Made by a program: the position numbers and the translations under genes
Shown: positions 1-32,407 of the stretch, one piece after another
Position numbering within the stretch: position 1 is the stretch's first letter
Layout of the letters: every line of letters begins with the position of its first letter
Notes under the pieces: generated by a model
What the model was told of the DNA's origin: nothing
The model's input: the letters and a program-made list of their open reading frames with translations, nothing else
The model's database searches: none
Source: Vicinamibacteria bacterium
Lineage (GTDB): Bacteria > Acidobacteriota > Vicinamibacteria > Vicinamibacterales > UBA8438
Assembly (NCBI GenBank): GCA_022821235.1
Contig: JAJEEA010000535.1
Coordinates: forward strand, 1 to 32,407
Length of the DNA stretch: 32,407 nucleotides
Direction: 5' to 3'

Positions 1-271
1 CCGCGGGCCCGTCGCGACGGGCGTCGAGGCCCCCGTCGTGGGCACCTTCTATCGCGCCGGCGCCCCCGACGCCGCCCCCTTCGTGGAGGTCGGCGACCGG
101 GTGGAGGCGGGAGACGTTCTCTGCGTCATCGAGGCGATGAAGCTGATGAACGACATCAAGGCGGAGTTCGCGGGCGAGGTCGTGGAGGTCCTGGCCGAGA
201 ACGGCCAGGCCGTCGAGTACGGCCAGCCGTTGCTCGCGCTCCTGCCGTCCGCGGAGCGACGGCGGTCCTGA
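1..271 (+). CDS. accB: Biotin carboxyl carrier protein of acetyl-CoA carboxylase, C-terminal part
   Basis: Only the C-terminal end is present; the frame is open from base 2 and the true start lies outside the window. AccB carries the biotin that AccC carboxylates, for malonyl-CoA synthesis in the cytoplasm. The visible part is the biotinyl domain: a V-V-G-T-F-Y-R-A strand motif, then the biotinylation motif E-A-M-K-L-M-N with the target lysine codon at 140-142, ending in a typical G-Q-P-L-L-A-L strand. Its stop codon lies one base before the accC start, so the two genes are almost certainly co-transcribed. That pairing with accC argues against other biotinyl or lipoyl carrier proteins. Confidence 0.95.
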   Translation, partial: RGPVATGVEAPVVGTFYRAGAPDAAPFVEVGDRVEAGDVLCVIEAMKLMNDIKAEFAGEVVEVLAENGQAVEYGQPLLALLPSAERRRS

Positions 272-272
272 C

Positions 273-1625
273 ATGTTCCGGAAGATACTCGTCGCCAACC
301 GGGGCGAGATCGCCCTGCGGGTCGTCGCCGCCTGCCGTGAGCTCGGGGTCCGCACCGTGGTCGCGCATTCGCAGGCCGACCGGGACGGCCTCCCCGCGCG
401 CTTCGCCGACGAGACGGTGTGCATCGGGCCGGCCCCTAGCCGGCACAGCTATCTGAACCGCCTCGCCGTCCTCGCCGCGGCGGAGACCACCGGCGCCGAC
501 GCCGTGCACCCCGGCTACGGCTTCCTGTCGGAGCGCGCGGACCTCGCCGAGGGGTGCGCGGCCGCCGGCATCGCGTTCATCGGGCCGTCGCCCGAGGTCC
601 TGCGGCTGCTAGGCGACAAGGCCCGGGCCCGGCAGGCGATGGGGGCGGCGGGCCTGCCCCTCGTGCCCGGCACCGAGCCCGTCGAGGACGCGGCGGCGGC
701 GGCGCGGGCGGCCCCGGAGGTCGGCTATCCGCTCCTCGTCAAGGCGGTCGGCGGCGGCGGCGGCCGCGGGATGCGGCTCGTCGAGGCCCCGGACCGGCTG
801 CCCGAGGCGTTCCGCGCCGCCGTGAGCGAGGCCGACGCCGCCTTCGGCGACCCCCGCGTCTATCTCGAGCGCTACCTCGGGGGCGCCCGGCACGTCGAGT
901 TCCAGGTCCTCGCCGACGGGCAGGGGCGCACCGTGCACCTCGGCGAACGGGAGTGCTCGGTGCAGCGGCGTCAACAGAAGGTCATCGAGGAGGCCCCGGC
1001 GCCGGGCCTCGAGACGGACGTGCGCGAGCGCGTCGGCGGGCTCGTGGCGGCCGCCGCGCGGTCCGTCGGCTACGTGAACGCGGGCACGTTCGAGTTCCTG
1101 GTGGACGGGGACGGCCGCTTCTACTTCATGGAGGTCAATCCCCGCGTTCAGGTCGAGCACGGGATTACCGAGGCGGTGACCGGGGTCGACGTCGTCAAGA
1201 CCCAGATTCGGATCGCGGCCGGCGAGCCCCTCGCGGTCGCGCAGGACGACGTCCGTCTCGACGGGCATGCCGTCGAGTGCCGCGTGAACGCCGAGCATCC
1301 CGAGACGTTCACCCCCAGCCCCGGCGCGATCCGGGCCCTCGTGCTGCCCGGGGGGCCGGGCGTCCGGGTGGAGACCGCGGCCCACGCCGACCACATGGTC
1401 TCGCCGTTCTACGACTCGCTGCTCGCCAAGGTGATCGCGCACGGACGCGACCGCGCCGAGGCCGTGGCCCGCATGCGGCGGGCGCTCGGGATGATGGTGG
1501 TCGATGGGATCGACACGAACCTCGCGCTGCACCTGCGCATCCTCGACGACCCCGATTTCCTCGCCGGCCGCCTGAGCACCGCGTTCCTCGATCGGTTTCT
1601 CGCCGACGGAGCGACCGCGGCGTGA
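273..1625 (+). CDS. accC: Acetyl-CoA carboxylase, biotin carboxylase subunit
   Basis: This 450-residue protein has the usual AccC length and performs ATP-dependent carboxylation of biotin on AccB with bicarbonate. It begins M-F-R-K-I-L-V-A-N-R-G-E-I-A, the hallmark N-terminus. The ATP-grasp glycine loop (K-A-V-G-G-G-G-G-R-G-M) lies near residues 155-167, E-R-E-C-S-V-Q-R-R-Q-Q-K marks the central ATP-grasp region, and M-E-V-N-P-R-V-Q-V-E-H carries metal and catalytic residues. The C-terminal domain has H-A-V-E-C-R-V-N-A-E. It starts one base after accB and its TGA is shared with the GTG of the next gene in a GTGA overlap, so the three genes form one translationally coupled operon. Propionyl-CoA carboxylase alpha subunits are much longer and would include the biotinyl domain. 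Confidence 0.97.
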   Translation: MFRKILVANRGEIALRVVAACRELGVRTVVAHSQADRDGLPARFADETVCIGPAPSRHSYLNRLAVLAAAETTGADAVHPGYGFLSERADLAEGCAAAGIAFIGPSPEVLRLLGDKARARQAMGAAGLPLVPGTEPVEDAAAAARAAPEVGYPLLVKAVGGGGGRGMRLVEAPDRLPEAFRAAVSEADAAFGDPRVYLERYLGGARHVEFQVLADGQGRTVHLGERECSVQRRQQKVIEEAPAPGLETDVRERVGGLVAAAARSVGYVNAGTFEFLVDGDGRFYFMEVNPRVQVEHGITEAVTGVDVVKTQIRIAAGEPLAVAQDDVRLDGHAVECRVNAEHPETFTPSPGAIRALVLPGGPGVRVETAAHADHMVSPFYDSLLAKVIAHGRDRAEAVARMRRALGMMVVDGIDTNLALHLRILDDPDFLAGRLSTAFLDRFLADGATAA

Positions 1626-2257
1626 AGGGCTGGCCCCGGCTCTATGCGATCGTCGACGCGGGCTCCGCGACCCGCGCCGGCCGGACGCCCGTCGATCTCG
1701 CCCGCGCGTACCTCGACGGGGGAGCGCGCCTTCTGCAGCTTCGGGCCCCCGGCGCCGACACCCGGACCCTGTTCGAGTGGTCCCGCGACATCGTGGCCCT
1801 CGCGGCGCCGCGGGGCGCCCGCGTCGTCGTCAACGACCGCTGCGACGTGGCCCTGATGGCGGGGGCCGACGGGGTTCACGTCGGTCAGGACGATCTGCCC
1901 GCGCAGGCCGCCCGCGAGCTCCTGGGGCCGGCCGCCGTCGTGGGCCTCTCCACCCACGACGCGCCGCAGCTCGAAGACGCCCTCGCGCAACCGGTCAGCT
2001 ATCTCGCGGTCGGTCCGGTCCGCGGCACCCGGACGAAGGACACGGGATACGCGGCGGTCGGCCTGGAGGCGGTTCGGCGGGCCGCGCGGGCGGCCGGGAG
2101 TCGCCCGGTGGTGGCCATCGGCGGCATCACCCTGGAGGTCGCGCCGGCCGTGGTCGAGGCGGGAGCGGCCTCGGTCGCGGTCATCTCCGACCTGCTCGCC
2201 GGCGGCGACCCGGCGGGTCGGGTGCGGGCCTACCTGGACGTGCTCGGTGGCGAATAG
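1622..2257 (+). CDS. thiE: Thiamine phosphate synthase
   Basis: This 211-residue TIM-barrel enzyme joins hydroxymethylpyrimidine diphosphate and thiazole phosphate to form thiamine phosphate. Family motifs run in order: L-Q-L-R-A-P (first phosphate-binding strand), V-N-D-R-C-D-V-A, G-A-D-G-V-H-V-G-Q-D-D-L-P, G-L-S-T-H, G-P-V-R-G-T-R-T-K-D (pyrophosphate loop) and V-A-I-G-G-I-T. The GTG at 1622 is chosen because it overlaps the accC stop as GTGA and gives the normal family N-terminus (V-K-G-W-P-R-L-Y-A-I-V-D); the open frame extends further upstream only as a shadow of accC. Coupling of a thiamine gene to accBC is unusual but the motifs are clear. TenI-like regulators are related but usually lack several of these motifs. 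Confidence 0.93.
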   Translation: MKGWPRLYAIVDAGSATRAGRTPVDLARAYLDGGARLLQLRAPGADTRTLFEWSRDIVALAAPRGARVVVNDRCDVALMAGADGVHVGQDDLPAQAARELLGPAAVVGLSTHDAPQLEDALAQPVSYLAVGPVRGTRTKDTGYAAVGLEAVRRAARAAGSRPVVAIGGITLEVAPAVVEAGAASVAVISDLLAGGDPAGRVRAYLDVLGGE

Positions 2258-2332
2258 TCCGCGGGCTTCCCGCAGGAGGGCTGTTGTGAAAGGTGCGTGC
2301 CGCATTCGGCCCGCGAGGCGCCCCGGGGGGCC

Positions 2333-2361
2333 GTATCGTCTCCGGTTGCCCGAGCCGATAC
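2333..2361. terminator. Hairpin between convergent thiE and symporter genes
   Basis: A 29-base near-perfect inverted repeat has 13-base arms with two mismatches and a TTG loop; the outer arms read GTATCG and CGATAC. It sits in the 252-base gap between two genes that converge on it, where a bidirectional terminator would be expected. There is no clear T tract on either side, so Rho-independent function is not proven. The rest of the gap shows nothing else I can name. Confidence 0.4.
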
Positions 2362-2509
2362 GCGCCCAGGTCGCGCCTTGCCGCGCGGGCGCCTCGGCGT
2401 CCGCGCGTGCCCTCAGGGCGCGGCGCGGGGCTTCGCCACGGCCCCCGGGCCCGCTGTCGTCGCGCCGGCCGGCCGACCCATGGATGCCGGTGCGGTCCGG
2501 CGGCTCCGA

Positions 2510-4216
2510 CTACCCGCGTTTCCCGCCCCGCAACCAGGGTTTCCGCTCGAAGTAGCTGTCCATCAGGGCGCGGGTCTGGCCGGACAGCACGACGAGGGCC
2601 ACCAGGTTCGGCAGGATCACGATGCCCAGGGCGATGTCCCCCATGTCCCAGGCCGCGGCGGGGGCGAGCATCGCGCCGAGGAACACCATGCCGACGTAGA
2701 CGAGCCGGTAGGGCAGGATGGCCTGCGCCCCGAAGAGGTACGCGGCGCAGCGGTCGCCGTAGTAGCTCCACGCGATGGCGGTGGAGATGGCGAAGAGCAC
2801 CACCGAGAACACCACGATGATCCCGCCCCAGTCGCCGAGGGGGCTGAGCCCGCGCCGGAAGCCGAGCTGGGTCAACGGCGCGCCCCCTTCCGGCGCGTCG
2901 CCGTAGAGCACGGCGTACCCCGTCCCGTCGTCGGCGGTGGCGGCGCCCGCGCCGGTGTCGATGGCGCCGGTGAAGGTGACCGTCTGCGCCTCGTCGACGT
3001 AGAACCGCTCCACCGGCACGTCGTGCCACGCGAACGCCGCCTCGCCCGCCCCGATCTCCTGGCGGCCGTCGACGACGCGGATGGCGGCCGGCGGGTCGGC
3101 CTCCCGCAGCGCCCCGTCGGACTCCGTCACCACGTAGGTCAGGTCGCCGCCGGCCAGCGTGAAAGCGGACGGCACGCGATCGGTGTGCACCCCGGTGATG
3201 ATGATCACCAGGCAGGTCATGGTGACGATGACGATGGTGTCGATGAACGGCTCGACCAGCCCCACCACGCCCTCCGACACCGGCTCCTCGGTCTTGGCCG
3301 CGGCGTGGGCGATGGGCGCCGACCCCTGTCCCGCCTCGTTCGAGAACAGCCCCCGGTTGACCCCCCAGTTGAGGGTCACCAGCAGGACGCCGATGCCCGT
3401 GCCCGCCACCCCCGCGGTCGGGTTGAACGCCTCCCGCAGGATCAGGGCGAACGTGGGCAGCACCGCGCCGGCGTTCATCAAGATGATGAGGAGGGCGGCG
3501 AAGACGTAGATGCTCGCCATCAGGGGGGCGAGTATCGCCGTCACCCGCCCGATGCGCGTGATGCCGCCGAGGATGACCGCGGCCACCGCCGCCGCCGCGA
3601 GCAGCCCCGTCACGACGTTGGGGGTGCCGAAGTTCGACTCGAGGGTGTCGGCCAGGGTGTTCGCCTGCACCGCGTTGCCGGTGATGAACGCGGTGAAGCC
3701 GAGGGCGATGGCGAAGAACACCGCCATCCATCGCCAGCGTTCGCCCATGCCCCGCTCGATGTAGTACATCGGGCCCCCGGCCACCGTGCCCTCGTGCTTG
3801 TGGGCCTCGGGGTGCACGTCGCGGTAGCGCTGGGCCAGGGTCACCTCGGAGAACTTCGTGGCGGCCCCCAGCAGGGCCGTCATCCACATCCAGAACAGCG
3901 CCCCCGGGCCGCCGTAGTGGATGGCCCACGCGGCGCCGGCGATGTTGCCGATGCCCACGGTGGCCGAGAGGGCGGTGGTCAGGGCCTGGAAGTGCGACAC
4001 GTCCCCCGGGTCGTCGGGGTCGTCGTAGCGCCCCGACGTCACCGCGAACCCGTGGCCGAGGCGCCGAAGCTGGACGAACCCGAGCCGGACCGTCAGGAAG
4101 GCGCCGGCCCCCAGCAGGGCGATGACCTTGAGGGGCACCACCTGCTCGCCGACGGGGATGCCGAAGCTGTCGACATAGAACTTGACGGTCCGGATGAGCT
4201 GCTCGAGGGTTTCCAT
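2510..4216 (-). CDS. Sodium:alanine-type symporter (AGCS family) with a large soluble insert
   Basis: This 568-residue inner-membrane transporter probably imports alanine, glycine or a related amino acid with sodium. The AGCS signature is seen at residues 78-94 (A-L-T-T-A-L-S-A-T-V-G-I-G-N-I-A-G), and the conserved N-R-G-L-F-S-N-E-A-G-Q-G-S-A-P-I-A-H-A at about 287-304. Hydrophobic segments span the protein, with one striking gap: residues about 344-455 form a hydrophilic, acidic segment before transmembrane segments resume at I-I-V-V-F-S. Most family members are 450-540 residues without this insert. The ATG at 4216 is chosen because the protein then starts just before the first hydrophobic segment; GGGAG lies about 12 bases upstream. 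The substrate cannot be read from sequence alone. Confidence 0.9.
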   Translation of the reverse strand: METLEQLIRTVKFYVDSFGIPVGEQVVPLKVIALLGAGAFLTVRLGFVQLRRLGHGFAVTSGRYDDPDDPGDVSHFQALTTALSATVGIGNIAGAAWAIHYGGPGALFWMWMTALLGAATKFSEVTLAQRYRDVHPEAHKHEGTVAGGPMYYIERGMGERWRWMAVFFAIALGFTAFITGNAVQANTLADTLESNFGTPNVVTGLLAAAAVAAVILGGITRIGRVTAILAPLMASIYVFAALLIILMNAGAVLPTFALILREAFNPTAGVAGTGIGVLLVTLNWGVNRGLFSNEAGQGSAPIAHAAAKTEEPVSEGVVGLVEPFIDTIVIVTMTCLVIIITGVHTDRVPSAFTLAGGDLTYVVTESDGALREADPPAAIRVVDGRQEIGAGEAAFAWHDVPVERFYVDEAQTVTFTGAIDTGAGAATADDGTGYAVLYGDAPEGGAPLTQLGFRRGLSPLGDWGGIIVVFSVVLFAISTAIAWSYYGDRCAAYLFGAQAILPYRLVYVGMVFLGAMLAPAAAWDMGDIALGIVILPNLVALVVLSGQTRALMDSYFERKPWLRGGKRG

Positions 4217-4282
4217 GCCTGCGCTCCCATCCCGTCCCCGGTGGATCGGGACGGCCGGCCTGTCGTCGGTGTCGGGGGCAAC

Positions 4283-4288
4283 AGTATA
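4283..4288 (-). promoter_or_regulatory. Possible -10 box for the symporter gene
   Basis: On the minus strand the sequence TATACT lies about 67 bases upstream of the symporter start, inside a short A+T-rich island (4281-4294) that stands out in very G+C-rich DNA. I see no convincing -35 box at the right distance, so this is only a candidate. Confidence 0.25.
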
Positions 4289-4447
4289 TAGAAGTGGGGG
4301 AGAGCCACGGGTGCGGTCAGGTGCGGTCAATAGGCCCGCGCTCGAGCGGGCGGTCCGAACCGGGACCACGGAATCGGCCGCTCCGCCGTCCGGCAGGTGC
4401 TCTCGGAGGCCTCGCGGGTCGCGGTGCAACGCGGAGCTCCACCGTGG

Positions 4448-4536
4448 GCTCCCGCCGCGTCGGCGGGGTGATCGGCCGCGGCGAGGGCGATGCTGAAGCC
4501 GAAGGGCGCTCCCGGCCGCGTCGGCGGGGTGATCGG
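4448..4536 (+). CRISPR. Two-repeat CRISPR-like unit (type I-E dimensions), no cas genes nearby
   Basis: Two near-identical repeats lie at 4448-4475 (28 bases) and 4508-4536 (29 bases; one inserted G is the only difference), separated by a unique 32-base segment at 4476-4507, giving a 61-base period. Each repeat contains a short dyad, CCCGCC-GCGTC-GGCGGG in the first copy, and ends in GGTGATCGG. From general knowledge, type I-E repeats are about 29 bases with about 32-base spacers and a GC-rich hairpin core of this form. Against a real array: only two repeats, no leader I can identify, and no cas gene in the window. It lies in the symporter/folD divergent gap and may be a decayed remnant or an unrelated tandem repeat. 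Confidence 0.35.
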
Positions 4537-4559
4537 TGATCGGACCCCTGCTAACATGC

Positions 4560-4569
4560 ATTCGCGAAT
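4560..4569. promoter_or_regulatory. Short perfect palindrome upstream of folD
   Basis: ATTCGCGAAT is a perfect 10-base palindrome about 51 bases before the folD ATG and just downstream of CTAACAT, a possible -10-like stretch. It could be a regulator site, but a palindrome of this length can occur by chance. Confidence 0.2.
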
Positions 4570-4620
4570 CCCCCGGCGGGGGGCGCGATGGGCGGGCGAG
4601 TGCATTTGGAGAGGAGTCGG

Positions 4621-5547
<927 letters not shown>

Positions 5548-5572
5548 GGGGATGCGGACTCCGAACCGTGGC

Positions 5573-5656
5573 CAGGAGTCCGCGCGGTAGAACGGTGCAG
5601 ACTCCTGGCAGGGTTGGTTGGGCGCCAAGCGGAGCCGAAGGCGACGATTCGTGGGC
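5573..5656 (+). repeat. Interspersed intergenic repeat, copy A
   Basis: About 84 bases closely match copy C (32145-32229) and partly match copy B (28663-28745) and the inverted copy D (24011-24056). The best conserved core is GCGCCAAGCGGAGCCGAAGG followed by CGACGATT and ending near GTGGGC. All copies lie between genes. It has no coding signal and is probably a family of small genome-wide repeats, possibly a non-autonomous element; its ends and any target duplication are not clear. Confidence 0.6.
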
Positions 5657-5703
5657 TTGGCCGATGGCGGCCACGGCCAAGGGTCGTTCAGGAGCGCAGT
5701 GCG

Positions 5704-5838
5704 CTACGGTCGTACGGGTCGCGCTGGGGCAGGGACCGGAGCGAACGGGGCAACCCGCCGCGCCCCGCGCAGCACCAGCGGCTTCCGGCGGCGGGCCGTC
5801 AGCCAGCGATTCAGGGTGTCTTCGGCGAGCCGTTTCAT
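5704..5838 (-). pseudogene. Truncated AAA ATPase (DUF4143-type), N-terminus only
   Basis: Reading from ATG at 5838 gives M-K-R-L-A-E-D-T-L-N-R-W-L, then R-K-P-L-V-L-R-G-A-R-R-V, which is the characteristic start of AAA_14/DUF4143 ATPases (normally followed by G-K-T, the Walker A loop). Homology stops at R-G-A-R-R-V: the next residues are A-P-F-A-P and a Pro/Ala/Arg-rich run to a TAG, 44 residues in all. Intact members are around 400 residues. A plausible ribosome-binding site and an A+T-rich upstream region remain, so the gene was probably cut by a deletion or rearrangement at its Walker A motif. Repeat copy A lies about 50 bases beyond its end. Confidence 0.65.
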
Positions 5839-5851
5839 GGTAGATACACCC

Positions 5852-5866
5852 TGAAATATCATTTCA
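5852..5866. promoter_or_regulatory. A+T-rich palindrome upstream of the truncated ATPase gene
   Basis: TGAAAT-ATC-ATTTCA is a perfect inverted repeat with 6-base arms and a 3-base spacer, about 14 bases upstream of the ATG of the broken ATPase gene. Its position and A+T-richness fit an operator or promoter element that survived when the gene was lost. Confidence 0.35.
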
Positions 5867-6087
5867 AGTAATCAAGCACACGTCTGTTGGGTTGAACCGG
5901 CGCCATGCCGATCCGCGGGTTCCCCTACCGACTCGTCGATTCCGCGATCGATTTCGAGCGCGGCGCCCGCCCGCGAGATCGCGGCCTGCGACACCGCGCA
6001 CGGGCGCAGGCTGCCTCACGGTCCTGGAGCAGAGCCAGGTTTCCGCGCGTGAACGAGGGCACGGGTGCGAGCTGCCGCCGACCGAGG

Positions 6088-6657
6088 TCAGGGGAGAAGA
6101 TCGTCGACGAAGATCCGTGCGTCGGGACGAGCGAGCGGCGCGACGCTGTCCCCGGCTGCGTGCCTGGTGACGCTGCGGTAGCCGTCTTCAGCCGGATCGC
6201 GGTAGACCTCGAGGCGGGCGTCGGGGAGGGCGAGGATCCAGTACTCGGGAATCCGGCAGCGCGCGTACAGGCGCTGCTTGACGGTCCGGTCGTACCGCAG
6301 TGATTCGTTCGAGACCTCGACGACCAACACGGCCGAGGCTGGATGGGCGTCCCGGTACTCGCGGATGGTGCCGGTCACCACGGCCAGGTCCGGCTCGGGC
6401 TCCGAGTAGTCGTCGGCCGCCACGGGGTGCTGTATCCGTACGTGGAACCCGGCGCCGAACACTCGCCGCAGGCACTCGGCCACGAGGTCCATGCCTGTCG
6501 CATGGCGGCTTCCCTCCGGTGTCATGGCGTGCAGATCTCCGTCGACGAGCTCCAGCCTGGCGTCCGGCTCGAACACGCCGGCTTCCACGGCACGGTCGTA
6601 CTCGGCGCGGCTCAGGCGGTAGTGGGAGATGGACGTGTGGGACAGACTGGATCTCAT
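6088..6657 (-). CDS. Uma2 family (DUF820) putative endonuclease
   Basis: This 189-residue protein belongs to the Uma2/DUF820 family, which has a PD-(D/E)XK nuclease fold but mostly unknown cellular roles. Visible motifs are R-L-E-L-V-D-G-D-L near the N-terminus, P-E-P-D-L-A-V-V (acidic catalytic strand), V-L-V-V-E-V-S-N-E-S-L with the catalytic Glu, and V-K-Q-R-L-Y-A-R-C-R-I-P-E-Y-W, where the Lys and Tyr are conserved. The ATG at 6657 is chosen because GGAGA lies 9 bases upstream; an earlier in-frame ATG at 6741 would add unrelated residues. It lies 106 bases downstream of the five-gene operon on the same strand and could be read through from it, but such genes are common as singletons. Substrate is unknown. 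Confidence 0.85.
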   Translation of the reverse strand: MRSSLSHTSISHYRLSRAEYDRAVEAGVFEPDARLELVDGDLHAMTPEGSRHATGMDLVAECLRRVFGAGFHVRIQHPVAADDYSEPEPDLAVVTGTIREYRDAHPASAVLVVEVSNESLRYDRTVKQRLYARCRIPEYWILALPDARLEVYRDPAEDGYRSVTRHAAGDSVAPLARPDARIFVDDLLP

Positions 6658-6763
6658 GGCAGCGTCTCCATGGTAGCCGGGAAACCGCCACCATGCGCCA
6701 GTGCCCTGGATTCGGCCGCACGTCTCCGTCTGGTCGAGCAACTGGACCGAGGGGGGCGTGCGC

Positions 6764-7438
6764 TCACCGTGCCGCCCTGAGAATCCGGTTCACTTCGGAC
6801 GAGTTGGTGAGCAGGAAGTACTGGTTCACGACGCCCAGCGCCCGCGTGAACGCCGTCTGCGGGGTGGTCTCCCCCTTGTGGAGCTCCACCCAGAAGCGGC
6901 ATGGGCCGCCGTAGGTGTCGTCGGCGTTCCCGTACGCGTGAATGTCGCGGGCGTAGCGGGAGAAGCCGTCTTCCTGCATCAGACCGCGTGCGATGGCCTC
7001 TTCGAGCCGCGGGATGTCCGCCACGTCCGGCTCCTTCTCCCGCGGCCACAGGCGGGTGAGAGCATACCCGGAATCGACGACGATCCGCAGCAGCGGCACC
7101 GGCGCGGTCAGCGAGCCGGGCCGCGTCCCGAGGCAGGGAACGCTCCCGAGCATGCCCTCGGTCACGCGCGTTTCAAGCTCCCTGTTGCGTGCCCGCGCCT
7201 CCGCGAGTTGAGCCTCCAGGCGAGCGCTGAGCTCCTTCGCCTCCAGGAGTTGGTCTCGCGTTTCCTGCAGTTGGTCTTGCAGCCTCTCCTGTCCGCCCGC
7301 AGAGACTCCCGGATCGGGAGGGTCGGGCGCGGCGACGCTGGCCACGCCGGCCGCGATTGCGAGGCCGAGCACGGCCAGAACCGTCATCAGGTCGGCGAAC
7401 GCCGGCCACGCGGTCAGGGCGCTGCGCGAGCGTCTCAT
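6764..7438 (-). CDS. MotB/ZorB-like single-pass membrane protein with coiled coil
   Basis: This 224-residue last gene of the five-gene operon has a short basic N-terminus (M-R-R-S-R-S), then one hydrophobic helix at about 13-36 beginning W-P-A-F-A-D-L-M-T-V-L-A-V-L-G. The Asp at residue 16 sits where MotB and ZorB carry their ion-binding Asp at the start of the helix (compare MotB '-DMMT-'). A strong heptad-like coiled coil follows (about 48-95, rich in Gln, Glu and Arg), then a periplasmic region with two cysteines (V-P-C-L-G, G-P-C-R-F-W-V). I do not see the usual OmpA-like peptidoglycan-binding motif, so the C-terminal domain is either divergent or different. It starts 12 bases after the ZorA-like gene with GAGG before the ATG. 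Assignment rests on architecture and gene pairing, not close identity. Confidence 0.7.
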   Translation of the reverse strand: MRRSRSALTAWPAFADLMTVLAVLGLAIAAGVASVAAPDPPDPGVSAGGQERLQDQLQETRDQLLEAKELSARLEAQLAEARARNRELETRVTEGMLGSVPCLGTRPGSLTAPVPLLRIVVDSGYALTRLWPREKEPDVADIPRLEEAIARGLMQEDGFSRYARDIHAYGNADDTYGGPCRFWVELHKGETTPQTAFTRALGVVNQYFLLTNSSEVNRILRAAR

Positions 7439-7450
7439 GGATGCTGCCTC

Positions 7451-9082
7451 TCATTGCGGCCCGAACTGCCTGCCCCCGGCCGCACCGTGGCCGGGTCCCC
7501 GGCGCCGCAGCCGGTCGAAGAGCCGGCGCCAGAACCCTCGGCGCGCGCCGGTCTTGAGATCGGCCGCCCGCCGCAGCTCGTTCGCGATGTCCTGGAGGTC
7601 CTTCCGCACCGGCTCGAAGCTGTCTGCGGCGCCGTCCCGGAAGGCCCGGGTGAGGGACGCGTGGAGGTTCTCGTTCAGTTCCACCACCTTCTCCAGGTGG
7701 TCGGCCGCCGCCTTGAGTCTATCGATGGACTGCTGGAGCTTCTCGTCGGCGGTGGACAGGCTGGCCGCGAACGTCGCCGCGTTCTCGGGCAGGGTGCTCA
7801 GCGCCTCCTCGATGCCGCGGGTGACGCGCTGCAGCATGGACGACAGCGGTTCGCCCACCCGCCGGTGGACCTCCTCGGCCGACTCGCCGACCACCCGGCT
7901 CGTGTCGTTCAGCAGGCGGTTCTGCACGTCCCGTATCGAATCGTCGATCTGCTTGGTCAGGGCCTGGTTGCCGCTCCGCATCTCTTGCGTGAGGTCGGCG
8001 ACGTGCTGCTGGGCCCCGATGCTGAACTCCCGGCCCAGTCGGCCGGCAATCTGCTCGATCTCGAGAGTGAACGCTGCCGGCAGGGCTTCGACGATGGCGG
8101 CGATCTCCGCCGCGCCCTTCTGGACCAGCTCGACCGATTCGCGCCACGCGGCCTGTTGCTGCTCGGCGGCCTCGCGGCGCCCGCGCTCCCAATGTTGCAG
8201 GGCCTGGCTGGTGTGGTCCAGGAGCGCGCGTTGATCGACCAGCACCTGCCGGACCGTGTCGATGAACGCGTCCTGGTCGCCGCGCATCTCCCGCGCCCAC
8301 GTCTCGCGGGCCTCGTCGAAGGTCTGCCGGAGCTGGCCGGGCATGGTGCGCAGGTCCGTCGTCGCGGCGTTCAACAGGTCGGCGGCCGGTGCGATCTGCG
8401 CGGCGGCGGCGGTCAGTCCCTCGACGCCCCGCTGCAGGCCGGCCGCCGCCTCCAGAGTCGACCGCGACTGCGCAGCGGCCGCCTCGCCCATGTGTTGGAC
8501 GCTCCTGTCGAGTTGCGCGAACGCATCGGGGAAGCTGCGCACGGCCTCGCGGAACGCCTCGCCCAACTGGTCGCGGACTGCGTCGGCGAACCGTTCCTCG
8601 GGGGCGTTCTCATCGCTGCACGTCCGTAGCGCCTGCCGGAAGTCGTTCAGCGCCTGTTCGAAGCGGCGGTCCGAGATCCCGAAGAGCCAAAGGGTGATCA
8701 AGAGGTTGTTCGCAACGCCGGAGAGGCTGGCCAGGAGGGCGGGTGCGAAGGCTGCCAGCACGCCGAGCTCGAAGTCGGACAATCCCCAGAGCCGGTACGC
8801 GAGGGCACCCATGGTGCCCCCGATCCCGACCACGAGGGCCGCCGTCGCCCAGACCCGCATGCCGTCGACCCGGCGCTCGTGCACCCGGTCCGCCTCATCC
8901 ATGTAGCGCACCCAGTCGGGGCCGTCACCGCGTTTCGCCCGACTCTGGATGTCATGCTTGAACGTGTTCCACAGGCGGTTGAGCTCGTCCGACTCGTCGG
9001 CGCGGGCGATTACGTTGCAGCGCCAGAAGATATGGATCTGGAAAGCGAGCACAAGGACGAGGACCGGATCGAAGAACGTCAT
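7451..9082 (-). CDS. MotA/ZorA-like membrane protein with a long coiled cytoplasmic tail
   Basis: This 543-residue protein has three predicted membrane helices (about 5-20, 77-97 and 105-135), with a cytoplasmic, charged segment between the first two. The third contains A-F-A-P-A-L-L-A-S-L-S-G-V-A-N-N-L-L-I, a pattern like the MotA/TolQ/ExbB/ZorA channel helix. The rest (about 136-510) is a continuous Ala/Glu/Gln/Arg-rich helical region, ending in a basic patch (R-R-L-F-D-R-L-R-R-R). ZorA of Zorya anti-phage systems has exactly this layout: a MotA-like channel with a long intracellular tail. The ATG at 9082 overlaps the stop of the lipoprotein gene as ATGA. Paired with the next gene it probably forms a proton- or sodium-driven complex. 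A methyl-accepting or chemotaxis-type coiled protein is less likely because two clustered channel helices precede the tail. Confidence 0.72.
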   Translation of the reverse strand: MTFFDPVLVLVLAFQIHIFWRCNVIARADESDELNRLWNTFKHDIQSRAKRGDGPDWVRYMDEADRVHERRVDGMRVWATAALVVGIGGTMGALAYRLWGLSDFELGVLAAFAPALLASLSGVANNLLITLWLFGISDRRFEQALNDFRQALRTCSDENAPEERFADAVRDQLGEAFREAVRSFPDAFAQLDRSVQHMGEAAAAQSRSTLEAAAGLQRGVEGLTAAAAQIAPAADLLNAATTDLRTMPGQLRQTFDEARETWAREMRGDQDAFIDTVRQVLVDQRALLDHTSQALQHWERGRREAAEQQQAAWRESVELVQKGAAEIAAIVEALPAAFTLEIEQIAGRLGREFSIGAQQHVADLTQEMRSGNQALTKQIDDSIRDVQNRLLNDTSRVVGESAEEVHRRVGEPLSSMLQRVTRGIEEALSTLPENAATFAASLSTADEKLQQSIDRLKAAADHLEKVVELNENLHASLTRAFRDGAADSFEPVRKDLQDIANELRRAADLKTGARRGFWRRLFDRLRRRGPGHGAAGGRQFGPQ

Positions 9083-10575
9083 CGGCGACCCGGAAAGCGG
9101 AGGAGGGCCGGGGTCTGCAACTCGTAGCGGTCGGGAGCGATGCGGACCGCGTCGACGAAGCCCTGCAGTTGGAGCGTGTTGCCGATCTCGCCGGTCTCGG
9201 TCGACCAGTCGCCCCAGTCGACCGCGCCCGTATCCGTGATCGTCCCCGTGGCTTCGATGGACAGTTCCAGTCCCGCCCCGGCGGAAGCACAGCGGACGGC
9301 GGAGCAGGCGAAGACGAAGGTCAGCCGTGTCCCGTCGATGCGGGCGTCGATGTCGGGCGGCAACGTCGGGGTGGGCGGGAGCGCCCCGCCAGCCGCCTCC
9401 TGCCGGTCTCCCGGCTCCGGGGGCGTGACGGCGGCGTCGCCCGCGCCGGTTGCCGATTCCTCTCCCCGCGCCGCTGCTCCTCCCGCCGGTGGCGTGACGA
9501 CCCACGTCGCACGGGCGTCGGTGGGCTGGAACCCGCCCTCGACGTTGCAGGACAGGGTGACGGGGTCGTCCCGCACGCAACAGTACTGCTGCTCCTGGTT
9601 TGCGAACAGCGCGTACTGTGGCCCCGGTTCGTCGCCGCCGCCCGAGCCGACCCGGCAGAAGACCTCGGCATCGCGGCCGCGCGTGGCGCCCGTCAGCAAC
9701 TCCGACCGCGTCTCGATGGCGATGTTCCGGCTGCGGTTCAGTTCGTCCACTGTGGCCTGCAGCGAAGCCATGACCGAAACGACGCGGTCAGCCCCGCGGC
9801 CAAGCACCAGCACGTAGACGGGAATCTGCTGAACCGTCTCGAGCGCTACCCAGCGTCGCCGCAACTCGTCGAATCGGCAGCCGAGCGGTGCGCGAGCCTC
9901 ACACCCCCGAACCCTCACACCCCAGTAGTCGGCCTTCAGACCGAAGAGACCCACGTGGAACGAGCCGCTACGCACGTCCGGCGACCGCAGCCACTCGCCA
10001 AGGGCCCCGAACACAGGGAGGGGGCCGGTGGTGTCGCCGGTCGCCATCAGGTCCGAGACGAGGGCCGCAGCCTCGGCCCGGCCGCTGCGGAAGTCGCCCA
10101 GCACGCGTTCCATGGACTGGTCGAGTTGGGTCGACCTGCCGTCGAATACGCCGCGCTCGATCAGCGGGCGCGCGCCGAGGCCCCGCAACTCGTGGCCCAC
10201 TCCCACCCACCGGACCGGCGCATCGGCGCCACCGAACACCCGCGCCATGTGCTGCGCCGCATTCTGGGCGACGAACTGGAATACAGAGAGGTCTCCGTCA
10301 CCGTCCGGCGGCAGGTAGCCGGCCATGGGCGAGGAGATGTCGAGGTGCAGCTCGACGAATTCGGGATCTCCCGGCGGACTCGCCGCCCCCGTCTCCGGCT
10401 CGGCCCAGGCCGGCGCCGCCGTCGCCGTCAGCGGCGGCAGGTCTTCGACGCGGCTGGTGTCGCCCGCGCACGTGCGGGGGTCGGGGCAGGGCGAGCCGCC
10501 GCCGCACGCGGCGAGCGTGACGGCCAGGCCGGTCGTCGTCAGGGAGGACCACACGGTTCGTGGCGGTGCGTGCAT
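9079..10575 (-). CDS. Large exported lipoprotein, possible degenerate vWA domain
   Basis: This 498-residue protein starts with a lipoprotein signal: a hydrophobic stretch ending L-A-A-C, with Cys24 as the lipid-modified residue. After a Pro/Ala-rich linker comes F-V-E-L-H-L-D-I-S-S-P-M-A-G-Y (about 73-87), which resembles the first strand and metal site of a von Willebrand A domain (D-x-S-x-S), but Pro replaces the last Ser. A later A-A-L-V-S-D-L-M-A-T-G could be the second acidic strand. The C-terminal half is Cys-containing (Q-Q-Y-C-C-V, L-S-C-N-V, F-A-C-S-A-V-R-C-A), beta-rich and broken by a Pro/Gly/Ala linker. ATG 10575 has GGAGG eight bases upstream; the stop overlaps the ZorA-like start. 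I cannot assign a function; its place in the operon suggests a periplasmic or outer-membrane sensor or anchor. Confidence 0.7.
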   Translation of the reverse strand: MHAPPRTVWSSLTTTGLAVTLAACGGGSPCPDPRTCAGDTSRVEDLPPLTATAAPAWAEPETGAASPPGDPEFVELHLDISSPMAGYLPPDGDGDLSVFQFVAQNAAQHMARVFGGADAPVRWVGVGHELRGLGARPLIERGVFDGRSTQLDQSMERVLGDFRSGRAEAAALVSDLMATGDTTGPLPVFGALGEWLRSPDVRSGSFHVGLFGLKADYWGVRVRGCEARAPLGCRFDELRRRWVALETVQQIPVYVLVLGRGADRVVSVMASLQATVDELNRSRNIAIETRSELLTGATRGRDAEVFCRVGSGGGDEPGPQYALFANQEQQYCCVRDDPVTLSCNVEGGFQPTDARATWVVTPPAGGAAARGEESATGAGDAAVTPPEPGDRQEAAGGALPPTPTLPPDIDARIDGTRLTFVFACSAVRCASAGAGLELSIEATGTITDTGAVDWGDWSTETGEIGNTLQLQGFVDAVRIAPDRYELQTPALLRFPGRR

Positions 10576-10643
10576 GCTTGTAGCCTCCGGGAGCGCGGCC
10601 GGCAGGAGAGCTCGACGGCGCCGGGCGTCCCGAGACCGCCCAC

Positions 10644-13600
10644 CTACCTGCCTTCGACGAAGCGCTTCGACTTGAACGCCTGCTCCCACACCAGGGGGGC
10701 GATCGGCGCTCCGAAACGGGCCTCGCTCCTGAGCCCGAGCTTGTCGAGGTCCTGGTTGATCTTCTTCTTCATGTCCGGTTCGAGATCGTCGAGTTCGCGA
10801 CGAGCACCGCCCGCGGCGTCCGCCAGACTCAACGGAAACGGCGGTTCGACGCGGCGAAACTCCACTTTGGCCTCGTCCTCGCCGATGGGCGCCGGCAGCG
10901 GGTCGAACCAGCGGATCCGGGGCTGGTCGCGCTCTCCCGCCGACGGTCGTTGAGTCATCACCTCGAGCTGGACGAGCGCATACGAGTGGGCGCGAGCCCG
11001 GGCCTGCTCGTCAGGCAGGGCCTGCCCGACCACGCGGCAGATCGGTGCAGCCTTGGGATTCTCACCCGGCGACTCTTCCGGCGTGCAGGCGGGCGGACCG
11101 ACGGCGGGTCCGTTGCCGCCCTCTCCCGCGGCTTCCTTCCACAAACCATGCTTCCGCCACAGGTCGTCGAGACCACGCCAGGCGTCTCGGTCGCCAGCAC
11201 GATCTCGCCACAGCTCGCCGACCCGCACTTCCAGGTGCCTTGCGACCCGCCGTTCGATCTCGCCATAGGTACCGGGCCACAGGCGCCAACCGTTGCCCCG
11301 GAGTTGCGCGTGGACGCGCAGGCGGGCGTGATCGCCCGGGCGTTGCTCCAGTACCCGGGGATACCAGTGGCGGACCAGATAGGCCACTAGGCTGCGCGCC
11401 ATGTACTCGACGACGAGCCGGAAATAACGTTCAATCAGCGCCCGCGCGGCGTTCGCGGCCCCGGGTTCGGAGAAGCCCGCCACGTCCAGCCCGCGGTGCC
11501 GCTCGGGCTCACCGTCCCCGAGAAAGCGTGCAGATCCCTTGGACCGCATCCACGCCCGCAACTGGGTCTGGATATCGTCGGCATGGAGGGCCCAGCCCGG
11601 TGGCACGAACCGTCCAGCGTAGTCGGCCATCGTGCGTAGCAGTTCGTTCCCGCCCAGCTTGGCGCTATCCGCCACCTCCTGGAAATCGATGAAAGGTCTG
11701 CCGTTGGCCGAGATGAACAGGTCGAGGGTGCCGCCGCCGAGGTCGCCCACCAGACAGACTTCGCCGAAGACATCCGTGCCGCCCTTGGCCGCGCTCGATT
11801 CGTTGTATATCCCGATGTCGTCGGTAAGGCCGAACACGCAGCCGAGGCTGCGCTTGGCGCTCTCAAGCGTCCGCCGCAGCGTGCGCTGGTAGTCCTGCAC
11901 ATGCCCGGACGAGTCCCTCCGTAGCGGGTATGTGAACGTGAAGTCCACCCGCGACGGCAGTCCCTCCAGCCGCCGCCAGACGACGTCGGCCATGACCAGC
12001 TCCATCGCCATGCTCAAGTAGATCTCCCTCAGCACGGGTTCGCGGCCCCGGAACGCCTCGGACGACGCCCGCCACTTGAAGTCGGAGAGGAGATGGTCGG
12101 CGAGGTCGCTGCGCTGCATGTCCATGAACGGGATGACGCAGTCGCAGCCGGGCTGCCAACGCGCCGGGTCGTCGGCGCTCAGGGTCGCGAGCGGCGCGAT
12201 GGTTAGCAGCTCGGACGGCAGTAGTCCCTGCATCTCCTTCGGCGCGACTTCGTCGGTGTAGGTCGGCAACCACTCGCCGAGCGCCTTCAGCCCGGGTCTT
12301 GCGTCGGAACCGGCCACGTGCGACCAATTCTCGCTGACGTGCAGCGTGAGGGGGCCGCGCCGGGCGGGGGCGAGATCGGCCGGCAGTTCGACGAGATCCT
12401 TCCGACCGTCCGCTTGCACCGCGGCGACGGTGTGCGACGTCCCGAAGTCGATGCCCACCTTGACGTCCGCTTGCCGCCGGCCGAGGGGTTCGAGGCGGAC
12501 GACGTAGAGTCCGAGCTCCTGCCGGGATTGCCGATTCTCGAGGCTCAACGCGAGCGGGGGGCCGCCGGTGTGCGCCCGCCGGTCGCCGCCAACGAAGCGC
12601 ACCGGGTGCGCCCCCGCCACCTCGGGGGCGGCGCACCGACGCACGCAGCCGTCGTCCGGATCGAACCACAACGTGCTCAGGCGGAGCTTCTCGTCGGTGC
12701 AGTGCTCGTAGACGTAGTAGGCGCGCCAGTACGGGGCCTCCGTGGAGCGGAACCGGGGCCACACCATCCAGTGGGCGGCGCGAGGCGGCTCAACCGCGTT
12801 CGCAGCGTCGGGCGGTACGGGCAGGGTGATGACGACCCGGTCGCTCCGGCCGGCGAGGCGCAGCTCCCAGATGACGTTCGACCGCCCGCGACCCTCGTCG
12901 ATGGTCGGACCTGCCTCGTCGACGGCCCTGGACACTTCGGTGTACCTGCCCTGCTTGAGCAGGTCGACGACGCGCCGGCCGTCGTCGGTCTCGACCAGGT
13001 CCAGGTAGTCGGCCCGTAGCGGATAGTCGGGGTATCGGGGTCGCTCGGCTCGCGTCGACGACCCGGGGACGGGATCCTGTTGCATCGGCGCGCAGTCGCT
13101 CACCATCAGGTCGTCGCGGTCGAGGACCACGACGTTGTCGAGCACGGCCGCCGCTTGGCCGTCCGCGGTCAGAATCGCCAACCGACGTTCGTCCGGTTTG
13201 ACGCCGAAGGCGGCGATGGCGCCGCTGCGCTGCAGGTGGTCGAGGTGTTCGCGCCACAAGGCCCGCCTCGGCTTGTCCCAGTCGGGCAGCGTGAACTCCA
13301 CCATCTCGAACGCGACCCCGGCATCCGTCGTGACTGATGCCAATGCCGGGGTTTGTGTCAGGAGCTGGTCTTCCGCGATGGGAAGCGTGTCCTCGTCGGG
13401 CCAGTAGTCGCGGGAGGTCGTTGGCAGCGCGATGGGCACGATCGGGTCGTCGCCGGCGGCGCCCCAGAATACGGAGAGCGTGCGCCCCCTCCCGAACGCG
13501 GCCGGTTCCGCCTCCGTGACGTCCTCGAAGACCTGGGTCCATGGCGGCGGCGCGCCGTCGTGCATGCGCTTCTCGTTCGCGATCCAGGTGCGGATCTGCC

Positions 13601-15608
13601 GCAGTGCGAGGGCGGCGGGGCGCCACCTGGCCATGGCCTCGGTCCGCCACTCGCGGGGTCGCTCGGAGTCCGTCAGCGCCTGCCACAGCGCTCCCCAGGC
13701 CACCTCGCGCTTCTCGTCGTCCGCGATCGGCGTCGGGCAGAGCAGCGTGTGCGGCGAATTGAATCCGAGCACCACCTCAACGTCTCGGCGCCTGTAGACG
13801 ACGGCCACGCGCGCCAACCCCGGGATGTCCTTGCGGTACTCGTCCACGAGGCGATCGAGCGACAGCCGGGGTGGGTCCGTTCGCCGCGCGATGTTCCGCA
13901 AGGTCAGCCTGTCGTTCATCACCAGGCCGGCGAGGAGCATCGCGAGCTGCCGACGCTCCGTCGGCCGATCATGCTCGATGGCGTGGCGGAAGTGGTCCGC
14001 CGCCGCCATGGGATCGGGCCAGCCGTTCTCGGCGACATGTTCCGGGCGGATGAATCCCTGAACCGTCCCCTGGATGTTCTGGTCGGAGACCTGCGTCAAT
14101 CCACCCGGCTTCTCGGCCGCGACGTTGAGGCTGTCCTGCCCGAGGAGCTGCGGCCAATATCCGCGGCCGCCCCCCGCCGGCGGAGCGGCCAGCACAGCCG
14201 CGCCCGACCCGGCGGCGTGATCGCGGATCCAGTCCGCCGTCCAGTGCAGGAGAGCCAGGGCCGCGGCGTCCTCGCGGCCCATGTCGTCCCGGCGCGCCCG
14301 GACGAGGCGGCGGGTCGCCAGCCGCGTGCGACACAGGGCTTCCTGCGTCAGCGAGAGGTCCGGTCTTGGCGCTGCGCCGAGCACGTCCTGCATCCACTCG
14401 ACGTGTTTGCGATAGTCGGAGGCCAGCCTCGACAGCGCTGGCCCGACCCGCTCCGGGGAGGCCAAGCGTCCGGTCGCGGTGCAAATGGCCGGCGCGACCC
14501 CGAACGGGTCTCGACCGCGCCGCTCGGACAGTGTCCCCGCGAACACCTCCAGCAACTCGACCAGGTTCGCGGCCTGATTGGCGAGGCTCTCGACCGAGTC
14601 GTTCCCGGTGCCGCCGGGCAAGTAGTTGCCGCCGCCGAGCCGAGTCGGATCCTCGGCCCCCATCTGGTAGAGGCCGGGCCCGCAGGGTTCGCGGTCGAGG
14701 AAATGGCGCAGGCAGCACAGGGCTGCGACGCCGTGAATGAACGACTCGCGGATCGGTTGCTGCGTGTCCGACGTGTAGCGTCGGAACGTGATGGCGGCGT
14801 CGGGCGCGCCGACCGGCACCGTGGCCACGCGGCGCGCCAGCGCCTGACCATAATAGGCAAACGCAGCGTTGGCGTTGTCCACCATGGAACGGTCGCGGCG
14901 CTGCGCCTTTTCCAGGGTGGCCTCGTCCAGCCCCTCCTGTTCGAAGCGGAACCAGTTGAGCACCATGACGGCCATCACGTCGGCGCCGTCGGCGGCGAGC
15001 CGTTGCGCCAGCGTCGGCGCCACCGAGGCCCCGGTGCCGCCGACGGCCGAGCCGACCACCGCCACCCGGCCCCGCCGGCCCAGCAGCTCGCGGTACGTGC
15101 CGTCGTGGTTCGTGCCGGCGCCGCCCGACTTCGTGTCGAATTCCTTCAGCCGGAACAGCAGCGACCCGACGGCGGGAGAACCCATCATGCCGTGTGAGAA
15201 GCGGATGTCCCGTTGCGCCCGTGATGTGAGCAGATCGAGGTACGGCGAGTCTGCGAAGCGGCGGCCGAGGGTGTCGTAGGGCGGGTCGAACCACGCCCGG
15301 TCACGGCCCAACGGCAGCGGCGTGACGATCTTCAACTCGGGAGCAGCGGGGCGGCCGATAGCCGCCCGCCAGTCGTGCCGGCCCGGGTGGGAGGCGACGA
15401 GTCGACGGGTGAGCTGCCACGCCGTCGCTTCCTGGTCGCCGTCTCCTGAATCCTGATCCACGAGATAGATCGTGGGGAACGCCAGCGGTTCGCCGTCCGC
15501 GTCGCGGAAGAACCCGAGGGGCTGGCCGAGGGCGTGCAGCCGCACCAAGGCCAGCGCCACGTGGGCGCCGGTGCCGCCGCAGACGACGAGGGTGTTGGTG
15601 TTCTTCAT
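10644..15608 (-). CDS. Giant fusion of a tubulin-like GTPase domain and an Hsp70/actin-like ATPase domain
   Basis: This is a 1654-residue protein without a signal peptide or membrane helix. The N-terminus has V-V-C-G-G-T-G-A-H-V (residues 8-17) and V-V-G-S-A-V-G-G-T-G-A-S-V (184-196), matching the two glycine-rich nucleotide loops of the bacterial Tubulin_2 family (the second is the tubulin signature GGxTGxG-like loop). A long unclassified middle follows. From about 1049 it shows V-G-I-D-F-G-T-S-H-T (phosphate-1), then G-I-Y-N-E-S-S-A-A (about 1266, like the Hsp70 N-E-P-x-A-A link), L-V-G-D-L-G-G-G-T-L-D-L (about 1286, phosphate-2) and A-K-L-G-G-N-E-L-L. The last 200 residues are charged. The ATG overlaps the upstream gene as ATGA. 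Likely a GTP- and ATP-controlled scaffold or switch for the membrane complex encoded downstream. SrfB-type proteins share the Hsp70 part but I know of none with this N-terminus. Confidence 0.78.
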   Translation of the reverse strand: MKNTNTLVVCGGTGAHVALALVRLHALGQPLGFFRDADGEPLAFPTIYLVDQDSGDGDQEATAWQLTRRLVASHPGRHDWRAAIGRPAAPELKIVTPLPLGRDRAWFDPPYDTLGRRFADSPYLDLLTSRAQRDIRFSHGMMGSPAVGSLLFRLKEFDTKSGGAGTNHDGTYRELLGRRGRVAVVGSAVGGTGASVAPTLAQRLAADGADVMAVMVLNWFRFEQEGLDEATLEKAQRRDRSMVDNANAAFAYYGQALARRVATVPVGAPDAAITFRRYTSDTQQPIRESFIHGVAALCCLRHFLDREPCGPGLYQMGAEDPTRLGGGNYLPGGTGNDSVESLANQAANLVELLEVFAGTLSERRGRDPFGVAPAICTATGRLASPERVGPALSRLASDYRKHVEWMQDVLGAAPRPDLSLTQEALCRTRLATRRLVRARRDDMGREDAAALALLHWTADWIRDHAAGSGAAVLAAPPAGGGRGYWPQLLGQDSLNVAAEKPGGLTQVSDQNIQGTVQGFIRPEHVAENGWPDPMAAADHFRHAIEHDRPTERRQLAMLLAGLVMNDRLTLRNIARRTDPPRLSLDRLVDEYRKDIPGLARVAVVYRRRDVEVVLGFNSPHTLLCPTPIADDEKREVAWGALWQALTDSERPREWRTEAMARWRPAALALRQIRTWIANEKRMHDGAPPPWTQVFEDVTEAEPAAFGRGRTLSVFWGAAGDDPIVPIALPTTSRDYWPDEDTLPIAEDQLLTQTPALASVTTDAGVAFEMVEFTLPDWDKPRRALWREHLDHLQRSGAIAAFGVKPDERRLAILTADGQAAAVLDNVVVLDRDDLMVSDCAPMQQDPVPGSSTRAERPRYPDYPLRADYLDLVETDDGRRVVDLLKQGRYTEVSRAVDEAGPTIDEGRGRSNVIWELRLAGRSDRVVITLPVPPDAANAVEPPRAAHWMVWPRFRSTEAPYWRAYYVYEHCTDEKLRLSTLWFDPDDGCVRRCAAPEVAGAHPVRFVGGDRRAHTGGPPLALSLENRQSRQELGLYVVRLEPLGRRQADVKVGIDFGTSHTVAAVQADGRKDLVELPADLAPARRGPLTLHVSENWSHVAGSDARPGLKALGEWLPTYTDEVAPKEMQGLLPSELLTIAPLATLSADDPARWQPGCDCVIPFMDMQRSDLADHLLSDFKWRASSEAFRGREPVLREIYLSMAMELVMADVVWRRLEGLPSRVDFTFTYPLRRDSSGHVQDYQRTLRRTLESAKRSLGCVFGLTDDIGIYNESSAAKGGTDVFGEVCLVGDLGGGTLDLFISANGRPFIDFQEVADSAKLGGNELLRTMADYAGRFVPPGWALHADDIQTQLRAWMRSKGSARFLGDGEPERHRGLDVAGFSEPGAANAARALIERYFRLVVEYMARSLVAYLVRHWYPRVLEQRPGDHARLRVHAQLRGNGWRLWPGTYGEIERRVARHLEVRVGELWRDRAGDRDAWRGLDDLWRKHGLWKEAAGEGGNGPAVGPPACTPEESPGENPKAAPICRVVGQALPDEQARARAHSYALVQLEVMTQRPSAGERDQPRIRWFDPLPAPIGEDEAKVEFRRVEPPFPLSLADAAGGARRELDDLEPDMKKKINQDLDKLGLRSEARFGAPIAPLVWEQAFKSKRFVEGR

Positions 15609-16051
15609 CGTCCGGCCCCTCGTTCGTACGACCGGTTCGCGCCTACCAGTCCCAGAAGACAGAGGGCCGTGGCGAGCAGAATGCCCAGCCACGTGAACCA
15701 CAGGTTCGCGGTTCGCTGCGTCGGCGCGCAGTTCTCCGCGCCGGACAGGACCAGCGAGAACACCAAGCCCGAGACGACGAAGACGCCGACGACGATGCCC
15801 ACCATCGTCCAGGGCGACGGCGCGCTGGCGGATTCGCGCAGGTCCCAACCCTTCAGGCCACGTTTCCGCGCCCATGCGACGACCACCGCCGTGACGATGC
15901 CAGACGCGAGGGCAAGGAACAGGATCGACATCTCCTGCCCGGGCGCGTTGCACCAGGCGTCGAACCCGCCCTCGCCGCCACAGGCCGCGGTCGCGCCGAG
16001 CAGCAAGGGCAGTAGCGCTCGGCCGGCGCAAGCGCGTGATCGATTCGTCAC
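15605..16051 (-). CDS. Small three-helix membrane protein, first gene of the five-gene operon
   Basis: This 148-residue protein has a signal-like N-terminus (basic start, L-L-P-L-L-L-G-A-T-A-A-C) and three membrane helices at about 40-60, 81-104 and 117-137. The basic loops (A-R-K-R-G-L-K and N-R-S-Y-E-R-G-A-G-R) predict the N-terminus and the second inter-helix loop outside. Both outside segments carry a Cys (D-A-W-C and E-N-C-A), which could form a disulfide; Cys24 might also be lipidated, though the lipobox is imperfect (T at -3). The GTG at 16051 is chosen because GGGGAG lies just upstream and it gives the signal sequence; the frame stays open further upstream. Its TGA overlaps the fusion gene's ATG. 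No family is recognised; probably a membrane anchor or regulator of the complex. Confidence 0.65.
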   Translation of the reverse strand: MTNRSRACAGRALLPLLLGATAACGGEGGFDAWCNAPGQEMSILFLALASGIVTAVVVAWARKRGLKGWDLRESASAPSPWTMVGIVVGVFVVSGLVFSLVLSGAENCAPTQRTANLWFTWLGILLATALCLLGLVGANRSYERGAGR

Positions 16052-16102
16052 TGGACTCCCCGTTGGCGACGACCTCTGGGGCGAGCGGCCCCGCGGCCGC
16101 AG

Positions 16103-16119
16103 GTTTTTCGGCAAAAAAC
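16103..16119. promoter_or_regulatory. A+T-rich inverted repeat in the divergent promoter region
   Basis: GTTTTT-CGGCA-AAAAAC is a perfect 6-base-arm inverted repeat with a 5-base centre, 52-68 bases upstream of the five-gene operon and about 170 bases upstream of the divergent PQQ dehydrogenase. It is followed by GTTATCACTTG, also unusually A+T-rich here. It could be an operator for the operon; a terminator is less likely because no gene ends here. Confidence 0.4.
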
Positions 16120-16288
16120 GCCAGCGCATGTTATCACTTGGCGCGTACGCCTCGGCCGGGTCCGCCGGGTCCCGTTGGGCCGCGCGGCGTCGGAGCGGGG
16201 GCGGTGCCCCGCGCGTGGCTCTCGCCTGAGGCGCCCAGCGGACGCAGCCAAATGGATGGCCGAGCGGCGCACGAGGAAAGGACATGAC

Positions 16289-18382
16289 ATGACGGTGATG
16301 AGCGGAGGCGGGCCAGGGGCGCTGGCGCGACCGGCGATGCCACAGAACCAGGTAGTCGAACAGCGCAACCCGGCCTGGCTGCTGCAACAGACCGCCCCGC
16401 TAACGCAGCCGTCGAGGCCCGCTACGGTGTTGCGGTCCGCGTCGACCGCCGCCGCCCTCGGAGCCCTTCTGTTCACCGCGGCACCGGCGCCGGCCCAGAC
16501 GCTGGCCCCGGCGGGCGAGTGGCGGGCGTTCGGGGCGGACGCGGCCAACACCAAGTACTCGCCGCTCGACCAGATCACGCCGGAGAACTTCACCGAGCTG
16601 GAGATCGCCTGGCGCTGGCGCTCGATCTCGGGCGAGGTCGCGGCCGAGCACGAGGCCATCCGCCCCGGCCCCTTCAAGACCGCCCCGCTGATGATCGGCG
16701 GGCTGGTCTACGTCAGCACCGCCCTCGGGCAGGTCGCGGCCCTCGACGCCGGCACCGGCGAGCTGGTCTGGTCGTACGACCCGCGCACCTACGACCGTCT
16801 CGAGCGCCCCGCCAACATGGGGTGGCAGCACCGCGGCGTGTCGTACTGGGAGGACGACGAGAGCGACGACGCCCGCATCTTCATCGCCACCCACGACCTG
16901 CTGCTGGTGGCCATGAACGCCCGCACCGGCCGCCTGTACCCCGACTTCGGGGCCGACGGCGCGGTCGACCTCAGCGGCAGCCTCGGGCGTCCCGTCGACC
17001 GGTCGCGGTTCACCCATTCGCAGCCGCTGGCCGTGGTCGGCGACACCGTCATCGTGGGCAGCATCGTGCAGGACACCTCCCTGACCCGCCGCGAGGCGGA
17101 CCCCGGCCACGTCCGCGCCTTCGACGCCCGCACCGGCGAGATGAAGTGGATCTTCCACACCATTCCCCAAGGGGACGAGTTCGGGGCCGACACGTGGCAC
17201 GACGAGTCGTGGCGCTACAGCGGCCACACCAACGTTTGGGGGACGATGGCCGTCGACGAGGAGCTGGGCTACGTCTACCTGCCGACGGGCACCCCGACCA
17301 ACGACTGGTACGGCGGCATGCGCCACGGCGACAACCTGTTCGCGGAGAGCATCGTCGCCGTCGACGTCGAGACCGGGCAGCGCGTCTGGCACTTCCAGGC
17401 CGTGCACCACGGGCTCTGGGACTACGACTTCCCGACCGCCGGCAACCTCGTCGACATCCGCGTCGACGGCCGCGACGTCAAGGCCATCGCCCAGCCCGGC
17501 AAGCAGGCCTTCGTGTACGTCTTCGACCGCGTGACCGGCGAGCCGGTGTGGCCCATCGAGGAGCGGCCGGTCCCGGCCGGGAGCGTGCCGGGGGAGTGGT
17601 ACTCGCCGACCCAGCCGTTCCCCACCCGGCCGGCCGCGTTCGATCTGCAGGGCATCACCGTCGACGACCTCATCGACTTCACCCCAGAGCTGCGGGCCGA
17701 GGCCCTGCGCCTCGCCGGGCGGGCCCAGCTCGGGCCGATGTTCACGCCGCCGCCGGTGCGGGGCGAGGGACGGCCCATCATCCAGTCGCCGGGCCCCGGC
17801 GGGGGCATCAACTGGCCGGGGGCGGCCGTCGACCCCGAGACGGGGCGCCTGTTCGTGCCCTCGCAGACCCGCCTGCGGGCGGTCGAGCTGGTCGAGTACC
17901 CGCCCCCCGCCACCGTCGGCTACTTCACCGACCCGTGGGCGCGGCCGGTGCCGGGGCCGCAGGGGCTGCCGCTGGTCAAGCCGCCCTACAAGCGGGTCAC
18001 CGCCATCGACCTGAACACCGGCGACCACGCCTGGATGGCCCCGCACGGCGACGGCCCGCGCAACCATCCCGCTCTGCGCCACCTCCGGCTGCCGCCGCTC
18101 GGCGGCCACAACGGCATGCACGGGGGCGGCCCGCTGGTGACGAAGACCCTGCTCGTCGTCAACTCCGGCGGGCGGTACGTCGAGGACATGGTAGAGGCGG
18201 CGCGGGCCATGACCGCCTACGACAAGGACACCGGCGCCTACCTGGGGTCGGTGGAGCTGCCCGCCGTGCCCTACGGCAACCCCGTCACCTGGCTGCACGC
18301 GGGGACGCAGTACATCGCGGTGGCCGTCGGCACGTCGAGCGCCGAGGGCGGCGCCGAGCTGATCGCCCTGGCCCTGCCCTGA
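16289..18382 (+). CDS. PQQ-dependent dehydrogenase, secreted
   Basis: This 697-residue protein is an eight-bladed quinoprotein beta-propeller of the glucose/alcohol dehydrogenase type, expected to oxidise a sugar or alcohol in the periplasm with PQQ. It has propeller repeats of the form A-L-D-A-x-T-G-E-x-V-W, the family stretches G-W-Q-H-R-G-V-S-Y-W, H-H-G-L-W-D-Y-D-F-P, K-Q-A-F-V-Y-V-F-D-R and G-G-G-I-N-W-P-G. No C-terminal cytochrome c domain follows. The ATG at 16289 has a strong ribosome-binding site (GAGGAAAGGA), but the signal peptide (L-R-S-A-S-T-A-A-A-L-G-A-L-L-F-T-A) starts only near residue 47, leaving an odd Pro/Gln-rich leader. A GTG at 16427, with GAGG upstream, would remove the leader and may be the true start. 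Substrate is not readable. Confidence 0.88.
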   Translation: MTVMSGGGPGALARPAMPQNQVVEQRNPAWLLQQTAPLTQPSRPATVLRSASTAAALGALLFTAAPAPAQTLAPAGEWRAFGADAANTKYSPLDQITPENFTELEIAWRWRSISGEVAAEHEAIRPGPFKTAPLMIGGLVYVSTALGQVAALDAGTGELVWSYDPRTYDRLERPANMGWQHRGVSYWEDDESDDARIFIATHDLLLVAMNARTGRLYPDFGADGAVDLSGSLGRPVDRSRFTHSQPLAVVGDTVIVGSIVQDTSLTRREADPGHVRAFDARTGEMKWIFHTIPQGDEFGADTWHDESWRYSGHTNVWGTMAVDEELGYVYLPTGTPTNDWYGGMRHGDNLFAESIVAVDVETGQRVWHFQAVHHGLWDYDFPTAGNLVDIRVDGRDVKAIAQPGKQAFVYVFDRVTGEPVWPIEERPVPAGSVPGEWYSPTQPFPTRPAAFDLQGITVDDLIDFTPELRAEALRLAGRAQLGPMFTPPPVRGEGRPIIQSPGPGGGINWPGAAVDPETGRLFVPSQTRLRAVELVEYPPPATVGYFTDPWARPVPGPQGLPLVKPPYKRVTAIDLNTGDHAWMAPHGDGPRNHPALRHLRLPPLGGHNGMHGGGPLVTKTLLVVNSGGRYVEDMVEAARAMTAYDKDTGAYLGSVELPAVPYGNPVTWLHAGTQYIAVAVGTSSAEGGAELIALALP

Positions 18383-18405
18383 ACGGAGGGCGAAGGCCGG
18401 CCGCT

Positions 18406-18437
18406 TGGGGAAAACGTCCCCACGACCCTCGTCGTGG
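18406..18437 (+). terminator. Two adjacent hairpins after the PQQ dehydrogenase gene
   Basis: Starting 23 bases after the stop codon are TGGGG-AAAACGT-CCCCA (18406-18422) and, partly overlapping it, a 7-base-pair stem CCACGAC-CCTC-GTCGTGG (18420-18437). The two stems are mutually exclusive at their junction. No T tract follows, so this is a possible terminator or RNA 3'-end structure only. Confidence 0.35.
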
Positions 18438-18510
18438 CGCTGCCGAACGCGGAGCGAAGCGACCGGCGCAGGCGGCCCGGGATGGTGACGCGACTCTCAC
18501 CCGGAGCACG

Positions 18511-18542
18511 ATGTTGCGCATACTCCGCATAATCCGTAACAT
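18511..18542. promoter_or_regulatory. Inverted repeat at the toxin-antitoxin promoter
   Basis: ATGTTGCG (18511-18518) and CGTAACAT (18535-18542) are inverted arms matching at 7 of 8 positions, with a direct repeat CGCATA in the A+T-rich centre. The site ends 6 bases before the antitoxin ATG. Type II antitoxins usually repress their own operon by binding such repeats, so this is a good operator candidate. Confidence 0.5.
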
Positions 18543-18548
18543 GGGTGG

Positions 18549-18881
18549 ATGGCCAAACGACTGCGAGGCGGCGGGGCGGAGCCCCGGTCGCCGGCGACAC
18601 CCGGCGCGCGCGTCGTCACCGCGACGGAGACGGCGAAGAACTTCGGCGCGATCATCGATCGGGTACGGGAAGAACGCGCCGTCTACGTCGTCGAGCGCGG
18701 CGGCACGCCGGTAGCGGAGATCGGCCCGCTCAAGGCGAAGACCGTCACGATTCGCGACTTCGCCGAGCTCGTCCGTTCCGGGTCGGTTCCATCGCCCGGC
18801 GAGGACTACCTGAGGGCGGTCGAGGAAGGCATCGCCTTGTACAATCGCCCCGAGGTTCCCGAGAACCGATGGGAACCCTGA
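18549..18881 (+). CDS. Type II antitoxin, Phd/YefM family
   Basis: This 110-residue protein has the Phd/YefM core: V-V-T-A-T-E-T-A-K-N-F-G-A-I-I-D-R-V (residues about 22-39), then V-Y-V-V-E-R-G-G-T-P-V-A-E-I-G-P-L, the DNA-binding and dimer part. The C-terminal third (D-F-A-E-L-V and onward) would wrap the toxin. Members usually start right at the core; here about 20 residues precede it (K-R-L-R-G-G-G-A-E-P), so the true start is a little uncertain. Its stop lies 13 bases inside the PIN toxin gene, the usual coupled arrangement. It would neutralise the toxin and autoregulate through the inverted repeat just upstream. Confidence 0.85.
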   Translation: MAKRLRGGGAEPRSPATPGARVVTATETAKNFGAIIDRVREERAVYVVERGGTPVAEIGPLKAKTVTIRDFAELVRSGSVPSPGEDYLRAVEEGIALYNRPEVPENRWEP

Positions 18882-19288
18882 TCGACTCGAGCGTCCTGAT
18901 CGCGGCTGAACGCGGCCGACTCGACCTCGAGACGGCGCTCGCGGTCGGCCCGGACGAACCCGTGGGCATCGCCGCGATTACCGCGTCCGAGCTGCTCCAC
19001 GGCACGCATCGGCTCGGCGGCGTACGCCTCTTGCACGCGCGAGCGTTCGCCGAGCGGTGGCTCGCGATCCTGCCGGTCGCCCCTTTCGATCTGCCGGCCG
19101 CGCAGGTGCACGCGGCGCTGGCCGCGGATCTCGCTCGTCGGGGAACGCCCATGGGCGCCCACGACCTGATCATCGCGGCCACCGCGGTGCATCTCGGCTA
19201 CTCGGTCGCCACGTGCGACCGTCGAGGCTTCGGCCGGGTGGATGGGCTCACCGTGCAGTACTGGCAGATGCGCCTCGAACGGAAGTGA
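18869..19288 (+). CDS. vapC: PIN-domain toxin, VapC family
   Basis: This 139-residue protein is a standard-length VapC ribonuclease toxin. The metal-binding acidic residues are all present: D6 in T-L-I-D-S-S-V-L-I, E41 in I-T-A-S-E-L-L-H-G, D99 in G-A-H-D-L-I-I-A-A-T-A, and D117 in V-A-T-C-D-R-R-G-F. It starts within the antitoxin gene, in a different frame, so the toxin is translated after its partner. VapC enzymes cut tRNA or rRNA; the target here is unknown. Confidence 0.92.
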   Translation: MGTLIDSSVLIAAERGRLDLETALAVGPDEPVGIAAITASELLHGTHRLGGVRLLHARAFAERWLAILPVAPFDLPAAQVHAALAADLARRGTPMGAHDLIIAATAVHLGYSVATCDRRGFGRVDGLTVQYWQMRLERK

Positions 19289-19337
19289 TGTCGGGCGCGT
19301 CTTCCGGGCGCCGGGGTACGATCCGAGGACGACGATC

Positions 19338-19832
19338 GTGCGCGTGCTCGTCTACGGCCTGAGCTACGCCTACCACGCGGTCAATCTCGCCGCGTTCGTC
19401 TTCCGGCGCACCGACGCGGTGCGCTTCGCGCTGCTGTCCGCCGCCTGCCGGACGCTGGCGTTCGGTCTGCTCGCGGCGGTCGCGGTCCGGTCGGGCGAGT
19501 TGGCGCCGTCGGTCGGGGGATGGTCGCTGCTCGTCGCCGGCATCGCCCTGAACGCGCTGGCGGTCCGGGCCCTGGGCGTGACCCGGACGTACTACGGCGC
19601 CGAGCTCGGCGCGGTGCCGCACGCCCGGATCGGGTTGTTTCCCTACTCGTGGGTTTCCCACCCGATGCACGCGGGCATCGTGTTGCAGTTCGCGGCGGTC
19701 GGCCTGCTGTGCCCCGCGCTCTCGCGCGAGTTCCCGCTGCTCGTGCCGGGGCACGTCGCGCTGACCGTGCTGACGGCCGTCGTCGAGCACTTCGATCTGC
19801 ACGTCGAGCCGCGGGGTTCCAGGCGCTCGTGA
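19338..19832 (+). CDS. Membrane methyltransferase-like protein (PEMT/ICMT type)
   Basis: This 164-residue protein has about four to five hydrophobic segments (V-Y-G-L-S-Y-A-Y-H-A-V-N-L-A-A-F-V-F; A-F-G-L-L-A-A-V-A-V; L-L-V-A-G-I-A-L-N-A-L-A-V; a C-terminal pair). The stretch G-V-T-R-T-Y-Y-G-A-E-L-G, followed by P-Y-S-W-V-S-H-P-M-H-A-G-I-V, resembles the phospholipid N-methyltransferase/isoprenylcysteine methyltransferase fold, where the H-P-x-Y/H region binds the methyl donor. The GTG at 19338 is chosen for GAGG nine bases upstream and because the first helix then starts at once. It lies 49 bases after vapC. The methyl acceptor is unknown, and the family match is moderate. Confidence 0.65.
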   Translation: MRVLVYGLSYAYHAVNLAAFVFRRTDAVRFALLSAACRTLAFGLLAAVAVRSGELAPSVGGWSLLVAGIALNALAVRALGVTRTYYGAELGAVPHARIGLFPYSWVSHPMHAGIVLQFAAVGLLCPALSREFPLLVPGHVALTVLTAVVEHFDLHVEPRGSRRS

Positions 19833-19957
19833 GCGCATTCGGGGCCGGATCGACGCACTGTCGAGGTGGGCGCGGGCATGCTTCCGAAGGCGGCGATGAA
19901 CCGCGGAAGGTCGCGACGGCCGCCGTCATGGTTGGCGGTTTCCCCAGGAGCACAGAG

Positions 19958-21346
19958 ATGCCGACCCTCTTCTATTCGACCCTGACGCGGTCGCGACTCG
20001 CGTCACGGAGCCTGCTCGCCTGTGTTCTCGCGCTGCCGGCCGTTGCCTGCGCCCCGGTGGACGAGCCGCCGGATGCGGCGGGGAACGCGACGTGGTTCGA
20101 AGGCGCCCGGCTCATCGACGGCGGCGGCGGTCCGCCCGTCGAGGGCTCCGCGTTTCTCGTCGAGGACGGCGTCTTCGCCTGGGTGGGCCGGGCGGGGGAG
20201 CGCGAGGCGCCCCCGGGCGCGGCGCGGGTGGACCTGGCGGGGAAGACGGTGATCCCGGCGCTGATCGACGCGCACCAGCACATCGGGCTGACGAACGTGA
20301 AGGACGGCACGCACAGCCCCGACAACTACACGCGCGCCAACCTCGTCGAGCATCTCGAGCGGTCGGCCTACCACGGGGTCGCGGCCACCATGAGCCTCGG
20401 GCTCGAGTTCGACGAGGCGCTCGCGTTCGCGCTGCGGGAGGCGGTCCTTCCCGGCGCGGCGCGCTTCCTGACGTCGGGCCGGGGCATCGCCGCCACCCCG
20501 ATGGCGGGGCCGCAGCAACCCTACAGGCTCGGGATCCCCCGTGGGGCGCGCACCGAGGCCGAGGGCCGCGCGGCCGTCGAGGAGCTGCACGGGCACGGGG
20601 TGGACCTCGTCAAGATCTGGGTCGACGACCGCGGCGGCACCGTCCCGAAGCTCGAGCCGCCGGTGTACCAGGCGATCATCGACGAGGCGCACGCCCGCGG
20701 CATGCGGGTGACGGCGCATCTCGGCACCACGAGCGGGCTCGCCGACGCCAAGGCGCTGCTGCGGGCGGGCGTCGACGGCTTCGCGCACACCGTGCGCGAC
20801 CGCGACATCGACGACGAGTACATGACGCTGGTGCGCGAGCGCCCCGAGGTGTGGACCGTCCCGAACCTGCCCGGCTCGCCGGTCACGCACGACGATCTGC
20901 CTTGGCTGGGCGAGACGCTGCCGCCGTTCGAGATCGAGAGCCTGCGCGGCCAGGCCGACCGCCTTGCGGCCGAGGGCCCCGGCGGGTTCTTCGATCTGCA
21001 GTGCCGGAACCTCGCGAGGAACCGCGAGGCGGGAATGACCATCGGCATGGGCACCGACTCGGGGGTCAGCGTCGCCTGGACCACCCACACCGAGCTGCGC
21101 GACATGGCGCGCTGCGGGCTCACGGCGATGGAGGTCATCGTCGCCGCAACGCGGGTCAACGCCGAGATCCTGGGGCTCGGCGACCTCGGCGCGGTGACTC
21201 CCGGCAAGGCGGCCTCGTTCGTGGTGCTCGATGCGGATCCGCTGGACGACATCAGGAACACGCGCCGGATCGACGGCGTCTACCTGCGGGGCGAGCTCGT
21301 GGACCGCGAGGCCCTGCGGACGAAGTTCATGGACGGCGTCCGGTAG
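19958..21346 (+). CDS. Exported amidohydrolase, probable lipoprotein
   Basis: This 462-residue metal-dependent hydrolase belongs to the amidohydrolase superfamily (imidazolonepropionase/prolidase-like branch). Metal-site motifs are D-A-H-Q-H-I-G (H106, H108), V-K-I-W-V-D-D, V-T-A-H-L-G (H254), G-F-A-H-T-V (H277) and M-G-T-D-S-G-V (catalytic Asp). The typical small beta-sandwich frames the barrel, with the end G-K-A-A-S-F-V-V-L-D-A-D-P-L. The N-terminus is a signal peptide ending A-V-A-C (Cys31), so the enzyme is probably lipid-anchored outside the cytoplasm. ATG 19958 has AGGAG seven bases upstream. Substrate unknown; peptides or cyclic amides are plausible. Confidence 0.88.
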   Translation: MPTLFYSTLTRSRLASRSLLACVLALPAVACAPVDEPPDAAGNATWFEGARLIDGGGGPPVEGSAFLVEDGVFAWVGRAGEREAPPGAARVDLAGKTVIPALIDAHQHIGLTNVKDGTHSPDNYTRANLVEHLERSAYHGVAATMSLGLEFDEALAFALREAVLPGAARFLTSGRGIAATPMAGPQQPYRLGIPRGARTEAEGRAAVEELHGHGVDLVKIWVDDRGGTVPKLEPPVYQAIIDEAHARGMRVTAHLGTTSGLADAKALLRAGVDGFAHTVRDRDIDDEYMTLVRERPEVWTVPNLPGSPVTHDDLPWLGETLPPFEIESLRGQADRLAAEGPGGFFDLQCRNLARNREAGMTIGMGTDSGVSVAWTTHTELRDMARCGLTAMEVIVAATRVNAEILGLGDLGAVTPGKAASFVVLDADPLDDIRNTRRIDGVYLRGELVDREALRTKFMDGVR

Positions 21347-21714
21347 GAGCCAGGGAGGCTTGCACGGGGGACGTCGTTTCCCATCTCTTCAGGCAGTCGA
21401 CCCCTGCCCGCGATCAGCATGGGCTGACGCCGGACCGGGACCCGGACCATGGGTTCCACGAGTACTACGCCCAGGAGGCGGAGATCGACCTCGCCCTCGC
21501 CTACAACGACTTCTGGTGGGGCCGGGATCCGGAGAGAACACCAGTGCAGATCGTCGCGATGTGCTCCGTGGCATCGCGCACGCGGATCGACGACGAGATC
21601 GATTGCCCGTGCCGGCCTGGCGCGCCGCCGAGGAGACACCGGCGCCGTCACCGGCGCGTGGTGACGGGCACCGGCCCGCATCCCGGCCCCCGACGGAGCG
21701 GCGGGAGGCGCGGC
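21347..21714. other. Intergenic gap with a possible small gene fragment
   Basis: These 368 bases separate two convergent hydrolase genes. One plus-strand frame, 21451-21612, reads E-Y-Y-A-Q-E-A-E-I-D-L-A-L-A-Y-N-D-F-W-W and looks more protein-like than its surroundings. The Y-N-x-F-W part recalls the Y-N-Q-F-W of the secreted protein at 26396-27424, but no start codon fits well and similarity is lost soon after. It may be a relic. I see nothing else here. Confidence 0.25.
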
Positions 21715-23163
21715 TCAGAACGGCGGACCGTCCCAGCGGTCGCGCCGTACCAGCTCGCCGCTGCCCGCCGCCCCCAGCACCTCGCCGTTGCGGTAGACGA
21801 TCTCGCCGCGGCGCATCGTCAGCGTCGGCCAGCCCGTCACCACCCGGCCCGCGTGCACCGAGTAGCCGCTGTTCGACAGCATGTCCTCGTTGCGGATGGT
21901 CCGCGTCTCCTCCGGGTCCCACAGCACCAGGTCCGCGTCCGACCCGACCGCGATCGCCCCCTTGCGGGGGTACAGCCCGAACAGCCTCGCGGGGTTGCTG
22001 GAGGTGACCTCGACGAAGCGCTCCAGGCTGATCCGCCCGTCCCCGACGCCCTCGGAGTAGAGCATCGGCAGCATCACCTGGAGGTTGCTCATCCCCGCGC
22101 GGTGCTGCACGACGTTCTGCGCGGGGTCGAGCTTCTGCTCACGCGTGTAGGCCACGTGGTCGGTGGCCACGACGTGCACGGTGCCGCGGGCGATGCCGTC
22201 CCACAGGGCGTCGACGTCGCTCTGCTCCCGCAACGGGGGCTGGCCGATGTAGAGGCCCGGGGTGGGGCCGTCGAACCGTTCGCGGGTCAGGTGCAGGTAG
22301 ATGGGGCGGGTCTCGACGTACACCGGCAGGCCGCGCGCCTGCGCCCGCTCCGCGACCCGCAGGGCGCCCTCCGACGACAGGTGGACGATGTAGAGGGCGG
22401 CGCCCGTCTGCTCGGCCATCGACACGGCGCGCTGCGTGGCCGCGACCTCCGCCGTCACCGGCCGGGCGTCGGGGAAGTTCTCGAGGCCGCCGCGTCCCTC
22501 CGCCAGCAACCGCTCGGACGTGATCTGCACCAGAGCCGCGTCCTCGCAGTGCATCATCATGAGCACGCCGGTCTCGCGGGCCGCGTGCATGGTGGAGACG
22601 AAGCCGGCAGCGTTGGCGTCATAGGTGGGTCTGACCATGAACACCTTGATGGTGGTCTGCCCGGTGGCGGCGAGCTCCGCGAGGGTCTCGGGGGTGGCGG
22701 TCGCGGGGTCCGAGACGATGGGATGGAAGATGAAGTCGGCGATGGCCTGCTCGTCGACGTCCGCCGCCGCCTGCGCCACCGCCGCGGCCGGCGTGCTGCC
22801 CGCCCCCACCCCGCCGAAGTTCGAGATCGTCGTGATGCCGCCCGCGAGGGCCGCGGCCGAGCCCGACGTGTAGTCGTCCAGCCGGTCGCGGCCGAGGTGC
22901 ACGTGGGGATCGACGCCGCCCGGCAGCACCAGGCGGCCGCGCGCGTCGATCTCCCGCGTGCTCGCGCCGCGGGCGGCGAGTCCGCTGCCGATCTCGGCAA
23001 TCGTGGAGCCGACGACCCGGATGTCGGCCGAGCGCAGGCCCCCGGCCGTGAAGACCTCGCCGCCGCGGATGATGGTCTCGGGCCCGGGCTGCGCGCTGGC
23101 CGTGATGGCCGTCAGCCCGAGCGCGACGAGGGGAACGAGGCTTCGCAGTGTCTTCATCGCCAT
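21715..23163 (-). CDS. Exported D-hydantoinase/dihydropyrimidinase-like amidohydrolase
   Basis: This 482-residue protein has every metal and catalytic position of the hydantoinase group: D-P-H-V-H-L-G (H87, H89), T-I-K-V-F-M with the lysine that becomes carboxylated (K173), M-M-M-H-C-E-D (H205), Y-I-V-H-L-S-S (H261) and V-A-T-D-H (D335). It should open cyclic amides such as hydantoins or dihydropyrimidines. Unusually it carries a clear signal peptide (M-K-T-L-R-S-L-V-P-L-V-A-L-G-L and onward, cleaved after A-S-A), whereas well-known members are cytoplasmic. The ATG at 23163 has GGGAGG five bases upstream; a second ATG two codons on is possible. It converges with the other amidohydrolase gene. 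Confidence 0.9.
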   Translation of the reverse strand: MAMKTLRSLVPLVALGLTAITASAQPGPETIIRGGEVFTAGGLRSADIRVVGSTIAEIGSGLAARGASTREIDARGRLVLPGGVDPHVHLGRDRLDDYTSGSAAALAGGITTISNFGGVGAGSTPAAAVAQAAADVDEQAIADFIFHPIVSDPATATPETLAELAATGQTTIKVFMVRPTYDANAAGFVSTMHAARETGVLMMMHCEDAALVQITSERLLAEGRGGLENFPDARPVTAEVAATQRAVSMAEQTGAALYIVHLSSEGALRVAERAQARGLPVYVETRPIYLHLTRERFDGPTPGLYIGQPPLREQSDVDALWDGIARGTVHVVATDHVAYTREQKLDPAQNVVQHRAGMSNLQVMLPMLYSEGVGDGRISLERFVEVTSSNPARLFGLYPRKGAIAVGSDADLVLWDPEETRTIRNEDMLSNSGYSVHAGRVVTGWPTLTMRRGEIVYRNGEVLGAAGSGELVRRDRWDGPPF

Positions 23164-23309
23164 ACCTGCCTCCCGTTTCGCTTCCTCGATGCGCCGGCGG
23201 AAGCGGCCCATTATCGCATCCGTCCCGCTCGTGGGGTCTCCCGGAATCGTGGCGCCCTCGCCGCGTCGGCGTGCGTGATTCCCGACCGGGCCCGGAACGC
23301 CACCGCCGA

Positions 23310-23398
23310 GCAGCACCCGGGCGCACCCGGGGCCGACGAGGCCATCGGCACCGGCGACGACACCTTCGCGGCAGCACCCGGGCGCACCCGGGGCCGAC
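23310..23398 (-). CRISPR. Second two-repeat CRISPR-like unit (61-base period), no cas genes nearby
   Basis: Two identical 28-base repeats at 23310-23337 and 23371-23398 flank a unique 33-base segment. Read on the minus strand the repeat starts GTCGGC and has a hairpin core CCCGGG-TGCG-CCCGGG. Repeat plus spacer is 61 bases, exactly as in the unit at 4448-4536, though the repeats differ in sequence. The size and dyad fit a type I-E-like CRISPR, but two repeats without cas genes are weak evidence, and a simple tandem duplication is possible. It lies 47-135 bases before the next gene. Confidence 0.3.
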
Positions 23399-23444
23399 CG
23401 TTGATCGATAATGGCGGTCGTCGGTCGAGCGATTGGAGGCAGCC

Positions 23445-24011
23445 ATGAGGTTCCGTTGGCCCACCGTCGTCGCCGCGTCGTGTCTCACGCTGTCGGCGGC
23501 TCCGGCCGGCGCGCAGTGGGCGCAGTGCGCGGCCGATCTCGAGGAGCTGCGGGCGGTGGCCCGCGCGGTGCACGAGAGCGCCGACCGGGTCGCGTCGATT
23601 GAGACCGCGATCAGGACCGGGGAAGAGGCCTACGACCGTTGCATGGAGGATCGCCGGAACTTCAGCGCCGACCCCGCGACGAACCCGTTCCCCGGCTCGA
23701 TCAGGCGCAGCAACTGCAGCCGGGAGATGATGTCGGTTCGATCCGCCGAGCAGCGGTATCCGGCCGAGATGAACCGGGCCCGGGAGGCCTTCGCCAACCT
23801 GGCGTTCGCGGTCCAGACGGTGGAGCGGAGCTGTCAGTATCCGCTCGCGGCGATGGCCCCGGCCCCGGGAGGCGTGGCTCGCAGCCCCGCGTGCGACCGC
23901 TTCCTGCGGACCCGGCGAGGCGTGCCGGTCGAGTCGCTCCAACGCCTCTGCCTGGCCGAGATGCCCCCGGAGGAGTGCCGCGCCTGCCTCGGCGAGCCGC
24001 CGCGGAACTAG
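23445..24011 (+). CDS. Secreted cysteine-rich protein of unknown function
   Basis: This 188-residue protein has a signal peptide (R-F-R-W-P-T-V-V-A-A-S-C-L-T-L-S, cleaved after A-G-A) and a mature part with eight cysteines, an even number fitting four disulfides in the periplasm or outside. The mature part looks helical, with an early L-E-E-L-R-A-V-A-R-A-V-H-E-S-A and a C-terminal C-L-A-E-M-P-P-E-E-C-R-A-C. The ATG at 23445 is chosen over an in-frame TTG four codons earlier because GGAGG lies five bases before it. I recognise no family. Confidence 0.7.
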   Translation: MRFRWPTVVAASCLTLSAAPAGAQWAQCAADLEELRAVARAVHESADRVASIETAIRTGEEAYDRCMEDRRNFSADPATNPFPGSIRRSNCSREMMSVRSAEQRYPAEMNRAREAFANLAFAVQTVERSCQYPLAAMAPAPGGVARSPACDRFLRTRRGVPVESLQRLCLAEMPPEECRACLGEPPRN

Positions 24012-24056
24012 CCCGCCAATCGTCGCCCGCAGTTCCACCTGGCGCCACCAATGCGC
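24011..24056 (-). repeat. Interspersed intergenic repeat, copy D (inverted, partial)
   Basis: Read on the minus strand this segment ends GGCGACGATTGGCGGGC, identical to the last 17 bases of copy C (32145-32229), and the 25 bases before it align to the rest of that copy's core with several differences. Bases before 24056 no longer match well, so this is a partial copy. It begins at the last base of the Cys-rich protein gene. Confidence 0.5.
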
Positions 24057-24392
24057 CATCAGTTCGCGACCGCCCCGACGATCGGTAGAAGCCGGACAAC
24101 TTGCTGCATGCCAACGCTCCCTTGTCGACGGGGTGGACTCGACCGCCCAGCGTGAACGCTTCCCTTGTCCAAATCTCCATGGGCGGTTCAACGGGTGCGC
24201 CGCCGACGATGGGCCGGGAACGCGCAGGTGTCTGCGGCGCCGTGACCGACATGCCCGTGACAGCCATGTGAGAATGGGCCGGTCCGACCCGACCGGCGGC
24301 CCGGGGCAGAGCCCCATGCCGCCCCGAGATCGGTTCACGCGGGATGCGCCGCCGGTCGGCCCCCTGCGGCGGGTCATATGGAGGTGAGAACG
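24057..24392. other. Intergenic gap before the cyclophilin gene
   Basis: These 336 bases follow repeat copy D. I see no convincing gene on either strand and no clear promoter; the open frames are Arg/Pro-rich. Near the end is the strong ribosome-binding site of the next gene (GGAGGTGA at 24380-24387). Confidence 0.4.
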
Positions 24393-24911
<519 letters not shown>

Positions 24912-25099
24912 CACCGAAGTCTGCGGGAGGTGCGCGGACGGTTCCAGGGTGGCTCCCGCCGTTCCCGGACGGCCCGCACGCCGGCATGGCACGGCGGGAC
25001 GCGGCGCCTTCGGCGCGGGCGTCGGACAGGACGCTCAGTGTGCCGCGGCCGCTCTCGCGGCCGTGGTCCGGCGCCGATCTCTGGTAGATTGGTGTCCCC

Positions 25100-25645
25100 G
25101 TGGATACACCCGAAGCGGCTCCCCGCGGGCCCGATCGCCGGTTGTGCGACGACCTCGCGCGCGGCCTGCGGGCCGAGCCGACGGTCCGCCTCGCGTGGCT
25201 GTTCGGAAGCCGGGCGCGCGGCGCGGCCCGCCGGGACAGCGACGTGGACGTCGCCGTGCTCGTCGGCGACGCGTGCACAGCCGGGCCGGGAGCGGTCAAG
25301 GACACGATGTTCCGGGTAATTGGCGCGCTCGGCCGGTTCGTCCGCAGCGACCTCGTCGACCTCGTGCTCCTCGACCACGCACCCCCGCTGCTGAGACACC
25401 GCGTCGTCCGCGACGGCGTCCTGCTGTACGCGCGCTCCGACGCCGAGCGTGCGCGCTTCGTCCGCCGCACGCTCAGGGAGTATCTGGACCTCGAACCCCG
25501 GCTGCGCGAGCAGAACCGGCTGCGGTTGCGCCGGCTCAGGGAGGGACGACCGCGTCATGATGGTCGATACCGCGATCTTCTTGCGGCGGCTGGACGCGCT
25601 GGACGACTACTTGCGGCGCCTTCGCAGCCTGGGTCGGGCGCGTGA
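25100..25645 (+). CDS. mntA: MNT-type nucleotidyltransferase antitoxin of a type VII toxin-antitoxin pair
   Basis: This 181-residue protein has the minimal nucleotidyltransferase motif G-S-R-A-R-G (36-41) followed ten residues later by D-S-D-V-D-V-A-V (D48, D50). In studied pairs MntA transfers AMP to a tyrosine of the HEPN toxin to silence it. The start is a GTG with only a weak ribosome-binding site. MntA is usually about 130-150 residues and ends near the toxin start; here the frame runs 89 bases into the toxin gene, adding about 30 low-complexity residues (A-A-A-G-R-A-G-R-L-L-A-A). The usual stop may have been lost by mutation. The core is intact. Confidence 0.86.
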   Translation: MDTPEAAPRGPDRRLCDDLARGLRAEPTVRLAWLFGSRARGAARRDSDVDVAVLVGDACTAGPGAVKDTMFRVIGALGRFVRSDLVDLVLLDHAPPLLRHRVVRDGVLLYARSDAERARFVRRTLREYLDLEPRLREQNRLRLRRLREGRPRHDGRYRDLLAAAGRAGRLLAAPSQPGSGA

Positions 25646-25988
25646 GTCCGACTACCTCGCCGACCCGGGTATCCACGATCTCGCCGCGCGGTACCTGCAC
25701 CTGGCGATGGAAGCGACCATCGACCTCGCCAACCACTGGATCTCCGATGCGGGCCTGCGGATGCCGGAGACGAACCGCGACGCATTCACCTGCCTGGAGG
25801 AGGCCGGCGAGATCGATGCCGAGCTGGCTCGACGCCTGCGCGAGTGGGCCGGTTTCCGCAACGTCCTGGTGCACGACTACCTGACCATCGATCACGGCAT
25901 CGCGTACAGGGCGATCCGCGACGACCTCGGCGACCTCGACGCGTTCCGCGGCTGGGCCCTCGGCAAGCTCGACTCCGACGAGTCCTGA
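25557..25988 (+). CDS. hepT: HEPN-domain ribonuclease toxin
   Basis: This 143-residue HepT toxin is an RNase of the HEPN family. The active-site motif R-N-V-L-V-H-D-Y (R101, H106, Y108) is a perfect R-x4-H-x-Y; Y108 is the residue that the partner MntA modifies. Helical layout and length are typical. Two adjacent ATG codons (25557, 25560) could start it; the first is given. It lies within the 3' end of the antitoxin gene in another frame, implying coupled translation. Confidence 0.9.
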   Translation: MMVDTAIFLRRLDALDDYLRRLRSLGRARESDYLADPGIHDLAARYLHLAMEATIDLANHWISDAGLRMPETNRDAFTCLEEAGEIDAELARRLREWAGFRNVLVHDYLTIDHGIAYRAIRDDLGDLDAFRGWALGKLDSDES

Positions 25989-26031
25989 ACGGGTGTCCGC
26001 CGAGCCCGTTTCGGGACGGCGGGAAACACGA

Positions 26032-26253
26032 CTACTTCTCCAGAATGACGGGGGTGGGCCGGTCACCTTCACGCTCGTCGAGCACCCTTTCCAGGGCGGC
26101 GAGCGTGTCCTCGGCCAGGAGAACGTCGAGATGATCGAGGAGTTGCGACGCCGTGTAGCGTTCGTCCGCGGGCGCGCGCATCGTCGCCCGACTCGAGGGC
26201 TCTCCGGACCGCTCGTGCGATTCCCGGTCGACATCGACTGCCTTCTCAGCCAT
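26032..26253 (-). CDS. Small hypothetical protein
   Basis: This 73-residue frame on the minus strand reads M-A-E-K-A-V-D-V-D-R-E-S and has a C-terminal helical part, S-Q-L-L-D-H-L-D-V-L-L-A-E-D-T-L-A-A-L-E, followed by R-P-T-P-V-I-L-E-K. Its acidic, Leu-rich composition looks like a real soluble protein, unlike the opposite frame. I recognise no family and see no strong ribosome-binding site. It is placed tail to tail with hepT. Confidence 0.4.
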   Translation of the reverse strand: MAEKAVDVDRESHERSGEPSSRATMRAPADERYTASQLLDHLDVLLAEDTLAALERVLDEREGDRPTPVILEK

Positions 26254-26395
26254 CCATTCATCATACGTTCTGCCGATTCGTGGTCCTCGTGCGCCGCACG
26301 TCCGCTCCGGCCGGGTTGACGGCGGCGGACAACGGAGCGATGATGCGCCGACCGAGAGTTCGAACCGGTACGGAACAGGACACAGGAGGGACCCG

Positions 26396-27424
26396 GTGGC
26401 CATCATGCAGCGGTATCCGGTGACGGTTCGTGCGGTGCTCGTCCTCGCGGCGGGCGTTCTCGCCCCGGTCGCGGCAGACGCCCAGCCCGCGGCGGCCGCT
26501 GACGATGCGGCGCCCCGGACGGCCTGGGGGGCCCCGGACCTGAACGGCGTGTGGGACTTCCGCACCCTGACCCCGTTCGAGCGGCCCGAGGCCCTGGCCG
26601 ACCAGGCGGTGTTCACGCCCGAGGAGGCGGCGCAGTTCGAGGCCGATCGCCTCGCCGCGTTCGCGGTGCGCGACGACCAGGAGCCGGCGGACGTGGTCGG
26701 CAACTACAACCAGTTCTGGTTCGACCCCGGCAACAGGGTCAGCGAGACGCGGCAGACGTCGCTGGTGACCGACCCGCCCGACGGCCGGGTGCCGCCCCTG
26801 TCGGCGGACGCGGCGGCGCGGCGGGAGGCGCAGCAGCAGGCGCGGGCCGGCGTCAACCGCCACTCGCCGACCCCCGGGGGCTGGGTCGAGGACCTCGGGC
26901 CGGGCATGTTCGCGGTGCGCTGCCTGCTCGGCTTCAACTCCGGCCCGCCGATGACCCCGGGGGGCTACAACCAGAACCTCCAGGTGTTCCAGACCGAGGA
27001 CCACGTGGTCCTGCTCAACGAGATGGTGCACAGCTCGCGCGTCATCCCACTCGACGGGCGCCCGCGCCTCGACGACGGCCTGCGCCAGTGGATGGGCGAC
27101 TCGCGGGGGCGCTGGGAGGGCGACACCCTGGTGGTGGAGACGACCAACTTCCTGCGCGAGACGAGCTTCCGGGGCGGCGTGACCACCGCCGATCTGCACC
27201 TCGTCGAGCGGTTCACCCGGGTGTCCGAGGGCACGCTGATGTACCAGGTGACGGTGAACGATCCGAATGCCTGGGACCGGCCCTGGAGCTACCAGATCCC
27301 CATGGTGAAGAACGACCAGCCGCTGTTCGAGTACGCCTGCCACGAGGGCAACTACGGGCTCTACAACATCCTCGCCGGCGCGGTGGTGCAGGAAGCGGAG
27401 GCGGACCCGGCGGCACGCGACTGA
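26396..27424 (+). CDS. Secreted protein of unknown function, family common in Acidobacteriota
   Basis: This 342-residue protein has a signal peptide (R-A-V-L-V-L-A-A-G-V-L-A-P-V and onward, cleaved after A-D-A) and then P-R-T-A-W-G-A-P-D-L-N-G-V-W-D-F, a stretch I recognise from many exported proteins of Acidobacteria of unknown role. Other family-like stretches are N-Y-N-Q-F-W-F-D-P-G, T-S-L-V-T-D-P-P-D-G-R-V-P, G-R-W-E-G-D-T-L-V-V-E-T-T-N-F and a C-terminal Y-A-C-H-E-G-N-Y-G-L. It is probably beta-rich and periplasmic. The GTG at 26396 is chosen for AGGAGGG five bases upstream; an ATG three codons later is also possible. A second copy begins at 32250. Confidence 0.8.
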   Translation: MAIMQRYPVTVRAVLVLAAGVLAPVAADAQPAAAADDAAPRTAWGAPDLNGVWDFRTLTPFERPEALADQAVFTPEEAAQFEADRLAAFAVRDDQEPADVVGNYNQFWFDPGNRVSETRQTSLVTDPPDGRVPPLSADAAARREAQQQARAGVNRHSPTPGGWVEDLGPGMFAVRCLLGFNSGPPMTPGGYNQNLQVFQTEDHVVLLNEMVHSSRVIPLDGRPRLDDGLRQWMGDSRGRWEGDTLVVETTNFLRETSFRGGVTTADLHLVERFTRVSEGTLMYQVTVNDPNAWDRPWSYQIPMVKNDQPLFEYACHEGNYGLYNILAGAVVQEAEADPAARD

Positions 27425-27749
27425 TCGCCGCGCAGGCGTGCCGGAGAGGCGTGGGCGCTGCCCTGCTTCAACCCGCGTCGTGGCGGCATGACGCGGGACG
27501 CGGGTTGACGCCGGCTGCCTTCTACCCGGGTCGTGGCGGTATGGCGCCGCGGTCGGCGGCGTGGGGCGCCGGCCGGTCCGTACCCGGACCCGCGAGCGGG
27601 GGCGAACCCCGTCGGTCGGGGGCGTGAATGGGGCGACAGCCGAGTGACCGGCGGCGAGTCGGGGGCGGGCGGGCAGGCTCGCGTTTCGCGGATGCCGGCG
27701 ACGGAGAGCGGACGGATCGGAGATTCACGACGATGACGGGTGGGAATCG
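27425..27749. repeat. Intergenic gap with a short direct repeat
   Basis: In this 325-base gap, 27457-27490 and 27514-27543 are imperfect direct repeats: both start GCTGCC and end in GTCGTGGCGG then CATG or TATG, with a 4-base insertion and a few changes between them. The spacing (53 bases between ends) does not match the CRISPR-like units. The rest is G+C-rich and I see no gene. Confidence 0.45.
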
Positions 27750-28658
27750 ATGCTGACGAGACGCAACCTTCTGCTGGCGCCCCTGGCGGTGCCTTTCGCG
27801 CGGCTCGCCGGGGCGCAATCGGCCGAGCCCGGCAAGATGCTGCTGGCCATGCACCAGAACACCTCGCGCGCCGCCGGCTACCGCGGCTCGCTGGAGGGCT
27901 GGGCGCGGGCCGGCATCCGCTACGTCGAGCTCAACGACCGGCTGCTGGTCGACTTCCTCGCCAACGACACGCTGCCGGCGGCGAGGCGCGTGATGACCGA
28001 CAACGGGCTGACGCCGGTCTCGGCCGCGGTGGCCCTGCCCGACCTGTGGATTCCGGGGCCGGCCCGCGAGGCCTCGCTCGACACCTGGCGGGAACGTTGC
28101 GAGCAGTTCGCGAGCCTGGGGCTCGAGCGCATCTACTCGCCGTCGGTGACGAACCGGCCGGTCACCGCCGCCGACTTCGACGCGACGCCGGCCGCCATCC
28201 GCGAGGTGGCGGAGATCACCGCCGGGTTCGGCCTCACCACGATGATCGAGTTCACGCGCACGTCGACCCACCTGTCCACCCTGACGTCGTCGCTGGCGAT
28301 GATTCGGGCCGCGGACCATCCCGCCGTCCGGCCGATGATCGACTTCTTCCACTTCTGGTCGGGCATGAGCAAGTTCGAGGACCTAGACCTCCTCGAGCCG
28401 GGCGAGCTGGCCCACACCCACTTCCAGGACCTGCTCGACGGCCCCCGCGAGCTCATCGACAACGACTCGCGCATCATTCCCGGCGACGGCATCGCCCCGG
28501 TGGTGCGCATCCTGCAGAAGCTGGCCGAGAAGGAGTTCACGGGCGCGCTCTCGGTCGAGCTGTTCCGGGCCGAGCTGGTGCAGGGCGACCCGTTCGAGGT
28601 GGCGACCGAGATCCGCGGGAAGTGCGAAGCGGTGATGGAAGAGGCCGGCGTGCTGTAG
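27750..28658 (+). CDS. Exported TIM-barrel protein, sugar phosphate isomerase/epimerase type
   Basis: This 302-residue protein belongs to the AP endonuclease family 2/xylose isomerase-like TIM barrels. It begins M-L-T-R-R-N-L-L-L-A-P-L-A, a twin-arginine-type signal, ending near L-A-G-A-Q, so it is probably exported folded, perhaps with metal bound. Barrel features include G-I-R-Y-V-E-L-N-D-R, M-I-E-F-T-R-T, M-I-D-F-F-H-F-W and a C-terminal L-S-V-E-L-F-R metal-ligand Glu. GGTGGG lies just before the ATG. Substrate is unknown; sugar or sugar-acid isomerisation is only an expectation from the family. Confidence 0.82.
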   Translation: MLTRRNLLLAPLAVPFARLAGAQSAEPGKMLLAMHQNTSRAAGYRGSLEGWARAGIRYVELNDRLLVDFLANDTLPAARRVMTDNGLTPVSAAVALPDLWIPGPAREASLDTWRERCEQFASLGLERIYSPSVTNRPVTAADFDATPAAIREVAEITAGFGLTTMIEFTRTSTHLSTLTSSLAMIRAADHPAVRPMIDFFHFWSGMSKFEDLDLLEPGELAHTHFQDLLDGPRELIDNDSRIIPGDGIAPVVRILQKLAEKEFTGALSVELFRAELVQGDPFEVATEIRGKCEAVMEEAGVL

Positions 28659-28662
28659 TCTG

Positions 28663-28745
28663 AAGGTCTGTGCCGTAGTAATGGCGCCAGGTTCCAGCAG
28701 GGCTTGGTAGGCTTGGTTGGGCGGCGAGCGGGGCCGGAGGCGGCG
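28663..28745 (+). repeat. Interspersed intergenic repeat, copy B
   Basis: About 83 bases start right after the TIM-barrel gene and align with copy A, sharing TTGGTTGGGCG and GAGCGG-GGCCGGAGGCG; the terminal part after 28745 differs. It is the most diverged of the three direct copies. The short segment between 28746 and the next gene (28913) shows nothing else I can name. Confidence 0.5.
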
Positions 28746-28912
28746 GACCCCGGGCCGGGAATCCGCCCCGTCGCCCTGTGGTAGCATGGCCACAGGGCCG
28801 GGCGGGCTTGCGGTGGCCCGGTGAGCCGGTGACCCTTGGCGGCGCCATTCCGGAAGCGCCAGCCATCCAGTTCGGGTCGCCCGCCGCGCCGCATCGTTCA
28901 CCGAGGTTGTCG

Positions 28913-29110
28913 ATGAAGACCGTATCTGCGAAGACCTACGCGGCGCACACGGACGCCGGCGTGTCGCCCGAGCTGGCCCTCGAAGCCGCGGCCGAGATGG
29001 GTGAGATCGCCGGCGACGTTCGCATCCTCAAGTGGATGGTCGGCGCGTCCATCGGGCTGGCCCTGGTCATGCTGGCGATGCTGTTCCAAATCGCCCTGCG
29101 GCTGCCCTGA
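28913..29110 (+). CDS. Small tail-anchored membrane protein
   Basis: This 65-residue protein has a soluble N-terminal part with a short helix (S-P-E-L-A-L-E-A-A-A-E-M-G-E-I) and one C-terminal membrane helix, W-M-V-G-A-S-I-G-L-A-L-V-M-L-A-M-L-F. The R-I-L-K-W-M junction resembles the tail of DUF1640-like coiled-coil proteins, but the long coiled coil is absent here. ATG 28913 has GAGG six bases upstream; the frame stays open further upstream without a good start. Function unknown. Confidence 0.65.
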   Translation: MKTVSAKTYAAHTDAGVSPELALEAAAEMGEIAGDVRILKWMVGASIGLALVMLAMLFQIALRLP

Positions 29111-29204
29111 AATCCTCGACCTCGTGACCCCGCCGACCGGACTGCCAAGGTGTTCGTGGCATCGGCGGCGGCCGACAATCCTCGCCATGTGCCGGAGGCA
29201 TCGC

Positions 29205-30146
29205 ATGAGATGGATCGGCGCGGTCGCCGTCGCGGTGCTGGCGGTCGGCTCCCCGGGACCGGCTGCCGCCCAGACCGATCGGATCGTCAGCATCGACACC
29301 CTGAACGTCCGCGACGTGCTCTACCACCTCGGGGGCGGAGGCGGGAACGGGCTCGCCCTCATCGACGAGATCAACGGCGGCGTGGTCCTCATCGACACCA
29401 AGCCGCCGGGCTGGGGCGCGGCGGTGCGCGAGGTCATCGAGCAGGTGACGGACCTGCCGGTCACCACCATCGTCAACACCCACGCCCACGAGGAGCACGC
29501 GGGCAGCAACGCCGAGTTCCCCGACGCGACGACCATCGTCGCGCACGCCAACGCGCGGGCGGCGATGCTGCGCGACGGCCGGTACGCGGAAGGCGGCCCG
29601 GGGCTGCCCACGACCACGTTCACCGATCGCCACTCGCTGCTCGACGATCTCGACCGCATCGACCTGTACCACTTCGGCCCCGGCCACACCGACGGCGACG
29701 TCGTGGTGGTCTTCCCCGCGAAGGGCGTCGCCTATCTCGGCGGCCTGTTCCCCGACCGGGCGGTCCCGGTCATCGACCTCGATCGGGGCGGTAGCGGGCT
29801 GGCGTTGCCGGACACGCTCGATCGCGTCGTCGCGTCGATTGACGGCGTCGCCCGGGTCATCACCGGGCACGGGCCGTTTCCCTCGACCTACGCGGGCCGC
29901 GGGCGCCGCGAGCGGGGCGCGGCGCGCGCATGGAGCGGGTTCCTGACCTGGGATGACTTGGCCGAGTACGCCGCCTTCACCCGCGACCTCGTGACTGCGG
30001 CGGAGCGGGAGTTCGCGGCGGGGAGCAGCGCCGCCGAGGCGGCGGCGGCGCTGGAGTTGGAGTTGCCGGAGCGGTACGCCGACTACGACCTGACGAATCT
30101 GCCGGCCGCCGTCGATGCGCTCTACGCCGAGTTGGCCGCCCGGTGA
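29205..30146 (+). CDS. Exported metallo-beta-lactamase-fold hydrolase with altered metal ligands
   Basis: This 313-residue secreted protein (signal peptide M-R-W-I-G-A-V-A-V-A-V-L-A-V-G and onward, cleaved after A-A-A) has the MBL fold: strands A-L-I-D-E-I and V-V-L-I-D-T-K, then N-T-H-A-H-E-E-H-A-G (H93, H95, H98), G-P-G-H-T-D-G-D (H161), Y-L-G-G-L-F and I-T-G-H-G-P (final His). Two usual ligands are changed: the Asp of H-x-H-x-D-H is Glu97, and the bridging Asp of T-G-D-x is Gly180. It may bind one metal, or have reduced or different activity. The C-terminal helical region follows the common secreted type. ATG 29205 is chosen for GGAGG six bases before it. Confidence 0.85.
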   Translation: MRWIGAVAVAVLAVGSPGPAAAQTDRIVSIDTLNVRDVLYHLGGGGGNGLALIDEINGGVVLIDTKPPGWGAAVREVIEQVTDLPVTTIVNTHAHEEHAGSNAEFPDATTIVAHANARAAMLRDGRYAEGGPGLPTTTFTDRHSLLDDLDRIDLYHFGPGHTDGDVVVVFPAKGVAYLGGLFPDRAVPVIDLDRGGSGLALPDTLDRVVASIDGVARVITGHGPFPSTYAGRGRRERGAARAWSGFLTWDDLAEYAAFTRDLVTAAEREFAAGSSAAEAAAALELELPERYADYDLTNLPAAVDALYAELAAR

Positions 30147-30477
30147 CCCGGGCCGACCGCGCCGCCGACCCGAGCGGCGACGGGCCCTCCGCCCCCGGTC
30201 GCGTCGCGGGCCCGCACGCTACGGCGGTGGCGAGATCGCGTTGCCGCGGCCCGGCCATTCGGCAAGGCCGCGACCCAGTCATCCGGAGGGACGGTGACAG
30301 GTGTTGCCGCGCCGCGGTCAGGCTCGGGAAGCCGCAGGCAAGGGGCCGCATCCGGGCGTAGCGGCAAGCCCGCGTCGTGCACTGTCGCCGACCGGAGCAA
30401 ATGGCGCCTCGTTCCCACGGAAGCCGGTGGATGGGTATTCGAAACAGCGTCCTGAGTTCGACGGGAGACATTCACGA
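30147..30477. other. Intergenic gap, nothing recognised
   Basis: In these 331 bases I see no gene, repeat copy or clear promoter. The only signal is GGGAG about 10 bases before the next start codon. Confidence 0.4.
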
Positions 30478-31821
30478 ATGACCAGCGCGAGACTGACCGC
30501 GGTTGTCGCCTGCGCGGCCTGCCTGGCCGGCGGCGTGGCGGAGGTGGCGGCCGACGACTGGCCCGAGTTCCGCGGGGCGGGGCGCCTCGGGGTGTGGACC
30601 GAGACCGGCATCCTCCGCGCGTTCCCCGAGGACGGGTTGAAGGCTCGCTGGCGCACCCCCGTCAAGGCCGGCTACTCGGGGCCGGCGGTGGCCGACGGCC
30701 GCGTGTTCATCACCGACTGGGAGCCGCGGCAGGGCATGCGCGGGGTCGAGCGGGCCCTCGCCCTCGACGAGGCGACGGGCGAGATTCTGTGGACGCAGTC
30801 GTGGGAGGCCGACTACGCGGGCATCCAGTGGGAGATCGGGCCGGGGGCGACGCCCACCGTCGACGGCGACCGCGTCTACGTGCTCGGGCGCACCGGCGTG
30901 ATGTCGGCCCTGGCCGTCGACACCGGCGAGCTCCTGTGGCGGAAGCACTACGCCGAGGACTACGGCGTCGACCGCATGCAATGGGGCTTCGACTGGGGCT
31001 TCGCGAGCGCGCCCCTCGTCGACGGCGAGCGGCTCATCTGCCTCGTCGGCGGCTCGCCCGGCGCCCGCGTCGTCGCCTTCGACAAGATGACGGGGGAGGA
31101 GCTGTGGCGGGCCCTCCCGAGCGAGGCCGACCTCGGGGTCGCGCAGCCCATCATCATCGAGGCCGGCAGGGCGCGGCAGCTCATCATCTGGAACCCCGAG
31201 GAGGTCGCCTCGCTCGACCCGGTGACCGGCGACGTCTACTGGCGGCAGCCCTACGTGGTGGGCGGCGCCATGACCGTCGCGGTGCCGGTGCAGGTGGGGG
31301 CGAGGCTCTTCTTCACCACGTTCTACGACGGCCCCATGATGCTCGCCCTGAACCAGGACCGCCCGGGGGCGACCATCGCCTGGAAGGGGAGCAGCAACAG
31401 CGAGATCCGCACCGAGGGCCTGCACGCGGTGCTCGCCACCCCCATCATCGACGGGGGCTACATCTACGGCATCTGCAGCTACGGCCAGCTCCGCTGCCTG
31501 GACGCCGAGACCGGCGAGCGCATCTGGGAGACCCAGGAGGCCACCGTCGAGCGGCGCCGCTGGGTCTCGGGATTCATGGTCAAGAACCGGGACCGCGTGT
31601 TCATCAACAACGACCGTGGCGAGCTGATCATCTCGCGGCTGAGCCCGGCCGGCTACGAGGAGATCAGCCGCACGCAACTGATCGCGCCCACCTCCGACCC
31701 CGGCAACCGGCGCGAGTTGCGCAGCGTGAGCTGGGTGCATCCCGCCTACGCCAACCGGCACGTCCTCACCCGGAACGACGAGGAGATCGTCAGCTTCTCG
31801 CTCGACGCGGCCGACTACTGA
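30478..31821 (+). CDS. Exported PQQ-like beta-propeller protein
   Basis: This 447-residue protein has a signal peptide (T-A-V-V-A-C-A-A-C-L-A-G-G and onward) followed by D-D-W-P-E-F-R-G, the usual start of secreted PQQ-like propellers of the BamB-related type. Propeller blades show the repeated A-L-D-E-A-T-G-E-I-L-W, A-V-D-T-G-E-L-L-W, A-F-D-K-M-T-G-E-E-L-W and C-L-D-A-E-T-G-E-R-I-W. It lacks the catalytic stretches of true PQQ dehydrogenases seen at 16289-18382, so it may be a scaffold or binding protein and not an oxidoreductase. ATG 30478 gives the expected signal peptide. Confidence 0.82.
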   Translation: MTSARLTAVVACAACLAGGVAEVAADDWPEFRGAGRLGVWTETGILRAFPEDGLKARWRTPVKAGYSGPAVADGRVFITDWEPRQGMRGVERALALDEATGEILWTQSWEADYAGIQWEIGPGATPTVDGDRVYVLGRTGVMSALAVDTGELLWRKHYAEDYGVDRMQWGFDWGFASAPLVDGERLICLVGGSPGARVVAFDKMTGEELWRALPSEADLGVAQPIIIEAGRARQLIIWNPEEVASLDPVTGDVYWRQPYVVGGAMTVAVPVQVGARLFFTTFYDGPMMLALNQDRPGATIAWKGSSNSEIRTEGLHAVLATPIIDGGYIYGICSYGQLRCLDAETGERIWETQEATVERRRWVSGFMVKNRDRVFINNDRGELIISRLSPAGYEEISRTQLIAPTSDPGNRRELRSVSWVHPAYANRHVLTRNDEEIVSFSLDAADY

Positions 31822-32144
31822 CGCGTGCGCGGGGATCCCGACGCCACGAAGCGGTCCGGGGGTGGGGGTTTTCGCCCGAGCCCGGGAGTCGCGGCGCGCG
31901 GCTCCGATTCCCGCCATTCAACCCCGGCAGCCCGCAGCCTGTCGACGGGCGGGCTCGCGGCGGAGCGCGGGTTGTGGGCGCCGTGCCGGGGCCGCGCGAT
32001 TCCTGCCGCCGTGCGCCCGTCTGCGCGCGGGGGTTGTTGCCCCCCCTTGCCGGAACCTGTCGGGCTGCGGACCGGGGGGCGGCGCGAACGCGCCCCGCCC
32101 CATCTTGCTTCCGATCGCCGAAGTGGGCGATCATGCGTATCCAT
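31822..32144. other. Intergenic gap with a GC hairpin
   Basis: In these 323 bases the only structure I note is GGGGG-TTGTTG-CCCCC at 32029-32044, a G+C hairpin about 210 bases after the propeller gene and so too far to be its clear terminator. No gene is supportable; the open frames on both strands are Arg/Pro/Gly-rich without motifs. Confidence 0.4.
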
Positions 32145-32229
32145 GCAGGAAGTCTGCGCCTTGGACGGCCAGGCCCCTCTGCAAGGCTGATTGGCCGCCA
32201 AACGGAGCCGGAGGCGACGATTGGCGGGC
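32145..32229 (+). repeat. Interspersed intergenic repeat, copy C
   Basis: About 85 bases align end to end with copy A (5573-5656); the best stretch is CGGAGCCGGAGGCGACGATT followed by GGCGGGC. It ends 20 bases before the next start codon, so it may overlap that gene's promoter or untranslated leader. Confidence 0.6.
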
Positions 32230-32249
32230 GAGTGGACGAGGAGGTTGAC

Positions 32250-32407
32250 ATGAACCATCGAAGCCGCGTTGCAACGGGTCGGGCCATCGCCGTCGCCGTC
32301 GCCTTGGGGATGCTGGCCCCGGCCGTGGCCGCCGGCCAGGCCGCCGACGAGGCGGTGCCGCGGACCGCGTGGGGCGCCCCCGACATTCAGGGCGTCTGGG
32401 ACTTCCG
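32250..32407 (+). CDS. Start of a second copy of the secreted 'TAWGAPD' family protein
   Basis: The first 52 residues are present before the window ends. They form a signal peptide (V-A-T-G-R-A-I-A-V-A-V-A-L-G-M-L-A and onward, cleaved near A-A-G) and the family stretch P-R-T-A-W-G-A-P-D-I-Q-G-V-W-D-F, matching the protein at 26396-27424 nearly residue for residue. AGGAGG lies five bases before the ATG. The two genes are about 5.8 kb apart and probably arose by duplication in this lineage. Confidence 0.85.
   Translation, partial: MNHRSRVATGRAIAVAVALGMLAPAVAAGQAADEAVPRTAWGAPDIQGVWDF

Follow-up and report, generated by a model that had tools for sequence, protein, structure and literature searches.

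A five-gene operon of Vicinamibacteria joins a motor-type membrane protein pair to a tubulin-Hsp70-like fusion and a vWA-like lipoprotein

Zorya systems combine ZorA and ZorB with ZorC and ZorD, with ZorE, or with ZorF and ZorG. Zorya defence requires both the tail of ZorA and the periplasmic domain of ZorB (PMC11890865). Genes for FtsZ-like proteins of the FtsZl1 family (Tubulin_2) cluster with genes for vWA proteins, OmpA-family partners and transmembrane (TM) proteins, and a role in membrane remodelling was proposed for them in 2010, itself on the basis of gene context (Makarova & Koonin, PMC2875224); the scattered spread of the family also appears in PMC9871819. Sets of tubulin, HSP70 and vWA parts with GTPases are predicted conflict systems, and their tubulin themes were placed in firmicutes and actinobacteria (Kaur et al., 2020, PMC7159879). 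In Myxococcus xanthus, the Agl motor consists of the MotA/TolQ/ExbB-like protein AglR and the MotB/TolR/ExbD-like proteins AglQ and AglS; its partners are MreB inside the cell and the vWA outer-membrane lipoprotein CglB (PMC4488436, PMC13104615). Finally, a proposal of 2025 made vWA proteins the force transducers of TolQR-type motors (PMC12204202).

The locus described here lies in a window, i.e. the whole stretch of DNA analysed, of 32,407 nucleotides from a Vicinamibacteria bacterium. Five minus-strand genes, a to e, are packed at positions 6764-16051 (about 9.3 kb). The a/b and c/d pairs overlap by ATGA, b and c are separated by 68 bp, and d and e by 12 bp. Gene order, coordinates, overlaps and membrane segments, re-read from the sequence, agreed with the original prediction. 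The features of the operon are:

15605..16051, minus strand: gene a, small membrane protein, 148 aa, GTG start; lipobox-like signal, then three TM segments
10644..15608, minus strand: gene b, tubulin/FtsZ-like - Hsp70/actin-like fusion, 1654 aa, ATG start
14349..15608, minus strand: b residues 1-420, tubulin/FtsZ-like domain (hhalign; CGGTGAH near the N-terminus)
15027..15053, minus strand: b residues 186-194, T4-type tubulin glycine loop GSAVGGTGA (alignment)
11109..12491, minus strand: b residues 1040-1500, Hsp70/actin-like ATPase domain (hhalign, motifs)
11721..11744, minus strand: b residues 1289-1296, Hsp70 phosphate-2-type motif DLGGGTLD (alignment)
9079..10575, minus strand: gene c, lipoprotein (lipobox LAAC) with a vWA-like domain, 498 aa, ATG start
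10324..10341, minus strand: c residues 79-84, MIDAS-like first motif DISSPM (alignment)
7451..9082, minus strand: gene d, ZorA/MotA/TolQ-type membrane protein with a long helical tail, 543 aa, ATG start
6764..7438, minus strand: gene e, MotB/TolR-type protein with a single TM segment, FADLMT motif and periplasmic domain, 224 aa, ATG start
7391..7393, minus strand: e Asp16, candidate ion-carrying aspartate of the MotB/TolR type (alignment)
6767..7135, minus strand: e residues 102-224, periplasmic domain, TolR/ExbD-like (model), with invariant C102 and C180

No Pfam or NCBIfam match above cut-offs was obtained for any of proteins a to e; their identities therefore rest on relatives, motifs and models. 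The five-gene block is real, conserved and unusual, and the prediction of a conserved multi-gene system, in which a MotA/ZorA-type and MotB-type pair is joined to a tubulin-Hsp70 fusion, was borne out. The idea that the five genes are not found together elsewhere is contradicted by their co-occurrence in L003, L005 and L017 and, remotely, in L020. Beyond the window, the loci of the same type are L002, L003 (judged by its length the same contig as L033 of G495), L004 (in the same way L035 of G510), L005, L017 (of G117) and a remnant, L034 (of G509). All of a to e were found by tblastn in L003, with 44% over residues 26-148 for a, and b to e in L017 and L005. L002 carries b and an a-like gene on a contig that stops about 0.6 kb beyond b, and the counterparts of a in L002, L005 and L017 were placed by position and alignment. 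Some copies are damaged: b and d are interrupted in L005, in L035, e is full-length but a, b, c and d are present only in pieces, and L034 holds only remnants of a (33-121) and b (1-188). The relatives are draft assemblies, in which assembly error may explain part of this gene damage.

More remotely, L020 (G257) has the identical five-gene order and a near full-length ZorB match; its b protein (1,465 aa) shows a pair of GGTG loops as well as DFGTT/Hsp70 motifs, and in profile comparisons its Hsp70 link is strong and its tubulin match weak (28-69%). G235 carries the same parts distributed over two contigs, L143 and L022, and L021 (G339) encodes vWA, 3TM, tubulin and Hsp70 proteins followed, after a gap, by ZorA- and ZorB-type genes. 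Altogether, the five-gene set was found in Acidobacteriota and in one Gemmatimonadota genome. Searches of a protein database, which scored about 7,990 candidates sharing most words, matched at E<=1e-3 at least 221 proteins for b, at least 81 for c and at least 125 for e (the window's own protein being included for c and e); at least 46 of the 81 c contigs, the window's own included and contigs being equated by length, were common to the b or e matches listed, which is only an indirect sign of linkage. Coincidental neighbourhood was ruled out, as the block recurs with congruent divergence and keeps its order in L020. The five genes likely build one machine across the cell envelope.

Within the first 420 residues or so of b, there are two tubulin/FtsZ-type glycine loops whose residues are nearly all invariant. 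In 16 aligned sequences, G186, S187, V189, G190, G191, T192, G193 and A194 do not vary, so that the N-terminal nucleotide domain carries an invariant FtsZ-type glycine loop, GSxVGGTGA; DLGGGTLD at 1289 and D1054-FGTS are likewise invariant. Judged by motif, both nucleotide sites of b are intact. In profile comparisons (hhalign), the tubulin part of b matched the separate tubulin genes of L018, L021 and L032 at 99.1%, and the proteins of these genes matched Pfam Tubulin_2 members at 96.5%; directly, the tubulin part of b and the Tubulin_2 members gave 3.9% only. PF13809 (Tubulin_2) did not match b at E<=1, and the window was also silent in the PF13809 genome search. The Hsp70 part of b matched the Hsp70/MreB-like proteins of L018, L021 and L083 at 97.7% and those of L020 and L022 at 99.1%, and full-length b aligned at 838-1314 to separate Hsp70-like proteins (98.1%); as a control, three pairs of unlike parts gave 0.1%. 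DnaK matched b weakly (E 0.018). When profiles of b, c, d and e were run against PDB sequences, all matches were weak, at chance level or of the Hsp70/DnaK type (lowest E value 0.38, with b).

The two halves of b have their counterparts in separate genes of remote clusters (L018, L021, L141, L142), which encode tubulin-like proteins of 481-566 aa and Hsp70/MreB-like proteins of 1042-1154 aa. The tubulin protein of L021 exceeds the Pfam Tubulin_2 cut-off and the L018 version does not; the MreB_Mbl cut-off is exceeded by the L018 and L032 proteins, the L021 protein being just under. No motor gene was recognised in the clusters of L018 (G096), L032, L083, L141 and L142, which is a weak negative, gene calls in relatives coming from our own script and motif labels from regular expressions. 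The L018 tubulin match is also present in G123 and G165. A Tubulin_2 search gave matches in 19 of 297 genomes, and 18 stretches around matches were examined: L094, L095, L096 and L098 were ordinary FtsZ, three of them seen beside FtsA-type genes, and were set aside; L097 had two small genes only.

Several of these clusters have features of their own. A second cluster in the window's own genome (L032:5491-12568, G000:C184) comprises vWA-type, 4TM, tubulin-like and interrupted Hsp70/MreB-like genes, and no motor gene was recognised in it. In L141, two Hsp70/actin-motif proteins (7644-11027 and 12665-15247) are encoded next to a tubulin-like gene. In L083 (2382-12475), a true Tubulin_2 protein (1472 aa) is accompanied by vWA-motif and 4TM genes and by one with the Hsp70/actin motif (1064 aa); this link to Hsp70 does not figure in the portions of the 2010 FtsZl1 paper available to us (PMC2875224).

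Gene c encodes a lipoprotein with a LAAC lipobox, as predicted, but its vWA-like domain had been overlooked. Motif and model support a vWA-like fold, and D79, S81, P83 and, further on, D175 are invariant in 36 aligned sequences. With c, the operon has a vWA protein, as FtsZl1/Tubulin_2 clusters do. The protein is predicted to lie across the inner membrane, towards the periplasm or the outer membrane. Similarly, a had been described as a 3-TM protein; the three TM segments are present, but a lipobox-like sequence, LLGATAAC, upstream of them had been missed. A comparable lipobox in the same frame occurs in three of the four aligned relatives of a (L002, L005 and L017; not L003). Comparison of a with the 3-4TM genes in remote clusters gave no link (hhalign 1% or less); a matches these genes by place and topology only.

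The original prediction had called d and e a ZorA/ZorB-like pair. ZorB-type proteins are indeed encoded in the remote relatives L020, L021 and L022 (PADLOC), and those of L021 and L022, the two tested, match Pfam OmpA above cut-off. However, ZorA scores of d are weak, and e has no detectable OmpA domain (Pfam) and a TolR/ExbD-like model. Protein d has three TM segments by hydropathy, and its residues 33-152 matched the ZorA-type proteins of L020 and L022 (hhalign 94.2%), with a GxxGT motif common to both. The best PADLOC ZorA match on d (5.9e-6) covers residues 235-389, i.e. the helical tail, which matches ZorA plus other coiled-coil profiles; NCBIfam antiphage_ZorA_1 gave 8.8 bits for a cut-off of 190. 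PF01618 did not match d at E<=1, and gave 20.4 bits, below 22.9, with the ZorA-type protein of L021. No link was found between d or e and the genome's own TolQ/ExbB/ExbD proteins (0.4-3%; about 1% or less for d and the TolQ/ExbB-type). A flagellar MotAB pair found no support, as Pfam gave no MotA match for d and no OmpA match for e.

In protein e, Asp16 (FADLMT) is conserved in at least 90% of 52 aligned sequences; the protein thus has the membrane aspartate of 5:2 ion-driven motors (MotAB, TolQR, ExbBD, ZorAB). Only its N-terminal TM segment matched the ZorB-type proteins of L020-L022 (hhalign 95.1%). Its AF2 model was TolR/ExbD-like in a fold comparison, and OmpA was missing from the fold lists, which excludes nothing. 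PADLOC gave zero matches to e at E<=1. A ZorB model was abandoned as a marker across the phylum: it matched 56 of 199 genomes at E<=1e-8, the window's own not being among them, and was too unspecific, as one of 14 control genomes also matched.

Of 396 genomes in the phylum, 11 match b: two over the full length (the window's own and G117) and nine in a partial, remote manner. Within the order, four of 162 genomes match, the congeners G496 and G497 not being among them. The L020 protein matched two and the L021 Hsp70-like protein four of the 396 genomes at E<=1e-10. A segment with the operon is missing from the two congeners:

5884..16492, no strand: segment missing from two congeneric genomes, holding a Uma2 gene and the operon (limits from G496)

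In the window, the segment is flanked by folD and a PQQ-dehydrogenase gene. In G497, homology ends at window position 5555 and restarts at 16478, 361 bp apart, so that 5556-16477 is missing and the site is empty; in G496, it ends at 5883 and restarts at 16493, 120 bp apart, with a DUF4143 ATPase gene in the interval. The interval between folD and the PQQ-dehydrogenase gene (window:5550-16490, compared with L056 and L057) is thus variable, being occupied by the operon, by the ATPase gene (G496) or by nothing (G497). Because of this variable site and of the decayed copies L034 and L035, we regard the operon as an accessory cassette that comes and goes. A plasmid origin was rejected, b having no match in 72,556 plasmid records, and so was a viral one, viral contigs giving 14 pattern matches for b but no relative.

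We propose, with a probability a little below one half (about 0.45), that the operon encodes a trans-envelope force machine, in which an ion motor made of d and e couples cytoplasmic b to the vWA-like lipoprotein c. Proteins d and e would form an ion-driven inner-membrane motor of predicted 5:2 composition, with d encircling an e dimer as a TolQ/MotA-like ring, and ions passing via Asp16 of e would cause turning or a stroke of the motor. The roughly 380-residue helical tail of d may act as a cytoplasmic lever contacting b, and the periplasmic domain of e may contact c. By assembling or switching with its two nucleotides, b would decide on engagement of the motor, and c could be the clutch or adhesin that transmits force outward. 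The nearest worked layout would be the Myxococcus Agl motor, here compacted into five genes. The Agl-Glt gliding motor, with its TolQR/MotAB-type proton motor, vWA outer-membrane lipoprotein and actin-like cytoplasmic partner, would be alike in its way of working; the tubulin part is a difference, none being named for Myxococcus in the available parts of PMC4488436 and PMC13104615. Likewise, the systems of PMC12204202 have a vWA protein beside a PMF-driven 5:2-type motor, but, in the portion of that work available, vWA is carried on an inner-membrane TM helix, whereas the present operon has it on a lipoprotein and encodes a cytoplasmic tubulin-Hsp70 fusion as well. The job of such a machine is probably contact-dependent or envelope remodelling work, performed by an accessory cassette that is gained and lost; phage defence is the main alternative job.

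Zorya-like anti-phage defence, in which d/e would respond to disturbance of the envelope by an attaching or injecting phage and the tail of d would signal to b as effector or switch, is rather unlikely. A MotA-type protein with a long helical tail adjoins a MotB-type protein as in Zorya, where the ZorA tail and the ZorB periplasmic domain are essential (PMC11890865), and ZorB-type proteins occur in remote relatives. The patchy spread, the empty site in one congener, the different insert in another and the decayed copies are also consistent with defence, as are the tubulin, HSP70 and vWA parts shared with predicted conflict systems built around GAP1-N2 GTPases (PMC7159879, in the part available). 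Unlike the latter, the five proteins have no TRAFAC GTPase, FNIII or DnaJ family and, tubulin aside, no GTPase family at all (Pfam, E<=1), and here tubulin and Hsp70 are fused and tied to a motor-type pair. Unlike Zorya, the operon has a vWA lipoprotein and a tubulin-Hsp70 fusion where effectors would be expected, and e lacks a detectable OmpA domain. With the PADLOC profiles (2023 copy), no Zorya effector was found among the five operon proteins, the Uma2 protein and 18 other window proteins, and no other defence gene at E<=1e-5 in the 18 other window genes (two window-edge gene ends left out) or among nine flanking genes of L003, L017, L020 and L021. Only the Uma2 neighbour matched a candidate model. 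Pfam detected no nuclease family in the five proteins, b had no match on plasmids or relative on viral contigs, and the PADLOC and NCBIfam ZorA scores were weak. Straight Zorya membership was ruled out by these scores and the missing effectors: by the tests run, the operon is not Zorya.

Still less probable is an FtsZl1-type system for membrane remodelling or vesicles, in which the tubulin-like part of b would form inner-membrane filaments anchored in the envelope by the vWA and motor parts. An FtsZ-like protein encoded with a vWA protein and TM genes, an OmpA-domain protein in remote relatives and a patchy distribution recall the FtsZl1 clusters with their vWA, OmpA-family and TM partners (PMC2875224); the tubulin part of b is connected to them by profile via L018, L021 and L032, and L083 unites Tubulin_2 with vWA, 4TM and Hsp70/actin-motif genes. 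Yet b is not a direct Tubulin_2 match, and where FtsZl1 has a coiled coil and a helical C-terminal domain, b is fused to an Hsp70/actin-like part. Neither a P-loop GTPase nor a kinase family was found in the five proteins, and these include a ZorA/TolQ-type partner; this reading leaves the motor and the Hsp70 part unexplained, and the 2010 proposal is one of gene context. A Ton/Tol-like energiser for lipid or substrate movement across the outer membrane, in which c would be the periplasmic coupling partner, is very improbable. The TolR/ExbD-like model of e and the patchy, accessory distribution would suit it, but Pfam finds neither an outer-membrane receptor nor a TonB/TolA or transporter family among the five proteins. 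Ton/Tol systems are not known to include a tubulin-Hsp70 fusion.

Returning to the trans-envelope force machine, the original prediction knew of no named system with this make-up, and none was found in the open-licence papers searched; it had, on the other hand, left unnamed two close predicted kinds, the 2010 FtsZl1 proposal and the 2020 tubulin/HSP70 conflict systems. The union of a tubulin-Hsp70 fusion, a motor pair and a vWA lipoprotein was undescribed in those papers, as far as their available text goes. We tentatively suggest that the operon may represent an undescribed class, relative to the papers searched, in which a 5:2 motor is wired to a single tubulin and actin/Hsp70 protein and to a vWA lipoprotein as outside clutch, the GTP/ATP state inside engaging the motor on a surface, a neighbour or an infecting phage. 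Envelope or defence systems are known with tubulin-like parts, with actin/Hsp70-like parts and with ion motors; the union of all three in one compact operon that is gained and lost would offer a concrete handle on the role of the FtsZ-like/vWA clusters predicted in 2010, and on how the cytoplasm tells Zorya/TolQR-type motors when to act. Because the operon spans only about 9.3 kb and a congener has a natural empty site, its function is directly testable.

Other genes were observed around and within the operons. The Uma2-family gene (window:6088-6657) adjoins the operon downstream, on the same strand and inside the insertion interval, and matches the PADLOC candidate PDC-S03 (2.9e-14). The flanks also contain two further genes of interest (window:18549-19288 and 25557-25988): one encodes a PIN-domain protein and follows a weak match, under the cut-off, to the antitoxin Phd/YefM; the other is HepT-like. 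A sixth gene, absent from the window, lies between b and c in L003, L005 and L017 (L003:15076-16110, L005:13158-13964 and L017:9928-10335, where the frame is open to 10935). The L003 copy has no Pfam match; N-terminal TM segments are present in L003 and L005, and the copies have a common C-terminal region, GDGHF...FSKSP or FAKSP...WF.
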